Assembly: GCF_014333615.1 (NCBI RefSeq)
Contig: NZ_JACSCY010000003.1
Coordinates: 310,001 to 374,000, forward strand
Direction: 5' to 3'
DNA: 64,000 nucleotides
Origin: Hymenobacter citatus
Lineage (GTDB): Bacteria; Bacteroidota; Bacteroidia; Cytophagales; Hymenobacteraceae
The position numbers and the translations under genes were made by a program. The notes below the pieces were generated by a model. It searched no databases, was not told the origin of the DNA, and saw nothing but the letters and a program-made list of their open reading frames with translations. Within the stretch, counting starts at the first letter, position 1, and every line of letters begins with the position of its first letter. Below, piece by piece: positions 1-64,000 of this stretch.

Positions 1-984
1 GCCAATCTACGCTGGCAGTTGGTGCCTACCCCCGACTCGGCCCGCTGGCTCCAGGCCGCGGCCTTAGTTGGCGCCGACAGTCTGCGCCTGCTGGTGGGAC
101 GCAGTACCGAGGACGGCACCACCTTTCGCGGTCTGATGGTACGGCGCCCGGCCAACGGCGCCACGGTGCGGGTAGCGGGGCTGCCGGGTGTTTCCTACCA
201 GACCAAAGCCAACGGCGCCCAGCTGCGCACAGCAGATTCTACCATGGTGCACGTGCGCGCTACCCCGGTGCGCGTGTGGTTGCTCACGGATGCCGCGTAC
301 GCGTCGGAGGCTCGCTACTGGCGGGCGGCAGTACAGGCCGTATCTGTTGGGTTGGCGGCCCCATTGCAGCTTACGGCTGCTACCCAGGTGCCCACCGTTC
401 CGCTGCCCGATGTGATTTTGTGGCTGAAAGATGCGCCGTTGCCCACTGCCTGGCAACAGACTGCCTTACCGGGTACGCAGGTGTGGCGGGTAGGGCGTGG
501 GGGCGGCCAAGCTGTCGGCAGCACGTTTATTTCTACTAATACGCAAACGGCCGTTGCCATTCGGCGTCTCGATTCGCTGACAGTAACGACAGCCGAAACC
601 GTGTGGCAGGACGCTGCGGGCAGGCCGCTCCTCACTCGGCAGGCCCTGGGCGCGGGCACACTGTATCACCTGCACACCCGGCTTTCACCTGGTTGGAGCG
701 CTCTGGGCGAAAGTCCGGCCCTGCCGGCGCTGCTGCTGCCGCTGCTTCAGCCGCCTGTAGCGCCTATCCGTCTGCTCGCTCACGACCAGCGCACCCTCGA
801 CCCACATCAGCTACTAACCACAGCCGCGCCGGCCGCTGCACCTGTTGCCACCGCTGATACCGCTCCGCCCGCCACCGATCTGCGGCCGTGGGTGGTGCTG
901 GCGGCCTTGCTGCTGTTTGGGCTGGAGCGGCTGCTATCCTTGCGCACTGCCGGGCGTCCTCTCACTGCTACTGCTTCCATATGA
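1..984 (+). CDS. Bat/aerotolerance-cluster membrane protein, 3' part
   Basis: The reading frame is open at the first base of the window, so this is the C-terminal part (at least 327 residues) of a longer protein. What is seen is a soluble Ala/Pro/Thr-rich beta-type region ending in a single hydrophobic segment (about the last 30 residues, around PWVVLAALLLFGLERLL), which should be a C-terminal membrane anchor. This layout, and the two large membrane proteins that follow, fit the BatA-like N-terminal-domain proteins that sit downstream of MoxR and DUF58 genes in Bacteroidota. The N-terminal BatA signature lies outside the window, so the family call is contextual. Its stop overlaps the next start as ATGA, which implies translational coupling. 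The TTG at 19 is only the first possible start codon inside the window and is not the real start. Confidence 0.6.
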   Translation, partial: ANLRWQLVPTPDSARWLQAAALVGADSLRLLVGRSTEDGTTFRGLMVRRPANGATVRVAGLPGVSYQTKANGAQLRTADSTMVHVRATPVRVWLLTDAAYASEARYWRAAVQAVSVGLAAPLQLTAATQVPTVPLPDVILWLKDAPLPTAWQQTALPGTQVWRVGRGGGQAVGSTFISTNTQTAVAIRRLDSLTVTTAETVWQDAAGRPLLTRQALGAGTLYHLHTRLSPGWSALGESPALPALLLPLLQPPVAPIRLLAHDQRTLDPHQLLTTAAPAAAPVATADTAPPATDLRPWVVLAALLLFGLERLLSLRTAGRPLTATASI

Positions 985-3206
985 GTCCTTCCGTAATTTC
1001 TGCCGCCGCTGAGCCGGGATTGTTGCGCCGCGTGGCCCGCTCATATGCCAGTCGCCGCACGGTGCAGCTTTTGCTGCCTTTTTTGGCGGCCAGTGGGGCA
1101 GCACTGATAGCCGCAAAACGGTGGCCGCAGGCGGGAACAGCCTTGCTGGTGTTACTGGGCCTAGGCGTTATAGCGCTAGTGGTGTGGCTGGTACGCCTAT
1201 GGCAATTTCGACCCCAGCCATTAGCCCGCCGCCTCGATCGGGAGTTTGCAGAGCTGGAAGACAGCACCGGCCTACTCCTACGTCCTACCTCCGACCTCAA
1301 CCTCTTAGAGGAATTACAGCAGCAACACGTGGTCGAGCGCCTGGACGCGCTGACCGCCGCTACTCCGGCGCTGCTACCCGCGCCGTGGCGCACGTCGCTG
1401 CTGCTTACTGGCCTGTTGCTGGTGGTGGCTGGCGTATGCTGGTTCTTGCCCGCACAGACCGCACAGCCTACTGCCACAGTAGCCACGGCTCCAGCCGTAC
1501 CCCTACGGTTTGTGGGCAAACCAGCACCCGCCAAGGCCCCGCGTATTCAGGAGCTGAAGCTGCTGGTAACCCCACCCGCCTACACGCGGCGGGCGGCCTT
1601 TGCGGCGGCGCAGCCGTCGTTTCAGGCGCCGGCCGGGTCGCGGGTGCGGTGGCGGGTGCGCGTGAGCCGGCGAGCCAGCGCGCCGGTGCTAGAGCTAGGC
1701 AAGCAGCGGATACCGCTCCGAGCTGTGCCCGGCGATTCCTTGGCGTTTGAGGCAGAGCAGATAGTGAATAGCTCGGCACTCTATCGGATGCGGTTCGCAG
1801 GGCAAACTTCTGAGGATTATGCTATTGAGATTATTCCTGATCGGGCGCCTACCCTCCAGCTCGTCAGCCCCAAGCCTTATACCCTGGTTGAGTTTGGGCA
1901 GAAGCCGCAGGTAGGCGTGCGCGTAACTGTGCGCGACGATTACGGCCTGAGTCGAGCCCGCGTGGTAGCTACCGTGGCCAAGGGCGAGGGCGAAGCGGTG
2001 AAGTTTACGGAAGTCGCCACTGACCTCAGCGCCCAGTTGCGCGGTCAGCCTACCCAGCACCAGCTCACCTACACCCTGCAACTGCGCCAGCTGGGCCTCA
2101 CCTACGGCGACGAGGTGTACTTCTACGTGCAGGCCTGGGACAACCACCAGCAAATGGCCCGCACGGACACCTACCTGGTGCAGTGGGAAGACACCACGGT
2201 GGACGCTTCTGGGGCCGATATTTCGCTGGGTGTGAACGTGGTGCCGGCCTACTTCCGCAGTCAGCGCCAAGTGATTATTGACACAGAAAAGCTGCTTTCG
2301 GAGCGCAAAGAACTGGACCAAAGCACATTGGCCAGTCGCGCCAACGAAATCGGACACGATCAGAAAGTACTGCGTATGCGCTACGGCAAATTTATGGGCG
2401 AGGAGTTTGACGAAAGCATTGGCCAGGCCGACGCTATACCCGAAGGCGAAAAAGAAGAACACCACGAAGGCGACGGGCACGACCACGGCCATGCTCACGG
2501 CACGCCCGCCACGGATGCCAACCCCTCTTCCTTGGAAACCACGGCGGCCCTCATGGACCCCTACATGCACAAGCACGACGACGCCGAAACCGCCGATTTT
2601 CTGGAGCCGGCCGTGAAAGCCAAGCTCAGCGTGGTACTCAGCCAGATGTGGGAAGCCGAGCTGCGCCTGCGCACCGTCCGCCCCGCTGAGGCCCTACCCT
2701 ATGAGTACAAGGCCCTGCGCCTGCTGAAAGAAGTGCAGCAACAAACCCGCGTCTACGTCAAGAAAGCCGGCTACACCCCACCGCCTATGCCCGAGGCCAC
2801 TGTGCGCCTCACCGGCGAGCTGGTGGGCGCCGCTACGCCCCAGCGCCGCGCCGATGTGGCCGCGCCCGCCTCCCAACCCGCCGTGCGCGCCGCCCTGGCA
2901 CTGCTGGGTCGTCTGCGCCGTGGCCAATCGGCCGCTGCGGCCGATGCCGCCCTGCTCGACCGCGCCGGCCCCGTGCTGGCCCAAGCGGCCCTCCAACGCC
3001 CCGGCGCCTACCTCACCGCCCTGCGCGACCTGCGCCAACTCAGCGCCGCCATGCGCGCCAGCCAGCCAGCGCCCTGCCCCGAATGCTTACCCGTGGTGGA
3101 GCGCGCCCTTACAGCCCTTCTGCCTACTCCCGCGCCTGCCCCTACCCCTGCCTCTGCTCCCAACCGCTTGTCTCGTCGGTACTTGCAGGCGCTGGGGCAG
3201 CCGTAG
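981..3206 (+). CDS. DUF4175-like large membrane protein of the Bat cluster
   Basis: A 741-residue protein. The start at 981 is chosen because ATG overlaps the preceding stop (ATGA); an open extension up to 888 would lie inside the upstream gene. It has hydrophobic segments near residues 25-42, 48-65 and 138-158, then a long periplasmic region with beta-rich parts and helical parts rich in Gln, Arg and Leu. The pattern resembles the DUF4175-type proteins found next to MoxR/BatA genes in Bacteroidota; the molecular role of that family is not known to me. An unusual stretch near residues 490-510 is packed with His, Glu, Asp and Gly (EEHHEGDGHDHGHAHG), like a metal-binding linker. The C-terminus is Ala/Pro-rich and contains a CPEC pair. 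It is probably co-transcribed with the genes on both sides. Confidence 0.65.
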   Translation: MSPSVISAAAEPGLLRRVARSYASRRTVQLLLPFLAASGAALIAAKRWPQAGTALLVLLGLGVIALVVWLVRLWQFRPQPLARRLDREFAELEDSTGLLLRPTSDLNLLEELQQQHVVERLDALTAATPALLPAPWRTSLLLTGLLLVVAGVCWFLPAQTAQPTATVATAPAVPLRFVGKPAPAKAPRIQELKLLVTPPAYTRRAAFAAAQPSFQAPAGSRVRWRVRVSRRASAPVLELGKQRIPLRAVPGDSLAFEAEQIVNSSALYRMRFAGQTSEDYAIEIIPDRAPTLQLVSPKPYTLVEFGQKPQVGVRVTVRDDYGLSRARVVATVAKGEGEAVKFTEVATDLSAQLRGQPTQHQLTYTLQLRQLGLTYGDEVYFYVQAWDNHQQMARTDTYLVQWEDTTVDASGADISLGVNVVPAYFRSQRQVIIDTEKLLSERKELDQSTLASRANEIGHDQKVLRMRYGKFMGEEFDESIGQADAIPEGEKEEHHEGDGHDHGHAHGTPATDANPSSLETTAALMDPYMHKHDDAETADFLEPAVKAKLSVVLSQMWEAELRLRTVRPAEALPYEYKALRLLKEVQQQTRVYVKKAGYTPPPMPEATVRLTGELVGAATPQRRADVAAPASQPAVRAALALLGRLRRGQSAAAADAALLDRAGPVLAQAALQRPGAYLTALRDLRQLSAAMRASQPAPCPECLPVVERALTALLPTPAPAPTPASAPNRLSRRYLQALGQP

Positions 3207-3252
3207 CACTACCTTGCTATTTGGTCTGATTGTTTGCCTTTATTTCAGTTCC

Positions 3253-5046
3253 TTGTCTGCTTTCTCCTCTGATTTTCTGTTCTACGCGCTGCTCCTCTTC
3301 TGCTTACTGCTGGCTGTTGGGCTGAGCGTGGCCGCCTGGCGCCGCTCCAATCGGCAGCGGCTGGCCTTGCGCTTGGTAGCGGGCTGGGTAGCTGCAGCTG
3401 CTTTGTGGCTGATTGCTTATCCGCCTGCCCGCACCATACCCGGCAGCCGACAGCAAGCCATTCTGCTGATGCCCGGCTACCAACCCGATTCCCTGCAGGC
3501 CTTGCTCCGCCAGCTGGGCGCAGGCACGCAGCTGTGGCGCTACGGCGCGGCCCTTACCCCCGACACGCCTGCCCTCCACAGCCTGGTGGCCTTGCGTGAG
3601 CGACTCCCCTACCTCCGGCAGTTGCACGTGCTGGGACGGGGCCTGCCGCCCGATGCCACCGTCGTTGCCGACTCGCTCCGCCTGATCCGGCACGGCAGTG
3701 CAACGGTAGCTGGCTTTCGAGTGGGGCAATGGCCGCGGCAGCTAGCGCTGGGCAAGGAGTTGCAAGTGAATGGTTCGTTTGTGGCCGCCGGGGATAAAAC
3801 GCCGGTGTGGGTGGGGTTGCGCGCCGCCGGCAAAACGCGCGACTCGATGCAACTAAAAAACGGACGCGGCGCTTTCCAGCTTCGCTACGCGCCCAAAGCC
3901 ACTGGCCTGGCCGAGTATGAATTGTGGGCACGGCGCGGCGAGCAGCTTGTAGCCCGCGAGCCGGTGCCCGTGGAGGTAACCGCAGTAGCACCCCTGCGTG
4001 TGCTACTCCTCACCACCACACCCGGTTTCGAATTTAACTTCCTTAAAAACTACTTGGGCACGCAGCAACACCGCGTGGCGCTGCGCACGCAGGTCAGCAA
4101 AGGCCTCACCCAAACCGCCTTCCTCAACCAGTCCACTCACGACCTGCGCCGCCTCTCGCCCGCTCTGCTGACTCGCTATGACGTAGTAGTAGCCGACAAC
4201 GGCACCCTCACTAGCCTCGCACCCGCCGAGGTACAGGCTGTGCGTGCAGCCATCCAAAACCAAGGGCTAGGCTTATTGCTGCTGGCCGAGCCAGGAGCGC
4301 TACCCCGCGCGCTACCTGGCCGCGCCGCTTTTAGCCTCCTACCCCGCCCCACCGGCGCCGACCTTCCTCAACCTGTGCGCTGGCCCAATGCACCAACTGC
4401 ACTGGCAGCTCCCCTCGCCGCTGAGCTACGGCTCCAAGCGGGTGGTACCGCCCTGGCTACGGATGCTCGCCAACGTCCGGTAGCGGGCGTAACGCGGGTA
4501 GGTCTGGGGCACGTGGGGGTGAGTACGCTGGCCGCTACCTATCCCTGGCAGTTGCAAACGGCCACCACAGCTGGCTACGGGGCATTCTGGAGCCGCCTGC
4601 TAGCCGCTGTGGCCCGCCCGGCGCCTATGGCGGCGCAATGGCAGGTAGTAGAGCCCTGGCCCCGCCCCCATCAGCCCATTACGCTACGCCTGGAATCGAC
4701 TACGCTACCAGCTACGTTGCCCGTTGTTACTACGGCCAAGCAACCAGCCGTACGCCTACCTATGCAGCAAGACACCCGCCTGCCAGAGTGGTCTACGGGG
4801 CAGTTCTGGCCCACTGCTGCGGGCTGGCACCAAGTGCAGGGGCCCGGCGCTACCCGGCAGTGGTTTTATGTGTTTGCACCCACTGCCTGGCAAGCTACGG
4901 AGCACGACGCCTACTACCAGACGCCCGCCACCGCCACTGCCGACAACCTGCCTCCCGCCACTACTCGGCAGCCTTGGGCAGTGGGCTGGTTTGTGGCCCT
5001 CTTTGTGCTGGCGGCGGGCACGCTCTGGCTAGAGGAGAAGCTGTAG
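3253..5046 (+). CDS. Bat-cluster membrane protein with terminal membrane segments
   Basis: About 597 residues if it starts at the TTG at 3253; a TTG at 3214 is also possible. The first in-frame ATG (3469) would remove two N-terminal membrane segments (FLFYALLLFCLLLAVGL and VAAAALWLIAYP), so a non-ATG start is preferred. The middle is a periplasmic region with a DxLVALRERLPYLRQLHVLG-like alpha/beta part and a glutamine-amidotransferase-like fold hint (LRVLLLTTTPGFEFNF, YDVVVADNGT). The C-terminus has one more membrane helix (VGWFVALFVLAAGTLWLEEKL). Proteins of this shape close Bat/MoxR clusters in Bacteroidota. It starts 46 bp after the DUF4175-like gene, and the cluster ends at the strong hairpin at 5112-5163. 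Function unknown. Confidence 0.6.
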   Translation: MSAFSSDFLFYALLLFCLLLAVGLSVAAWRRSNRQRLALRLVAGWVAAAALWLIAYPPARTIPGSRQQAILLMPGYQPDSLQALLRQLGAGTQLWRYGAALTPDTPALHSLVALRERLPYLRQLHVLGRGLPPDATVVADSLRLIRHGSATVAGFRVGQWPRQLALGKELQVNGSFVAAGDKTPVWVGLRAAGKTRDSMQLKNGRGAFQLRYAPKATGLAEYELWARRGEQLVAREPVPVEVTAVAPLRVLLLTTTPGFEFNFLKNYLGTQQHRVALRTQVSKGLTQTAFLNQSTHDLRRLSPALLTRYDVVVADNGTLTSLAPAEVQAVRAAIQNQGLGLLLLAEPGALPRALPGRAAFSLLPRPTGADLPQPVRWPNAPTALAAPLAAELRLQAGGTALATDARQRPVAGVTRVGLGHVGVSTLAATYPWQLQTATTAGYGAFWSRLLAAVARPAPMAAQWQVVEPWPRPHQPITLRLESTTLPATLPVVTTAKQPAVRLPMQQDTRLPEWSTGQFWPTAAGWHQVQGPGATRQWFYVFAPTAWQATEHDAYYQTPATATADNLPPATTRQPWAVGWFVALFVLAAGTLWLEEKL

Positions 5047-5111
5047 CGCCTCATTGCTTACCCAACGGCTTTCCTACATAACCGCTACTTTTGTGCCTGC
5101 TTGGGTAGATG

Positions 5112-5163
5112 GCAACAAAAAGGTCCGTACCCTCCCAAAGGAAGATACGGACCTTTTTGTTGC
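5112..5163. terminator. Bidirectional intrinsic terminator
   Basis: An 18-bp perfect inverted repeat (5112-5129 with 5146-5163) carries AAAAA on one side and TTTTT on the other. It separates the convergent Bat cluster (plus strand) from the small lipoprotein gene (minus strand) and can stop transcription from both sides. Confidence 0.85.
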
Positions 5164-5203
5164 TGGCCTTGTGGGTACAATGCCAGCCAACAAGTAGTAT
5201 GGT

Positions 5204-5428
5204 TTACTGAACCGTGGTAGTAGTAGTCGAGGTAGAGTCGGTCGTCATCGGGGCAGCCATCGACGAAGAGTCACCGGCCATCGTAGTCGAGTCGCCGCTC
5301 ATCATGGGGGCCGTCTCGGTGGTCGTAGTTTCCGTCGTGGTCGTGGTTTCAGCAGGCTTCGACTCGCACGAAGCAAGACCAGCAGCGAATACGATAGCCA
5401 GGGCAGATACTTTCAGCAGGTTTTTCAT
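5204..5428 (-). CDS. Small Thr/Ser-rich lipoprotein
   Basis: A 74-residue protein with a type II signal peptide: Lys-rich start (MKNLLKV), hydrophobic core, and lipobox LASC with Cys at residue 20. The mature part is almost entirely Thr, Ser, Glu, Met and Asp, in runs such as TTTTTETTTTE. Such tails are common in small Bacteroidota lipoproteins of unknown role and could serve as spacers on the cell surface or in the periplasm. The gene is divergent from the ECF sigma factor gene, and the shared upstream region holds a GTAACCCA...TGGGTTAC inverted repeat, so the two may be co-regulated (inference). Confidence 0.75.
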   Translation of the reverse strand: MKNLLKVSALAIVFAAGLASCESKPAETTTTTETTTTETAPMMSGDSTTMAGDSSSMAAPMTTDSTSTTTTTVQ

Positions 5429-5487
5429 CTTTGGGGTTGGGTTGATTTTTGTCCGAAAACGCTCTTAATACCCTTCTCTAAAGAAAA

Positions 5488-5525
5488 GTAACCCAACCCG
5501 AGAATATTTATTTTTGATGGGTTAC
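5488..5525. promoter_or_regulatory. Possible operator/promoter between lipoprotein and sigma gene
   Basis: An 8-bp perfect inverted repeat, GTAACCCA (5488-5495) and TGGGTTAC (5518-5525), flanks a TATTTTTG match (5509-5516) to the Bacteroidota -7 element TAnnTTTG on the plus strand. No TTG lies at the usual -33 distance. It is a candidate control site for the divergent genes; no binding protein is implied by the sequence. Confidence 0.35.
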
Positions 5526-5564
5526 GTAAGAGCTCCATCCGTATTAAAACAAGAAGTATAGCGA

Positions 5565-6152
5565 ATGGGTAAGGGACTTCCTTCCTACACCGATGCAGAG
5601 TTCGTGGCGGCCATCCGCCAAGACGACGACCGGGCGCTGGCGCAGCTCTACCGCTTGCACCTCCCCATGGTTCTTCACTTGGTACAGCAAAACAGCGGTA
5701 CCGAGGACGAGGCCAAGGATGTGTACCAGGAGGGCGTGATGGTGTTCTACGAGAAGGTGCGCGACGGCTCTTTGGAGCTCAGCTGCCAGATCAAGACCTA
5801 CCTCTACGCCGTGTGCCGCCGGTTGTGGTTGAAACGGCTGGCTGAGAAAAACCGCTTTGGCGGTAGTCTCTCCGACCATGAGCCCTACCTCGAAACGGGT
5901 GCCGAGCAGGACTTGCTCGATGCCCAGGAGCGCGACCGGCAGTTTGGCCTGATGGGCGAGGCGCTGGAACGCATCGGGGAGCCGTGCCGTTCGTTACTCG
6001 AAGGTTTCTACCTGTTAGACAAGTCTATGCAGGAGCTTACGACGGAGTTTGGCTATACCAACGCCGACAACGCCAAGAATCAGAAATATAAATGTCTGGT
6101 GCGTCTGAAAAAGCTGTTTTTCACCCATTATCAGGAGGAAGAATCGTTCTAG
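5565..6152 (+). CDS. ECF-type RNA polymerase sigma factor
   Basis: A 195-residue protein of normal ECF length. Residues about 20-85 match a sigma-70 region 2 (ALAQLYRLHLPMVLHLV, then EDEAKDVYQEGVMVFYEKV, which is the DxxQE-type segment). The C-terminal part, about residues 125-185, fits region 4 (RSLLEGFYLLDKSMQELTTEFGY, then NQKYKCLVRLKKLF). Such factors redirect RNA polymerase to a small envelope or stress regulon. The next gene begins 48 bp downstream and encodes a membrane protease with an anti-sigma-like cytoplasmic end, so the pair may form one signalling unit (inference). The sigma subgroup could not be determined by eye. Confidence 0.85.
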   Translation: MGKGLPSYTDAEFVAAIRQDDDRALAQLYRLHLPMVLHLVQQNSGTEDEAKDVYQEGVMVFYEKVRDGSLELSCQIKTYLYAVCRRLWLKRLAEKNRFGGSLSDHEPYLETGAEQDLLDAQERDRQFGLMGEALERIGEPCRSLLEGFYLLDKSMQELTTEFGYTNADNAKNQKYKCLVRLKKLFFTHYQEEESF

Positions 6153-6200
6153 CAGCGTGTACCCTATTGCCCCGGCGGACCTACCCCAGCCGCTTCCTGT

Positions 6201-7352
6201 ATGAAAACTGAAGCTGATTATTACGCGCTATTTGAGGCCTACCGGGCCGGCGAGCTGGCTGCGCCTGCGCGCCAGGAGCTGGAGCGCCGCCTCGCCGCCG
6301 ATCCTAGCTTTGCCCAGCAGCTCACCGATTTTGACCTGCTGAATGGTACGCTGCGCGGCTACGGCGAGCGGCAGCGCACGCGCCGCAAGCTGCAAGCTTT
6401 CCAAGCTGCGTTAGACGCCGAAGCTGCCGCCGAGGAAACCTACCAAACCGGCAACCCCGTGATGCCTACGGTGCATATCTCGGGGGTAGAGCGCACCTTG
6501 CGTGCGTTCTGGGGCAACCACCGCGCTACCATTGCCGTGGCCGCCTCGGTGGCCATTATGGCCGTATTTGGCACCTTGCTGGGTATCGAGTGGTGGAAAG
6601 CCGCCCAGAAGCCGGCTCCTACCTACGGCTATACCATGCTGCGCCGCGAGGTAGAGCGCATCAAGCGCACGCAACGGGCCATGAACCGCGCCATCACGCA
6701 GATTGACGGTACTAAGGCCGAGGAAGTGAACCCCGGCAAGTTCAGCGGTACGGGCTTCGCGCTGTCGCCCAATGGCTATTTAGTCACCAGCTACCACGTG
6801 ATTCAGGGCGCCGACTCGCTGCTGGTGGAGAGCCGCACGCACGACCACTACCGCGCCGAGCCAGTATTTACCGACGTGGCCCGCGACCTGGCCATCTTGC
6901 GCATCGTTGACAAAGACTTCCACGGCTTCGGCCGCCTGCCCTACTCCTTCAAGCGCACCACCGCCGACCTGGGCGAGCGGGTATACACGCTGGGCTACCC
7001 CCGCGAGGACCTGGTGTTCAACGACGGCTCCCTGAGCGCCCGCTCGGGCTTCGAGGGCGACACGGGCTTCTACCAGATTTCGATTCCGGTGAACCCCGGC
7101 AACTCCGGTGGGCCGGTACTGGATGAGCGCGGCAACCTGATTGGCATTGTCAGCGGCAAGCAGTCGGATGTGCAGAGTGCGGCGTTTGCCACCAAGTCGT
7201 CCTACCTCACGCGCCTCGTCGACTCGCTGCAAACGGCCACCGTGGCGCACGACATTACGCTGCCCCGCGCCAATTTGCTGACCGGCACCTCGCGTCCCCA
7301 GCAGATCCGGAAGTTGCAGAACTATGTTTTCGTAGTGAAGGTGTACGAATAG
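6201..7352 (+). CDS. Membrane-anchored trypsin-like (HtrA-type) serine protease with anti-sigma-like N-terminus
   Basis: A 383-residue protein. Residues 1-75 are a soluble helical region (ELERRLAADPSFAQQL is typical of the N-termini of Bacteroidota anti-sigma factors); a single membrane helix lies at about 109-128; the rest should be periplasmic. The protease domain has a recognisable triad: His199 in SYHVIQG, Asp229 in ARDLAILR, Ser302 in GNSGGPVL. No PDZ domain follows, unlike DegP/DegQ, so the protein ends soon after the catalytic domain. Standing directly after an ECF sigma gene, it occupies the usual anti-sigma position. A combined anchor and protease that senses the periplasm is plausible, but sigma binding is an inference; it could simply be a quality-control protease. 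Confidence 0.8.
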   Translation: MKTEADYYALFEAYRAGELAAPARQELERRLAADPSFAQQLTDFDLLNGTLRGYGERQRTRRKLQAFQAALDAEAAAEETYQTGNPVMPTVHISGVERTLRAFWGNHRATIAVAASVAIMAVFGTLLGIEWWKAAQKPAPTYGYTMLRREVERIKRTQRAMNRAITQIDGTKAEEVNPGKFSGTGFALSPNGYLVTSYHVIQGADSLLVESRTHDHYRAEPVFTDVARDLAILRIVDKDFHGFGRLPYSFKRTTADLGERVYTLGYPREDLVFNDGSLSARSGFEGDTGFYQISIPVNPGNSGGPVLDERGNLIGIVSGKQSDVQSAAFATKSSYLTRLVDSLQTATVAHDITLPRANLLTGTSRPQQIRKLQNYVFVVKVYE

Positions 7353-7373
7353 AAAAGACCCCTCCAAAGCTTT

Positions 7374-7406
7374 AAAAGCTCCGCCGTTCGGCGGAGCTTT
7401 TTTTTT
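7374..7406 (+). terminator. Intrinsic terminator after the protease gene
   Basis: Stem AAAAGCTCCGCC (7374-7385) pairs with GGCGGAGCTTTT (7390-7401) around a 4-nt loop and is followed by a run of T. Confidence 0.85.
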
Positions 7407-7527
7407 GCTATCCACAGAAATCAGCAAAAAGAGGCAGCCTACGCCTGCCTTTTCCCGTAGGAGTACCGGTAACGCCCTTTGGGGCACACCACTTGGTTTC
7501 CCGTCACTTTTCTCTCTACTCTTTCCT

Positions 7528-7764
7528 ATGGCCAACGACATCCAATCACTCGACAAAATCACCCCCGAAGACATTGCCCGCACGTTTGAGAGTGCCTACC
7601 ACGTATTCCAGGGCGACCATGACCACATGGAAGACCTGTTCAAAAACGGGGCATCTCTGTTGCAGAAATCGGCGCAGAAGTTCACGTCCACCCAACTGGT
7701 ACTGGGTATTGCGGCCCTTGCCGGGGTAGCCATCTTCTTCATCAACCGCGCTGATAAGAACTAA
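7528..7764 (+). CDS. Small membrane protein of unknown function
   Basis: A 78-residue protein. The ATG at 7528 is chosen because the sequence from there (MANDIQSLDKITPEDIARTF) is protein-like, whereas the upstream extension to 7405 runs through terminator and leader DNA. It has an acidic amphipathic N-terminal half with GDHDHMEDLFKNG and a single C-terminal membrane helix (LVLGIAALAGVAIFFI) ending in basic/polar RADKN. I do not recognise the family. It stands alone between two terminators (7374-7406 and 7786-7821), so it is a monocistronic unit. Confidence 0.7.
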   Translation: MANDIQSLDKITPEDIARTFESAYHVFQGDHDHMEDLFKNGASLLQKSAQKFTSTQLVLGIAALAGVAIFFINRADKN

Positions 7765-7785
7765 TTTTAGTTCTCACATAAGCTG

Positions 7786-7821
7786 AAAGCCCCGATTACG
7801 CTCTTGTAATCGGGGCTTTTG
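7786..7821 (+). terminator. Intrinsic terminator after the 78-residue gene
   Basis: A 14-bp perfect stem (7786-7799 with 7806-7819), AAAGCCCCGATTAC, with a short loop and T-rich end. Confidence 0.85.
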
Positions 7822-7889
7822 CGTTTGGTCGGTCATAGCCCCAGCGGGGCAACCTATCGGTAATAAAACCTGTTTTGATTTCAAGATAC

Positions 7890-8121
7890 TCAGGACTGAC
7901 GCACTAAGCGTTGTGCCAACGCCTGCCGGTCCGACGCCTACGGCGTCGGACCGGCAGGCGTTACTGGCCGCCGCGCCATTTGGTGACGCTGAGGCCGCAT
8001 GAACCGGCGCTTCTACAACGTCCGCATACGGTTCGTGCAACATCAGCACGCGGCAACCGGTCGGACGCCTGCGGCGTCGGACCGGCAGGCGTTGGCACAA
8101 CGCTTAGTGCGTAAATCCTGA
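7890..8121. repeat. Long nested inverted repeat (family 1, CCGGTCSGACGCC core)
   Basis: Outer arms at about 7890-7939 and 8072-8121 are inverted copies with only a few mismatches, separated by about 130 bp. Each arm region itself folds into a smaller palindrome: 7921-7960 is a perfect hairpin of GCCTGCCGGTCCGACGCC and its complement, and 8057-8085 is a near copy. A further short inverted pair (about GCATGAACCG and CGGTTCGTGC) sits in the centre. It fills the gap between the convergent 78-residue gene and the DUF2007 gene. The same core recurs at 25458-25617. The frames open here are by-products of the palindrome. Confidence 0.85.
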
Positions 8122-8151
8122 CACTTGTATTTTGCTCAACAGAATGGCTTC

Positions 8152-8571
8152 TTACTCCTCCCGCAGCTCGTAGCCGCAATGGAAGCAGTGGTAGCGGATG
8201 CCGCGCAGGGAGTACATCAGGCGCGTGAAAAAGCCAGTGGTGGTGGCACCCGGTCGAACGTCGGCGGTGGCAATGTCGGGAGAGCCGCAACGGGCGCAAG
8301 TTAATGTGGTGCCCGCCTGCACATCCGGGTCGGGGAAGATGGTCATGGGTACGGTTTCTTCCAGCAAGGCCGTGCGTGCCGCCTCAGCATCTTGCTGCCG
8401 CACATGCAGGCGCACCCCACCCGAAATAGGGCCGTAGGGCCGGTTTTCGTTGCTCACGAAGCAGGGAATTTCCTCCGCATCGAGGCGGCTTTTGGCGATG
8501 TGCGCGGCAATGGAATCGGGGAAAGAGGCCAGCAGAATAATGCGGTCGGCAGAAGGAACGACGGAGGACAT
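8152..8571 (-). CDS. DUF2007-type protein with zinc ribbon
   Basis: A 139-residue protein read from the ATG at 8571; extension to 8655 would cover a terminator-proximal leader and lacks protein character. The N-terminal 65 residues (ADRIILLASFPDSIAAHIAKSRL, then LDAEEIPCFVSNEN) match the DUF2007 'putative signal transducing' fold, where a transporter-like ferredoxin-type domain tracks an abundance or stress signal in an unknown way. The C-terminal part has two CxxC pairs (CARCGSPD and CFHCGYE), which should bind zinc. It is cytoplasmic, with no signal peptide. It is downstream of the MFS unit but separated from it by the terminator at 8655-8689. Confidence 0.75.
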   Translation of the reverse strand: MSSVVPSADRIILLASFPDSIAAHIAKSRLDAEEIPCFVSNENRPYGPISGGVRLHVRQQDAEAARTALLEETVPMTIFPDPDVQAGTTLTCARCGSPDIATADVRPGATTTGFFTRLMYSLRGIRYHCFHCGYELREE

Positions 8572-8654
8572 GACGATGAGGTGCGAAGCGGCAGCAAATA
8601 ACAGCAAAGCCGGGAAGGAAGTTGTGCTCAGTGCACGACCATTCTGCCTACCCA

Positions 8655-8693
8655 AACAAAAAGCGCACCCGGAGAGTGCGCTTTTTGTTGCCT
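8655..8693 (-). terminator. Intrinsic terminator after the MFS small subunit gene
   Basis: A 14-bp perfect stem AACAAAAAGCGCAC (8655-8668) with its complement (8676-8689). On the minus strand it follows the stop of the 46-residue gene and gives a U-rich tail; it can also act on the plus strand. Confidence 0.8.
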
Positions 8694-8706
8694 GTCGATC
8701 AGTTGC

Positions 8707-8847
8707 TTAGCTATTAAACAAAGCCAGCGCCTTAATGAACGTTTGAGAAATACCCCACAGCAGGGGCACCCCCACAAACAGCCAGGCCAAGACAAGGGCG
8801 CCACCGCTGGAAGCGGTTTCGGGGGCGGAAGTGTTGCGTGATTCCAT
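8707..8847 (-). CDS. MFS transporter small subunit (46 residues)
   Basis: A short gene: ATG at 8847, TAA at 8707-8709. The product starts with a polar segment (MESRNTSAPETASSGG) followed by one or two hydrophobic stretches (ALVLAWLFVGVPLLWGI and FIKALALF). Its position just downstream of an OFA-family MFS carrier, 35 bp after that stop codon, matches the small single-helix partner proteins known to accompany these carriers in many bacteria. It probably assists folding or stability of the carrier in the inner membrane. Codon use and the downstream terminator support a real gene. Confidence 0.75.
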   Translation of the reverse strand: MESRNTSAPETASSGGALVLAWLFVGVPLLWGISQTFIKALALFNS

Positions 8848-8882
8848 ATCGTTAGGAATGAAAGTATGAGGTGAAAGCCAGC

Positions 8883-10286
8883 TTAGTGGCCGCCGGCTTC
8901 AATGGTAACGGGGCCTTTTTCGTAATATTCTTCTTTTACGGGGCGCACAGCCAGGTTGGCCAGCAGCCCGACCACCAACACGCCGGCCATGGTGTAGAAC
9001 ACGTTTTGGTACGCGGCGGCGCCTGCCAGGTTCTGCTCTTTGGCGTGCTCACTGAGGGTGTGCACAATCAGCGGCCCCAGCACCCCAGCCGTACTCCAAG
9101 CCGTGAGCAAACGCCCGTGAATGGCTCCTACCTGGTACTTACCAAAGAGGTCGGAGAGGTAGGCCGGCGCGGTAGCGAAGCCGCCGCCGTACATGCTGAT
9201 AATCACGCAGGCCGCCACCACGTACAGCGTCAGTTGCAGGCCCGCGCCCAGCGTTGGGATCAAGGCGTACAAGATGATGCCCAGAATAAAGTAGATGGCG
9301 TAGGTGGTTTTGCGGCCCAGCTTATCGGAGGCCGACGACCAAAAAAAGCGCCCAAGCAGGTTGAACAAGCTTAGCAGCCCCACGAAGCCCGCGGCGGCGG
9401 CGGCCGTTACGCCCCGGCCCGTGCCCATGGCGGCCTCCGAGAACGTATTCTGAATCAGCGGCGAAGCTGTTTCGAGCACGCCGATACCAGCCGTTACGTT
9501 GGTGAGCAGCACCACCCACAGCAGCCAGAACTGCGGCGTTTTGATGGCGTTATCGGCCGATACGTTGCCAGTGGTTATCATGGCGTCATGCTCGGTGCTG
9601 GGCACGTAGCCCTCCGGCGCCCAGTCGTCGGCGGGCACCCGGATGGTCCACACCCCGAACTGCATGAACAGCAGATAGATAATACCCATCACGATGAAGG
9701 TAGGTGCCACGCCCTGCGGCGCCGAGCCCTTGAAGTGGTCCATGAGGGCCACAGCCAGCGGCGAGCCAATCATGGCGCCGCCGCCAAAGCCCATAATGGC
9801 CATACCCGTAGCCACGCCTTTGCGGTCCGGGAACCACTTAATCAGCGTGCTTACCGGCGAAATGTAGCCGATGCCCAACCCAATACCGCCTACCACGCCG
9901 TAGCCCAGGTAGAGCAGCGCCAGCGAATGTAGGTGCACGCCCAAGGAGCCAATCAGGAAGCCGCCGCCGAAGCATAGGGACGCCGCCATCATGGCTTTGC
10001 GCGGGCCTACCCGCTCCAGCCATTTGCCAAACACGGCCGCCGAGAGGCCCAGCAACACAATGGCAATAGAAAACGTCCAACCAATCTGGCCGGGCGTCCA
10101 GTCGTCGGGGGCGGGGTTGGCCGGGTCGCCGCTGATGAGCGAGCCCAGCGGCTTATTGAATACGCTAAAGGCGTAGGCCTGCCCGATAGCCAGATGAATC
10201 GCCAAGGCCGCGGGCGGAATCAGCCAGCGGTTGTAGCCTGGGCCAGCTATGGTGCGGCTGCGGTCCAGTAAAGAAGCTTCTGTCAT
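8883..10286 (-). CDS. OFA-family (oxalate/formate-type) MFS transporter
   Basis: A 467-residue polytopic inner-membrane protein with about 12 hydrophobic segments. The N-terminal GYNRWLIPPAALAIHLAIGQAYAFSVF stretch, the loop motif GKWLERVGPRKAMM between helices 2 and 3, and GIGYISPVSTLIKWFPDRKG are characteristic of the oxalate:formate antiporter (OFA) branch of the major facilitator superfamily. The substrate cannot be read from sequence: OxlT exchanges oxalate and formate, but many relatives carry other monocarboxylates. No oxalate or formate metabolism genes are nearby. The 46-residue small partner follows on the same strand. Ends at VTIEAGGH. Confidence 0.85.
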   Translation of the reverse strand: MTEASLLDRSRTIAGPGYNRWLIPPAALAIHLAIGQAYAFSVFNKPLGSLISGDPANPAPDDWTPGQIGWTFSIAIVLLGLSAAVFGKWLERVGPRKAMMAASLCFGGGFLIGSLGVHLHSLALLYLGYGVVGGIGLGIGYISPVSTLIKWFPDRKGVATGMAIMGFGGGAMIGSPLAVALMDHFKGSAPQGVAPTFIVMGIIYLLFMQFGVWTIRVPADDWAPEGYVPSTEHDAMITTGNVSADNAIKTPQFWLLWVVLLTNVTAGIGVLETASPLIQNTFSEAAMGTGRGVTAAAAAGFVGLLSLFNLLGRFFWSSASDKLGRKTTYAIYFILGIILYALIPTLGAGLQLTLYVVAACVIISMYGGGFATAPAYLSDLFGKYQVGAIHGRLLTAWSTAGVLGPLIVHTLSEHAKEQNLAGAAAYQNVFYTMAGVLVVGLLANLAVRPVKEEYYEKGPVTIEAGGH

Positions 10287-10458
10287 ACGAGGGGGTAGGA
10301 ATTTGAGTGGTGAGAAGGAGGACAGGAGCGCAACCCATTCGCTTCTAAGGGCATGCTGTATGGGCTACGCATCAGTAAATAGCTGCTTTTACGCACCAAA
10401 ATCAATTTGACACGACTATTTTTTGCTAAATATCTATAGTTTGTGAAGCTTCGATGAG

Positions 10459-11955
10459 CTATTGCACAGCCGGTTTCCCTAACAACCATCCTTTCAAACC
10501 GTTGGCTCGCGTGCCGCGCACAAACTCCTGAACACCCGCAGCCATACGCGCCGCCATTTCCTGTTGAAATTTGGGGTCGATAAGGCGCCGCTCGTCGTCG
10601 GGATTAGAAACAAAAGCCGTTTCGACTAAGGCGTTGGGATACTCAGTAGGCCCATTCAGCCCAAAGTTGAAGCTGCCCACATTGCCGGCCCCGCGCAGGC
10701 CAGTACGGCGCATTTGCGCATACAACGCCTCCGACAGTGGCCGAAACGCTACGTAGCGGTAATAGGTGCTGGTGCCCTGCGTGGCCGCGCTGCCCGAGGA
10801 GTTGACGTGAATGCTGACCAGCAGATTGGGCTGAGCCCGCCGCAACTGCCGCACCCGGTCGCTGATTTCCAGGCTGGCATCGTCGGTGCGCGTCATCACC
10901 ACGCGGGCGCCGCGGCGCTCCAGCTCTTGTTGTAACTGTCGGGCAATGGCTAGGGTCAGGTCTTTTTCGCGGGCGCCGGTGCTACCCGTGGCGCCCACGT
11001 TGGTACCGCCGTGGCCGGCATCTACGGCCACTACCAGTCCGCGCAACCGCAACTTGATGGGCGGGCGGCGCACTTGTATTTCCAACATATTGCCTTTATA
11101 GCCAATGTGGTAGCCCCAGCTCTGCGGGTGCTTCAGCAGCAACACCAACCGGAATACATCGGGCGCCACCTGCTCGTAGTGCACGTCGCCGAGGGCTTGT
11201 AGGCCGTCGCGCTGGGTTATCCAGTTGGTGTTGGAGGTAGCTCCGAAAATATCTACCTCCAGGCGGGTAGGGTTGGTGAGGAGCTGTGAGCGGTAGGGTA
11301 GCCGGGCCGTGAGCGGCACCCGCACGTAGTCCAGCACCGAGTCGCCGCGCACGTCCCAGGAGCCGGTGAGTGAAGTAGGCACGAAGCCGCCGGGCGGCAG
11401 TAGCTGCACCTGGTCCTGCGGTATCCAGGCGGTTTGGGATTCGGCCAGGCGCACCCGGTAGAGGTTGCCTACCCGGCCCGTGAGGTGCAGCACCACGGCC
11501 GAGTCGAGGTAGCCCATTTTGGCACCGCCGAGGCGGTCTTCGCCCAGGCCATAGTTGAGGTAGGACAGGTTGGAAGTGGTTTGGGCCAGTTGGGGCTCAT
11601 TAGGATTGAGCAGGCGCACCCGGTTTTTACTGCTGACCGTGGCGCGGGTGCTGTCGGTGGCTACTAGCTGAAAGGTGATGGGCCGATTGGCGAGCGTATC
11701 GCCGGGCTGCACCACGTAGGTGGCCTGGTAGGTGCCGCGCTGGTTGGGTAGCTCCACAAGGCGCTGGCCGCGATAGAACGTCACCCGGCTGCCCGGCCGC
11801 CCCTTGAGGCGCACTTGCAGCCGGTCGCCGGGTTGCAGCCATTGGTCGGCGGCGGGTACCAGGGTAGCACTTTCTATCAGCTGCTGCGCCGGCGCCAGCG
11901 AGGGTAGCAGCCAAAACAGAAGCAGTATAAAACGGGTAGCAAGGGATTGTAGCAT
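10459..11955 (-). CDS. N-acetylmuramoyl-L-alanine amidase (Amidase_3)
   Basis: A 498-residue exported enzyme that cuts the amide bond between muramic acid and the stem peptide of peptidoglycan. The ATG at 11955 gives a clean signal peptide (MLQSLATRFILLLFWLLPSL, then APAQQ); the longer frame begins with TTG and spoils it. The N-terminal two-thirds is a non-catalytic beta-rich region with SH3-like character (VVLHLTGRVGNLYRVRL) and an AMIN-like part. The catalytic domain starts at about residue 310 with zinc ligands visible in DAGHGG, REKDL and SIHVN, and the catalytic Glu in LVETAFVSN. Likely roles are daughter-cell separation or wall recycling. Transcribed alone. Confidence 0.9.
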   Translation of the reverse strand: MLQSLATRFILLLFWLLPSLAPAQQLIESATLVPAADQWLQPGDRLQVRLKGRPGSRVTFYRGQRLVELPNQRGTYQATYVVQPGDTLANRPITFQLVATDSTRATVSSKNRVRLLNPNEPQLAQTTSNLSYLNYGLGEDRLGGAKMGYLDSAVVLHLTGRVGNLYRVRLAESQTAWIPQDQVQLLPPGGFVPTSLTGSWDVRGDSVLDYVRVPLTARLPYRSQLLTNPTRLEVDIFGATSNTNWITQRDGLQALGDVHYEQVAPDVFRLVLLLKHPQSWGYHIGYKGNMLEIQVRRPPIKLRLRGLVVAVDAGHGGTNVGATGSTGAREKDLTLAIARQLQQELERRGARVVMTRTDDASLEISDRVRQLRRAQPNLLVSIHVNSSGSAATQGTSTYYRYVAFRPLSEALYAQMRRTGLRGAGNVGSFNFGLNGPTEYPNALVETAFVSNPDDERRLIDPKFQQEMAARMAAGVQEFVRGTRANGLKGWLLGKPAVQ

Positions 11956-11983
11956 GAGCGGCAAGCAACGGAATTTCAACAGA

Positions 11984-12009
11984 AAAGCCTCACCAGAGGG
12001 CGAGGCTTT
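11984..12009 (-). terminator. Short terminator after lipoprotein gene
   Basis: AAAGCCTC (11984-11991) pairs with GAGGCTTT (12002-12009); on the minus strand it is followed by a U-rich TTTTCTGTT tail, downstream of the stop at 12033. Confidence 0.65.
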
Positions 12010-12032
12010 CGAGTAGCAATACGGGAATAGAG

Positions 12033-12578
12033 TTACTGTTTGTTGCTGACAGCATCACCCAAGTCCTTCACGTCGCGGCCGGTTTCCAGGGCCGTAAACT
12101 CGGTTTGCAGCGCCCGGATATGGATTTCGTCGCGGCCTTTCACATCTAGGCGCACCGCCCGAAATTGCTCGTTGAGGCGCCGGTAGATGGCCGTGGCGTA
12201 GTCCCAGTCGCGTTGGGTCCACTGGCGGCGCTGGGCGCGCACCTGCTGCAAAAACTGTGTATAGGCCGGCTCGATGGTAGTGGCCGTCAGGGCACTGATA
12301 TCCGCATAGGTACCCAGCAACTGCGTGGTGAAGGTGGCCTCCGCGGCCGGGTCGAGGGGCTGGCGGTTACGGGCACGGGAGGCAGAGTCGTAGCGGGCGG
12401 CGCGGCCGGCGGCGGCGTTTAGTTTGTTGCCGGCGCGGTCGGCCAGCGTATCCAGTCGGTTCACGCCTTTTTCCAAGGCAGCCTGCCGCTCGCGGGGCGT
12501 GCTGTCGCAGGCAGTCAACAGGCCGAGGGGTAGGGCCACCAGGGCCATGGTTTTGCGTAGCGTACGAAGTAGCATCAT
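12033..12578 (-). CDS. Lipoprotein of unknown function
   Basis: About 181 residues from tandem ATG codons at 12578 and 12575. It has a type II signal peptide (MMLLRTLRKTMALVALPLGL) ending in the lipobox LTAC; the mature protein begins CDSTPRERQA. The rest is strongly helical and charged, with heptad-like stretches (ALEKGVNRLDTLADRAGNKL, then TQFLQQVRAQRRQW). I do not recognise a named family. The gene follows the TonB-domain gene by 60 bp on the same strand and precedes a terminator, so the two probably form a short operon. Confidence 0.65.
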   Translation of the reverse strand: MMLLRTLRKTMALVALPLGLLTACDSTPRERQAALEKGVNRLDTLADRAGNKLNAAAGRAARYDSASRARNRQPLDPAAEATFTTQLLGTYADISALTATTIEPAYTQFLQQVRAQRRQWTQRDWDYATAIYRRLNEQFRAVRLDVKGRDEIHIRALQTEFTALETGRDVKDLGDAVSNKQ

Positions 12579-12638
12579 GCCCGCATGTACGCAGGTTGGC
12601 GGCCCCAAGTTGACCACCGCACCAGTCGACATTCTGCT

Positions 12639-13208
12639 CTATTCGCGCAGCTTATACACAAACGGCAGTTCGTACACCACTGGCACCGCGCGGCCACTTT
12701 TTCGGGCCGGAATCCATTCGTTTGGAATGGTGCGGCATACGCGCAGGGCTTCTTCGTCGCAGCCCCCGCCCACGCTCTGGATAATCTGGTAGTTGCTGGC
12801 CTGGCCCAGCGTATCAATCACGAAGGAAATGAGCACGCGGCCTTGCAGTTTCTTGTTTTGGGCGGCTTGTGGGTAGTTTAGCTTGGTAGTATACGTGGCC
12901 AAGCGAGCATCGCCGCCAATAAACATGGGTTGCCGGTCAAGCAAGGTCGAGGTCCATTTGCCGGGCGTTAGCTCCGTGCGGTAGGGCACGTCGCTCAGGG
13001 GCCGGTATTCTAACAGCTTGTGCTCGGTGTGGTCGTATTTCTGTACCAGCAGCTGCGTACCGGCGCGGTTGTAGGCGTAGTATTCCCATACGCCCACCTT
13101 TTCGCCTTTGTCCATCATGCCTTTTTCCCACTGGTTTTCGCGCAGACGCTGCGCGTGCGCAAGGGCGGGCAACAAGAAGAGTACTCCGTATAGTAGCTTT
13201 TTTTTCAT
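12639..13208 (-). CDS. Periplasmic protein with TonB C-terminal domain
   Basis: A 189-residue exported protein with signal peptide MKKKLLYGVLFLLPALAHAQ. Residues 25-75 resemble the MORN-like 'toxin-antitoxin YwqK' repeats (WEKGMMDKGEKVGVWEYYAYN). Residues about 105-185 are a TonB_C domain (GRVLISFVIDTLGQASNYQI, then GCDEEALRVCRTIPNEWIPA), the fold that contacts TonB boxes of outer-membrane receptors. There is no N-terminal membrane anchor or proline-rich spacer, so this is not a classic energy-coupling TonB. Such stand-alone domains are frequent in Bacteroidota and their role is unclear. Confidence 0.8.
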   Translation of the reverse strand: MKKKLLYGVLFLLPALAHAQRLRENQWEKGMMDKGEKVGVWEYYAYNRAGTQLLVQKYDHTEHKLLEYRPLSDVPYRTELTPGKWTSTLLDRQPMFIGGDARLATYTTKLNYPQAAQNKKLQGRVLISFVIDTLGQASNYQIIQSVGGGCDEEALRVCRTIPNEWIPARKSGRAVPVVYELPFVYKLRE

Positions 13209-13468
13209 GGATGATAAATGGGTGGGAAGAGGGAGAGAAAGCAGAGCTAAAGAATGACGGGAGCCAGCAAATGCAACACTAATTATTGTTAAAATACATA
13301 TTCAACGAACTGTATTGCTAACACTGATTATACTATTTGGATATATAAACACTTGTTACTACGCAAACAAAGCTCATACATACATCTACGGCAAAATTCG
13401 ACGCGCTTCGCCTATGCAGGAAATATACCATTTCCTATCAACAGACAAAAACCTTGCTAATCAGGGGT
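13209..13468. other. AT-rich intergenic region
   Basis: About 260 bp with markedly lower GC than the genes around it, upstream of the TonB-domain gene. It should hold that gene's promoter, but I see no good TTG-N19-TAnnTTTG match, no hairpin and no credible coding frame. Confidence 0.6.
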
Positions 13469-13939
13469 TCAGCCTTCCAGCTGGTCGCGCAGGTCGCGGA
13501 GCTCTTCTTGCAGACCGGGCCAGTGTGGACACAGCGCTTCGAGGCGGCGCAGCACGTGCAAGGCGCCCCGGAGGTGGCCAAGCTGGCGCAAAATCATGGC
13601 CCAGCCGCTTAGGGCGCCGAAGTGGCGCGGCTCGCGGCGCAGGGTTTCCTCAATATCGGTGAGGGAGGCGCGGTACTCGCCGCGCATAAAGTAGGCGGTG
13701 GCACGCTTGTTCCAGCCTTCGGCCCACTCGGGGCGGGCGGTAATCAACTCCGTAAAGCAGGCAATGGCCCGCGTGTACTCTTCGGCGGCCAGCGCCCGCA
13801 TCCCGGCCTCCAGCTGCTTGTCCAGCGCCTGCTCGCCGGTAGTCAGCCACAGCTGCCAGATACCGTTACGCAGGGCCTCAATCTCGGCCGGCGCCGTGGC
13901 TATGCGTAACTGCGCAAAAAGCTCGTCGAGGGAGGTCAA
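13469..13939 (-). CDS. TPR-repeat protein
   Basis: A 156-residue cytoplasmic protein. The start is a TTG at 13937-13939: no ATG is available before an in-frame stop upstream, and MTSLDELFAQLR reads well. Residues 45-150 hold about three tetratricopeptide repeats (ALAAEEYTRAIACFTELITA, then ARPEWAEGWNKRATAYFMRG, then ALSGWAMILRQLGHLRGAL), which usually form a helical scaffold for protein binding. No enzymatic domain is seen. It follows metF on the same strand, separated only by the inverted repeat at 13942-14052 that abuts the start codon, so it may be the last gene of the metH-metF unit. Confidence 0.75.
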   Translation of the reverse strand: MTSLDELFAQLRIATAPAEIEALRNGIWQLWLTTGEQALDKQLEAGMRALAAEEYTRAIACFTELITARPEWAEGWNKRATAYFMRGEYRASLTDIEETLRREPRHFGALSGWAMILRQLGHLRGALHVLRRLEALCPHWPGLQEELRDLRDQLEG

Positions 13940-13941
13940 AA

Positions 13942-14052
13942 GGTGAGATGTGAACTGGTGAAATAGTGAGTTTGACGTTCAACGTACATCCTGTGTACGG
14001 CGTGCGCCGCCAGCACGTTAAACTCACCAGTTCACCATCTCACTATTTCACC
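13942..14052. repeat. Inverted repeat (family 2, GTGAGATGGTGA words)
   Basis: Left arm 13942-13978 and right arm 14015-14052 are inverted copies built from short words (GGTGAGATG, GTGAACTGGTGA, GTGAAATAGTGAG) with a register slip, meeting in a common GTTTRACGT element; the loop is about 36 nt. It lies between the metF stop codon (3 bp away) and the TTG start of the TPR gene (2 bp away). Related arms occur at 29913-30065 and 36907-37139. Confidence 0.8.
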
Positions 14053-14055
14053 ATT

Positions 14056-15012
14056 TTAAAACAGAGCGGCAGCTACTTTGCGCACCGACTCCGATTTGCC
14101 CATGCTGTAGTAGTGCAGGCAGGGCACGCCGTGGGCCATCAGCTCGCGGCTTTGGTTGATGCACCACTCAATGCCGATCTGGCGGGCGGCCGCGTTGTCG
14201 GGGGCCAGGTGCACAGCCTCGCTCAGCTCTTCGGGGATGTTGAGGTAGAACGACCGGGGTAGGGCCGTGAGTTGGCTTTTGGTGGTCAGGGGCTTCAGGC
14301 CGGGGATGATGGGCACGGTGATGCCCGCCGCCCGGCAGCGCTGCTCGAAATTGAAAAACTGCTCGTTGTCGAAAAACATCTGCGTCACGATGTAGTCGGC
14401 GCCGCGGTCTACCTTGTGCTTGAGGTAGCGAATATCGGCGCCGGAGTTGGGCGACTCGAAGTGCTTCTCGGGGTAGCCGGCCGTGCCGATGCAGAAGTTG
14501 GTGGCCGAGGTTTCGTCCTGCTCCTCGTCGAGGTAGGCACCTTTGTTCAGGTCCGATACCTGCCCAATCAGGTCACAGGCGTAGGCGTGGCCGTCGGGCT
14601 CGGGCTTGAACTGGCCCTCGCTCTTGATGGGGTCGCCGCGCAGGGCCAGCACCGTGTCAATACCCAGGAAATGCAGGTCGATGAGGGCGTTTTCGGTTTC
14701 CTCCTTCGTGAAGCCCCCGCAGATCAAATGCGGCACCGTGTCTACGTCGAACCGATTTTTGATGGCCGCGCAGATGCCTACCGTGCCCGGCCGGCGGCGC
14801 ACGGTGTGCTTTTCCAGCAGGCCGTTGGTGTGCTTGCGGTACACGTACTCCTCGCGGTGGTACGTCACATCGATAAACGGCGGCTTAAACTCCATCAGCG
14901 GCTCGATGTTGGAGAACAGCGTTTTAATATTCTCGCCTTTTTTGGGGGGTAGCACTTCAAAGGAGAAGAGCGTTTTGCCGTGGGCGTTGGAGAGGTGTTC
15001 GGTGACTTTCAT
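14056..15012 (-). CDS. metF: Methylenetetrahydrofolate reductase
   Basis: A 318-residue FAD enzyme that reduces 5,10-methylene-THF to 5-methyl-THF, the methyl donor for MetH next door. Motifs expected for the MetF barrel are present: FSFEVLPPKKGEN near the start (with the active-site Glu in the FEV/FEFFPP position), DVTYHREE, LALRGDP, and VTQMFFDNEQFFNF. Length matches bacterial MetF. It is encoded just downstream of metH on the same strand; the 130-bp gap contains only the inverted repeat 15028-15133, so both are probably transcribed together under the SAM-I riboswitch. Confidence 0.95.
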   Translation of the reverse strand: MKVTEHLSNAHGKTLFSFEVLPPKKGENIKTLFSNIEPLMEFKPPFIDVTYHREEYVYRKHTNGLLEKHTVRRRPGTVGICAAIKNRFDVDTVPHLICGGFTKEETENALIDLHFLGIDTVLALRGDPIKSEGQFKPEPDGHAYACDLIGQVSDLNKGAYLDEEQDETSATNFCIGTAGYPEKHFESPNSGADIRYLKHKVDRGADYIVTQMFFDNEQFFNFEQRCRAAGITVPIIPGLKPLTTKSQLTALPRSFYLNIPEELSEAVHLAPDNAAARQIGIEWCINQSRELMAHGVPCLHYYSMGKSESVRKVAAALF

Positions 15013-15027
15013 GGGTAGCGGCCCCAG

Positions 15028-15133
15028 GTCCCAGGGCTGAAGCCCTGGGCTATGTAGCGGGCGGATGAAGCGAAAGAATAGGATGACACGCAGAGGCGAG
15101 GCGCTCCGTAGCCCAGGGCTTCAGCCCTGGGAC
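15028..15133. repeat. Inverted repeat (family 3, CCCAGGGCT)
   Basis: Two perfect 25-bp arms (15028-15052 and 15109-15133) in inverted orientation, spacer 56 bp. Each arm is itself a near palindrome (CCCAGGGCT...AGCCCTGGG), so the element can form either one long stem or two short hairpins. It lies between metH and metF. Confidence 0.9.
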
Positions 15134-15142
15134 GTTGTGAAA

Positions 15143-18100
15143 TCATAGCGCCGTAACCGGCACGGCCGCGGGGTCGTAGTTCAGATTGGGGGCCAGCCAG
15201 CGTTCCAGATCGGCCAGGGGCATGTTCTTGCGCTCAGCAATGTCCTCTACCTGGTCTTTGCCGATGCGGCCCAAACCGAAGTAACGCGAGGCCGGGTGGG
15301 CGTAGTAGAGCCCACTCACCGACGAGGCAGGGTACATGGCCAGGTTTTCGGTGAGGTGAATACCGGTTTTATTCTCCGCGTCGAGCAGCTCAAACAGCGT
15401 GATTTTCTCGGTGTGGTCGGGGCAGCCGGGGTAGCCGGGGGCGGGGCGTACGCCGCGGTACTGCTCCTTGATGAGGTCTTCGTTGGAGAGCTTTTCATCG
15501 GAGGCGTAGCCCCAGAACTCCTCCCGCACGCGCTGGTGCAGGCGCTCGGCAAAGGCCTCGGCCAGGCGGTCGGCCAGGGCTTTGATCATGATGTTGGAGT
15601 AGTCGTCGTGGTCTTTCTCGAACTGCTCCAGCAGCTTCTCGATGCCCAGGCCCGCCGTTACGGCAAAGCCGCCGATGTAGTCGGCGCGTTCGGTTTCCAG
15701 CGGGGCCACAAAGTCGGAGAAGGCTAGGTTGGGGATGCCGGGGCCCTTCTCGCCCTGCTGGCGCAGGGTGAAAAACTCCGTCTCTACCTCTTGCCGGGTA
15801 TCGTCCTTAAACACCTGAATGGTGTCGTAGCCAACCGTATTGGCCGGCCAGAAACCAACCACGGCGCGGGCCGTCAGCAGCTTTTCGTCGATGACTTTGC
15901 GCAGCATGGCTTGCGCATCTTCGAATAGCTTGGTAGCCGCCTCGCCCAGGGTTTCGTCTTCCAGGATGCGCGGGTAGCGGCCTTTCAGCTCCCAGGTGTG
16001 GAAGAAAGGCGTCCAGTCGATGTACTCGGCCAGCTCGGCCAGGTCGTAGTCTTCCAGCACTTTGGTTCCAAGGAAAGTAGGCTTGGTGATGGGCGTTTCG
16101 TCCCAATCGGCCTTGAAGCCGTTTTCGCGGGCCTGCTCGATGGTGAGATAGTGCTTGTCGCGCTGGCGGCCGGCGTAGTCGTGGCGGAGCGTGTCGTACT
16201 CGTCGCGCACGGTGTGGGCGTAGGTTTCCTTGGCTGAACCCAGCAGGCCCGCCGCTACCCCCACCGAGCGCGAAGCATCGTTCACGTGCACCACCGGACC
16301 GGTGTAGGCCGGGGCAATCTTCACGGCGGCGTGCAGACGCGAAGTGGTAGCGCCGCCAATGAGCAGGGGCGTTTGCAGGCCGCGCCGCTCCATCTCCTGG
16401 GCCACGTACACCATCTCATCAAGCGAGGGCGTAATCAGCCCACTCAGGCCGATGATATCCACGTTGTGGGCGGCGGCTTCGTCCAGAATCTTTTCCAGGG
16501 GCACCATCACGCCCAGGTCCACAATGTCGAAGTTGTTGCAGGCCAGCACCACGCCCACAATGTTTTTGCCGATGTCGTGCACGTCGCCTTTCACCGTGGC
16601 CAGCAGGATTTTGCCGGCGGTTTGCCGGTCGCCGCTCTGCTTGTCGGCCAGCAGGTAGGGCTCGAGGTAGGCCACGGCCTTCTTCATCACGCGAGCCGAT
16701 TTTACCACCTGCGGCAGGAACATTTTGCCGGCCCCAAACAGGTCGCCTACCACGTTCATGCCGGCCATCAGGGGGCCTTCAATTACATCCAGCGGGCGGC
16801 TTACCTGTTGGCGTGTCTCTTCCGTATCCTGGTCGATGAACTCGGTGATACCGCGCACCAGGGCGTGCTGTAGGCGCTCCTGTACCGGCAGGCTGCGCCA
16901 GGCGTCGGCTACCACTTCTGCTTTGTCTTTCTGCTTCACCGTTTCGGCGAATTCCAGCAGGCGCTCGGTCGCGTCGGGGCGGCGGTTGAGCAGCACATCC
17001 TCTACCAATTCCAGCAGGTCCTTGGGCACTTCATCGTACACTGCTAGCTGGTTGGGGTTCACGATGCCCATATCCAGCCCCGCCTGAATAGCGTGGTAGA
17101 GAAAGGCCGCGTGCATGGCCTCGCGCACCACATCGTTGCCGCGGAAGGAGAAGCTGATGTTGCTGACGCCACCACTGGTCAGCGCCCCCGGCAGGGTGGC
17201 CTTAATCCAGCGCACCGCCTCAATAAAATCGATGGCGTAGTTGCGGTGCTCCTCCATACCGGTACCCACAATGAGGATATTGGGGTCGAAGATGATGTCT
17301 TCGGCCGGGAAGTCGATGCTCATCAGCAGGTCGTAGCTGCGCTGGCAGATTTCCTTGCGACGCTCCAGCGTATCGGCCTGGCCTTCCTCATCAAAGGCCA
17401 TTACCACCACAGCCGCGCCGTATTGGCGCACCGTGTGCGCGTGGGCAATAAATACCTCCTCGCCTTCTTTCAGGGAGATGGAGTTGACGATGCTTTTGCC
17501 CTGCACGCATTTCAGGCCGGCTTCCAGCACGTTCCACTTCGAGGAGTCAATCATCACCGGCACGCGGGCAATGTCGGGCTCCGAGGCAATCAGGTTGAGG
17601 AACGTAGTCATGGCCTGCTCCGAGTTGAGCATGCCTTCGTCCATGTTCACGTCGATGACCTGGGCGCCGCCCTCTACCTGCTCGCGGGCCACGGCCAGGG
17701 CGGCCTCGTAGTTGCCGGTGCGGATGAGGCGGGCAAAGGCGCGCGAGCCGGTGACGTTGCACCGCTCGCCCACGTTCACGAAGAGGCTTTGCTCGGTGAT
17801 GCCAAACGGCTCCAAGCCACTCAGACGGGTAGCGGGCGGCACCTCGGGTAGGGTGCGGGGTTTGTACTTCTCGGCCAGCCGAGCCAACTCGCCGATGTGC
17901 TGGGGCGTGGTGCCGCAGCAGCCGCCTACCACCGTCACGAGGCCATCGGCGAGGTAGCCCTCCACCACGCCCGCAAATTCCTCGGCCGACTCATCATACC
18001 CACCGAAGGCGTTGGGTAGGCCGGCGTTGGGGTAGGCCGAAATGTGCACGTCGGCAATGCGACTCAGCTCCTTGATGTAGACTTTGAGCTGATCGGCACC

Positions 18101-18853
18101 CAAGGCGCAGTTCAGGCCCACGCTGAGCAGGGGCAGGTGGCGAATGGAGTTCCAGAACGCCTCTACTGTCTGACCCGAGAGGGTGCGGCCCGAGGCGTCG
18201 GTAATAGTCCCGGAAATCATGACGGGCACCTGGCGGCCGCCTTGGTCGAAGAACTTCTGCACGGCAAACAGGGCCGCTTTGGCGTTCAGCGTGTCGAAGA
18301 TGGTTTCGATGAGCAGGGCATCAGAGCCGCCTTCTACCAGGCCGCGCACCTGCTCGAGGTAGGCGTGGGCCAGCTCGTCAAACGTCACGGCGCGGAAGCC
18401 GGGGCGGTTTACGTCAGGCGAAAGGGAGGCGGTGCGGTTGGTAGGGCCAATGGCGCCGGCCACGAAGCGCGGCTTGTCGGGATTCTGCCGCGTAAACTCG
18501 TCGGCTACTTCGCGGGCCAGCCGTGCCGACTCGTAATTCAGCTCATACACAATGTGTTCCAGGGCGTAGTCGGCCTGGGCAATGGTGGTGCCGGAGAAGG
18601 TGTTGGTTTCCACCATATCGGCGCCGGCGGCAAAGTACTCGGCGTGAATGCTCTTGATGATATCGGGGCGCGTGAGCGAGAGCAGGTCGTTGTTGCCGCG
18701 CAGGGGCTTGGCGTGGTCGGCAAACCGCGGGCCGCGAAAGTCTTCCTCCGTCAGCGTATGGCGCTGAATCATGGTGCCCATGGCGCCGTCCAGAATCAGG
18801 AGGCGGCGTTGGAGGATGTCGTAGAGCGGGGAGTCGGGGCAGGCAGTCTTCAT
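15143..18853 (-). CDS. metH: Cobalamin-dependent methionine synthase
   Basis: A 1236-residue enzyme that moves the methyl group of 5-methyl-THF through cobalamin to homocysteine. The ATG at 18853 gives [19 protein letters not shown]; a longer frame would run into the riboswitch. Domains in order: homocysteine-binding barrel with zinc ligands Cys249 (LNCALG) and Cys312/Cys313 (GGCCGTT); pterin barrel ([15 protein letters not shown], then [10 protein letters not shown]); cap and B12 domain with Asp757-x-His759 in DVHDIGKN, the same numbers as in E. coli MetH; and the AdoMet reactivation domain with [12 protein letters not shown] near residue 1140. All parts are complete. Control is by the SAM-I riboswitch in the leader. 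B12 must be made or imported; no B12 genes are in the window. Confidence 0.97.
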
Positions 18854-18900
18854 GGATTTTCCTTCGGGAAAGCAGCGGGTACGAAAGCTTATCCAGAAAG
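18853..18900 (-). promoter_or_regulatory. Expression platform of the metH SAM riboswitch
   Basis: In the transcript, the 13 nt CUUUCUGGAUAAG (complement of 18888-18900) are perfectly complementary to the 5' strand of P1 (19023-19035). The same segment can instead form a hairpin with the start region: UGGAU (18891-18895) with AUCCA (18853-18857, which includes the A of the start codon) and CUUUC (18883-18887) with GAAGG (18861-18865, one G-U pair). SAM binding would hold P1 and let this sequestering hairpin form; without SAM the longer 13-bp pairing would free the start codon. No terminator with a U-run is seen, so translational control is the better reading. The pairing is seen; the mechanism is inferred. 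Confidence 0.65.
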
Positions 18901-18927
18901 AGAAAACCGCCGAAGCAGGTTCCTGCA

Positions 18928-19035
18928 CTTATCTTCTTCCGCCCGATAGACGGGGCGAAATGGGAGTTGGCACCTTGTTTTATTTCAGGTTGCCAAGACG
19001 TCACAGGGCCCAGTCCCTCGGTCTTTCTGGATAAG
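18928..19035 (-). promoter_or_regulatory. SAM-I (S-box) riboswitch aptamer
   Basis: On the minus strand the region reads as a complete S-box: P1 5' strand CUUAUC, then AGAAAGACCGAGGGACUGG, the GGCCCUGUGACG turn, CUUGGCAACC, a short P3, AAGGUGCCAACUCC, a GC-rich P4 (GCCCCGUC...GGGC), and GAAGAUAAG as the 3' strand of P1. These are the conserved positions of the SAM-I class. It lies 74 nt upstream of the metH start and directly after the predicted transcription start, as expected for feedback of S-adenosylmethionine on methionine synthesis. Confidence 0.93.
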
Positions 19036-19042
19036 TAGTAAA

Positions 19043-19072
19043 CAAATATACGGCGCAAAGCGCAGATTACAA
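19043..19072 (-). promoter_or_regulatory. Bacteroidota-type promoter of metH
   Basis: On the minus strand TTG (19070-19072) is followed after exactly 19 nt by TATATTTG (19043-19050), a full match to the Bacteroidota -33/-7 consensus TTG-N19-TAnnTTTG. A start about 6 nt downstream would fall at roughly 19037, immediately before the riboswitch P1 helix. Confidence 0.8.
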
Positions 19073-19254
19073 CCGGCGTGGCTTTTCTGCTGGGGCTGTT
19101 GTCCGGCGCTGGCTTGGTAGATCGGGAATCTTGCTTGGTAGGCAGGACGCGGCACTCGGTTGAAAAAATCGGTACGGCTCTTTGTTCCGAAGCACTTTGT
19201 ATCGTCGGCGGCCAGTTGAACGCATCAGCTACTACTCCGCTGACTTTCAAGATT

Positions 19255-20439
19255 ATGCAACGCACAAAAGGTTTTCTGCTGCTGGTTGGCGTCTTGCGCA
19301 GCAGCTTTTCGCTGGCGCAGGCGGTTGTAGTGCCTGCTGCCGGCACAGGTTTGCGGGGGCAATACTACGCCGGGCGCGACTTTGACAAGCTGGTGCTCAC
19401 GCGCCTCGACCCCACCATCGACTTCAACTGGAGTTACGGGCCTCCTACCCCCGGCCGGCCGTCGGAGCGGTTTGTCTCGCCGGGGCCGGGCGTGCCGGGG
19501 GAGGTATTTTCGGTACGCTGGACAGGCTACCTCTACGCGCCGGTTTCGGGCACCTACACCCTATACCTCACCACCGACGACGGCATGCGCCTGTGGCTGG
19601 GCCAGCGCCTGCTGCTCGACGGCTGGCGCGACCAGTGGGTAACAACATACTCTACCCGCGTGCGCCTTACAGGCGGCCGCTACTACCGGTTGCGGGTAGA
19701 ATACTACCAAGTGCATTTCGACACGCGGGCCCTGCTGGCTTGGCAAACACCCCCGCTCACCGCACCCTCGGCCTGGGAAGAGCTGCTGGCGGCCGTGGGA
19801 CTAGGCGACACCGACCCAACACCGATTCCGACGCGCTACCTCTACCCCGCCCTACCGGCATCAGCGCAGCCGCGCCCTACCCCTACTCCGCCATCAGTAG
19901 CCGCCGCATCACCGCCCGACGCGGTTGCAGCGGCGCCAGTAGTTGCCAAAGCGGCACCCACTGCTAGGGCGCGGCCCACTAAACCTACCGTGCGGCGGCT
20001 GCCCAGCCCGCGCCCCCTGGCTACCCTAGGGCCCCAAGCCGTGTCTGCCGACACAGCCGCGCCGCCGCCTACCCTGCCCACGCTGCGCACCCTCGCCAAA
20101 GGCGCAACCCTGACGCTACCCAACCTCTACTTCACGCGCAGCACGGCGGCGTTGCTACCTACCTCCTACCTCACCCTGAACGCGTTGGCCCGTACGCTGC
20201 GCCAGCAGCTCACCCTACGCCTAACCATAGCCGGCCACACCGATAACATCGGCGATGCGGCACTCAACCAACGCCTTTCCGAACAGCGCGCCCAAGTAGT
20301 GCGGCGCTACCTGGTGCAACAGGGCATCGACTCGCTTCGGCTGGCGGCGGTGGGTTACGGCGGCACCCGCCCGGTAGCTGATAACCGCGACCCGCGCCAG
20401 CGCCCCCGCAACCGGCGGGTAGAGGTGGTGGTGGAGTGA
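19255..20439 (+). CDS. PA14-domain / OmpA-like peptidoglycan-binding envelope protein
   Basis: A 394-residue exported protein from the ATG at 19255; the frame upstream to 19078 overlaps the metH promoter region. The signal peptide is MQRTKGFLLLVGVLRSSFSL ending AQA. Residues about 35-170 form a PA14 beta-barrel (GQYYAGRDFDKLVLTR, SVRWTGYLYAPVSGTYTLYL, TTDDGMRLWL), a carbohydrate-binding type of fold. A Pro/Ala/Thr-rich linker spans about 190-280. The C-terminus is an OmpA_C domain (LTIAGHTDNIG, NQRLSEQRAQVVRRYL, NRRVEVVVE), which anchors proteins to peptidoglycan. The protein probably ties a sugar-binding module to the wall. Divergent from metH. Confidence 0.85.
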   Translation: MQRTKGFLLLVGVLRSSFSLAQAVVVPAAGTGLRGQYYAGRDFDKLVLTRLDPTIDFNWSYGPPTPGRPSERFVSPGPGVPGEVFSVRWTGYLYAPVSGTYTLYLTTDDGMRLWLGQRLLLDGWRDQWVTTYSTRVRLTGGRYYRLRVEYYQVHFDTRALLAWQTPPLTAPSAWEELLAAVGLGDTDPTPIPTRYLYPALPASAQPRPTPTPPSVAAASPPDAVAAAPVVAKAAPTARARPTKPTVRRLPSPRPLATLGPQAVSADTAAPPPTLPTLRTLAKGATLTLPNLYFTRSTAALLPTSYLTLNALARTLRQQLTLRLTIAGHTDNIGDAALNQRLSEQRAQVVRRYLVQQGIDSLRLAAVGYGGTRPVADNRDPRQRPRNRRVEVVVE

Positions 20440-20461
20440 GTAGGAACTGGAAATGTTGAAC

Positions 20462-20567
20462 GGTGTAGAGACGCATACTTGCGTCTCGTCGTTGAACGAC
20501 ACTACCTGATTAAACTCAAGATAAATAACATCAGCAACGACAAGACGCAAGTATGCGTCTCTACACC
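20462..20567. repeat. Inverted repeat (family 4, GTAGAGACGCATACTTGCGTC)
   Basis: 33-bp arms at 20462-20494 and 20535-20567 match at 32 of 33 positions in inverted orientation; the 40-bp spacer is AT-rich. Each arm also holds a small palindrome (GAGACGCA...TGCGTCTC). It lies between two convergent genes, ending 6 bp from the peptidase-permease stop, so it may double as a terminator. Short words of this type (GTAGAGACGC) are widespread in several phyla. Confidence 0.9.
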
Positions 20568-20572
20568 TGTCA

Positions 20573-23500
20573 TCAGCGCCTCGCCACGGCGGGCGGGGCT
20601 CCGGGCTCTACGGCTTTCACGTTGTCCATGTAGTGGCGGTCGATGAGCTTGTGGTAGGGGTCGAGGCCGGCTTTGGTGGGCTGCTTGTCGACTACTACTA
20701 CCAGCTCGGTTTTGGGCTGAGTGAGGTGCACTTTGCGTAGGTAGAGCGGTTGGCCGGTGGCGTCGTAGTACTCGGTGTCCGGTAGCTTGTCGGGGCCGAA
20801 GATGCCGACGTCTACCCAGTCGTTGAGCTTGACGGGGGTTTCGTTGCCGAGGCTGTCGGCGCGCAGTTTGGCGGCTTCCAGAGTGAGGCGCACGGTGTAG
20901 CGGCCGTCGGGGCGCTTGGTGTAGGTGGCGTTTTCTACCCGGTTTTCGAACAGCGTAATCGTCTCGAACATATCGTGCAGCAGGTACTGAAGCGAGTCGG
21001 GTGTGGCGCGGCGCAGGTAGGCCATGAAGGTGGCCGTGTTGGGGTAGGGCTTGGTCTGGTACCGATTGGCCATCAGGAAGCGGCGAATGGCGGCGTTCAG
21101 CGTGTCTTCTCCTATATAATCTTGCAAGGCGTAGAACACCATGCCGCCCTTGTAATAGTGAATGTAGGGCTGATTTTCGACCAGCATCAGCGGCAGCTCT
21201 TTCTTGCGCTCGTCGCGGCGGCCTTTTAGGTAGCGGTCCAGCTCGCCGCGCATGATGCGCTGCATCTGGGCGCCGGTGAAGGCATGCTTGCACGTCATCA
21301 GCGCCGAGTACTCCGCCAACGATTCCGACAACATACTACTCCCCTGCACATTGCCCCCTACCACCTGGTGCCCCCACCACTGGTGGCCCAGCTCGTGGTT
21401 GGTGATAAAATACACCATGTCCGGCCGGCTTGGGTCGCGCAGGTCTTCCACAAAACCCGCGCTTTCGGAAGTGGAAATGGTATTGGGGAATGACTGCGCA
21501 AATGCCTTGTAGCGCGGAAATTCCAGCACGCGCACCTGCCGAAACTGGTACGCCCCAAACGCCTTGGTATAGTAGGTAAGGCCTTGCTTGAGGGCATCGG
21601 CCATGTGGGCCACGTTGTAGGGATGCTGCCGGTCGTAGTAGATTTCGATGGCCACGAGCTGGCTGGTGGCGGGGTCGCGCCACTGGGCGCGGTGCACCTG
21701 GTAGCGGGCCGAGAGGATGTTGAACATGTTAGACATGGGCGCGTCCATCTGGTAGTGGAAGTAGCGCCGCCCATTGGCCAGCCAGGTTTTTTGGAGGTAG
21801 CCGGGGGCCACGGCCGTTTGGTCGGGGTCGGTGCTCACGGTGATGTCGAAGCGGGTGTAGTCGGCATCCAGGGTGAAGCCGTGTTGCTGGCGGCCCACGG
21901 CGTCGTTCAGCTTGGCGAAGCGCTCCTTGGGCCGGAGGTGGTTCCGCTCGCGCACGTCGTCGTCTTCCAGCTCCTGGCGCGCATCGTAGCCCAGGGTAAT
22001 ACCAGTGCCATCGAGGAAGGTACCGTTGGCCGTGAGGCGGTCTTCGGGCGAGATATTGGCCCAGCTGAACACGCCCGTATCCTGCGGCCGACTGCTGAAG
22101 CCGCGGGCGGCGTAGCGCATGTCCAGGTTGAGTTGCAGCGAGTCGCCGGGGGCCAGCGGCTGGGCCAGGCGGTAGATGCGGAAGCCGTTTTCAGGGTCGT
22201 CGAGCAGTATGGTGTTGGGGCGGCTTAGGGTGAGATTCTTCTGCACGCTGCGGCTGTTGTCGTAGTTCACCAGCAGGGAGTCGAGGGGGCGCGGGGTGCG
22301 GTTGAGCAGGGTAAGGGCGCCGCGCATACGGTAGCCGCGGGGCGAGGCCGTGGGGTACAAATCAACCTGCAACACGGTATTCACAATCTTGGGCTGGGCC
22401 ACGCGGGCCAGGTGCTTGTACTTGGTTTCCCAGCCCGATTTGCGACTCTCGATGAGCTTGGTGGTTAGGTATTCGTTTTGGATGTTGGTGTTCCAGAACA
22501 CGTAGCCGCCTACTACCAGCACCGCCGCCACGGCCGCCACCGCGCCCCAGCGGGCGGCCGGCACTAGGCGCTGCCGGGCGAGCCGGCCGCGGTGGCGCAC
22601 GCTGGTTTCGGTGCCGCGCACCCACAGCAGGTTGCACACCACGGCCAGTAGCACGGCCCAGGCCAGGTAGTAGAGATTCACCCAAAACAGCGGCCCCACG
22701 AAGTGGCCGTAGCCGTTCATGTCGGAGTAGGTGTAGGGCACGTAGCCGTCGTACTTGAGCATGACGTGGTGCAGGCCCAGGGCGTCGGGGGCAATGTAGA
22801 CGAACACGTAGAACAAGATCATGAGCGTGTAGCCCACGTACTTGTTGTTGGCAATGGTCTGTACCACCATCGCCAGCACGCACAGCTCCACGATGAAGGC
22901 CAGCTGCAACCCGAAGTCTTGCAGGTAGAGCAGCGGCTGCACATGGTCGTAGCTTTTGTAGAGCTGAATGAGCACGCCCATGCTCGAGATGACGCCGTAG
23001 AGCACCACCTGCACCAGCACCAGGGCCGCCAGCTTGCTAGCAAACGGTACCCAGTTGGGCATGGGCATCACATCAAACACTTGGTGCAGGCGCAGCTCCC
23101 GCTCGCGCCATACCAGCTCGCCGGCGTAGAGGGTAATGATAATCAGGAAGAACAGGCTGAAGTTGTTGTTCAGCAGCGCCAGCACGTCGTAGGTGACGGG
23201 GTAGTTGGCGCCGTCGTTTCTCCAGCGGTAGTAGGCCCCAAACACGATGTTGACAATGCCGAACAGCACCAGCGCCAGGAAAGTCCGCGACTTCACCACG
23301 TTCAGGAATTGCACCTTCGTGAGCTGCCACCACTGCCACCAGCTGGTGCCGGCCCCAAACACCTGCCGGGAGCGGCGAATGACCACCTGCTGCAACGCCG
23401 GCGCCGGCTCCAGCTCGGCGGGCTTGCCCGTAGTGGCCGGGGCGCTCATCCGAAACGCCACAAATGACACCGCCAGCAGCGCCAGCCCTACTCCCGTCCA

Positions 23501-24238
23501 CAGCAGGCGGTTTTGCAAAAACTCACCCTGCAAGGGTACCAGCAGCGTGTTGCGCTCGGCAATGGTCCAGTACTTGGTCACCACGGTACGCGTGTCCAGC
23601 CCAAACGGGTCGAGCAGGGCGGCCAGGTGCTCGTTCTTGTTTTCGGTGGTGAACAAGCCGGCTATGTTGTAGAGCAAGAACAGCACGATGCCGCCCAGGT
23701 ATACCACCAGCGCGTTGCGCGTGAGGGCGTAGGCTGCGAAGAAGATGCAGCCGGCAAAAAAGGCATTCACGAAAGCACCCCACAGCAGCGGCTGCCAGTA
23801 GGCCGCAAACCGGAAAGGACCGTATTTGGTAGGGTCGAGCCAGGGCATGTTGGAACCCAGGATGCCCCCTACCAGCAGCGCGCTCATGATCAGCCAAATA
23901 ACGAGCATCGACGCCAGAAACTTGCCGCTCAGGTAGCTCAGCTTGCCCAGCGGGGTAGTGTAGAGCAAGGGCGAAATCCCGCTGTTCACGTCGCGGTACA
24001 CGGGCGTACCCACAATGGCCGCCGTGATGAACATGCCCAGCGTGGAGGCGCCCAGCATGAAATTAGCCAGCGTATCGGGCGCGTTCTTGAAGACTTTGCC
24101 CCCGGTGCTCGGCCCAAAAAACGTTTCCTGCACCGACAAAAACACAAACGCCAGGGCGAACAGAATACCGAAATAGATGTAGGTGCTAGGCTGCCGCAGC
24201 CGGTAGCGCAGCTCGAAGAGAAAGACGTTGCGAAACAT
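20573..24238 (-). CDS. ABC-2 type permease fused to M1-family metallopeptidase
   Basis: A 1221-residue inner-membrane protein. The first 600 residues hold two sets of six or so membrane helices of ABC-2 permease type (FELRYRLRQPSTYIYFGI at the start; a second set begins near residue 310 with KVQFLNVVKSRTFLALVLFG). From about 620 a periplasmic part follows, with an M1 aminopeptidase domain: zinc motif His948-Glu949-x-x-His952 (HELGHQWWGH) and Glu972 in SESLAEYSAL. The spacing to Glu972 is 19 residues instead of the usual 18. The usual GAMEN exopeptidase motif is replaced by a SESAGF-like segment. The ATPase partner gene lies upstream. Known relatives exist in Bacteroidota, but the exported or processed substrate is unknown. 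Confidence 0.85.
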   Translation of the reverse strand: MFRNVFLFELRYRLRQPSTYIYFGILFALAFVFLSVQETFFGPSTGGKVFKNAPDTLANFMLGASTLGMFITAAIVGTPVYRDVNSGISPLLYTTPLGKLSYLSGKFLASMLVIWLIMSALLVGGILGSNMPWLDPTKYGPFRFAAYWQPLLWGAFVNAFFAGCIFFAAYALTRNALVVYLGGIVLFLLYNIAGLFTTENKNEHLAALLDPFGLDTRTVVTKYWTIAERNTLLVPLQGEFLQNRLLWTGVGLALLAVSFVAFRMSAPATTGKPAELEPAPALQQVVIRRSRQVFGAGTSWWQWWQLTKVQFLNVVKSRTFLALVLFGIVNIVFGAYYRWRNDGANYPVTYDVLALLNNNFSLFFLIIITLYAGELVWRERELRLHQVFDVMPMPNWVPFASKLAALVLVQVVLYGVISSMGVLIQLYKSYDHVQPLLYLQDFGLQLAFIVELCVLAMVVQTIANNKYVGYTLMILFYVFVYIAPDALGLHHVMLKYDGYVPYTYSDMNGYGHFVGPLFWVNLYYLAWAVLLAVVCNLLWVRGTETSVRHRGRLARQRLVPAARWGAVAAVAAVLVVGGYVFWNTNIQNEYLTTKLIESRKSGWETKYKHLARVAQPKIVNTVLQVDLYPTASPRGYRMRGALTLLNRTPRPLDSLLVNYDNSRSVQKNLTLSRPNTILLDDPENGFRIYRLAQPLAPGDSLQLNLDMRYAARGFSSRPQDTGVFSWANISPEDRLTANGTFLDGTGITLGYDARQELEDDDVRERNHLRPKERFAKLNDAVGRQQHGFTLDADYTRFDITVSTDPDQTAVAPGYLQKTWLANGRRYFHYQMDAPMSNMFNILSARYQVHRAQWRDPATSQLVAIEIYYDRQHPYNVAHMADALKQGLTYYTKAFGAYQFRQVRVLEFPRYKAFAQSFPNTISTSESAGFVEDLRDPSRPDMVYFITNHELGHQWWGHQVVGGNVQGSSMLSESLAEYSALMTCKHAFTGAQMQRIMRGELDRYLKGRRDERKKELPLMLVENQPYIHYYKGGMVFYALQDYIGEDTLNAAIRRFLMANRYQTKPYPNTATFMAYLRRATPDSLQYLLHDMFETITLFENRVENATYTKRPDGRYTVRLTLEAAKLRADSLGNETPVKLNDWVDVGIFGPDKLPDTEYYDATGQPLYLRKVHLTQPKTELVVVVDKQPTKAGLDPYHKLIDRHYMDNVKAVEPGAPPAVARR

Positions 24239-24262
24239 GGGGAATACTTATCGTTTTGGTGG

Positions 24263-24389
24263 GCGCCTCACCCCCCGGCCCCCTCTCCGAAAAGGAGAGG
24301 GGAGCCACAGCGGCGCGTGGGTAGGCGTGTGTTTCTAAATCATCTGGCTCTCCCTCTCCTCTTCGGAGAGGGGGCTGGGGGTGAGGCGC
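24263..24389. repeat. Inverted repeat (family 5, CTCACCCCCCGGCCCCCTCTCC)
   Basis: 45-bp arms at 24263-24307 and 24345-24389 match at about 41 of 45 positions in inverted orientation, with a 37-bp spacer. Each arm includes its own hairpin (CCCTCTCC...GGAGAGGG). It separates the ABC ATPase gene from its permease partner and ends 7 bp from the ATPase stop, so any transcript covering both genes carries this stem. Confidence 0.9.
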
Positions 24390-24396
24390 TTCGTTG

Positions 24397-25281
24397 CTAA
24401 ACCCCTGCCATCTCCTTCCGCGCCAGGCGGTGGAAGTACACGTCTTCCAGGGTGGCCTCTACCGGGGTGAACTCGCCGTTGATGGGGGTTTCGCTGAACA
24501 CGCGCACGACGGGGCTGCCGGCTACCAGCTTGGTCGAAATGACATCGTGGGTGGTGCGCAGGGTGGGTAGGGCGGCTTTGTCGGTTTTGGTGCGGTACAC
24601 TTTGCCGCGGATTTCGCCAATCACGTCGGTAGGGCGGCCGGTGGCAATGACCTCACCGCTGGCGATGATGGCCATGTTGGAGCACAGCTCCGTGACGTCC
24701 TCCACGATGTGGGTGCTCAGAATCACAATCACGTTGTCGCTGATTTCGGAGAGCAGGTCCAGGAAGCGGTTGCGCTCGGTAGGGTCGAGGCCGGCGGTAG
24801 GCTCGTCTACAATGATGAGCTGGGGCGAGCCGAGCAGGGCCACCGCAATGCCGAAGCGCTGCTTCATGCCGCCGGAGTAGCCGCCCAGGTTTTTCTTGCG
24901 CGCGGCCCACAGGTTGGTTTGGTGCAGCAGGCTTTCCACGGCCAGCTTGCGTTCCTGCGCGTCGCGGATGCCCTTGAGGCCGGCGAAGTAGTCGAGCAGC
25001 ACGTCGGCCGAGATGCTGGGGTAGAGGCCGAACTCCTGGGGCAGGTAGCCCAATACTTGGCGCACGGCCTCTTTCTGCGTCAGCACGTCGAGGTTGCCCA
25101 GCCGGATGCTGCCGCTGTCGGGCTCTTGCAGGGTAGCAATAGTGCGCATCAACGACGACTTGCCGGCCCCGTTCGGACCCAGCAGCCCAAACATGCCGCT
25201 GGGGATGGTGAGCGACACATTGTTGAGCGCCCGCACGCCGTTGGCGTAGGTTTTAGACAGGTTGGTAATCTGTAGTTCCAT
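24397..25281 (-). CDS. ABC transporter ATP-binding protein
   Basis: A 294-residue cytoplasmic ATPase read from the ATG at 25281 (MELQITNLSKTYANGVRAL). Walker A GPNGAGKSS, Q-loop PQEFGLYP, signature YSGGMKQR, Walker B LIIVDEPTAGLD and the switch His in STHIVED are all present. The C-terminal 80 residues form the small extra domain usual in ABC-2 exporters. It is transcribed just ahead of the permease-M1 peptidase gene, so the two should form one export machine. Confidence 0.93.
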   Translation of the reverse strand: MELQITNLSKTYANGVRALNNVSLTIPSGMFGLLGPNGAGKSSLMRTIATLQEPDSGSIRLGNLDVLTQKEAVRQVLGYLPQEFGLYPSISADVLLDYFAGLKGIRDAQERKLAVESLLHQTNLWAARKKNLGGYSGGMKQRFGIAVALLGSPQLIIVDEPTAGLDPTERNRFLDLLSEISDNVIVILSTHIVEDVTELCSNMAIIASGEVIATGRPTDVIGEIRGKVYRTKTDKAALPTLRTTHDVISTKLVAGSPVVRVFSETPINGEFTPVEATLEDVYFHRLARKEMAGV

Positions 25282-25457
25282 AGGCGTTGGCCGTGAGATA
25301 GGGAGAGAGAAAACAGCCAACTAATTTATATATAAATAACTGTAAATAAATACTTTATAAGCAACATACAATCACTATATAAAAGATACAATTTGATGGA
25401 TTAGGCATAAAAAAACTCCCCGGTAGATGTCGGGGAGTTTACTTCGTGAAGCAGGCA
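25282..25457. other. AT-rich upstream region of the ABC operon with odd terminator
   Basis: Positions 25320-25400 are very AT-rich, as expected for a promoter of the ABC ATPase gene, but no clear consensus match is seen. At 25413-25440 a 10-bp stem (AAACTCCCCG with its complement) is followed on the minus strand by a long U-run, so it would end minus-strand transcripts. No gene that would need it lies to its right on that strand. Confidence 0.6.
25413..25440 (-). terminator. Intrinsic terminator, minus strand
   Basis: Perfect 10-bp stem with an 8-nt loop (25423-25430); the minus-strand transcript runs GGGGAGUUUUUUU. It sits about 130 bp before the ABC ATPase start codon. Confidence 0.75.
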
Positions 25458-25617
25458 GTCGTCTGCCGGTCGGACGCCTACGGCGTCCGACCGGTTGCCG
25501 CACGCTGACACCCGCGCCATCAGGAGCAGACGGCTTGGGTAGGCATCAGCACGAAGCTCATTCAACCTCAGCACGCGGCAACCGGCCGGACGCCTCCGGA
25601 GTCGGACCGGCAGACGA
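25458..25617. repeat. Inverted repeat (family 1, second copy)
   Basis: Arms at about 25458-25507 and 25567-25617 are inverted copies with a few mismatches. The right arm segment 25569-25616 matches 44 of 48 positions of 8044-8091, so this and the element at 7890-8121 belong to one dispersed family with the core CCGGTCSGACGCCTMCGG. The spacer between the arms is unrelated apart from a CGCGCCAT word. Confidence 0.88.
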
Positions 25618-25650
25618 CAACGTAGCGCTACTCGCGGGGGCTAGTCGCCG

Positions 25651-25784
25651 ATGGCGCGGGGCTGTGCTCCGTGCCGACTACGCGCAGGCCTCCGGCCTGC
25701 ACTCGTCCGCGCCATCAGGTATCCATCTTCAAATCGTTCTGGTGGTGCAGTGCGTAGTCGGCACGGGGCACAGCCCCGCGCCAT
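25651..25784. repeat. Inverted repeat (family 6, GGCGCGGGGCTGTGC)
   Basis: 33-bp arms at 25651-25683 and 25752-25784 match at 32 of 33 positions in inverted orientation; the 68-bp spacer has a smaller palindrome GCAGGCC...GGCCTGC. It follows the family 1 element directly, so the whole 600-bp gap before the old yellow enzyme gene is repeat plus AT-rich DNA. Confidence 0.9.
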
Positions 25785-25882
25785 TTCAGCATTGCACTTC
25801 CACAGAAACAAAACATTCGTGTACAAACACAGGTTGTTGGCCGCAGACCAGCTACACTGCTGGTTGCTCAACTTCTACACAC

Positions 25883-27007
25883 ATGAACCAAGATCAGCAG
25901 TTGTTCTCGCCCTTCACCGTGGGCGCCACTACCCTCCCCAACCGCCTCGTGATGGCGCCCATGACGCGCAGCCGCGCCACCAACCCCGAGCACGTAGCCA
26001 CCGATTCGGTGGTGGAATACTATGTGCAGCGCGCTTCGGCCGGCCTCATTATCACGGAAGGCTCGCAGGTATCGGAGCAGGGCGTGGGCTACATCAATAC
26101 GCCTGGCATCTACTCGCAGGAGCAGGTAGCCGCCTGGAAAAAGGTAACCGACGCCGTGCACGCCGCCGGTGGCCGCATCTTTATTCAGCTGTGGCATGTG
26201 GGCCGCGTGTCGCACCCGTTTTTCCATAATGGCGAGTTGCCGGTGGCGCCATCGGCCATCAAGCCAGAGGGCGCCAAGGCCTTCACGGGCAAAGGCATGG
26301 AAGAGGTGCCTACCCCGCGGGCGCTGGAGTTGAGCGAGATTCCCGGCGTGGTAGACCAGTTCCGCCAAGCCGCCCGCAACGCCAAAGCCGCTGGTTTTGA
26401 TGGCGCTGAAATTCACGGTGCCAACGGCTACCTGCTCGACCAATTCCTGCAAGACGGCAGCAACCAACGCACCGACGAATACGGCGGCAGCCTGGAAAAC
26501 CGCAGCCGCTTTGTGCTGGAAGTGGTGCAAGCCGTGGTAGACGAGCTGGGGGCCGACCGTGTGGGCATCCGCTTCTCGCCCCAGGGCAGCGCCAGCATTC
26601 AGGACTCTGACCCCGTGGCTACCTTCAGCTACGTAACCGAGCAGCTGAACAAATTCAACCTGGCCTACCTGCACGTGATTGAGGCGCTACCCGGCCACCC
26701 CATGGCCCAGCCCACCCGGCCTGCCGTGGCCGCCAAGCTGCACGAAATTTTCAACGGCGCGTTCATTCTGAACGGTGGCTACACCCAGGAAACTGCCGAA
26801 GAAGCGCTGGCCAACAACGAAGCCGACCTCATTGCCTTCGGTGTGCCCTTCATTGCCAACCCCGACCTGGTGGAGCGCTTCGAGCAGGGTACCGCCCTCA
26901 ACACCCCCGACCCCAGCACGTTCTACGTGCCCGGCGACAAGGGCTACATCGACTACCCCTCGCTGGAGAAAGCCCGCCAAGCAGCGCAAGATATCGAGCA
27001 GGACTAA
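25883..27007 (+). CDS. Old yellow enzyme family NADH:flavin oxidoreductase / alkene reductase
   Basis: A 374-residue FMN enzyme that reduces activated C=C bonds with NAD(P)H. The ATG at 25883 gives MNQDQQLFSPFTVGATTLPN; the open frame upstream runs through the inverted repeats and is not coding. Key features: RLVMAPMTRSRA near residue 22, the substrate-anion pair His178 and Asn181 in EIHGANGYLLDQF, the QFLQDGSNQRTDEYGGS loop, and the C-terminal phosphate-binding LNGGYTQETAEEAL. It is closest in type to NemA/XenB-like reductases. It starts the oxidoreductase run up to 31760 and ends at its own terminator. Electrophile detoxification is a likely role. Confidence 0.92.
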   Translation: MNQDQQLFSPFTVGATTLPNRLVMAPMTRSRATNPEHVATDSVVEYYVQRASAGLIITEGSQVSEQGVGYINTPGIYSQEQVAAWKKVTDAVHAAGGRIFIQLWHVGRVSHPFFHNGELPVAPSAIKPEGAKAFTGKGMEEVPTPRALELSEIPGVVDQFRQAARNAKAAGFDGAEIHGANGYLLDQFLQDGSNQRTDEYGGSLENRSRFVLEVVQAVVDELGADRVGIRFSPQGSASIQDSDPVATFSYVTEQLNKFNLAYLHVIEALPGHPMAQPTRPAVAAKLHEIFNGAFILNGGYTQETAEEALANNEADLIAFGVPFIANPDLVERFEQGTALNTPDPSTFYVPGDKGYIDYPSLEKARQAAQDIEQD

Positions 27008-27027
27008 CAAGCACCCGCTGCGAGTTG

Positions 27028-27062
27028 AAAACGCCTACTGCCGTTGCAGTAGGCGTTTTTGT
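27028..27062 (+). terminator. Intrinsic terminator after the old yellow enzyme gene
   Basis: Perfect 14-bp stem AAAACGCCTACTGC (27028-27041) with 27046-27059, four-base loop, T-rich tail. Confidence 0.88.
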
Positions 27063-27119
27063 TTTGGTGGCGACCCCATTGCTCCGACTGTTTTCGCCCC
27101 CGTTTGCTCCGGATAGATA

Positions 27120-27190
27120 GTGCACGCGGCACTCAATCCCAACAACTTTTTGGCTTACTACTGACCTTCGGTCCTACCCTGCGTATCCCT
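27120..27190 (+). promoter_or_regulatory. Leader box shared by the two SDR genes, copy 1
   Basis: GTGCACGCGGC (27120-27130) and TGCGTATCCC (27180-27189) recur in the same order ahead of the second SDR gene (28171-28181 and 28185-28194), though at different spacing. They may be promoter or operator elements kept with the gene duplication. Confidence 0.4.
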
Positions 27191-27213
27191 TACCAACCTA
27201 AACTATTCTGACA

Positions 27214-28092
27214 ATGAGCACTGATCCGAACGAACCCCGGCCTACCAATAGCGAAATTAACCCCAAACCCATGTCCTACCCCACCGCTGAGGGCGATATG
27301 GATGAAAAGCCCGACTGGGATATGTCGAGCTACCACCCGGCCAACAAGCTGGCCGGCAAAGTGGCCCTCATCACGGGCGGCGACTCCGGCATTGGCCGGG
27401 CTGTGGCCCTGGCCTTTGCCATGGAAGGCGCCGATGTAGCCGTGGTGTACCATACCAATGCCGAAGACGCCGAAGTGGTGGGCCAGGCCGTGCGCGCCCA
27501 AGGCCGCAAGTTTCTGTCCATCCAATGCGATGTGCGCTCGGCCGAGGCCTGCCGCGACGCCGTGCGCCGCACCCACGCCGAGCTGGGCGGCTTCAACATC
27601 TTGGTGAACAACGCCGCCTATCAGATGGGCTTCGAGAACTTCGAGACCATCCCGGAAGAGAACATCCACCGCACCTTCGATACCAACATCAAAGGCTACT
27701 TCTTCATGGCGCAGGCGGCTATTCCGTTCCTGAAAGAAGGCGACTCCATCATCAACACGGGTAGCATTGTGGGTCTGGTCGGCAACAAGCATCAGATCGA
27801 CTACGCCTCTACCAAGGGCGCTATTCACACCTTCACCAAAAGCTTGGCGCAGTACCTCGGCGACAAGAAAATCCGGGTAAACGCCGTGTTGCCTGGCCCC
27901 ATCTGGACGCCTTTCATCCCCGGCGGTATGCTGAAGGAAGACCTGAAAACCTTCGGCGACGCGACCATGCTGGGCCGCCCCGGTCAGCCCGAGGAGCTGG
28001 CACCGGCTTACGTGTACTTCGCTTCTACAGACGGCAGCTACTCCACGGGTAGCCTGCTGGAAGTAACCGGCGGCATGCCCAAAGGCGGCTGA
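27214..28092 (+). CDS. SDR family oxidoreductase (YghA / general-stress type), copy 1
   Basis: A 292-residue NAD(P)-dependent dehydrogenase. A polar N-terminal extension of about 45 residues precedes the Rossmann fold (GKVALITGGDSGIGRAVAL), which is typical of the YghA/YdaD-like SDR branch. The NAG-type motif is NILVNNAAYQ; the catalytic Tyr and Lys are in DYASTKGAIH, with Ser in INTGSIVGL. It is complete at VTGGMPKGG. The substrate is not evident; relatives act on small aldehydes or sugars and are often stress-induced. A paralogue follows at 28229 with a similar leader. Confidence 0.9.
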   Translation: MSTDPNEPRPTNSEINPKPMSYPTAEGDMDEKPDWDMSSYHPANKLAGKVALITGGDSGIGRAVALAFAMEGADVAVVYHTNAEDAEVVGQAVRAQGRKFLSIQCDVRSAEACRDAVRRTHAELGGFNILVNNAAYQMGFENFETIPEENIHRTFDTNIKGYFFMAQAAIPFLKEGDSIINTGSIVGLVGNKHQIDYASTKGAIHTFTKSLAQYLGDKKIRVNAVLPGPIWTPFIPGGMLKEDLKTFGDATMLGRPGQPEELAPAYVYFASTDGSYSTGSLLEVTGGMPKGG

Positions 28093-28105
28093 TTTAGCCC
28101 TGCCC

Positions 28106-28160
28106 CTACCCAGAAAAAGCTTCCGCCGGCCTTGCTGGTCGGGAGCTTTTTTCTGGGTAG
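28106..28160 (+). terminator. Intrinsic terminator between the SDR paralogues
   Basis: CTACCCAGAAAAAGCTTCC (28106-28124) pairs with 28141-28160 with one bulge; T-run in the descending strand. It makes the two SDR genes separate units. Confidence 0.75.
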
Positions 28161-28170
28161 GATTTCCGCC

Positions 28171-28194
28171 GTGCACGCGGCTTTTGCGTATCCC
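28171..28194 (+). promoter_or_regulatory. Leader box shared by the two SDR genes, copy 2
   Basis: GTGCACGCGGC followed after 3 nt by TGCGTATCCC, 35-58 bp before the start of the second SDR. See 27120-27190 for the first copy. Confidence 0.4.
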
Positions 28195-28228
28195 TACCTA
28201 CCACTCTTTCCTACTAACCTGAACTCCT

Positions 28229-29101
28229 ATGAGCACCGAATTTCGCCCCACTTCCGATGATATGAAAGCCGAAAAGCTGCCCTACCCGGCCAAACAGGCC
28301 GATATGAAGCAGCAGCCCGACTCCGACCTTTCGTACTACAAGCCCGCCGGCAAGCTCGAAGGCAAAGTAGCCCTCATCACGGGCGCCGACTCCGGTATTG
28401 GCCGGGCCGTGGCGCTAGGCTTTGCCATGGAAGGCGCCGACGTAGCCATTCTGTACAACGAAAACGACGAGGACGCTGAGAAGACTAAGTCGATGGTGGA
28501 AGGCACCGGCCGCCGCTGCTTGGTGTTGAAATACGACGTGCGCGAGCCCGAAAATTGCCTCTCGGCCGTGCGCCGTACCCGCGACGAGCTGGGCGGCCTG
28601 AACGTGCTGGTGAACAACGCTGCTTACCAGATGTCGCAGGAAAAGTTTGAGGACATTCCGGTGGAGCAGATTCGGCGCACGTTCGAAACCAACATCATGG
28701 GCTACATCTTCATGGCCCAGGCCGCTGTGCCGCACCTGCAAAAAGGCGACTGCATCATCAATACGGGCAGCATTGTGGGCCAGACGGGCAACAAGATTCT
28801 CATCGACTACGCTTCGTCGAAGGGCGCCATCCACGCCTTCACCAAGTCGCTGGCGCTGAGCCTGGGCGAGAAAGGCATTCGGGTGAATGCGGTATTGCCC
28901 GGCCCCATCTGGACGCCCAACATTCCCGGCACCATGCCGGCTTCCGAAATCGACAAGTATGGCCACGAGGTGGCCTTGCAGCGCCCCGGCCAACCCGAGG
29001 AGCTGGTAGGCGCCTACGTGCTGCTGGCCTCGCAAGACGGCTCATTCATGACGGGCGCCTTCATCCCCGTCACGGGCGGCAAAACCAGCAGCGACGAGTA
29101 G
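28229..29101 (+). CDS. SDR family oxidoreductase (YghA / general-stress type), copy 2
   Basis: A 290-residue paralogue of the gene before it, similar along its whole length including the N-terminal extension (YPAKQADMKQQPDSDLSYYK against SYPTAEGDMDEKPDWDMSSYH). Motifs: GKVALITGADSGIGRAVALG, NVLVNNAAYQMSQ, catalytic DYASSKGAIH, and the C-terminal FIPVTGGKTSSDE. The two genes must come from a duplication, and the shared leader boxes show that it included regulatory DNA. Differences cluster in the substrate loop after PGPIWTP, so the two may differ in substrate. Confidence 0.9.
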   Translation: MSTEFRPTSDDMKAEKLPYPAKQADMKQQPDSDLSYYKPAGKLEGKVALITGADSGIGRAVALGFAMEGADVAILYNENDEDAEKTKSMVEGTGRRCLVLKYDVREPENCLSAVRRTRDELGGLNVLVNNAAYQMSQEKFEDIPVEQIRRTFETNIMGYIFMAQAAVPHLQKGDCIINTGSIVGQTGNKILIDYASSKGAIHAFTKSLALSLGEKGIRVNAVLPGPIWTPNIPGTMPASEIDKYGHEVALQRPGQPEELVGAYVLLASQDGSFMTGAFIPVTGGKTSSDE

Positions 29102-29125
29102 TCATCGACTTTGCTACCTACTCAG

Positions 29126-29164
29126 AACCCGAGCCCAGGCACACGTCTGGCCTCGGGTTTTTTC
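29126..29164 (+). terminator. Intrinsic terminator after second SDR gene
   Basis: AACCCGAGCCCAG (29126-29138) pairs with 29147-29159 with one mismatch, followed by a T-run. Confidence 0.82.
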
Positions 29165-29309
29165 ATAGCAAAACGCTACGCTAACCACTGTTGCTACATA
29201 TAATTTCACTGTTTAGCTTAAAAGAAGAAACCCCTGTTCAGCTTTCTACCGTAGACAGTTGAATTACTTGTGATTCCCTTCGGGGTAGGCACGTTTCCCC
29301 TCCTTTCTT

Positions 29310-29915
29310 ATGGCTTCTCCTCATTATCCGGAAGGTACCGTTCGGGCGCTGTTGGCTACGGACCTTGTGACCGACGCTACCCGCGCTGCGCTGCAAGCAC
29401 GCCTCGATGCGCCCCTCTACGAGCCGCAGTACCTCGATGGCGCTACATATGAGATGCTGCGCGCCGTGGCCGCCCGCCTTTTCCCCCAGCCCGACCGCCC
29501 CGACAACCCCATTGAACTAGCCGCCGCCATAGATGAGCGCCTCCTCAACGGCGAGTCGGACGGGTGGCGCTACGACATCCTACCCCCCGACCGTGAAGCC
29601 TACAAGTTGGGCCTGGGCGGCATTCGGGAAAGTGCGCAGGCGATGTTTGGAAACAACTTTTTGGTTCTGACCGACGAGCAGAAAGACGAGGTGCTCACAG
29701 CCGTGCAGCACGCTAAGGCACCCGGCGAAACCTGGAAAACCTTATCTGCTGTGCGGTTTTTCGAGGAGCTGCTAGCCGAGCTGACCGAGAACTACTACGC
29801 CCACCCCTTGGGTCAGGAGGAAATTGGCTACGTAGGCATGGCCGATGTGCCCGGCTGGCACCACATCCAGCTCAACGAACTAGAACCCCGCGAGCCGGAA
29901 GCAGAGGTGAAGTAG
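29310..29915 (+). CDS. Gluconate 2-dehydrogenase subunit 3-like protein
   Basis: A 201-residue protein of the small-subunit family that accompanies GMC-type flavoprotein dehydrogenases. Typical parts are the TYEMLRAVAARLFPQPD segment near residue 47, ELAAAIDERL, and FFEELLAELTENYYAHPLGQ near residue 150, with GYVGMADVPGWH after it. Family members normally have a Tat signal and act in the periplasm; here no twin-arginine signal or hydrophobic leader is visible, so it should stay in the cytoplasm. The GMC partner begins 153 bp downstream, across an inverted repeat. No cytochrome c subunit is nearby. Confidence 0.82.
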   Translation: MASPHYPEGTVRALLATDLVTDATRAALQARLDAPLYEPQYLDGATYEMLRAVAARLFPQPDRPDNPIELAAAIDERLLNGESDGWRYDILPPDREAYKLGLGGIRESAQAMFGNNFLVLTDEQKDEVLTAVQHAKAPGETWKTLSAVRFFEELLAELTENYYAHPLGQEEIGYVGMADVPGWHHIQLNELEPREPEAEVK

Positions 29916-30065
29916 TGAAATGGTGAGATGGTGAGCTGGTGCGTTTGACGTTCTGCTGGTGCTACCGGCGCAGTCTGCGCAAGTGATGCAGTCAGAACAT
30001 CAAACGCACCATCTCACCCCCTCACCACTCACTATTTCACCATTTCACCACCTCACCATCTCACT
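29913..30065. repeat. Inverted repeat (family 2, second copy)
   Basis: Left arm 29913-29955 and longer right arm 29993-30065, both made of GTGAGATGGTGA-type words on one strand and their complements on the other, joined by GCGTTTGACGTTCTG and its inverse. The right arm has extra word copies, as if expanded by slippage. The left arm overlaps the stop codon of the subunit 3 gene; the right arm ends 3 bp before the GMC start codon. Confidence 0.85.
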
Positions 30066-30068
30066 GTT

Positions 30069-31760
30069 ATGCCCGACGAGGAAGTACTGGAAGAAGGCGT
30101 CTTGAACCCGCTGAAACCCGAAATACAGGACCCGCTTCTACGCGAAATACTTGAAGAAAACGATTTGCAGGCCGACCCCAGCCGCGACCCGCTGGAGCAG
30201 CCCGCACCACTTCCCGACCCCGATGAAGTAGTAGACTGCGTAGTGATTGGCACTGGCGCAGGCGGCGCGCCCCTACTCGCCCGCTTGGCCATGGCCGGCC
30301 TGAAGGTGGTGGCCCTGGAAGCCGGCCCCTGGCACGACCCGCGCAAGGATTTCGCTACGGATGAGAAGGCGCAGAGCTTTCTGTTCTGGAACGACGAGCG
30401 GCTTTCTGCTGGCCAAGACCCTATATCCTTCGGCCGCAACAACTCCGGCAAGGGAGTAGGCGGTTCTACGCTGCACTACACCGCCTACACGCCCCGTGCG
30501 CAAGACGACGACTTTCACTTGCACCGCGACTTCAGCGTGGGCGTAGACTGGCCCATCGGCTACGACGACCTGGAGCCGTATTACGACGAGCTGGAGCACT
30601 TCCTGGGCATTTCCGGACCCGCCAATTATCCGTGGGGGCCTACCCGGCGGCGCAGCTACCCGCTGGCTCCCCTACCCCTCAACGGGGCGGCGCAGCTTAT
30701 GCAGCGCGGCTGCGAGCAGTTGGGCATCAAAACTTCTCCGGCAGCCAATGCGGCGCTATCGGCGCGCTACTACCAGGAGGGTGTGGGCTGGCGGGAGGCG
30801 TGCACCAACCGTGGCTTTTGCCAGGCAGGCTGCAACAACGGCGCAAAGGCCAGTATGGACGTCACGTTCCTACCCCTGGCCGCCGACCACGGGGCCGATA
30901 TTCGTCCTAATAGCTATGTAACGGAGATTGAGCGCGACGCCAGTGGCGCCATCACAGGCGTAGTGTACCAGCAAAACGGCATCACGCTGCGGCAGAAGTG
31001 TCGCAACTTGTTCCTGTGTGCCGGTGCTATCGAAACGCCGCGTTTGCTGCTCCTCAACGAGCTGGCGCTTAGCAGTGGGCAGGTAGGCCGCAACTTTATG
31101 GGGCACACCGGGGTGCAGGTATGGGGCACGTTTGCCGAGGACATACGCCCCTATAAAGGCATTCCCGGCGCCCTGATTTCGGAGGATACGCACCGCCCTA
31201 AAGATGCTGACTTTGCGGGTGGTTACCTATTGCAAAGCATTGGCGTGATGCCCGTGACCTTTGCCAGCCAGGCAGCGCGGGCGCGCAAGCTGTGGGGCCA
31301 GGCCGGCCGCGACTACATGCGCAACTACAACAACATTGCCGGCATCAATATCCTCGGCGACTGCCTACCTCACGAAAGCAACTTTATGGAGTTGGCGGAG
31401 GAGAAAGATGGGCGCGGCGTGGCAAAACCCCGTGTGCATTTCACGGCTCAAGAAAACGAGCAGCGCATGACGGCCCACGCCGAAAACATCATGCGCCGCA
31501 TTTGGGAGGCCGCAGGTGCCACCGATATCTGGGCTTTCCCGCGGTATGCGCACATCATTGGCACGGCGCGCATGGGCCACCGCGGCACCGATGCAGTGGT
31601 AGACGCCAATGGCCGTGCCTTCGATGTACCAAACCTCTACATCAGCGACAACTCTACCTTTCCCAGCGCATTAAGCGTTAATCCGGCCCTCACCATCATG
31701 GCACTTAGTCTGCGTACCGCCGATAAGTTTTTGGAGAAGGAGCGGCGCCGGGATCTGTAG
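30069..31760 (+). CDS. GMC family oxidoreductase (gluconate-dehydrogenase large-subunit type)
   Basis: A 563-residue FAD enzyme. After an acidic extension of about 50 residues, the FAD-binding motif is GTGAGGAPLLARLAMAG at 61. The KGVGGSTLHYTAYTPR segment, the Cys-rich TNRGFCQAGCNNGAKASM region near 263-281, and the C-terminal GMC_oxred_C part with His495 (PRYAHIIGT) and Asn538 (SVNPALT) as the catalytic pair are all present. It is most like the flavoprotein subunits of membrane-bound sugar or polyol dehydrogenases. As in the small subunit, no export signal is seen. Substrate unknown; the physiological electron acceptor is not encoded nearby. Confidence 0.88.
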   Translation: MPDEEVLEEGVLNPLKPEIQDPLLREILEENDLQADPSRDPLEQPAPLPDPDEVVDCVVIGTGAGGAPLLARLAMAGLKVVALEAGPWHDPRKDFATDEKAQSFLFWNDERLSAGQDPISFGRNNSGKGVGGSTLHYTAYTPRAQDDDFHLHRDFSVGVDWPIGYDDLEPYYDELEHFLGISGPANYPWGPTRRRSYPLAPLPLNGAAQLMQRGCEQLGIKTSPAANAALSARYYQEGVGWREACTNRGFCQAGCNNGAKASMDVTFLPLAADHGADIRPNSYVTEIERDASGAITGVVYQQNGITLRQKCRNLFLCAGAIETPRLLLLNELALSSGQVGRNFMGHTGVQVWGTFAEDIRPYKGIPGALISEDTHRPKDADFAGGYLLQSIGVMPVTFASQAARARKLWGQAGRDYMRNYNNIAGINILGDCLPHESNFMELAEEKDGRGVAKPRVHFTAQENEQRMTAHAENIMRRIWEAAGATDIWAFPRYAHIIGTARMGHRGTDAVVDANGRAFDVPNLYISDNSTFPSALSVNPALTIMALSLRTADKFLEKERRRDL

Positions 31761-31761
31761 G

Positions 31762-31850
31762 AGGAGCGCGTTGCACGCGCTTGTCGGGAAGCTGTACTCC
31801 GTTTTCCCAACGCATTTATACGATTGACAGGCGCGTGCAACGCACCTTCT
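31762..31850. repeat. Inverted repeat (family 7, GCGCGTTGCACGCGC)
   Basis: Arms at 31762-31786 and 31826-31850 are inverted copies with a few mismatches around a 39-bp AT-richer spacer; each arm contains the palindromic core GCGTTGCACGC. It begins 2 bp after the GMC stop codon. Copies of the core appear again at 58334-58559. Confidence 0.82.
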
Positions 31851-31866
31851 TCTACTCCTTCTTCAC

Positions 31867-33204
31867 ATGGCACAAAATTTTTTAAAGCATATTCAAAAGA
31901 AGTTTGGTGATGGTAGCTACGAGGGCGACCAGCACGGCGGTGCCGGCGGGCGTGATGGCAGCGGCATGCCTACCAAATCGCCCCGCAACTTTATGTTTGC
32001 CACGGGCATCGAGTGCTCCTACCCTACCATCGGCCACGGCAAAATCCGGCGCGACCTGCTAGAGGAAACCGACCATTACAACCGTTACAAGGAAGACTTG
32101 GGGCTGGTGAAGGATATGGGGCTGAACGTGCTCCGCTACAACCTACCCTACTACAAAATTCAGAAAGCCCCTGGTAAGTACGACTGGGAGTTTGCTGATG
32201 CGGCTATGGCCGAAATCAAACGCCTGGGCATCACGCCTATTCTGGATTTGATGCACTTTGGCGTGCCCGATTGGCTGGAAAACTTCCAGAATCCGGAGCT
32301 ACCCGTACATTTTGCTGAGTATTGCGGGGCGGTGGCGCAGCGCTACCCCTGGGTGCGTTTCTATACACCCGTCAACGAGATTTATGTGACGGCCCGCGCC
32401 AGCGCCAAAGATGGCATCTGGAACGAGCAACTGAAATCAGATAAGGGCTTTGTGACGGCCATGAAGCACCTGGTAGCGGCCAGCATCATGGGCAACCAGC
32501 AGATTGCCAAGTACCGCCCCGATTGCGTGATTGTGCAGAGCGAATCGGCGGAGTACATCCACGAGATGCGCGCGGTGGAAAGCGATGCTACCCGCCTCAC
32601 CAACAAGCTGCGCTTTCTGTCGCTGGACTTACTCTACGCCCACACTATCGACGCCGAAGTGCTGCTCTACTGCCTCGACAACGGCATGACCCGTGAGGAG
32701 TTGAAGTGGTTTATGGCCGGCGAGCCTCCCGGATACCAGATCATGGGCAACGACTACTACGGGCGCAACGAGAAGATTATCAAGCCCAATGGCGACCTAT
32801 GCTCTGCCGAGGACGTGCTGGGCTGGTATACCATGACCAAGCAATACTACGAGCGTTACCGCAAGCCCGTGTTCCACACCGAAACCAACACCTTCAACGC
32901 CCTAGATGCCGAGTGCTGGCTCTGGAAACAGTGGGTGAACGTGACGCGCATCCGTCAGGACGGGGTGCCGGTAGTGGGCTTTACGTGGTACTCCCTGCTC
33001 GACCAGATTGACTGGGACATTTCACTGGCCGAAAAACGCGGCTTTGTGAATCCTTGTGGCCTCTACGACCTCAACCGCAAAATCCGACCGGTAGGCGAGA
33101 GCTACAAGATGCTGCTACAGGAGTTTGGGCAGATTACGATGGTGCCGCACGGCGAAATCTTCCAAGTCACCAAACGCCCGGCCGAGCTGAAGGTAGAGGT
33201 GTAA
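31867..33204 (+). CDS. Glycoside hydrolase family 1-like protein (beta-glucosidase type)
   Basis: A 445-residue cytoplasmic protein with a (beta/alpha)8 barrel of GH1 type. Seen are FATGIECSYPTI at about residue 40, LGLNVLRYNLPYYKI-like strand motifs, ILDLMHFGVPDWL, the acid/base Glu171 in TPVNEIYV and the likely nucleophile Glu339 in HTETNTFN. The usual NEP and ENG signatures are altered (NEI, TETN), so substrate range may differ from classic beta-glucosidases; similar proteins are often found beside SDR and GMC genes in soil Bacteroidota. It could act on a sugar product of the dehydrogenases (inference). The stop is followed by the family 8 repeat. Confidence 0.82.
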   Translation: MAQNFLKHIQKKFGDGSYEGDQHGGAGGRDGSGMPTKSPRNFMFATGIECSYPTIGHGKIRRDLLEETDHYNRYKEDLGLVKDMGLNVLRYNLPYYKIQKAPGKYDWEFADAAMAEIKRLGITPILDLMHFGVPDWLENFQNPELPVHFAEYCGAVAQRYPWVRFYTPVNEIYVTARASAKDGIWNEQLKSDKGFVTAMKHLVAASIMGNQQIAKYRPDCVIVQSESAEYIHEMRAVESDATRLTNKLRFLSLDLLYAHTIDAEVLLYCLDNGMTREELKWFMAGEPPGYQIMGNDYYGRNEKIIKPNGDLCSAEDVLGWYTMTKQYYERYRKPVFHTETNTFNALDAECWLWKQWVNVTRIRQDGVPVVGFTWYSLLDQIDWDISLAEKRGFVNPCGLYDLNRKIRPVGESYKMLLQEFGQITMVPHGEIFQVTKRPAELKVEV

Positions 33205-33205
33205 A

Positions 33206-33407
33206 GGCTCACGGATTTTTCGGATTTTTGGGATTACTCGGATTTTGTGGACGATTAGAGGGTGTACACGAGAGCTGCTTTCTGCACGCTACACGGAAGC
33301 CTTATAAAGCTTTGCAGTTGTACCAATCGAAAGCCGAGCTGCCAAGAGCCACCCGGTTCTTATAAATCGTCCACAAAATCCCAAAAATCCGAAAAAATCC
33401 GTGAGCC
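33206..33407. repeat. Inverted repeat (family 8, CTCACGGATTTTTCGGATTTTT)
   Basis: Left arm 33206-33256 (51 bp) and right arm 33365-33407 (43 bp) are inverted copies; the left one carries a 9-bp extra copy of the word CTCGGATT. The spacer of 108 bp has no gene. The element starts 2 bp after the GH1 stop and its right arm ends 1 bp before the ATG of the OxyR gene, so the start region of that mRNA can be paired in a long stem if transcription begins upstream. Confidence 0.88.
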
Positions 33408-33408
33408 G

Positions 33409-34341
33409 ATGACCTTGCAGCAGTTGGAATACATTGTGGCCCTCGATACGCACCAGCAGTTTGTGCTGGCCGCCGATAAATGCTTTGTGACGCAGCCTAC
33501 CCTGAGCATGCAGGTGCAGAAGCTGGAAGACGAGTTGGGCGTACTGCTGTTTGACCGCACCCGCAAGGGCGTGATTCCTACGGCCGTAGGCGCCAAAGTA
33601 ATCGAAAAAGCGCGCGAGATACTGCGCACGTCTCAGCAGCTCCGCGAGGTGGTGCAAGTAGAAAAAGGCGAATTGGTGGGCGACCTGCGCCTGGGCATCA
33701 TCCCTACCCTGGCACCCTACCTGGTGCCGCTGTTTCTGGTGGAGCTGGTGGAGCGCCACCCCCAGTTACGCGTGCAGGTAGAGGAAATGCAGTCGGCTGA
33801 TATCATGCAGCGGCTCAAGGACAACCAGCTGGACGTGGGCCTACTCGTGACGCCCCTCGACGACCGGCAACTCCGCGAGGTGCCGCTCCTGGAAGAACCT
33901 TTTCTGGGCTACGTTTCCGAAGGCCACAGCCTCTACCCACAGGCCACCATCAGCCCTACCGATTTGGGCGCGCCGGGCCTCTGGCTGTTGCAGCAGGGCC
34001 ATTGCTTCCGCCATCAGGTGCTCAATATCTGCTCCCCCTCGCCCGTGGCCGATAGCCAGCCCTTTGCTTACGAAAGCGGCTCCATCGAAACCCTGAAGGA
34101 GCTGGTGCGCCGCAACCACGGCTATACGCTGGTACCGGAGCTGTCGGTGCTGAGCGAGTTGGATAACAACCCCATGGTGAAGCGCTTCGAAGCGCCCGAG
34201 CCGGTGCGCGAAATCAGTTTGGTTGTGCACCACGGCTTTGTGCGCCTACCCTTGCTGCGCAGCCTGCGCGAGCTGATTCTGGCCCAGGTGCCTCAGCGCC
34301 TGCACACCGGACAGGCAGGCAAAAAAATTCGGTGGCGGTAG
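33409..34341 (+). CDS. oxyR: OxyR-like LysR-family peroxide regulator
   Basis: A 310-residue LysR-type regulator from the ATG at 33409; an upstream extension would be read from repeat DNA. The N-terminal winged HTH is LEYIVALDTHQQFVLAADKC, then FVTQPTLSMQVQKLE. The redox pair of OxyR is conserved with the same numbering as in E. coli: Cys199 in GHCFRHQ and Cys208 in LNIC, nine residues apart. Peroxide oxidises these to a disulfide and switches DNA binding. Target genes cannot be read here, but the next gene encodes a thioredoxin-fold protein 19 bp downstream, which suits a thiol-redox role. The start codon lies at the foot of the family 8 inverted repeat. Confidence 0.9.
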   Translation: MTLQQLEYIVALDTHQQFVLAADKCFVTQPTLSMQVQKLEDELGVLLFDRTRKGVIPTAVGAKVIEKAREILRTSQQLREVVQVEKGELVGDLRLGIIPTLAPYLVPLFLVELVERHPQLRVQVEEMQSADIMQRLKDNQLDVGLLVTPLDDRQLREVPLLEEPFLGYVSEGHSLYPQATISPTDLGAPGLWLLQQGHCFRHQVLNICSPSPVADSQPFAYESGSIETLKELVRRNHGYTLVPELSVLSELDNNPMVKRFEAPEPVREISLVVHHGFVRLPLLRSLRELILAQVPQRLHTGQAGKKIRWR

Positions 34342-34360
34342 CACAGACATCCTCACCCAA

Positions 34361-34975
34361 ATGATTATGCGAAAGTATCGTCGGTTTTTATTGGATTGGC
34401 TCCCTTGGCTGGTGCTGGCAGCCGTGGTATTCATCCCGGCCTTGCGTGTGCCAGTGGTAGGCACGTTGCAGCGCGGGTTGCTGGCAACGGGCATTATGCG
34501 CCCTACTCTGCCCGAAACGCCAGCAGCTATATCGGCCCAACCTACTGCTGCTACAAACATCGCCGCCTACCCCGATGTGCCCCTGCTTACCCTCGACGGT
34601 CAGCCAACCAACCTGCGTGCCCTGCGCGGCAAAACGGTTTTTTTCAATATCTGGGCTACCTGGTGCCCGCCCTGCGTGGCGGAGCTGCCGGGTATTCAGG
34701 CGTTGTATGAGAAGGTAGACAAGCAAAAAGTGGCTTTTGTACTGGTGTCGTTTGACCGCAACCCGAAGAAGGCCCAGGCTTTCATTCGGCGTAAAGGCTA
34801 CACCGTACCGGTGTACTTTCCGGCCGCGCCGCTCCCGCCGGCCTTCGATTCGCAAGCCATTCCTACTACCCTTATTATCGGGCCAGATGGCCAGATCGTC
34901 ACTCGCCACGAGGGCATGGCCGACTACGATTCGCCCAAAGTAAAGGCGTATCTGGAAGGATTGGCTCAACCGTAG
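34361..34975 (+). CDS. TlpA-type membrane-anchored thiol-disulfide oxidoreductase
   Basis: A 204-residue protein with an N-terminal membrane anchor (LPWLVLAAVVFIPAL, about residues 14-28) and a periplasmic thioredoxin fold. The redox site is Cys102-Pro-Pro-Cys105 in IWATWCPPCVAELPG, and the cis-Pro loop is in IPTTLIIGPDGQI. TlpA/ResA-like proteins keep cysteines of exported proteins or cytochromes reduced. It starts 19 bp after the oxyR stop, so the two are likely co-transcribed. Confidence 0.9.
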   Translation: MIMRKYRRFLLDWLPWLVLAAVVFIPALRVPVVGTLQRGLLATGIMRPTLPETPAAISAQPTAATNIAAYPDVPLLTLDGQPTNLRALRGKTVFFNIWATWCPPCVAELPGIQALYEKVDKQKVAFVLVSFDRNPKKAQAFIRRKGYTVPVYFPAAPLPPAFDSQAIPTTLIIGPDGQIVTRHEGMADYDSPKVKAYLEGLAQP

Positions 34976-35058
34976 AGCCGCAGCGAAAATTGGCGCTTTC
35001 CGTTCCGTTGCCGTACACAAGCACAGCCGCTACGCTGGCGGCTGCTAATCGTTGCGCA

Positions 35059-35805
35059 ATGGCATCCTCCACATTTCCTACCCTCATTTACTTACATTAC
35101 TGGGCCGGCGCCGGCCATGCCTGGCAGGGTGTAGCCGATGCGCTCGGCCCCGACTACCCTTCCCTATCACCCAATCTGGGTGGCTTTGGTGGTGCACCTG
35201 CTCCGGCCGGCGGCTACTCCGTAGATGCCTACGCCGATTCGGTAGCAGCGTATATCGAAGAGAACCAGTTGGCGCACTATGTATTGGTGGGCCACAGCAT
35301 GGGCGGCAAGATTGCACTGGCGCTTGCAGCGCGGCAGCCAATAGGTTTAGTGGGCCTGGCGCTGCTTTCGCCTTCACCACCTACCGCCGAACCCATGACG
35401 GAGCAGGACCGCCAACAGAGTCTGAAAGCCTATGGCAAACCTGCTGAGGCGGAAAAAACCTTCCAAACCATCACGGCCCGGCCGCAGCCGCCTGCTATCA
35501 AAGAGCAGATTATCCAAGACAACCTCCGTAGCAACAAGGCGGCCTGGGATGCGTGGTTGCTGCACGGCAGCCGCGAAAACATTGCGGCCCGCATGTGCGA
35601 CGTGCAAGTGCCCTGCGCCATCTTGGCCGGCGACCAAGACCAGATCATGTCGCCCTCGGTGCACGGCCTGGAGACCCTACCCCTGCTACCCGAAAATACT
35701 CCCCTGGAAATCATTGGAGGGGCTGGCCACCTGCTACCCTACGACGCCCCCAAGGAAGTAGCCGCCCTACTGCGTGATTTCGTTTCGCGCCTACCTTTGC
35801 AGTAG
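35059..35805 (+). CDS. Alpha/beta hydrolase
   Basis: A 248-residue cytoplasmic hydrolase from the ATG at 35059; the open 23-residue upstream extension shows no protein-like features. The nucleophile elbow is GHSMGG with Ser80; the acid is likely in LAGDQDQIM and the His in GGAGHLLPYD, giving a full triad. The oxyanion HYWAG segment is near residue 13. Esterase or thioesterase activity is likely, but the substrate is not evident. It begins 83 bp after the TlpA gene on the same strand. Confidence 0.85.
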   Translation: MASSTFPTLIYLHYWAGAGHAWQGVADALGPDYPSLSPNLGGFGGAPAPAGGYSVDAYADSVAAYIEENQLAHYVLVGHSMGGKIALALAARQPIGLVGLALLSPSPPTAEPMTEQDRQQSLKAYGKPAEAEKTFQTITARPQPPAIKEQIIQDNLRSNKAAWDAWLLHGSRENIAARMCDVQVPCAILAGDQDQIMSPSVHGLETLPLLPENTPLEIIGGAGHLLPYDAPKEVAALLRDFVSRLPLQ

Positions 35806-35820
35806 ATGCCTTTAGCCGCC

Positions 35821-35915
35821 TGTCATGCTGAGCGGAGTCGAAGCATCTCGCGTGTTGATGAAAGATAGTATCCAACGTCAGCACGCGAGATGCTTCGACT
35901 CCGCTCAGCATGACA
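35821..35915. repeat. Inverted repeat (family 9, TGTCATGCTGAGCGGAGTCGAAG)
   Basis: 38-bp arms at 35821-35858 and 35878-35915 match at 37 of 38 positions; the spacer is only 19 bp. The arms contain the widely seen word TGTCATGCTGAGCGGAG. It lies between the hydrolase stop and the carbamoyltransferase gene, both on the plus strand. Confidence 0.92.
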
Positions 35916-35964
35916 CGTGCTTACGAAAACCAGCCCCCTCCCTACCCTTACATACACCTCCCTC

Positions 35965-36909
35965 ATGCAGAACTTCACCTCCTTCGCCGATGCGGGCGAC
36001 TACAAAGCCCTTCTTGCCAAAGCACTCGAAATCAAGCAGAACCCGTACGGCTATCAGCACATCGGAAAGAATAAAACCGTAGGCCTGATTTTCTTTAATC
36101 CCAGCCTGCGCACCCGCCTCAGCAGCGTGAAAGCTGCCTATAACCTGGGCGCACAAGCTTGGGTGCTGAACGCCGGCGCTGATTCGTGGACGCTGGAAAT
36201 GGCCGATGGGGCCGTAATGAACGGCGGCACGCAGGAGCACATCAAGGAAGCCATTGCCGTGATGAGCCAGTATTGCGACGTACTGGGTGTGCGCACCTTC
36301 CCTACCCTGAAGGACCGCGACGAAGACTACAATGAAGTGGTGTTTAAGAAGATCATGCAATACGCCACGGTGCCCGTAGTAAGCCTGGAAAGCGCCACGC
36401 TGCACCCGTTGCAGTCGTTTGCTGACCTGATTACGGTGGCCGAGCACAAGCAGAAAGAACGTGTGAAGGTAGTGCTCACCTGGGCGCCGCACGTGCGCGC
36501 CCTACCCCAGTGTGTACCCAATTCCTTCGCCGACTGGTTCTCAGAAGTGGATTGGGTAGACTTCGTGATTACTCACCCCGAGGGCTACGAGCTGGACCCC
36601 AAATTCACCAAAGGTGCCCGCATCGAATACGACCAGAAAAAAGCCCTGGAAGGTGCCGACTTCGTGCAGGCCAAAAACTGGAGCAGCTACCAGAACTACG
36701 GCCAGGTCCTCAGCAACGACCCTGCGTGGATGCTCACGCCCGAACACATGACCGGCACCAACAACGCCAAATTCCTGCACTGCCTACCCGTGCGCCGCAA
36801 CGTGGAAGTATCCGACGCCATCCTCGACTCGCCCAATTCCCTGGTAATCCAGGAAGCCGGCAACCGCGTCTTCTCCATGCAAACCGTACTGCACGAGTTG
36901 TTGAAGTAG
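35965..36909 (+). CDS. argF': N-acyl-L-ornithine carbamoyltransferase (argF' type)
   Basis: A 314-residue enzyme of arginine synthesis that transfers a carbamoyl group to N-acetyl- or N-succinyl-ornithine, used by Bacteroidota in place of ornithine carbamoyltransferase. The start at 35965 (MQNFTSFADAGDYKALLAKA) aligns without gaps to the Bacteroides N-succinyl enzyme as I recall it. Carbamoyl phosphate-binding FFNPSLRTR, HPLQSFADL and HCLPVRR are present. The residue that selects the acyl group (Glu in the N-acetyl enzyme, Pro90 in the N-succinyl enzyme) is Gln90 here, so the substrate form is open. No other arginine gene is nearby. Confidence 0.9.
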   Translation: MQNFTSFADAGDYKALLAKALEIKQNPYGYQHIGKNKTVGLIFFNPSLRTRLSSVKAAYNLGAQAWVLNAGADSWTLEMADGAVMNGGTQEHIKEAIAVMSQYCDVLGVRTFPTLKDRDEDYNEVVFKKIMQYATVPVVSLESATLHPLQSFADLITVAEHKQKERVKVVLTWAPHVRALPQCVPNSFADWFSEVDWVDFVITHPEGYELDPKFTKGARIEYDQKKALEGADFVQAKNWSSYQNYGQVLSNDPAWMLTPEHMTGTNNAKFLHCLPVRRNVEVSDAILDSPNSLVIQEAGNRVFSMQTVLHELLK

Positions 36910-37139
36910 TGAAATGGTGAGATGGTGAAATAGTGAGTGGTGAGTTTGTGAAGTGGTGAATTGAAAACGCGTGTCATCCTTTATCTGGCTTCCGCTTGCG
37001 AAGGACCTTATCACGCTGGCACGAGTCGTTGTTACGATTATCGTTCTGACGTAATAAGGTCCTTCGCAAGCGGACGCCAGATAAAGGATGATACGCGTTT
37101 TCAATTCACCACTTCACCATCTCACCATCTCACCACTTA
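36907..37139. repeat. Composite inverted repeat (family 2 outer words, unique inner arms)
   Basis: The inner arms 36953-37011 and 37054-37112 match at 57 of 59 positions in inverted orientation around a 42-bp spacer; they read GAAAACGCGTRTCATCC and onward. Outside them lie family 2 words (GTGAAATGGTGAGATGG and complements) on both sides, reaching the stop codon of the carbamoyltransferase on the left and that of the lipoprotein gene on the right. It is the longest and best matched stem in the window. Confidence 0.93.
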
Positions 37140-37667
37140 CAGCGGGTCGGCGGTTACTTTGAAGCGGGAGTCGGCGCGGATGGTGATATCGCGGGTAATG
37201 GCCTTGGCAATAGTAGCCTTGGTGGTGAGCGTGTAGCTTTCGGCTTTTATGTAGCTGTCGAGCTTGGCCTTGGTGGGCGTGAGCGTGATGCTCTGCACAC
37301 CGGTGGGGATATTGCTGAGTGAGGCCAGCAGAATCTGGTCGCTGCCGTTGCCGGTGCTGATATAGATTTCGATGCTACGCAGGAAATCGAAGTTTTCGCT
37401 GTTGGGGTCGGCAATGGTGAGGGCAAGCTTGTTGAGGCTTACATCTTTTACTAGGTCGGCGCGGGTATTATTGTTTTTGAACGTGGAGGCCGACTGCGTG
37501 GGCACTGCCACCGGCGACAACGGCGCTGCTATGCCTACCGGAAAGGAGGAAGCAATTTTAATGTTTTGGCTGTCTTCGATATAAAAGGTCAGGAGCTTGT
37601 CAATCTCCTTGCAGCCAACGATAAACAGCCCCAAAAACAGGGTAGCGAGTAGCAGGACTTTTTTCAT
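37137..37667 (-). CDS. Lipoprotein of unknown function
   Basis: A 176-residue protein with a type II signal peptide and lipobox (MKKVLLLATLFLGLFIVGC, Cys19). The mature part is a beta-rich region with IKIASSFPVGIAAPLSP near residue 36 and LNKLALTIADPNSENFDFL near 78, ending in a beta-strand rich tail. I do not recognise a family. It is convergent with the carbamoyltransferase, and the two stop codons are separated only by the composite inverted repeat. Confidence 0.7.
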   Translation of the reverse strand: MKKVLLLATLFLGLFIVGCKEIDKLLTFYIEDSQNIKIASSFPVGIAAPLSPVAVPTQSASTFKNNNTRADLVKDVSLNKLALTIADPNSENFDFLRSIEIYISTGNGSDQILLASLSNIPTGVQSITLTPTKAKLDSYIKAESYTLTTKATIAKAITRDITIRADSRFKVTADPL

Positions 37668-37739
37668 ATGAATTGAATTTTGTCCGGAACCTACGCAACC
37701 ACTACGCCAAACGGATTGTCGTTTCGCTACTTCGTCAAT

Positions 37740-38708
37740 TTATTTTGGGCACTCTTCCCGAGTCAGTTGCTCGTTGATGACGATGCCGGCCTTAGAGCCA
37801 TCAGCGGCGGCCATAATAGCCTGCTGCTGACCGGGCGTGAGGTCACCGGCAGCGTAGAGTCCGGCCACAGATGTCTGCTGCTTTTTATCTACCCACACCG
37901 CGCCTTTGCTGGTGAAGCGGCAGCCTAGCTGCTCGGCAAACGGCGCGCGCTGGTGCTGGGGCGCGTGCAAAAACAGCGCGTGGCATTCCAGCGGCTCGCC
38001 CTTCTCAAACTGCACACAGCGCAGCATGCCATCGGGTTTTCCTACCAGGCGGCGTACGGGTTCTTCGCGCACGGCAATGCCCTGCTGGCGCAGGCGTCGC
38101 CGAGCGTTGTCGGTGAGGTGGCCCGGCCCGTCGGTGCACACCGTGAGCTGGCTCGACCACCGGCTGACGAGCAGGGCCAGGCCCGTCACAGTCTTACCGC
38201 GGCCATAGATAGCCAGCGGTTGGTTGCGCACTTCCCAGCCGTGGCAGTAGGGACAGTGCAGCACGCCCCTACCCCAAAACTCGCGCATACCGTCTAGGGG
38301 CGGCAGTTCATCCTCCACGCCCGTTGCCAGTATCACTTTGCGCGCAGTGGCCACGGTGGTTCGGTCGGCCTCGGTGTCGGCCTCTACCCGAAAGTGGCCG
38401 TTTTCCTTCGTAATAGCCGTTACGCGCAGCTCGCGCACTTCTACCGACTCGTAGGGCGTAAGCTGACTGCGACCAATACGCAACAGCTCCTCGGGCGCTG
38501 TACAATCGCGGGTGAAATAGCCCTGCACGGCAGGCGAGGTAGCGTTGCGCGGCGCACCGGCATCACACACCAGCACGCGGCGCATGCTACGGCCCAGCAC
38601 CAGCGCGGCACTTAGGCCAGCGCTGCCAGCTCCCACAATAATAACATCGTAGTCGGTGGAGGCGAGCAGCTGGCGGGCGGGGCGTACGGTAGCAATGGTT
38701 GGCTTCAT
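37740..38708 (-). CDS. Thioredoxin-reductase-like NAD(P)/FAD oxidoreductase with CPYC site
   Basis: A 322-residue flavoprotein from the ATG at 38708. It has an FAD motif VIIVGAGSAGLSAALVLG at 22, a redox site Cys152-Pro-Tyr-Cys155 in GVLHCPYCHGWEV, an NAD(P) part after it (LAIYGRGKTVTGLALL), and a C-terminal FAD loop (VAGLYAAGDLTPGQQQAIMA). The fold is that of low-Mr thioredoxin reductase, but the arrangement CPYCHGWE and the altered GRGK nucleotide loop put it in the TrxR-like group whose partners and substrates are mostly unknown. It may serve the redox proteins encoded near by (inference). Confidence 0.85.
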   Translation of the reverse strand: MKPTIATVRPARQLLASTDYDVIIVGAGSAGLSAALVLGRSMRRVLVCDAGAPRNATSPAVQGYFTRDCTAPEELLRIGRSQLTPYESVEVRELRVTAITKENGHFRVEADTEADRTTVATARKVILATGVEDELPPLDGMREFWGRGVLHCPYCHGWEVRNQPLAIYGRGKTVTGLALLVSRWSSQLTVCTDGPGHLTDNARRRLRQQGIAVREEPVRRLVGKPDGMLRCVQFEKGEPLECHALFLHAPQHQRAPFAEQLGCRFTSKGAVWVDKKQQTSVAGLYAAGDLTPGQQQAIMAAADGSKAGIVINEQLTREECPK

Positions 38709-38890
38709 GAAACGAATAGAACAGCGGCGTAGCAATGCCTTATTTCCTGGAAAAACTCACGAAGAGCTACTCCCCGACAGCAAGAGCCTTGTACCGAAGT
38801 TCGGGGCAATTGGTTTTTTGAATCCATACGTGAACCCGAATCTTTATTTGCCGTTCCGGCACTTTCTCTCTACCCCAGACCATCGTCTAC

Positions 38891-38942
38891 CACCCATAAA
38901 CAAAAAGCCTCTCCAATTGGAGAGGCTTTTTGTTTATGGGTG
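38891..38942. terminator. 52-bp perfect palindrome terminator
   Basis: 26-bp arms with no spacer between them: CACCCATAAACAAAAAGCCT, then CTCCAA, meeting the exact complement at 38916/38917. On the minus strand the stem is followed by U-rich sequence downstream of the giant protein's stop (38964); it also works on the plus strand. Confidence 0.88.
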
Positions 38943-38963
38943 CGAAGCGTTTGCCGCAGGGGC

Positions 38964-41900
38964 CTATTGCTTCACCAAGCGCAGCACATGGCGTTCGTTG
39001 GTGCCTTGCACCAGCACAACGTACGTACCTACTGGCAGTTGCTGCACGTCCAGCGACGACTCCAGGCCACCGCTTACCGAGTAGCTAGCCACCGTACGGC
39101 CGGCCATATCTACCACGCTTACCTGGTAGCTGCCAGCTGCCAGACCGCGCAGGTCCAGCGTGGTGCGCGTGGTGGTTGGGTTGGGATACAAGGTAGGAGC
39201 TTGCGCCACTGCCTCACCCGCAAACACCACCGTACGTACCGGCGACAGCGACTCCGTGCCGTCCTGATCTACCTGGCGCAGGCGGTAGTATACCGTACCG
39301 GTGTGCGGCACTTTGGCATCTACCAAGCCATACACATGTGCCTGGCTGGTGCTGCCCTGTCCGGCTACCCGGCCTACCGCCGTGAAGGCAAAGCCATCGA
39401 AGGAGCGCTCTACTACAAAGTAGGCGTTGTTTTTCTCCGAGGCCGTGCTCCAGCTCAGCACTGCATTCTGCTGCACTGCCTGCACCGTGAAGGCTACCAG
39501 CTCAACCGGCAGCGGGTTCGTACCAATCTCGATGCTTTCCCGAACAGTGTTTGTACCACCATTCACATCCGTCGTGGTGATCTCTACTGAGTACGAGCCC
39601 GACCGCAGCTTGGTACGGTCTGACACGAACAGCTGGCCTGTGGCTGGGTTCAGGCTGATACCTACAGCTGCTAATTGATCAGCAGTCAGTGATGAAGAAC
39701 CAGCAATAACTGCATTGGTTCCCGTGGTAGCCAGGCCGTTGCTAGCATTTGCCAGCAGTGCGCCTGTCGTAGCGTCGTATACTGCGGTAGTAGTACCGGC
39801 TGTCACGTAACGCGCGCCGTTGGTGTCAACGATATACGTCAGCACATCGCCATTCTGGTAGGGGTTGCTAACACCACCTTTCTTTGGCGTGGCCAAGTAG
39901 GTTGAGTTGATATCGGACCCTACCTGAATCGTGTACTGCGCTACGTTTGAGGTAGCAGGTACCGTGGCATTGTCGATAGCCGTATAGCTGAAGGTAGCAT
40001 TCCCCACAAACCCGGTAGGTCCGGTGAAAGGCAGGAAGCGCAACTGGCTAGCCTGAGCGGCGGTCAGTACAGTTGCTGTCGTTACCGGCGTCACGCCATC
40101 GGCTAGGTACAACGTACCAGCTGCCGTGGCAGGCAGTTCCGTTATCCGGTAGCTGAGCGTGGTGTTGCCATCTGCATCGGCAGCAACCAGGGGCGAGATA
40201 AACAGGGCTGAGGTAGCCGTGTTGCCTTCTGGCGACTGCAAGCTGTTCACTACGTTGTAGGCCACCGGAGCACGGTTGGCAATCGTCGTCACGCTAGCCG
40301 AGTTGTTGTTCGGATTTGTGTCAACGTTCGAGGTTACAGCGCCAGCTACCGTTACCGACGTGGCCGTGGCCGGCGTCGTGAACGATACATAGTTAGTTAC
40401 GGCGGTTACCGTATTGGCCATGTCGGGCGCTAGTGAGGCAATAGCTGGGAAGGTAATGATGATGTTGTTACCCGACGTAGTAATAGTGCTACCGGCTGGG
40501 TACGTCAGATCTGTCACCGTGTTGGGTACCGTCACGGTCTGCACCACGTTGGTGGCAGGTGATGTACCCACATTAGAAGTCGTTACGGCATACGTCACCT
40601 TCGAGCCTGGAGCTGTCGAAACTGGACCGCTCACACTAGTGGTGGCATTCGCCTGCGACGTCACATTCACCGTAGCCGAAGCCGTGTTGTTTGCAAGCGC
40701 CCCGTCAGAAGTTGCGGAAGTAATAGCTGCTACGGCATTCACCTGACCCGAGGCCGGAGCCGTAAAGGTCACATTGTATGTACCAGGTACCGCAGCGCCA
40801 CTAGCAACCGATGCCACAGTGGGGAAGGTTACAATACCCGTGGTGGTGTTATATGTACCTGCACCAGCGTTTACGTTGCTCAAGCCTGGTATCAGCACAA
40901 TCTGGGGCACTACGTTGGTAGCCGTACCGGCACCATCATTTCTGAAGGTAGCTGTCAGCGTAGTGGGTGCACCAGCATTCCCCGTTGTAGTAGCTGGCGT
41001 GAACGATGCCACACGTAGGTCGGCGGCAGCAGTTGTGGCCGCCGCAGCCGTGGTTGCTACGCTGGCGTAATTGTTATCCAGGTTCGTGTCGTAGCTGGCT
41101 GTTGTCACGCGGGCTACTCCGTTCAGCTGGGCTGCATCTGGCATCACCACTACTACCTCGTTGGCAATAGCGCCGCCCTTGGGTAGCGTGCTTACCGTTG
41201 GGAAGGTTACCAGACCCGTCGTGTTATCATACGTACCCGTGCCGGAACCAGCCGGGAACGTTACGTTGGCTGCACCCAGCCCAGCCGGAAGTTGCAACGT
41301 AGGCGTTACTCCCGTAGCAGCGGCCGTACCGTTGTTGGTAGTACTCACTACGTAGAGTACCTGGTTGCCTACCACTGCCGAGGCCGGCGCTGTAGCGCTA
41401 ACCACTACATCCGCAGCGGGCGTCACCGTTGTCGTTACCATTGCCGTGTTGTTGGCAATAGCCGTCTCGTTGGTGCTAGTGCTCACCGAGGCCACGGCGC
41501 TGAAGCTGCTCATGCTGCTCGGTGCCGAGAACGTAATGGTATTAGTCTGGCTGAAGCCCATCGACACTGCCTCGGTGTAGCTGATCGTCAGGATACCCGT
41601 GGTAGAATTGTACACCGTCGAAGTAGCCGGTGCATTGTTCAGCATTACGTCGGTCAGGCCGGCGGGTAGCTGCACCCGTTCTACCACATTGCTGGCCGGA
41701 GCCGGGCCGTTATTGGCCGTGGTTACGGTATAAGTCAGCTTCTGGCCAGGCAGTGCCGAGGTAGGGCCAGCCAGGGTAGTAGCCACGTCAGCCAGCGGCG
41801 TCACGGTTACTTTGGTCTGGGCCAGGTTGTCGGAAGCCGTCAGCTCGGGGCTGGTAGTGGTTACGGTAGCCGTAGCCAGCACTGTACCTTGCTGCGGCGC

Positions 41901-44900
41901 AATGAAAGTCACATTGTACGTCTGGCTGGTACCTACTGCCAGGTTACCCGTCAATGCCGGGAACGTCAGCACGCCGGTGTTCGGGTTATAGGTACCACCG
42001 CCCTGGTTGGTGAAGGTCAGGCCAGTGGGGAGCGACACCGTTTGCTGTACGCCGGCGGCAGCAGCGGGACCAGCATTGCTGGCTACAATGGTCAAGCCAA
42101 TGCTACCACCGGGAGCTACGTTCGTGTTGTTTGCCGAAATGGTCGTGTACACGTTGGTAGCAGGGCCGGCACCAGCCGTTACGGCTACTGTTGGGCGAGC
42201 AGCTACACCGTTCAGCTGAGCAGTGTTGTTGTTCGTCCCTACCGTTGGTGAGTTTATATCACCAACGTTGCTGTTGCTGTTACCCGAGGTAACGGTAGCT
42301 ATTGGTGCTGCAAAGCTGCTGCTAGGCGCCACAAAGCTAATCGTATTCACCTGAGACTGACCAGGCGTTAGGACATCAATAGCCGGAAATGTTACCGTCG
42401 TGGCGTTAGAAGCTGAACTGAAGCTCACCGTACCACCATTAGAAGCATAGATACCCGTTACGTTACCCGAAAGCGTCACCGTCTGCACCACATTAATTGC
42501 CGGCGACACGGAGTTGGGGTTTGTGCTGGTGGCTACGTTGCTCGTTACCACGGTATAAGTCACCTCGTTACCGGCCGTTACGCTGGTCGGACCGCTGATG
42601 GCCGTCGTCGCATCAGAGCGGGGCGTTATGTTCGTGGTTACTACTACCGTGTTATCCTCTGTAATCGTTTCCGTGCCGCCGTTGCCACTGATGTTGGCCG
42701 TCACGGTCAGTGGGTTGTTGCCGGGAGCCGGAAAAGCCACGGCCGTTGTCACTGAGCCGTTGTTGGCAGCCAGGTTACCGATATTCAGCGTCAGCAGACC
42801 CGTCGTCTGGTTATATGAGCCAGTTGGGAAGGTGATGGTGCCATTGTTGAGCGTACCCGCGCTACCCCCTACCGTGAAGCCGGTAGTGGTGAGGCCTGCG
42901 GGTAGTTGTACGGTTTCTACCACGTTGGTAGCCGCTACCGAGCCAGGGTTGTTTGATGCGATGCTATAGGACACTGGCTCGCCAGCATTGGCTGAAGCAG
43001 GACCCGTAATAGTCGTAGCCAGGTTAAAGGTCGTCCCTTTAACTTCTACCGATATGTATGCCGTGTTCGAGTTGACACCCGAAGTATTGTTCACAGTATA
43101 CGGTACCGTAGCAATACCTGTGAAACCAGCGGCAGGCGTAAACCGCACCTGACCATTGCTCAGGAACTGGAACGTACCACCCGTCACCGTTACCGACGTC
43201 GTGCTGCCAGCGGCAAGACCGTTCAGGGCCACCGTGGTTGGATCGATGCTGTTCTGGTCATTGTTCGTCACCGTCAACGTCACGGCTGCGCCGGGCGTGG
43301 TGATGACGAAGTCGTTGACGGCAATTGGAGCGTTGATCAGCGGAGCATTACCCGAGAATTCAGACGTACCCTGGTTACCGTTGACGAGTGCCACTTGGGT
43401 GGCTGTAGCCGTCAGTCTAACTCCGTTAGCGGCTAGAGCAGTTTGCTGAGCAGCCGTCAGCGAGGAAAGTGGCACCGAGTAAGAGAAGCGGTTTTGGCCT
43501 GTTTCTGTGCCCTGGTAGAACCCGTTGATATTGGTGCTATAGGTGCCGGTAGTGGCATCCAGGTCGTTGGTACCTTCTGTGCGGGTAAATAAGTACGTCT
43601 GTCCCTGACCAAAATTGGTGTTACCAGCACCAGCCGATGTACCTACGTTGGCAATAAAGAATTCCAGGGTAGCACCGGGGCGTGAGAAACCTGTTAGGAC
43701 CAGGTTGCCATTGCGAATAGTAGCCGTAGTGATTACCGGCATGTTGGTGAGGCCGTTGCCGCCCGTATCACCGTCGCCATTGTCGTTCAACGTTACGTTG
43801 GTGGTAGCGCCGGTAGCGCCATTGGATGCAGCATCAGTCCCATTCAGCAAATCAATACCCAAACGCGTATTGGCGAAAATTGAGTTTTGAGAAATGGTCA
43901 CGTTGAGTGCAACCGATTCTACCAGCACCCCCGAGCCGTCGTTGCCGGTGATGATGTTATTGGAGATGACCGTTTGGTTGTTGCTGCTATACACGCGTAG
44001 ACCCGAACCCTCCCCTGCTGTGGTGTTATTCAGTGCCGTACGGCTGCGGGCAATGCCTTGACCATTGTTGGAGATGGTATTGCCTGTAATGGTATTGCCA
44101 CCCGTGTTGTCGTTAGCGAAAGAGTCGATACCATGGCCGCTATTGCCCGTAATCAGGTTGCCGGTTACATTGTTACCAGTGCTGGCTCCTTGCAGTTCCA
44201 GGCCGTCAAACACATATCCCTGGCCCCCGATAAACGTTTCAAGAGCATTGCCACGAATCTCGTTGTTGCTGATGGTATTGTTATTCGATCCGTTGCTGTT
44301 GTTACCCAACAGCCAGATACCCATACCACCGTTGTAGGCTATCAGGTTGTTTTGAATAGTACCATTGTCTGAGCCATTGCTGTTGATGCCCTGGTTGACG
44401 TTGCGCACGTTGTCGCCGGGGTCCGTAAAGCTTGTTGCCGATGCACCAATGATGTTCTGTTCAATCAGCATACCAGCAGTCGTAGCCGATGTGTTGATGC
44501 CGTTAGTGAAACCGTAGATGCTGAGGCCACGAACTGTTAGGTTGGCTGCATTAAGCTCCAGGCCGTTGAATGCCCGAGTGCCTACCAGTTGTACTTCAGG
44601 ACCATTCACTTGGTCCAGCGCAGTGGCGGCCGTTCCTACCGTACCCCCTGTGCCCAGCACCGCCGTGTTGGTATTCCCAACGTTTGTGGTCTGTGTAGTG
44701 CCATCGATGCTAGTAGCAGCATCCGTAATAGTTGGTAGAACTGCCGTAGGCCGTATAACAGCTACGTTATTGGTTAAGCCCGATACTAGACCTGCCCGCA
44801 GACCAGGCGTAGCTGAGCTATTCGGAATCATGAAAATGCTAGTTTCTGTGCCAGCCGTTTGGCCATTTTGCGCCAGATTAGCATTCGTCAGAGCGTTGGA

Positions 44901-47624
44901 GTTCAGAATGAACTGCCGCAAAGAGCCCTGTCCTGCGTTGTTTGTGTTAGTCACCACGTCGAAGTTGAAGCCAAAATCCACGTTCGAGGTTCCCCCGTTG
45001 GGTACCGTGATGCTGGTGATAGACTGAGGCGTGAGCGTGCCGCTGGTTAGGCTAGCCAGTGTTTGGCTGCCGTTGTTAGCAGCTGCATCCTGCTTCTCGG
45101 GTGCCTCGCCGCCTACGCGGTCGGTAGCTGCGTTTACAAACGTCTGCACGGGCACTAAGCCAGCAACGCTACCAGGGCGCGATGAAGTTACTGTGGAGTT
45201 CACAACGCGCACGGTATACGTAGCCGGCGCTGTATTGAACGTGTACGCACCATTGGCGTCTGTAGTAGTTGTAGCCACTAGAGCACCGCTTGCGTTGTAG
45301 AGTTCAACCGTAGCGCCCGGACGACGAATACCACCGCTGGTGAAGCCCGATGCAGTAGCCGATGTATTGGCGGCAGCATATGCGCGGCCTACGCCACCAC
45401 CATAGTTTACATCTTCGAAGATGGTACCGCTGATTACTGAGAATACCGGAATGGTATAGGTAGCAGCCGTTTGTCCCGTGCGCCCAGCGTTATCCGTAGC
45501 AGCATACGTGAAGGTAGCGTTGCCTGTGTAGCCGGCCGTAGGAGTGAAGGTCAGCTGGTTTAGCTGGCTTGGCGCAATGGCTTGACCAGCTACTACGGCC
45601 ACACCGTTGAGTCGCAGGGTTCCGCTAGCGCTAGCAGGGAGGCTCAGAATATTGTAGTAGGCTATAGGACCATCTGTATCCGTGCCCGACAGGTTAGGCG
45701 ACAGCACTGCCGCTGTTGAGTTCGGTGCTACCGTTGTGTTGGTAACGTTGTTGGCTACGGGAGGAGCATTAGTAGCAGCTGGCCCTGCGCATAATGCAGA
45801 GGCTGGCACTACTTGGCGAGCTAGGCCAGCGGCTGCACTTTCGTATTCTAATTTCAGAACGTTGTCACCGCCTTCTTCTGCATACAAAATCAGTATATCG
45901 TGTAAGCCTGCGGTTAAAGTAGTGGTATACGCAACTGTGCTTAGGCTATGTGGGCCACCATTGCTGATGACAGCATTTGCGGCGCTAGGAGCGGTAGCCA
46001 ATGCGGCATTATCAAGCCACATGTAAGAGGCATCGTCCGAGCCAAGGTAGAAAGTATAGCTACCCGTTACCGGGATGTTGATGCTCCCCCGGTATCGTGC
46101 ACTGAAGTTATCAGGGTTCGTTGCAGTACCACTAGAAAATACGGTCGTCGGGAACGTATTGGTCGTAAAATCTATCCTTTGATCATTGCGACGCTGTGGA
46201 GCCGTACGTTGGAAAAACGTAATAGCATTTGCGTTGAATCCGGCTTCCTGATAGAAAGTCGTGAAATAATACTCGGCCGTCAGGCCGTTGGAAGCGGTGC
46301 TATTATCCAGGAAAGAAGGCTGGCAGCTAGGAGTCGTTTGCACCGTCGTCACGTTAGCGTTAGCAGCCGTGCCGTTGTTGTTAGCGGGAGTGTTGTCTAG
46401 TGTGTTGGAGGTACTGGCAACCTTGCCCGTTACATTGCCTGAAGCCGGCATTGTAAATACTACCGTATTGGTCACGTTTGCACCTGAGGCCAAAGAAGCT
46501 GTGGCGGCAAATGTTACAACCCCACTAGTGGCATCGTAGCTGGCACCAGCTGGCAGCGTAACGTTAGCAGCTGGCAAACCCGGCGCTAGCGTTAGCGTAG
46601 GCACTACGTTTGTGGCTGGTTCAGGGCCGTTGTTAGTAGTAGTGGTAGTGTAGATAACACGGTTGCCGGCGCTGGCGAGAGCCGGGCCGGTGAGGGATGT
46701 TACAACGTCTGCTGCAGGAGTGAGGGAGGATACACTGATAATCCAGCCATCACCAGGGTGACCAGTGCCACTGCTATTGTAAATAACACCACCGGCAGTA
46801 TTGGGACGCAGGTACACCCTGAACTGAATAGTAGTAATACCGGCAGCGGGAGTTGTAACTAATACAGATCCGCTTGCAGCTCCAGATCCAGTTGTTCCAT
46901 CTGGATTAGCTACGTTATTCAGTATTTGATTTGAGGTGACCTGGAGTTCGGACGAACCTGATAGCCTAGAAAGAGAAACACCAGTAGAAAGCAGGTCTAG
47001 TTCCGCAGTGAAACCCATTCTAGGATTGCTACCGATGGTAGTAGAACCACCTAAACCAGTGACATGTATAACTGGATTGACAACTGCCCTATTGAAAGTG
47101 ATAGTTAAGTCTACATACCGATACCGTTGGTTCGCTGGAATAGTAGGAGATGGTAGAGCTCGAGTTGAAAGGAAAACCTCGACGCCGTTGTTCGCATCCA
47201 CATCAATACCACCATTAACCCCTGATGTTGAAGTGTAATGAGTGGCATTGGATGCGCCAATTAAACCTACGTTGGGAAAAAGTGCTAAGCCACCAGCAGA
47301 AGCGTTTGTCGTGTTACCAGTACCAACTCCAAAAGCTGCACCAGTCCCCGTGCTTAGCTGAGTAGTAGGCTGAGTATACTGCTGGTTGCTCAGCGAAAAC
47401 GTAGCTGTGGTAGTCGGTGTGTACGCTGAGAATGTGTTGTTACTTGGGTTGTCCAGGTTGTTCTGAAACGTAATAACCTGGTTGGCCACTACCGGGCCAT
47501 TCGTCGTGGGGTTGCCCGCCCCGGCGGCAAACTCTAGGGTAGGCGTCTGAGCCTGTACTACAGCGGGAAGTCCCAAGGGTACTAGTCCCAAGACCCACGC
47601 TAAGAATCGTAAGGTTGTTTTCAT
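38964..47624 (-). CDS. Giant T9SS-secreted protein with PA14, beta-helix and DUF11 repeats
   Basis: A 2886-residue exported protein with signal peptide MKTTLRFLAWVLGLVPLGLP ending VQA. In order: a DUF11-like repeat near 310-420; a PA14 domain at about 430-615 (SNGLTAEYYFTTFYQEAGF, SYTFYLGSDDASYMWLD); a cadherin-like part; an SdrD B-like domain at about 730-830; a right-handed beta-helix with Asn-rich turns at about 1020-1260 (NNTISNNEI, NNVTGNLITGNSGHGID); seven DUF11 repeats to about 2440; a cadherin-like part; a fibronectin-like VELVAFTVQAVQQNAVLSW module; and a T9SS sorting domain at the C-terminus (LYPNPTTTRTTLDLRGLAAG). It should be cell-surface attached or released. A surface-adhesin or matrix role is likely but untested. 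A possible TAGGTTTG promoter element lies 82 bp upstream. Confidence 0.88.
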   Translation of the reverse strand: MKTTLRFLAWVLGLVPLGLPAVVQAQTPTLEFAAGAGNPTTNGPVVANQVITFQNNLDNPSNNTFSAYTPTTTATFSLSNQQYTQPTTQLSTGTGAAFGVGTGNTTNASAGGLALFPNVGLIGASNATHYTSTSGVNGGIDVDANNGVEVFLSTRALPSPTIPANQRYRYVDLTITFNRAVVNPVIHVTGLGGSTTIGSNPRMGFTAELDLLSTGVSLSRLSGSSELQVTSNQILNNVANPDGTTGSGAASGSVLVTTPAAGITTIQFRVYLRPNTAGGVIYNSSGTGHPGDGWIISVSSLTPAADVVTSLTGPALASAGNRVIYTTTTTNNGPEPATNVVPTLTLAPGLPAANVTLPAGASYDATSGVVTFAATASLASGANVTNTVVFTMPASGNVTGKVASTSNTLDNTPANNNGTAANANVTTVQTTPSCQPSFLDNSTASNGLTAEYYFTTFYQEAGFNANAITFFQRTAPQRRNDQRIDFTTNTFPTTVFSSGTATNPDNFSARYRGSINIPVTGSYTFYLGSDDASYMWLDNAALATAPSAANAVISNGGPHSLSTVAYTTTLTAGLHDILILYAEEGGDNVLKLEYESAAAGLARQVVPASALCAGPAATNAPPVANNVTNTTVAPNSTAAVLSPNLSGTDTDGPIAYYNILSLPASASGTLRLNGVAVVAGQAIAPSQLNQLTFTPTAGYTGNATFTYAATDNAGRTGQTAATYTIPVFSVISGTIFEDVNYGGGVGRAYAAANTSATASGFTSGGIRRPGATVELYNASGALVATTTTDANGAYTFNTAPATYTVRVVNSTVTSSRPGSVAGLVPVQTFVNAATDRVGGEAPEKQDAAANNGSQTLASLTSGTLTPQSITSITVPNGGTSNVDFGFNFDVVTNTNNAGQGSLRQFILNSNALTNANLAQNGQTAGTETSIFMIPNSSATPGLRAGLVSGLTNNVAVIRPTAVLPTITDAATSIDGTTQTTNVGNTNTAVLGTGGTVGTAATALDQVNGPEVQLVGTRAFNGLELNAANLTVRGLSIYGFTNGINTSATTAGMLIEQNIIGASATSFTDPGDNVRNVNQGINSNGSDNGTIQNNLIAYNGGMGIWLLGNNSNGSNNNTISNNEIRGNALETFIGGQGYVFDGLELQGASTGNNVTGNLITGNSGHGIDSFANDNTGGNTITGNTISNNGQGIARSRTALNNTTAGEGSGLRVYSSNNQTVISNNIITGNDGSGVLVESVALNVTISQNSIFANTRLGIDLLNGTDAASNGATGATTNVTLNDNGDGDTGGNGLTNMPVITTATIRNGNLVLTGFSRPGATLEFFIANVGTSAGAGNTNFGQGQTYLFTRTEGTNDLDATTGTYSTNINGFYQGTETGQNRFSYSVPLSSLTAAQQTALAANGVRLTATATQVALVNGNQGTSEFSGNAPLINAPIAVNDFVITTPGAAVTLTVTNNDQNSIDPTTVALNGLAAGSTTSVTVTGGTFQFLSNGQVRFTPAAGFTGIATVPYTVNNTSGVNSNTAYISVEVKGTTFNLATTITGPASANAGEPVSYSIASNNPGSVAATNVVETVQLPAGLTTTGFTVGGSAGTLNNGTITFPTGSYNQTTGLLTLNIGNLAANNGSVTTAVAFPAPGNNPLTVTANISGNGGTETITEDNTVVVTTNITPRSDATTAISGPTSVTAGNEVTYTVVTSNVATSTNPNSVSPAINVVQTVTLSGNVTGIYASNGGTVSFSSASNATTVTFPAIDVLTPGQSQVNTISFVAPSSSFAAPIATVTSGNSNSNVGDINSPTVGTNNNTAQLNGVAARPTVAVTAGAGPATNVYTTISANNTNVAPGGSIGLTIVASNAGPAAAAGVQQTVSLPTGLTFTNQGGGTYNPNTGVLTFPALTGNLAVGTSQTYNVTFIAPQQGTVLATATVTTTSPELTASDNLAQTKVTVTPLADVATTLAGPTSALPGQKLTYTVTTANNGPAPASNVVERVQLPAGLTDVMLNNAPATSTVYNSTTGILTISYTEAVSMGFSQTNTITFSAPSSMSSFSAVASVSTSTNETAIANNTAMVTTTVTPAADVVVSATAPASAVVGNQVLYVVSTTNNGTAAATGVTPTLQLPAGLGAANVTFPAGSGTGTYDNTTGLVTFPTVSTLPKGGAIANEVVVVMPDAAQLNGVARVTTASYDTNLDNNYASVATTAAAATTAAADLRVASFTPATTTGNAGAPTTLTATFRNDGAGTATNVVPQIVLIPGLSNVNAGAGTYNTTTGIVTFPTVASVASGAAVPGTYNVTFTAPASGQVNAVAAITSATSDGALANNTASATVNVTSQANATTSVSGPVSTAPGSKVTYAVTTSNVGTSPATNVVQTVTVPNTVTDLTYPAGSTITTSGNNIIITFPAIASLAPDMANTVTAVTNYVSFTTPATATSVTVAGAVTSNVDTNPNNNSASVTTIANRAPVAYNVVNSLQSPEGNTATSALFISPLVAADADGNTTLSYRITELPATAAGTLYLADGVTPVTTATVLTAAQASQLRFLPFTGPTGFVGNATFSYTAIDNATVPATSNVAQYTIQVGSDINSTYLATPKKGGVSNPYQNGDVLTYIVDTNGARYVTAGTTTAVYDATTGALLANASNGLATTGTNAVIAGSSSLTADQLAAVGISLNPATGQLFVSDRTKLRSGSYSVEITTTDVNGGTNTVRESIEIGTNPLPVELVAFTVQAVQQNAVLSWSTASEKNNAYFVVERSFDGFAFTAVGRVAGQGSTSQAHVYGLVDAKVPHTGTVYYRLRQVDQDGTESLSPVRTVVFAGEAVAQAPTLYPNPTTTRTTLDLRGLAAGSYQVSVVDMAGRTVASYSVSGGLESSLDVQQLPVGTYVVLVQGTNERHVLRLVKQ

Positions 47625-47705
47625 ATAAGTGAATGTGTGGTGTGACTGTATGAAGAGTGGGCAGAAATGAATTTCATGCCGTTAGCGCTGGGCTAAACGC
47701 TATAA

Positions 47706-47713
47706 CAAACCTA
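47706..47713 (-). promoter_or_regulatory. Possible -7 element for the 2886-residue gene
   Basis: TAGGTTTG fits TAnnTTTG, 82 bp before the start codon, in AT-rich DNA. The -33 element is unclear. Confidence 0.35.
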
Positions 47714-48122
47714 CTTCCGACTTTAAAATTATTTGGAACATTTTCGATAAAAGCGCCTTTTCTCTCGGCAAACATTCGCTTTCATTTAGAGACTCCGTTT
47801 CTAATAATTGGAAATACACGATCTATGCCAAAAACCATCTTACAAGCTTATAGAGAGACTTTTGACTATACGAATTAAAAGCGAACCTGTATTTCACCTT
47901 TATAAAAAACACAAATTTCAGCCTACCTACCACTTGATCAATTTTATAATTATATCAATATCATATATAAATCACTTCATATAAAATTTACAAATTATAC
48001 TTCCTGACACCGGTTATTACCCTACCCCATTCGTGGCGATAATTCTACCTATTGTCTTATTCTGCTGCCCAGGTTTAAGCACGTCTATTACCGCTCCACT
48101 CAGTTGCTTTTTTGCGTATACA

Positions 48123-48155
48123 CAAAGGGCCCCTCTGTACCAGAGGGGCCCTTTG
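48123..48155 (-). terminator. Intrinsic terminator after the 2224-residue gene
   Basis: CAAAGGGCCCCTCTG with its perfect complement around TAC, followed on the minus strand by UUUG-rich sequence, 19 bp after the stop codon. Confidence 0.82.
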
Positions 48156-48174
48156 AATTCCAGAATGAGCTATG

Positions 48175-51100
48175 TTATTCTTTTATGAAGCGCAACTTGT
48201 AATGAGCTGCTTCACTCTGCACATCTACTAGGTAGGAGCCAGCTGGCAACTGGGTTACCGGCAGCGTAGCTACGACTCCCCCCTCTACAGAATAAGAAGC
48301 AACCGCACGACCCGTCATATCCAATACCCGCACTTGGTAGTTACCAGTAGTAAGGCCACGTAGATCCAGCTTCGTGCTAGTAGAAGCGGGATTCGGGTAG
48401 AGGGTAGGTGCTACTGTAGCCACTGCCGCAAACTGCACTGTACGCACTGGCGACAACGACTCTGTGCCATCCTGATCTACCTGCCGCAGGCGGTAGTGCA
48501 GTTGCCGGGCCACTTGAGCAGCGTCTCCATCCTTGAATTGGTAATCGTGCGCAGCAGAGGTAGAGCCATTGCCTTTCACGGAGCCCACAGGTACGAACGC
48601 CACGCCATCTACGGAGCGCTCTACTACAAAGTGGTCGTTGCTCTTTTCCGAAGCCGTACGCCAATTCAGTACGGCATTCTGCTGCACCGCCTTGGCCGTG
48701 AAGCTCACTAGCTCTACCGGCAGCGGATTCCCGCCAATGTCAAAACCCACCGCTTGCGAAGTGATACCACCGTAAGCATCCGTGGTAGTCACATCGACAG
48801 TATATGCACCCGACCGAAGTTTGTTACGGTCGGCCACAAGAAGCTGACCCGTTGTTGGGTCTAGCGTCAGCCCCAGGGCGTTGAGCTGCTCAGCACTCGT
48901 CTGGTTTGCTACCGTGGCTTGGCGAATACCATTGTCTGTCACAGCTTGCGGAGTAGCAGCATTATACGCCCCACCATTCACATCAAACGCTGTCGCAAGC
49001 ACATCGTTATTTTGATAAGGGGTAGCGTTTCCCTTCACTGCGGTTTTCGTGTATCGCGTCGCGTTATCCTGCCCTACCGTTAGTGCATACAGTGCGGGAG
49101 CTGATACCGTGTTTTGGTTATCAGTTGCCACGTATGAAAAGAATACGTTGCCAGTATAAGTAGCCAACGGGTCGAAGGTAAGATTCCCAGCATCTGATGC
49201 CATTACCAGTTGCTCTGTTGCTACTGGGCTACCATTCAGATAAAGGGTTCCTTGGCTTGCAGTAGGCAATGATTTAATGGTGTAGTATACAATCGAGCCA
49301 TCAGCATCACGACCTTTCAGAGGGGCAATTGCTAGCTGCCCAGCCGTGTTGCCCTGGGGAGTCTGCATGACATTGATGGTAGTATTAGCAACTGGGGCCT
49401 GGTTAGCCAACGCAGTGGTTTGCGTAGACGTATTGTCGCCCGGATTTACGTCGACTGTAGTTGCAGTCAGGTTGCTGGTTACGCTGAAACCGGGTGTGGG
49501 CGCGATGAAGGTTAGACTGTTCGTTACCACCCCGGCTACTCCAGCAGCCTGCGCAGCAATGGTTGCAAAGGTTACTTCGTTGCCGCTCTGCGTAGCTCCC
49601 ACTGGTAGCGTCACTGCGGTTGCGCCAGCAGGCAACAGTACTTTCTGTGTCACATCTGTGGCCGGCGAAGGGCCGTTGTTGAGTGTTACAACATTATAGG
49701 TTACCAAAGCGCCAGGTAGCGTGGCCGCCGGACCGCTTACCTTCGTCATTACATCGGCGCGGGCTTCGATGGCTACGCTGGCGGTGTAGTAGTTATTGGC
49801 AGGCGTTGGATCGGGATTACCAGTTAATACGCTAGCACGAGCTACCAGCGGACCATTACCTGGTGCATTCACCGTAATGGTGCGAGTACGGGCGGTAGCA
49901 GCTGCTTGCGTACTCAGGGTAGCAAATGTCACAACGCCTGTTTGCGGGTCGTATGAGCCGTCTTCTACTAGTACACCTGTTAGGCCAGCAGGAAGGCTCA
50001 CCAGTTGCACTACGTTGGTAGCAGCCGTGGTAGTGCTGGCATTTGTCGTTCTCACGGTGAATACTACTGCCTGTCCAGCCGCTTGGCTTACTACATTGGC
50101 TGCAATAATGGTTTGCTCATCCACTGGCTCTAGGGCTGTTGTAGACACCTGCGTACTGATAACTGCCGTATTGTTGCCCAGGCTAGGGTCGTTGGCACCA
50201 GAAGCCGTTGCCGTCGTAGCAAACAGCGTGAGCTGAGCTACATCAGGGGTCAGGAACGTGATGGTATTTGCTAGCGTACCGGCTGCCCCCACTGCCTGGT
50301 CCGTTACGATGGGGAAGGTTACGAGGCCCGTAGCAGCGTTGTAAGTGCCGCCGCCAGTAACTGCTACACTGCTTAAATCGGCGGGCAGTTGTACGGTCGT
50401 TGTCTGACCTGAGGAAAGCGACGGCCCGTTGTTAGTTGTTGTTACGATGTAGGTAACGGGGTTACCCACAACGGTGCTCGTCATGCCCGCCAAGAACACG
50501 GCCACATCAGCATTGCGCTGCGTAGCAGTAGTAGCCTTCGCTGTATTGTTGCTCGTGTTGGCATCTGCCGTAGAGGAGCTAACGTAGGCTGTAGCAACAA
50601 AGGAGCTGCTAGAAGGTGCCGTAAACGTGATGGTGCTCGTCATGGTGCTACCTACGGCCTGACTGGCCACAGCAGGGAACGTGATAACCCCAGACGTGGC
50701 ATCGTACGTGCCTGTGCCTGCATTTACCCCCGTCAAACCAGCCGGAATCTGTACTGTCTGCACTACGTTGGAAGCTGCCGAAGGGCCATTATTCGAGGTA
50801 GTTACCGTATAGGTAACCGATTGCCCGGCTACCGTCGACTGCGGCCCTTGCAGAGCAGTAGCAACATCAGCCTGCGGCGCTATAACGACTGCCGTGGCAG
50901 CCAGGTTATTCCCAATCATAGGGTCGGAAGTAGCTGAGCTGGTGCTGGCCAGGGCCATTACCGTCCCAGCCTGCGGAGCGGCTAGGGTAATTGTGCGCAT
51001 TTCGGCAGCTCCACTCACTGGGCTCATTGGCGGGAAGGTTACTGCGCCCGTTGTAGGGTCATAGACACCGTTACCAGTAGTCTGTACACCTGTCATACCG

Positions 51101-54100
51101 GGAGGGAGCAACACGCGCTGCACCACATTATTGGCAATAGCAGGGCCATTGTTGCCCGTCATCACCGAAAAGACCATCGGAGTCCCAGGTGCCACATTTG
51201 CGTCTGGTACCGATATACTGGTATAAACGTTTGCAAGCTCTGTAGTGGCAGGAGTTACACTGGTAGGAGGCGCTGTAGTGCTGTTGTTGTTCGTGAATAG
51301 GTCGCCGGCGGTAGGCGCCACATTGGCCGTTACGGTGAAGTTGCTACTAGGCGCCGCAAAGCTGATGCTATGGTTTACCGTTGTACCGTTCGCCAGCGTA
51401 GCCAATGGCGGGAATGTTACGATACCCGAGTTCTTATCGTATGTACCGTTGCTAGACACGAACACGCTGCTCAGGCCGGCCGGCAGCTGCACGTATTGTA
51501 TTACGTTGCTAGCAGGCGAAGGTCCGGCGTTGGTAGTCATCACCATAAAGGTTGTGAGCGAACCCGCTACCGTAGTGGTCGGACCATTGAGGCTGGTGGC
51601 CAGGTCGAATGTTGGCGTAATGTTCAGCGTGCTGGTTGCTGCGTTGTTCGCTGTCTGCCCAGCTTCGTAGGTACTAGTACCCATAGTAGCTGTAGCCGTT
51701 ACTGGCCCAATAGCCGGCGCGGTAAACTTGATAGACGAGCTGGCTGTGAACAAGCTAGCCAGGGCCGCATTGTTGTTCGGGAAGGTGTACGTCACAATAC
51801 CCGTTGCACTGCTGTAGCTACCTGTTACACCGTTGCTGGCCATTACGATTACCTCCTGCAAACCGCTGGGCAGCTGTACTTGAGCGACGGGCGTCGCTGC
51901 CGCATTAGTGCCAATGTTAGCAAGGTTCACGTCAAACGTGCCTGTTTGCCCAGCCGTTACAGGGTTGGTAGGCGTGGTGATGGTGATGGCCACATCGGCT
52001 GTCACGTTTAGCGTGGCCGTAAGGCTAGCCTGGTTGGGAGCGACGCTCACGCCCTCGGCCGTTGTCGTGCTCACGTTGCTGAGGAGCGTCAGCGTTCCTG
52101 TTTGCCTGGGCGCCGTGAAGCTGAATTGATATGCGTTGCTGGCCCGCCCATTCAGGGTAGTGACATTGCTACCAAAGGTGATAATGCGGGTGTTTGGATC
52201 GTAGGTAGCCCCGTTCGGAGTCTGCACGCTGGTTACCCCTACGGGTAGCGTAACGGTCTGCGTCAGCCCCTCCGCCGTTCCCAGGCCCGTGTTTGTGAAC
52301 GTAGCCGTATAGCTACCCGAGGGCTGCCCAGGATTTAGCAGCGCAGGTCCGGTTAGCGTTGTGGTTACATCTGCGGCGCAGGTAGTACCCACAGTACTGT
52401 TGGCAATGCTGCCACTGATTTGCGTGTTGCTCACACCCGACAGGCCAGGGGCAGCGCCAAAAGCACCACCGCCCACTGTAGTACCATTGGCACCAGCGGC
52501 CGTCGATACGGCAGCCACTGCTCCGTTGGCCAATACCACACCGCCACCGCCACCGCCACCGGGGCCGTGGTAACCAGCTGTGCCACTACCGGTATTTGCA
52601 CCGCCGTTACCGCCATCTGCGGTCAGGGTCACTTTGGTCAACCCAGCTGTATTAACGGCAGTCAGCAGGATAGACCCGCCGGCACCGCCACCACCATTAC
52701 CGTCGTCTTTCACGGCACTGCTGGCTGCTGCTCCATTGGCAACCAATGTGCCTGTGCCACTCACGGCACCCGTGCGCACCATAATAATACCACCACCATT
52801 GGCACCACTACTAACTGTACCATCGGTGGCGTTGGTGTTCCCGTTGTTGGTACCGGCTCCGCCGCCGCCGCCCAGCAGTAGCCGGCTGCTGCTCGCCTCT
52901 ACTACAGCCGCACCCGGTTCACCCCCAATAGCTAGGTTGCTGGAGAAGTTGTTGCCGCCGCGGCCACCGGCCCCACCGTTGGCACCACCGCCACCACCGC
53001 TATTGTCCACGTTGTTGTTGCCGCCGCCACCAGCGTTGCCAGGCGCCCCGCGACTGTTACTACCATTAGGGTAGCCGTCTGCGGTGTTGGTTACTAGCGT
53101 AGCGCCGTTGAACACATATTGCGGCGTGCCGGCAATGCCTTCACCTTTTTGCGCGTTGTTGTTGGAAGCAGCCGTGGTAACGTACGACAGGTCGTTGCCA
53201 TTAGCAGTGGTCTGCACACGGCCCGCCCCACCCCGGAAGCCTGCTCCCGTTGCGTTTATCGCGAAGCCATTCAGATTCAACGTACCAGCTACATCGAGGG
53301 CCAAGATACCGCCCGTGCTACCATTCCAGGGTAGGGCGCTGATGGTAGTGCCCAACGTTAGGTTGCCATACTGCGGCACCCGCACCACCTGAAAGCGGCG
53401 TTGCCCGGCAGTGCTGCTAGCAGGAGCGTTCTGGTATCCGTTCCTGAGCGGAGTGGCTAACTGAACGGTACCACCAGCGGCTGCCGTAACAGCAGTTTTT
53501 GCCACAACATACTCATACGTACCGGCCGTGAAGCTGGCATTGCTCAGGTAGCCGCTTGCAGGCCCACCCGCTACGCCGTCGCCGTAAGCATCGGTGTTGG
53601 TAGCGTTGATGTCGGCACCCTGCATCTGAATAACCAGCAGCAGGTCGCCGGCTGCAATATCAGTTTTGGTAGTACCTGTAGCAGCTTCTACGACAATAGA
53701 AGTCGCCCCTACCGTCAGCGTTTGAGCGGCGCGGCTGGGGTAGTACGTATCGGGGTTTACCAGCAGGCCAGCCACCGAGCCATCTTTGCCCGGAGTAGCG
53801 CAGGGTGCTGGTGCACCACTGGCTCCCGTTGGCGTTACAGGGATGGTATAAGTAGCCGGAGTGGCGTCCTGCACATCGGCATCATCAATAGCTGTGTAAG
53901 TGAAGCTCACTGGGCCGGTTGCCGTTACAGCCGGATCAAAGGTGAGTTGCGCAGCCTGCGCGGGCGTCAGGTTCTGGCCGGCAGCAGCGGCAGTGCCATT
54001 TACATATAGAATACCCTGCGTGGCCGGGGGTACTGTTACCAGCTTGTACGCCTTCAATGTGCCATCTACCGTGGCGCTTAGGGTGCTGATGGGTAGTGTG

Positions 54101-54849
54101 CTGGCGCCATTTGACATACCAGCCGTCGTCACATCATTTGCAACGGGCTCTATCCGGCACCACGAGATGCTCGGAATACTGATTACTTGCTGCTCACCGC
54201 TCGACAGCAAACCGGCGGCCGTCGTCGCGTTCCGATACACAATGGTAAACGATGTAACGGGGCTATTGAATGTCACATCAATGGATGCACCATCTATAGC
54301 CGAGTTACCATTACCGCTCGTTTTGCCGGCAGCGGTGTTGTTGGTGATAGTTACGTGCGTATTGCTTCCGCTATTTGCCAGCGCCAGGGTAGGCAGCACG
54401 GTAGCGCCGGAAGATGAAACGCCGGAAAACGTTACTTCATCGGTATAGCCCGAGCTTAGCGCAATCCCTACAACACCAGGATTAAATACCGCATCAATGT
54501 CCCGCACTCGCATCGACAGGCCCGATACAGCCCGGTTGAAGGTGTAGGTAAGGGTAGAGGAACCGTTGAGATACTGCGCAGACCAAGACAGCCCTTTTTG
54601 CCCATTCAGCGAGCTTATGGACAAGGTAGTAGCATTGTCATTTGTTGAGCTGTAGCTGGTGCCTACCCGCGTGAAGGAAGTGGTACTGGGCACCCCTTCA
54701 GCGGGGCGGTTTTTCCAGCTTTCACCGTTCGTGCGCGCAGTGTAGTCTAGCGTGACGGGGGCAGTCGTACACGTTTGTCCCAGGGCCGGCAACAGCCCCG
54801 AAGAAGCCAAGACTGCAACTAGACCCAGTAAGCGTAAGGTTGCTTTCAT
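48175..54849 (-). CDS. Giant T9SS-secreted protein with glycine-rich region and DUF11 repeats
   Basis: A 2224-residue exported protein with signal peptide MKATLRLLGLVAVLASSGLL ending ALG. The N-terminal 220 residues form a beta-domain with the CTTAPVTLDYTARTNGESW start; a cadherin-like segment follows; residues about 580-830 are strongly Gly/Asn-rich (GGGGANGGAGGRGGNN, GGGGGAGTNNGN), as in glycine-rich surface proteins. Then come eight DUF11 repeats (ADVATALQGPQSTVAGQSVTY type) and the same C-terminal set as its neighbour: cadherin-like part, VELVSFTAKAVQQNAVLNW module, and sorting domain (LYPNPASTSTKLDLRGLTTG). The shared C-terminal modules show that the two adjacent genes are related; the N-terminal parts differ, so each may recognise something different. 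Confidence 0.88.
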   Translation of the reverse strand: MKATLRLLGLVAVLASSGLLPALGQTCTTAPVTLDYTARTNGESWKNRPAEGVPSTTSFTRVGTSYSSTNDNATTLSISSLNGQKGLSWSAQYLNGSSTLTYTFNRAVSGLSMRVRDIDAVFNPGVVGIALSSGYTDEVTFSGVSSSGATVLPTLALANSGSNTHVTITNNTAAGKTSGNGNSAIDGASIDVTFNSPVTSFTIVYRNATTAAGLLSSGEQQVISIPSISWCRIEPVANDVTTAGMSNGASTLPISTLSATVDGTLKAYKLVTVPPATQGILYVNGTAAAAGQNLTPAQAAQLTFDPAVTATGPVSFTYTAIDDADVQDATPATYTIPVTPTGASGAPAPCATPGKDGSVAGLLVNPDTYYPSRAAQTLTVGATSIVVEAATGTTKTDIAAGDLLLVIQMQGADINATNTDAYGDGVAGGPASGYLSNASFTAGTYEYVVAKTAVTAAAGGTVQLATPLRNGYQNAPASSTAGQRRFQVVRVPQYGNLTLGTTISALPWNGSTGGILALDVAGTLNLNGFAINATGAGFRGGAGRVQTTANGNDLSYVTTAASNNNAQKGEGIAGTPQYVFNGATLVTNTADGYPNGSNSRGAPGNAGGGGNNNVDNSGGGGGANGGAGGRGGNNFSSNLAIGGEPGAAVVEASSSRLLLGGGGGAGTNNGNTNATDGTVSSGANGGGIIMVRTGAVSGTGTLVANGAAASSAVKDDGNGGGGAGGSILLTAVNTAGLTKVTLTADGGNGGANTGSGTAGYHGPGGGGGGGVVLANGAVAAVSTAAGANGTTVGGGAFGAAPGLSGVSNTQISGSIANSTVGTTCAADVTTTLTGPALLNPGQPSGSYTATFTNTGLGTAEGLTQTVTLPVGVTSVQTPNGATYDPNTRIITFGSNVTTLNGRASNAYQFSFTAPRQTGTLTLLSNVSTTTAEGVSVAPNQASLTATLNVTADVAITITTPTNPVTAGQTGTFDVNLANIGTNAAATPVAQVQLPSGLQEVIVMASNGVTGSYSSATGIVTYTFPNNNAALASLFTASSSIKFTAPAIGPVTATATMGTSTYEAGQTANNAATSTLNITPTFDLATSLNGPTTTVAGSLTTFMVMTTNAGPSPASNVIQYVQLPAGLSSVFVSSNGTYDKNSGIVTFPPLATLANGTTVNHSISFAAPSSNFTVTANVAPTAGDLFTNNNSTTAPPTSVTPATTELANVYTSISVPDANVAPGTPMVFSVMTGNNGPAIANNVVQRVLLPPGMTGVQTTGNGVYDPTTGAVTFPPMSPVSGAAEMRTITLAAPQAGTVMALASTSSATSDPMIGNNLAATAVVIAPQADVATALQGPQSTVAGQSVTYTVTTSNNGPSAASNVVQTVQIPAGLTGVNAGTGTYDATSGVITFPAVASQAVGSTMTSTITFTAPSSSSFVATAYVSSSTADANTSNNTAKATTATQRNADVAVFLAGMTSTVVGNPVTYIVTTTNNGPSLSSGQTTTVQLPADLSSVAVTGGGTYNAATGLVTFPIVTDQAVGAAGTLANTITFLTPDVAQLTLFATTATASGANDPSLGNNTAVISTQVSTTALEPVDEQTIIAANVVSQAAGQAVVFTVRTTNASTTTAATNVVQLVSLPAGLTGVLVEDGSYDPQTGVVTFATLSTQAAATARTRTITVNAPGNGPLVARASVLTGNPDPTPANNYYTASVAIEARADVMTKVSGPAATLPGALVTYNVVTLNNGPSPATDVTQKVLLPAGATAVTLPVGATQSGNEVTFATIAAQAAGVAGVVTNSLTFIAPTPGFSVTSNLTATTVDVNPGDNTSTQTTALANQAPVANTTINVMQTPQGNTAGQLAIAPLKGRDADGSIVYYTIKSLPTASQGTLYLNGSPVATEQLVMASDAGNLTFDPLATYTGNVFFSYVATDNQNTVSAPALYALTVGQDNATRYTKTAVKGNATPYQNNDVLATAFDVNGGAYNAATPQAVTDNGIRQATVANQTSAEQLNALGLTLDPTTGQLLVADRNKLRSGAYTVDVTTTDAYGGITSQAVGFDIGGNPLPVELVSFTAKAVQQNAVLNWRTASEKSNDHFVVERSVDGVAFVPVGSVKGNGSTSAAHDYQFKDGDAAQVARQLHYRLRQVDQDGTESLSPVRTVQFAAVATVAPTLYPNPASTSTKLDLRGLTTGNYQVRVLDMTGRAVASYSVEGGVVATLPVTQLPAGSYLVDVQSEAAHYKLRFIKE

Positions 54850-55546
54850 GTAGTGAAAAATTCCTGTGAAATGCGAACTAATGGAGGGATGCTTAGCGAA
54901 TCACTCAATTGGATTTAATTCCAATGAAGTCAAAATGGGAAGGTTTACTGAAAGAACACCAGCAATTATTCAGTCTCGGCGAGGTTTACAGAATGAGTTG
55001 CCTAAACGCATTGCGGGTATCTACCAAATACAATTCATTAGATATCAACCAGAATAATTAAATACAACTTTTCTATTTTTGAATCATGCCGAATCATTTT
55101 AGGAATAGAGTAATAACCTACTTACTGTATTCTGTATAGCGACTCGTCAAAGCATTCTAAAATTTATTATAAAATGCTTTTTTTCAGCATTTTATAACCC
55201 ATTATACAGCGCTCAACTTTACGAATATTAAGCCAACTTACTCCCGTAAATCAATCAAAAGCTATCAACTTGGCATAATCGCATTTTGTCACTATTCCGC
55301 TTCGTCAATAAGCTGCTAAAAGCTAGTTTTAATTACTACTGCCCGAGATATGCACTTTAAAAAATATAATATACTTTACTCTATATACTTATTTTAATGA
55401 CACTAGTACGGTTCAGCTTAGTAGCACATTTTATAATTTTACCAATATATTGTATACAAAAAAAGCCCTACTCCACACACGGTGAAGCAGGGCTTTTCGC
55501 AGAATGTTACTGCGTTATTTTTGCGGGTAGGAAGGGAGTAGTGGCA
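54850..55546. other. AT-rich intergenic region, upstream of the 2224-residue gene
   Basis: 697 bp with very low GC. It contains an 11-bp hairpin TTATAAAATGC (55167-55177 with 55187-55197) and the malQ terminator near 55460-55498. No gene or clear promoter consensus was found; the plus-strand frames present are short and unlike proteins. Confidence 0.6.
55461..55498 (-). terminator. Terminator after the 4-alpha-glucanotransferase gene
   Basis: AAAAGCCCTACTCC pairs imperfectly with GAAGCAGGGCTTTT; the minus-strand transcript continues with a U-run. Located about 50 bp after the stop at 55547. Confidence 0.78.
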
Positions 55547-58282
55547 TTACAGCAGAGCCCGACCGCGCACGGCTATTAATGCCTGCAATTCGTGGTTGAA
55601 ATCAGTGGCGCGGTTTAGCTCCTCCAGATCCAGATGTAAGCGATATTTCCAGAAGTGCTGCGGGTTGGCTGGCACGTTGATCTGCTCGTCTTGTGGGTTT
55701 TCGCGACGCAGCTCAGAGTTGAGAGCTAGCAGATCTTGTAGCGGGAAAATGGCCCACATGGCAGGTGAGTGCAGGTGTTGCGCCACAATCTCGCGGGCTA
55801 CCCATGGCTCGCAGTAATACGGTGCCTGCTCGCCCCAGTGGCCCAGCGTATTCTCGAAGAAGTGTTGGGTTTTCTGGCGGTCTTCTTCCCACCAGCCGCG
55901 CAGCGTACTCATATCGTGCGAGCCGGGGCTGACGACGGAGAGATAGGGCGCCGCATCGGGGTGACCGAACTCTACATTGGGGTCGGAGGGCATGCGCTGG
56001 ATGTTGAGACCCAGGATACCGAGCTGCTTCATTACGCCGGGCACCGAGGCGGGCACCATGCCCAGGTCTTCGCCGCAAATCAGCATGTTGGTGGCGTAGC
56101 GCACGGGCGGCAGCTTAATCAGGCCCTGCTCACGCCAGAACTCCTCGTTGCGGCCGTAGAAGAAATTGATGTAGATGTCATCGTACAAGCGGCGGCGGGC
56201 TTCGTCACCGTCCAACTCGCGGAAGGAGTAGGTTTTGTTGAGCGTGATGCGCGGGTGGTAGTAGTCGTTGCCGGCGGGTAGGAACAATACTTCGTTCACT
56301 AGCTGGTACAGGCCCGTGCGCAGCCACTTGTAGTGGTCGGCGCTGTGCGGCTCGCGGGTTATCTTCTCGTCGATATACGCCTCAATCTGCCGCTGCGAGG
56401 CCACGTGCGGCTTTAGCTGAATGGCGCCGTAGCCGGCATCGTCCATGTACTCGTCGTACACGGCCTGGGCCTGGTCGTGGAAGATGTCTTGCAGCATGTG
56501 CCACCGAATGTAGGGCATGCACAGGCGGCCATAATCGAACCAGCCCAGGCGGCGCTCAATCTCGTCGCGGTGCAGGGGTAGGGCCGGCGCAAAGTGCCCC
56601 AGCAGGCCCTCCACGGAGTTGCCGGGCATTTCCCAGATGCGGAAGAAACCCAGGATGTGGTCGATGCGCAGGGCGTCGAAGTAACGAGCTAGGTGGCCCA
56701 TACGCTGCTTCCACCAGGCGTAGTCGTCCTCGGCCATGCGCTCCCAGTTGTAGGTAGGGAAGCGCCAGTTTTGGCCGGTGGTGGAAAAATCATCCGGTGG
56801 GGCGCCGGCCTGGCGGTCCATGTGGTAGAGCTCGGGCTGGGTCCAGGCATCCACGGAGTGGCGGTAGATGCCGATGGGTAGGTCGCCCTTGAGCACTACG
56901 CCCCGCTCGCGGCCGTAGTTCACGGCGTCGAGCAGCTGCTTGTCGAGGTGGAACTGGGTGAAGAAGTGCACGCCGAACTCGTCGAAGTCGGGCTGGGTCT
57001 GGGCCGTGAGGGCCTCCAAGTCGTGCGGGGCGCGGAACTCCTGGGGCCACTGCTGAAAATCGGCCGTGCCAAACCGGTCGCGCAGGGCAGAAAAGGCCGC
57101 GTACGGCACCAGCCAGCTATGCTGTTCCTGCAAGAAGGCTTTGAAGGCCGGATCGGCCAGGAATTTCTTTTTCTCCTGCTGGTAGAGCTTCTTGATGAAC
57201 TTCCACTTGGCGTTCATCACCGGCTCGTAGTCCACAAAATCCTTGGCGTTCAGCTCCTCGCGCAGGCGGTCCAGCTCGGCGCGGTCGGCGGGGTCTTGCA
57301 GCTCAGCAATGGCATCGAGGTTGAGATACTGCGGGTGCAGGGCAAACACCGAAATGGCGGCGTAGGGGTAGCTGTCCACCCAGGTGTGGGTGGCGGTGGT
57401 ATCGTTGATGGGCAGCACCTGCACCAGCTGCAGGTTGGTGCGCACGGCCCAATCCATCAGCAGCTTCAGATCAGGAAACTCCCCTACCCCCAGCCCCTGC
57501 TGGCTGCGCAGGGCAAACACCGGCAGCGCCACGCCGGCCCCGCGCCAGTGGCCGCTGGTGTAGCGGAAGTTTTCGTCGGCGCGCACGCGCAGGGTGTGCT
57601 CCTGCTCGGAAGGCGGCAGCACGCGGTCTTCGCCGGTTTCCAGCTGCACCATGGTTTGGGTGGCGGGGTCCCAGATGCCATACTTATATAAAGCAATGCG
57701 GTCGGGCTGGGCCAGGGTTACGTCGGCGTGCCAGGTAGGGTAGTCAGCATCCGATAGCACCAGCGCCTGTTTGGCGTCCCAGGCGCCTAGGGCCGCATCG
57801 GAGCCCAGCACGCACACCTGGCAACCCGAGGGCACGCGCGGCGCGGCCAGTTGGAAGCGTACCACGTTGCTGCTGGTCACGCCCTCCGTGGCAGCCTCGG
57901 CCGGCGCGGGGGTAGGGCGGCGCATCAGGGCCTCGGTAAAGGCAGCCGTAAACAGCTCATTCTCGGGCTCGGCGGGTGCTCGCCAAAAGTCGTGCAGCAA
58001 AATGCGCTGATACTGCCCCTGCTCGTACTTGAGGGTACGGTTGGGTCCCCACTCCCACTGTTGGCTGCCATCCTGCTGATTCAGCAATACATACTTATAG
58101 GTAACCGTGCCGCTAGCGGTATCGGGCACCGTGATTTCCTGACTCCAGGTGCCCACGGCGGGGTCGAAATGCAGGCTTAGGGCTTGGTCGAGGTTCCAAT
58201 TGCCCAAACCGGGCTCAGAACCGCACACCACCAGGCGTTGCCCCCAGGCAGTGAAGTAGGGAATAGAAAAACGGAGAATCAT
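55547..58282 (-). CDS. malQ: 4-alpha-glucanotransferase with two starch-binding domains
   Basis: A 911-residue amylomaltase of GH77 that moves alpha-1,4-glucan segments between maltodextrins. Residues about 1-105 and 135-245 are two CBM20-type starch-binding modules (VVCGSEPGLGNWNLDQALSL; CVLGSDAALGAWDAKQALVL), an N-terminal layout known from Bacteroidota and plant DPE2-like enzymes. The GH77 barrel begins near 255 (GVALPVFALRSQQGLGVGEF). Catalytic residues: nucleophile Asp in DALRIDHILGF, acid/base Glu in LICGEDLGMVP, and the transition-state Asp in SPGSHDMSTLRG. Cytoplasmic, no signal peptide. It probably works on glycogen or maltodextrin; no other maltose genes are in the window. Confidence 0.93.
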   Translation of the reverse strand: MILRFSIPYFTAWGQRLVVCGSEPGLGNWNLDQALSLHFDPAVGTWSQEITVPDTASGTVTYKYVLLNQQDGSQQWEWGPNRTLKYEQGQYQRILLHDFWRAPAEPENELFTAAFTEALMRRPTPAPAEAATEGVTSSNVVRFQLAAPRVPSGCQVCVLGSDAALGAWDAKQALVLSDADYPTWHADVTLAQPDRIALYKYGIWDPATQTMVQLETGEDRVLPPSEQEHTLRVRADENFRYTSGHWRGAGVALPVFALRSQQGLGVGEFPDLKLLMDWAVRTNLQLVQVLPINDTTATHTWVDSYPYAAISVFALHPQYLNLDAIAELQDPADRAELDRLREELNAKDFVDYEPVMNAKWKFIKKLYQQEKKKFLADPAFKAFLQEQHSWLVPYAAFSALRDRFGTADFQQWPQEFRAPHDLEALTAQTQPDFDEFGVHFFTQFHLDKQLLDAVNYGRERGVVLKGDLPIGIYRHSVDAWTQPELYHMDRQAGAPPDDFSTTGQNWRFPTYNWERMAEDDYAWWKQRMGHLARYFDALRIDHILGFFRIWEMPGNSVEGLLGHFAPALPLHRDEIERRLGWFDYGRLCMPYIRWHMLQDIFHDQAQAVYDEYMDDAGYGAIQLKPHVASQRQIEAYIDEKITREPHSADHYKWLRTGLYQLVNEVLFLPAGNDYYHPRITLNKTYSFRELDGDEARRRLYDDIYINFFYGRNEEFWREQGLIKLPPVRYATNMLICGEDLGMVPASVPGVMKQLGILGLNIQRMPSDPNVEFGHPDAAPYLSVVSPGSHDMSTLRGWWEEDRQKTQHFFENTLGHWGEQAPYYCEPWVAREIVAQHLHSPAMWAIFPLQDLLALNSELRRENPQDEQINVPANPQHFWKYRLHLDLEELNRATDFNHELQALIAVRGRALL

Positions 58283-58333
58283 ACGCAGCGCGTGAGGTAG
58301 AAAAGAAAGCGAAGGGTTTGATAGGACGCACGG

Positions 58334-58559
58334 GTAGGGGCGCGTGGCACGCGCCCGCCGATGGGCTACAAAGGGTGTACGGTCAAATCGGCCGCGAAGC
58401 TACAGCATTTGTTAGCTGATGCCAACGCTAGGCGGGGCGGCTACGCCCTACCCAGCAAACAACGGTGGGCGCGTGCAACGCGCCTCTACAGGCAACGCCG
58501 GGTGGGGCAGCGCAACCTCGCAAAACCAGCAACGACGGGCGCGTGCAACGCGCCCCTAC
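58334..58559. repeat. Three copies of the family 7 hairpin word (GGGCGCGTGCAACGCGCCC)
   Basis: Copies at about 58334-58360 (inverted relative to the others), 58467-58488 and 58536-58559. Each is a near palindrome of GGGCGCGT...GCGCCC. The space between holds GC-rich, Ala/Arg-like DNA without a gene. They relate to the element at 31762-31850 and lie in the gap between malQ and tamB, which are divergent. Confidence 0.8.
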
Positions 58560-58593
58560 GCGCCCGCCTACGACGCTAGCCAACCTAAGGGGG

Positions 58594-58601
58594 TAGTTTT
58601 G
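58594..58601 (+). promoter_or_regulatory. Possible -7 element for tamB
   Basis: TAGTTTTG matches TAnnTTTG about 40 bp upstream of the TTG start of the tamB gene; no TTG at -33 distance. Confidence 0.35.
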
Positions 58602-58641
58602 CGTTGGTTATCTCGATTCAATCTCTATTTGCCTATTTCCC

Positions 58642-61600
58642 TTGCCTACTTTCGCCCGTCGCATCCTTTACGGTATCCTTGGTCTGCTAGCCTTTGTGCT
58701 ACTCCTTATTATAGGAGTGGTCGTTGCTTTGCAATTCCCGGGAGTGCAGGATTTTGCCGCCAACAAAGCAGCGTCCTACCTGCAAAACAAGATTGGCACG
58801 GAGGTGCGCATCGCTAAGTTTCGCACCGATTTCAAGCACGCCATCAGCCTGGATGGGGTGTATCTGGAAGACCAGAAGGGCGATACGCTGGTGTCGGTGG
58901 GGCACTTGGGGGTAGACCTGGATTTGTGGGCCCTCACCAATTCGGAAATCAACCTTAGCTCGTTGGAGCTGAACGACGGAACCGTACACATCACCCGCAC
59001 CGAGCCCGATAGCGCCTATAATTTCGACTACATCACGGCGGCTTTTGCTACCGGCGATACCACTACGACTACCCCTGCCGATACCACGGGCGGCTTCAAA
59101 TACAACATTGGCGATGTGCGCCTCACCAACATTTTCCTGACCTACCAGGATCAGGTAGATGGCATGAACGTACGTAGCCGGGTAGGCGAGCTGGCGGTGA
59201 ACATGGACGAGGTGGACGTGGACAAGTCTATTTACCGGGTTGGTGATGCTAAGCTAGCTCGCGCTGCCTTCAACATTCGGCAAACCAAAGTAACGCCGGA
59301 CACACCCTCTGAACCGCTCACGCTCACATTCGACCTAAACAAGGTGAACCTGGATACCGTGAGCTTGGTGTATCAAGATGACCCTTCGGGGCAGTACATC
59401 AACACGAAAATCGGGCAGGCAGAAGTGACTGCCGACAATATCGACCTGATCAACAGCCGGGTAGCGCTGAACTCGCTGGTGCTGAAGAACAGCAGCTTTG
59501 CTTACGCCCAGAACAAAGACGTACCTACGGAGCAGCGCAACCTCAACCCGGCTGAGGCGGTGCGTGACCTGGATAGCGCCGTGACGCAGACCACCGGCGA
59601 CTCGACCAGCTGGGCCGTGACGCTGAAGAAATCTGACATCAGCGGCTTGGACGTGAAGTTCGACAACTTCAACGAGCCCAAGCAGAAAACGCGCGTGCCA
59701 GCCATGGACTACAACCACCTGGATTTCACGGACCTGGCTTTGCAAACCAACAACTTGGTATACACCGAGAACAGCACCACCGGCCGCATCAACGAGCTGA
59801 AAGGCAAGGAGCAAAGCGGCTTCCAGATCAACCACGCCGAGGCCGACGTGATATTCGACTCGGTGCAGACGCGGTTGGATAACCTCGACCTCGTAACGCC
59901 GCACACCCGCATCCGGCGCACGCTGGCCATGGGCTACGAAAGCCTGGGCGGCATTGCCGACGACATTGCCAACCTCAAGATTGAGGGCGACCTGCGCGAA
60001 ACCCGCATCGGCTTCCGCGACATTCTCTACCTCTACCCCGACATTGCCAGCACCCCACCCTTCACCACCGGCCCCGACCAGTCGGTGCTGATTAGCGGGC
60101 AGGTAGACGGCCGCGTAAGCGACATGCGCATTCGCAACCTCAACTTTGTGGGCTTCCGCAATACGCAGGTGGTAGGCAGTGGCCGCATTCAGGGCCTGCC
60201 CGAAACGGACCGCCGCCTCTACGCCGATTTTGACGTGCAGAAGTTCACGACTACGGCTGCCGATATCAAGAGCCTGGCCCCTGCCGGCACTATTCCGGCC
60301 GGCTACTCCCTGCCCCCTAATATTGCCGTGTCGGGCACCTTCAAGGGTAGGCCCACCGCCATGGTGTTTGATACCAATTTGAAGGTGCAAACCACCTACG
60401 GCAACGCTACCGCCGTGGTGAATATGGAAGCTGGCCCGGCTGGCCGGGAACCGATTACGGCCCGCTTTGCCGTGCAGAATTTCAACGTGGGCAAGGTGCT
60501 GCGCGACCCCACCATTGGTAGTGTAACAGCCACTGGGCGCTTCAACGGCCACGGCCTCGACCCCAATACCATGGTAGGCCGCCTAGTGGCCGACGTGCAA
60601 CGGGCTGGTTACCAAGGCTACGTGTACCACGACATCAACGCGGTGGTAGACATCGACCGCAACAAATACGACATCACGGCCCGCAGCGAGAACGACGCCA
60701 ACCTGGCGTTTACACTGGACGGGGTAGTAAACCTACGCGACGCCAACAACCCGGCGTACAGCTTCAACACTAACATCAAAGGCGCCAACCTCACCAAGCT
60801 GGGCTTCTACACCGGCGGTGATTTGCGGGTGCAGGGCAATCTGAATTTCGACCTGAGCGGGGCCAGCGCCAATACCATCAATGGCACGTTCTCGGGCCAG
60901 GATGTGGCCATTGTGCTCGACAACCAGCCCATCGTATTCGACCGGTTGCAGGGCAAAATTGTGCAGCAGCCCGGCAATACCTCGCTGAATCTGGATTCGA
61001 ACGTACTGGCGGTAAACCTGCAAGGCAACACCCCCCTCGGCGACCTGGCCACGGTACTGCAAGAGCACATCGACCGGTATTTTGACTTGCCAGGCGTGCG
61101 CTACCGGCCGGGCGGCCCCGTGCGGCAGTTCACCTTCGATGCCAGCCTGCTGGATACGCGCATTGCCACCAACATGGTGGATGGCCTTACTACCCTGTCA
61201 CCCTTCAAGCTGACGGGCAGCTTCGACAGCCGCGACGCTGACCTGACTATGAACGCCCGCGTGCCGGTGATTGTATACACAGGCTACCGCATGGACTCGC
61301 TGCGTCTGAACGTGTCGTCGGATCCACAAAAGCTGGACTACGCCGTGCGCCTGAATGCCATTACCCAAGACACTACACTGCGCCTCCCCTACCCCACCCT
61401 CACGGGTAGCATTGCCGATAACAAGGTAGGCACTCACTTACGCATGGCCGAAAAAGACAGCACCACCAAGCTGGACCTGGCCGGCGTGTTGCAAGTGTTA
61501 GAACAGGGCGATGCATACTCCTTCAGCTTCGACCCCAAGCTGGTGCTCAACGACCAGCAGTGGACTGTGGCACCCAATAACTCCATTGCCTACAATGTGA

Positions 61601-63858
61601 ACAGCGGCGCCATCCGGGCCGAAAACGTGAACCTGAGCCAGGGTAACCAGTTAATTGCCCTGCAAACCCTACCCGGCGCCGACTATCCGCTGCAAGCCCG
61701 CCTCCAGAACCTCGACCTGAACATGCTGGCTACGGCTGGCGGCTTGCAGGACTCGATGGTGGGTGGTACGCTGAACGGCGAGGCCGTGGTGCGGGCCATC
61801 GGGCAGCCGCGCATGGCCTTCACAGCCGATGCGAACCTCAACCAATTTGCCTACAACAAATCGGTGGTTGGGGATGTGTCGCTGAAAGCCACCAATCCTA
61901 CCGCCGACCGCTACGAAGTGGACGCCCGCCTGACCGGTGGCCCCAACAACAACGACGTGCGCGCTACCGGCGCCTACCTTGCCAGCGGCGCCCTGGACAT
62001 GAACGTGAACGTAACCCGCCTGAACCTGGCTACCGCCGAGCCCTTTGCGGCCGGCGAGATTAAGGACATGAGCGGCTACCTCACGGGTCAGATGAGCATT
62101 GCGGGTACTACCAGCGCGCCCCAGATTCGGGGTAGCCTGAACACCAACGACGCGGGCTTCCGCATCACCCAGCTCGGCTCGCCCTTCACTTTGCCCAACG
62201 AAAGTCTGGTGTTCGACGACCGGGGCATTCGGTTCGACAACTTCACCATTCTGGACTCCTTGCGCAACAAGGCAGTAGTAAACGGTTACGTGCTCACGCA
62301 GAACTACATCGACGACTACCGCTTCCAGCTTCGGGCTACTACCAACGATTTTATTGCCGTGCAGAGCACCGCCAAAGACAACGAGCTATACTACGGTAAG
62401 CTGGTGGTGGATTCTGATACGCGCATCACCGGCGACCTGAATCTACCCCGTGTGCGGACTACCGCCACCGTAGTAGACCCCTCGGCCCTGACGGTGGTAG
62501 TGCCCAACGACGAAGCCGGCAAGGTAGAGAGTGAAGGCATCGTGCAGTTTATCGACAAGAGCGCGCCGCTGGATACCATGCTGGCCCGGCAGGTGCAGGT
62601 AGACTCAGCCCAGACGGCTGCGGGCTTCGACATTGCCGCCACCATCACCATCACCGACGACACGCCGTTTACCATCGTGATTGACCCCGTGACGGGCGAC
62701 AACCTGCGCGTGCAGGCTGCTGGTACCTTGAATACTGCCATCGACCCAGCCGGCACCATCACGCTCAGCGGGGCGCTGGCCGTGAAGCAGGGCCAGTACC
62801 ACATGTCGCTCTACGACTTGGTAGAGCGCGACTTTGAAATTGCGGAGGGAAGCACGATTGTATGGAGCGGCGACCCCTACAACGCCCAGCTGAACGTATC
62901 GGCCATCTACAACATCAAGGCGGCGCCCTCGGAGCTGCTGTCGTCGCAGGGCACCAACTCCGACACGGACAAAAACCTGGCCCGCAACACTATACCCTTC
63001 CGCGTATTCCTGAATGTGAAAGGCGAGATGCTGAAGCCTCTGATTGATTTCGATATTAAGCTACCGGAAAATAATAGTTCTCCGCTGCGCCCACAGATTG
63101 AAAACCGCTTGGCGCAACTGCGGCAGCCCAGCGAAACCAGCGAGCTAAACAAGCAGGTTTTCTCCCTGCTGGTGCTAGGCCGCTTCATGACCGACGACCC
63201 CTTCCAGTCTACCGGTGGCGGTAGCATTGTGGGCGACCAATTGCGCGGCTCGGCTAGCCAGGTGCTTACGCAGCAACTCAACAACCTGACGGGGAGCTAC
63301 CTCTCCAACTTGGGGGTAGAGCTGGGCGTAGACTCGCAGAGCCAGTTTGATAAAGCCGGCAACCAAAGCACCCGCACCGATTTGAACGTAGCCGTGCGCC
63401 GCCAACTACTTAATAATCGCCTCACCGTTCGCCTGGGCACTGATGTACCGTTGGCCGGTGGCAACCCCGCCTCGCAGGGCAACCAGAGTGTCAGTAACTT
63501 TGGGGGCGATGTGAGCATCGAATACAACATCCTGGCCAACGGCCGCCTGCGCCTGCGCGCCTACCGCAACAACGCCTACGGCGACATCGACGGGCAGTAC
63601 GTGCGCAACGGGGCCTCCTTGATTTTCCAGCGCGACTACCAGAACCTGGCCGACCTGTTTAAGGGCATCGACAAGGACGTGAAGCAGGAAACCAAGCAGC
63701 GCCGCCGCCAGGATAAAGAAGAAAAGAAAGCCGCTCAGGACTCTACTGCCACCCGCAATGCCGCGGCACCCGCCCGCCGCGACTCTACCCGCACAAGTGC
63801 GCGTCGTGACTCGGCCCGCACCCGTACCGTGGCCCGGCGCGACTCTACCCAGCGGTAG
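58642..63858 (+). CDS. tamB: TamB-family translocation and assembly module protein
   Basis: A 1738-residue envelope protein. The start is a TTG at 58642: it gives the expected basic N-terminus and membrane anchor (MPTFARRILYGILGLLAFVL), and no ATG fits before an in-frame stop upstream. After the anchor come long stretches of amphipathic beta-strand repeats (about 30-1500), as in TamB/AsmA-like bridging proteins. The conserved C-terminal TamB domain (about 1370-1660) contains GALAVKQGQYHMSLYDLVER and PLIDFDIKLPENNSSPLR. The tail is very basic and repetitive (ARRDSTR-like units). Members carry lipids or help outer-membrane protein assembly between the two membranes. Confidence 0.88.
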   Translation: MPTFARRILYGILGLLAFVLLLIIGVVVALQFPGVQDFAANKAASYLQNKIGTEVRIAKFRTDFKHAISLDGVYLEDQKGDTLVSVGHLGVDLDLWALTNSEINLSSLELNDGTVHITRTEPDSAYNFDYITAAFATGDTTTTTPADTTGGFKYNIGDVRLTNIFLTYQDQVDGMNVRSRVGELAVNMDEVDVDKSIYRVGDAKLARAAFNIRQTKVTPDTPSEPLTLTFDLNKVNLDTVSLVYQDDPSGQYINTKIGQAEVTADNIDLINSRVALNSLVLKNSSFAYAQNKDVPTEQRNLNPAEAVRDLDSAVTQTTGDSTSWAVTLKKSDISGLDVKFDNFNEPKQKTRVPAMDYNHLDFTDLALQTNNLVYTENSTTGRINELKGKEQSGFQINHAEADVIFDSVQTRLDNLDLVTPHTRIRRTLAMGYESLGGIADDIANLKIEGDLRETRIGFRDILYLYPDIASTPPFTTGPDQSVLISGQVDGRVSDMRIRNLNFVGFRNTQVVGSGRIQGLPETDRRLYADFDVQKFTTTAADIKSLAPAGTIPAGYSLPPNIAVSGTFKGRPTAMVFDTNLKVQTTYGNATAVVNMEAGPAGREPITARFAVQNFNVGKVLRDPTIGSVTATGRFNGHGLDPNTMVGRLVADVQRAGYQGYVYHDINAVVDIDRNKYDITARSENDANLAFTLDGVVNLRDANNPAYSFNTNIKGANLTKLGFYTGGDLRVQGNLNFDLSGASANTINGTFSGQDVAIVLDNQPIVFDRLQGKIVQQPGNTSLNLDSNVLAVNLQGNTPLGDLATVLQEHIDRYFDLPGVRYRPGGPVRQFTFDASLLDTRIATNMVDGLTTLSPFKLTGSFDSRDADLTMNARVPVIVYTGYRMDSLRLNVSSDPQKLDYAVRLNAITQDTTLRLPYPTLTGSIADNKVGTHLRMAEKDSTTKLDLAGVLQVLEQGDAYSFSFDPKLVLNDQQWTVAPNNSIAYNVNSGAIRAENVNLSQGNQLIALQTLPGADYPLQARLQNLDLNMLATAGGLQDSMVGGTLNGEAVVRAIGQPRMAFTADANLNQFAYNKSVVGDVSLKATNPTADRYEVDARLTGGPNNNDVRATGAYLASGALDMNVNVTRLNLATAEPFAAGEIKDMSGYLTGQMSIAGTTSAPQIRGSLNTNDAGFRITQLGSPFTLPNESLVFDDRGIRFDNFTILDSLRNKAVVNGYVLTQNYIDDYRFQLRATTNDFIAVQSTAKDNELYYGKLVVDSDTRITGDLNLPRVRTTATVVDPSALTVVVPNDEAGKVESEGIVQFIDKSAPLDTMLARQVQVDSAQTAAGFDIAATITITDDTPFTIVIDPVTGDNLRVQAAGTLNTAIDPAGTITLSGALAVKQGQYHMSLYDLVERDFEIAEGSTIVWSGDPYNAQLNVSAIYNIKAAPSELLSSQGTNSDTDKNLARNTIPFRVFLNVKGEMLKPLIDFDIKLPENNSSPLRPQIENRLAQLRQPSETSELNKQVFSLLVLGRFMTDDPFQSTGGGSIVGDQLRGSASQVLTQQLNNLTGSYLSNLGVELGVDSQSQFDKAGNQSTRTDLNVAVRRQLLNNRLTVRLGTDVPLAGGNPASQGNQSVSNFGGDVSIEYNILANGRLRLRAYRNNAYGDIDGQYVRNGASLIFQRDYQNLADLFKGIDKDVKQETKQRRRQDKEEKKAAQDSTATRNAAAPARRDSTRTSARRDSARTRTVARRDSTQR

Positions 63859-63950
63859 CGCACCGGTGCCCTGGCGCTATCTTCGCGCTTCATCTGCTCC
63901 TTGTTTTCGCCTCTTATTTCTGCCTTTTGATTCGTTTTTCTTCCCCGATA

Positions 63951-64000
63951 ATGTCCCGCTTCTCGTTTCCGCTCTCGGTGCTGGCGGCCTCGCTGTGGCT
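63951..64000 (+). CDS. Start of an exported protein, truncated by the window end
   Basis: ATG at 63951 begins MSRFSFPLSVLAASLWL, a clear N-terminal signal-like stretch, 92 bp after tamB on the same strand. Only 16 codons are visible, so the product cannot be named. Confidence 0.5.
   Translation, partial: MSRFSFPLSVLAASLW

Follow-up and report, generated by a model that had tools for sequence, protein, structure and literature searches.

The question raised by this locus is by which route SAM, once bound to an aptamer in the leader of metH, could be felt at the gene itself. The metH gene of Hymenobacter citatus lies on the minus strand of the window (the whole stretch of 64,000 nucleotides that was analysed); its product of 1236 residues carries the Met_synt_B12, S-methyl_trans, Pterin_bind and B12-binding domains (Pfam), and a methylenetetrahydrofolate reductase gene lies downstream of it on the same strand (15012-14056). 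The metH frame is open upstream as far as a GTG at 18928 (18854-18928, minus strand), and the AUG at 18853 was taken as the start because the upstream frame varies among relatives whereas the AUG is kept. In one genome of the genus another metH N-terminal fragment, which contains one stop codon, lies upstream of the intact gene (G076:C1:3531734-3532057). A first-pass annotation of this DNA had proposed a translational SAM-I switch here, and the features that bear on that proposal are collected in Table 1.

Table 1. Features of the metH leader and gene, in window coordinates.
Feature	Position	Strand	Basis
Promoter-like TTG-N19-TATATTTG	19043..19072	minus	sequence reading
SAM-I aptamer	18926..19037	minus	RF00162 match
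Aptamer 5' segment, predicted to pair with X when SAM is absent	19023..19035	minus	Rfam alignment and sequence reading
P1 3' strand	18926..18933	minus	Rfam alignment
X, putative switching strand (CUUUCUGGAUAAG)	18888..18900	minus	exact complement of 19023-19035; in 118/118 genus leaders
Predicted sequestor, 5' side, UCUUUC, overlapping X	18896..18901	minus	minimum-energy fold, helix statistics
Predicted sequestor, 3' side, purine stretch GAAGGA before the start	18860..18865	minus	sequence reading, fold, helix statistics
metH, B12-dependent methionine synthase, AUG 18853-18851	15143..18853	minus	translation and Pfam

The metH leader holds a genuine SAM-I riboswitch, for which SAM binding is predicted from sequence. 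The aptamer matches the Rfam family RF00162 over model positions 1-108, with 73.2 bits against a gathering score of 44.4 (E 3e-15), has the core and helices that are conserved in the family, and stands on the same strand ahead of a methionine/SAM gene, metH being identified by Pfam. The S-box aptamer that the annotation had placed at 18928-19035 is thereby recovered at 19037-18926, and its promoter also reads as claimed, with TTG at 19072-19070, 19 nt, and TATATTTG at 19050-19043, an element whose first base lies 13 nt, and whose last base lies 5 nt, upstream of the aptamer. A search with the metH N-terminus matched 118 of 120 genomes of the genus (no match in two), and the upstream regions of all 118 were examined (30 + 88 loci, with the repeats L258-L260 and L328-L342 excluded). 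The covariance-model comparison that the annotation had suggested gave RF00162 scores above gathering in the window leader and in 118/118 genus metH leaders. The sequence TAnnTTY begins 12-15 nt upstream of the aptamer in every one of these leaders, and in 65 of them a TTG is separated from this element by 18-22 nt.

Between the end of the aptamer (18926) and the AUG (18853) there are 72 nt, and within them lies the strand designated X, CUUUCUGGAUAAG (18900-18888), which pairs exactly with CUUAUCCAGAAAG (19035-19023) over 13 nt. The annotation had described this strand as a competitor to P1; the exact complement stands, but P1 alone is too narrow a target, which in the Rfam alignment comprises 6 nt of the P1 5' strand, 4 nt of J1/2 and 3 nt of P2. 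Of 5000 dinucleotide shuffles of the window leader, 3 produced a perfect complement of at least 11 nt to the aptamer 5' end. Across the genus, UAUCCAGAAAG occurs at the aptamer 5' end in 118/118 leaders and CYYUCUGGAY occurs 20-29 nt downstream of the aptamer in 117 (the remaining leader reads UUUUCUGGA), at a distance from X to AUG of 42-50 nt. Perfect runs of pairing between X and its target extend over 11-14 bp in 112 leaders and 8 bp in six, and an uncompensated A-C mismatch occurs within the helix in 6/118. When each leader was compared with its own dinucleotide shuffles, complementarity to the 5' strand was significant (p<=0.05) in 118/118 and to the 3' strand in none. X and its target are nearly invariant in the genus, so that the genus data alone speak for conservation, not for pairing.

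Variation in both strands is found outside the genus. An aptamer model built from 34 sequences was searched in 190 metH loci, mostly of Bacteroidota, which were selected from longer match lists (72 + 27 + 40 hand-picked + 11 + 40 hand-picked); the 72 are those of 80 rows of metH relatives left after exclusion of L034-L041, named Hymenobacter, and may duplicate genomes of the genus set, and the 27 are from 30 loci. SAM-I aptamers were found in 127/190 (47/72, 51/78 and 29/40). By the same kind of shuffle test (p<=0.05), 76 of these 127 leaders have significant complementarity to the 5' strand and the other 51 do not, and 7/127 have it to the 3' strand, where about six are expected by chance. 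Examples include Pontibacter, in which UAUCAAGAA pairs with UUCUUGAUA, Algoriphagus (GCUUAUCGAG with CUCGAUAAGC) and Flavobacterium beibuense (GUUAUCA with UGAUGAC).

Covariation was assessed by placing X from its flanks only, which avoids choosing X by its pairing; X was found in this way in 37 of the 101 leaders with UAUnnAGAA, out of 127. The last P1 base and the first J1/2 base both match X in 20/37 (permutation mean 7.0, maximum 15 in 10000), or in 16/32 with duplicates collapsed (mean 5.3, maximum 13). The first J1/2 base, which has no partner within the aptamer, covaries with X and matches it by itself in 27/37 (mean 12.0, maximum 23; collapsed 23/32, mean 9.8, maximum 22). These permutations of X against the aptamer 5' end remove relatedness only in part. 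Exchange of partners between leaders of different type weakened the mean helix from -12.5 to -9.3 kcal/mol, and this swap test, taken leader by leader, is weaker than the flanks-only test, reaching p<=0.05 in 31/127 and 52/127. A table of X and aptamer-end pairs, in which the anchor is missing in six leaders, lists pairs only and is not evidence by itself. The 5'-strand competitor is well supported and extends well beyond the genus, and the competition with the 5' strand of P1 that the annotation had claimed is supported by the shuffle tests in the genus and elsewhere, with compensatory changes.

How the state of X could affect the start of metH is a matter of the folds available downstream. 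The annotation had drawn a start-codon hairpin joining UGGAU:AUCCA to CUUUC:GAAGG, and this candidate was rejected: CUUUC (18900-18896) with GAAGG (18865-18861) crosses UGGAU (18895-18891) with AUCCA (18857-18853), and together they would make a pseudoknot and not a hairpin. Conservation in related metH leaders, by which the annotation had proposed to judge its reading, likewise upholds the competitor (118/118) but not the start-codon half of the hairpin (AUCCAUG in 3/118).

The minimum-energy fold of the window region instead pairs UCUUUC with GAAGGA and continues in an outer helix reaching into the coding region. This outer helix (18902-18911 with 18842-18851, GGCGGUUUUC:GAAGACUGCC, the 3' side within metH) is probably not conserved, since GAAGACGACC stands at this place in its close relatives L115 and L116. 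By eye, the first bases of X and its 5' flank pair with the purine stretch before the AUG in three clades of the genus (UUUCUCUUUC:GAAGGAGAAA, GGCUCUU:AAGAGCC and UUUCUUUC:GAAAGAAA), and at X-2 two clades have a C-G pair where the third has U-A. The best sequestor helix beats mononucleotide shuffles in 72/118 genus leaders. When sequestor strands were swapped, clade A gave -18.5 for native partners against -16.7 within the clade and -15.2 across clades, and in clade B the native value of -17.0 was no better than that within the clade (-17.2), with -15.8 across. A permutation test was positive but dependent on register (distinct pairs 21/56 against 15.7 expected for the last purine run and 26/54 against 17.2 for the first), the last-run register putting one clade out of register and 12/118 leaders having no register.

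With X held unpaired, opening of the start region was predicted to cost 5.2 instead of 10.2 kcal/mol in 66 genus leaders and 3.0 instead of 8.0 kcal/mol in 52; the drop was at least 1 kcal/mol in 113/118, and in 108/118 the cost fell at least 1 kcal/mol below that obtained by holding other 12-nt segments. The drop in the window leader is modest, from 11.4 to 8.8 kcal/mol (2.6). In other genera the cost fell from 5.4 to 2.7, with a drop of at least 1 in 29 of 48 testable leaders; 26 of the 74 significant leaders there fell outside this test, their X lying too close to the assigned start, too distant from it or past it, and the assigned start precedes the aptamer end in four other-genus leaders (L062, L261, L375 and L382). 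By folding and helix statistics only, then, the same or an adjoining strand would sequester the start region in the alternative state. In models with enforced pairs and without ligand, the anti-P1 form came out stabler than the P1/P2 form, on average by 4.7 kcal/mol (range of the difference -13.7 to +2.3; 3.8 in the window leader). The unconstrained ensemble lay below both enforced states, by means of 1.9 and 6.6 kcal/mol, as is expected of a model that contains neither SAM nor tertiary contacts. This modelled balance agrees with a default ON state that SAM turns OFF.

We consider it likely that the metH leader is a translational OFF switch for plentiful SAM, which applies an anti-P1 logic to a SAM-I aptamer; the aptamer, X, its 5' complement and their conservation are read directly from sequence, and the steps that follow are our interpretation. 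Transcription would start at the promoter-like element. With SAM bound, P1 would be held closed and X left free, such that the pyrimidine part of X and its 5' flank could pair with the purine-rich stretch before the AUG and block ribosome loading. When SAM is scarce, X would invade the aptamer from its 5' side, taking up the P1 5' strand, J1/2 and the start of P2, which would destroy the SAM site, free the start region and keep the RNA ON. The decision would thus be taken on the 5' strand of P1 and not, as in terminator-type S-boxes, on the 3' strand. The action on translation that the annotation had claimed is favoured by a window leader devoid of terminator-like sites, by the spacing of 42-50 nt between X and AUG and by the predicted burial of the start when X is free, and a translational anti-P1 mechanism is probable on these models.

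The strongest challenge to this reading comes from transcription. The annotation had seen no U-run terminator, which is correct for the window leader (no terminator-like site in 18780-19150, shuffle mean 0.5) but not for many of its relatives: a Python copy of the scan rule found terminator-like sites in 64/118 genus metH leaders, where shuffles predict 9.7, distributed as 48/52 in clade B, 16/50 in clade A2 and 0/16 in the clade to which the window leader belongs. Of these 64 leaders, 62 have a tail whose first base lies between X-4 and X+2, in the 5' part of X, so that X may double as a terminator tail in these relatives and added transcription control is possible there. In clade B (L171, L182, L187-L190, L196 and others) a GC-rich hairpin adjoins the 5' side of X, with the pyrimidine tract of X as its tail. 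Other genera have terminator-like sites in 17/123 leaders (4.3 expected) and a U6 run in 42/127. Attenuation, alone or added, would treat the hairpin between P1 and X with the pyrimidine tract as a terminator, intrinsic or Rho-assisted, through which SAM acts on elongation; by eye, hairpin-U7 terminators can be recognised in hom-type SAM-I leaders of the genus, and the thiC riboswitch, in the sections of its description compared, joins Rho termination with translation control (PMC5234074). We regard this as unlikely for the metH leader. Neither the window leader nor the 16 leaders of its clade have such a site, no partner was found that could switch the hairpin through the P1 3' strand (3' complementarity significant in 0/118), and attenuation leaves unexplained both the covariation of X with the aptamer 5' end and the pairing at the start region.

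Alternatively, X could be kept for some other reason, for instance because a protein or small RNA binds it, or an uncharged tRNA does so as in the SAM-I riboswitch of Xanthomonas, with its 5' complementarity being secondary. Its near-invariance within the genus, which says little about pairing, would accommodate this, and a tRNA-binding SAM-I platform is on record in the part of the literature compared (PMC7270179); however, X varies together with the aptamer 5' end in other genera, and we give this explanation only a slim chance. Slimmer still is the prospect that the leader senses SAM yet tunes mRNA stability only, leaving initiation unaffected, against which stands the predicted change in start-region accessibility in 113/118 leaders. 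Returning to the translational anti-P1 switch, the balance tips slightly towards the broader proposition that many metH genes of Bacteroidota share a common, distinct and old SAM-I platform, in which a strand competes for the aptamer 5' side into J1/2, and that in part of Hymenobacter X has a second role as tail of a terminator-like hairpin. If this is true, evolution of the output region is coupled to that of a base in the sensing core, and with X as a terminator-like tail a single element would combine control of transcription with control of translation.

Terminator-type S-boxes, of the Bacillus subtilis yitJ kind, follow an OFF logic in which the terminator output is reached via the 3' strand of P1. 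The metH leader has the aptamer family and the OFF logic in common with them, whereas the intrinsic terminator and the 3'-strand route are absent from the window leader; the P1 3' strand is not shared with the platform by the shuffle tests in the genus or elsewhere. The metH leader shares its logic with the thiC TPP riboswitch of Escherichia coli, in which, according to the sections compared, a long-range anti-P1 stem pairs 5' residues C7-G16 with downstream residues ~146-154 and excludes both P1 and the sequestor of the ribosome site, the ligand-free form being ON; anti-P1 stems are predicted there for other E. coli riboswitches too (PMC5234074). The metH leader likewise has, downstream, a conserved strand able to pair with the 5' strand of P1; its aptamer and ligand are different, and thiC makes use of Rho and a mapped pause site as well (PMC5234074). 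The annotation had presented the 5'-strand design as a departure from the common scheme; given thiC, as that source describes it, the design is not unprecedented (PMC5234074).

Among translational SAM-I riboswitches, that of the Xanthomonas campestris met operon, which precedes metA, is a characterised case (PMC7270179). As portrayed in the sections compared, it resembles the metH leader in its SAM-I aptamer, the absence of an intrinsic terminator, a mainly translational OFF response and a SAM-bound hairpin over the SD and AUG; it differs in that the ligand-free form keeps the SD sequestered until uncharged initiator tRNA relieves it, and in regulating metA and not metH, and those sections describe no 5'-strand competitor (PMC7270179). 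In the portions consulted, Barrick and Breaker (2007) assigned terminator-less leaders to translation control and reported SAM-I in Bacteroidetes, did not predict sequestering structures, and reserved a direct class for start codons at most 15 nt from the aptamer (PMC2258182), whereas the spacing here is 72 nt. A literature search, mainly of openly available papers, found no description of a 5'-strand-competitor platform for SAM-I in Bacteroidota among the top matches listed, and no match for riboswitch together with Hymenobacter.

The available part of a 2024 review gives alternative pairing of the P1 3' strand as a defining trait of P1-controlled riboswitches (PMC11477058), and a 2026 study based on full-length covariation models from terminator-filtered sequences found, in the part seen, no significant SAM aptamer-platform covariation, unlike an earlier motif that it cites (PMC13273304). 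In the metH leaders such covariation is seen with a platform that is mostly translational, and it involves the 5' strand and J1/2. These leaders also supply a set of naturally matched aptamers and platforms in which to ask how invasion by a strand from the 5' side determines the sensing window. Bacteroidota are described, in the part of the source compared, as generally lacking Shine-Dalgarno sequences (PMC3155529), and structure at the start codon should therefore matter.

The genome holds four SAM-I aptamers. One of them, ahead of homoserine dehydrogenase (L002), is followed by a hairpin-U7 terminator recognised by eye, the loop of which can pair with the P1 3' strand (3' test p 0.05); this is a terminator-type leader, and the metH leader thus differs in kind from an S-box of its own genome. 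In the non-metH leaders L007, L010, L011, L012, L014 and L017 of the genus, a strand after the terminator like CUUUCUUGAUCAAGUGC complements, by eye, the 5' end of the leader's own aptamer, GCACUUAUCAAGAAAG. Among non-metH leaders with a U6 run, from the genus and other Cytophagales, complementarity was significant for the 5' strand in 20/31 and for the 3' strand in 12/31; one of these, L239, is in fact a metH leader, and in some genus leaders of this test the first open frame taken as the gene lay inside the leader, such that a shorter stretch was tested.

A different arrangement is seen at metY (O-acetylhomoserine sulfhydrylase-like) loci of Cytophagales, which carry tiny upstream frames, starting with ATG, GTG or TTG, with at least three consecutive cysteine codons. 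Such frames occur within 450 nt in 20/30 metY loci, against 0.08 expected from mononucleotide shuffles, and 29/30 of the metY-type loci have a SAM-I match somewhere within the locus. From sequence, these leaders look as if a SAM riboswitch and a cysteine leader-peptide attenuator were placed in series, a combination of which no description was found among the matches listed in a literature search. Examples from the metY-type loci L394-L423 include MCCCCCCC, MRMCCWCPCCC and MAAMCCCCCCCM, and the frame MGMMCCCACCC is present in L001, the leader with an aptamer at G000:C25:49175-49266 ahead of a PAPS reductase gene, and in L016.
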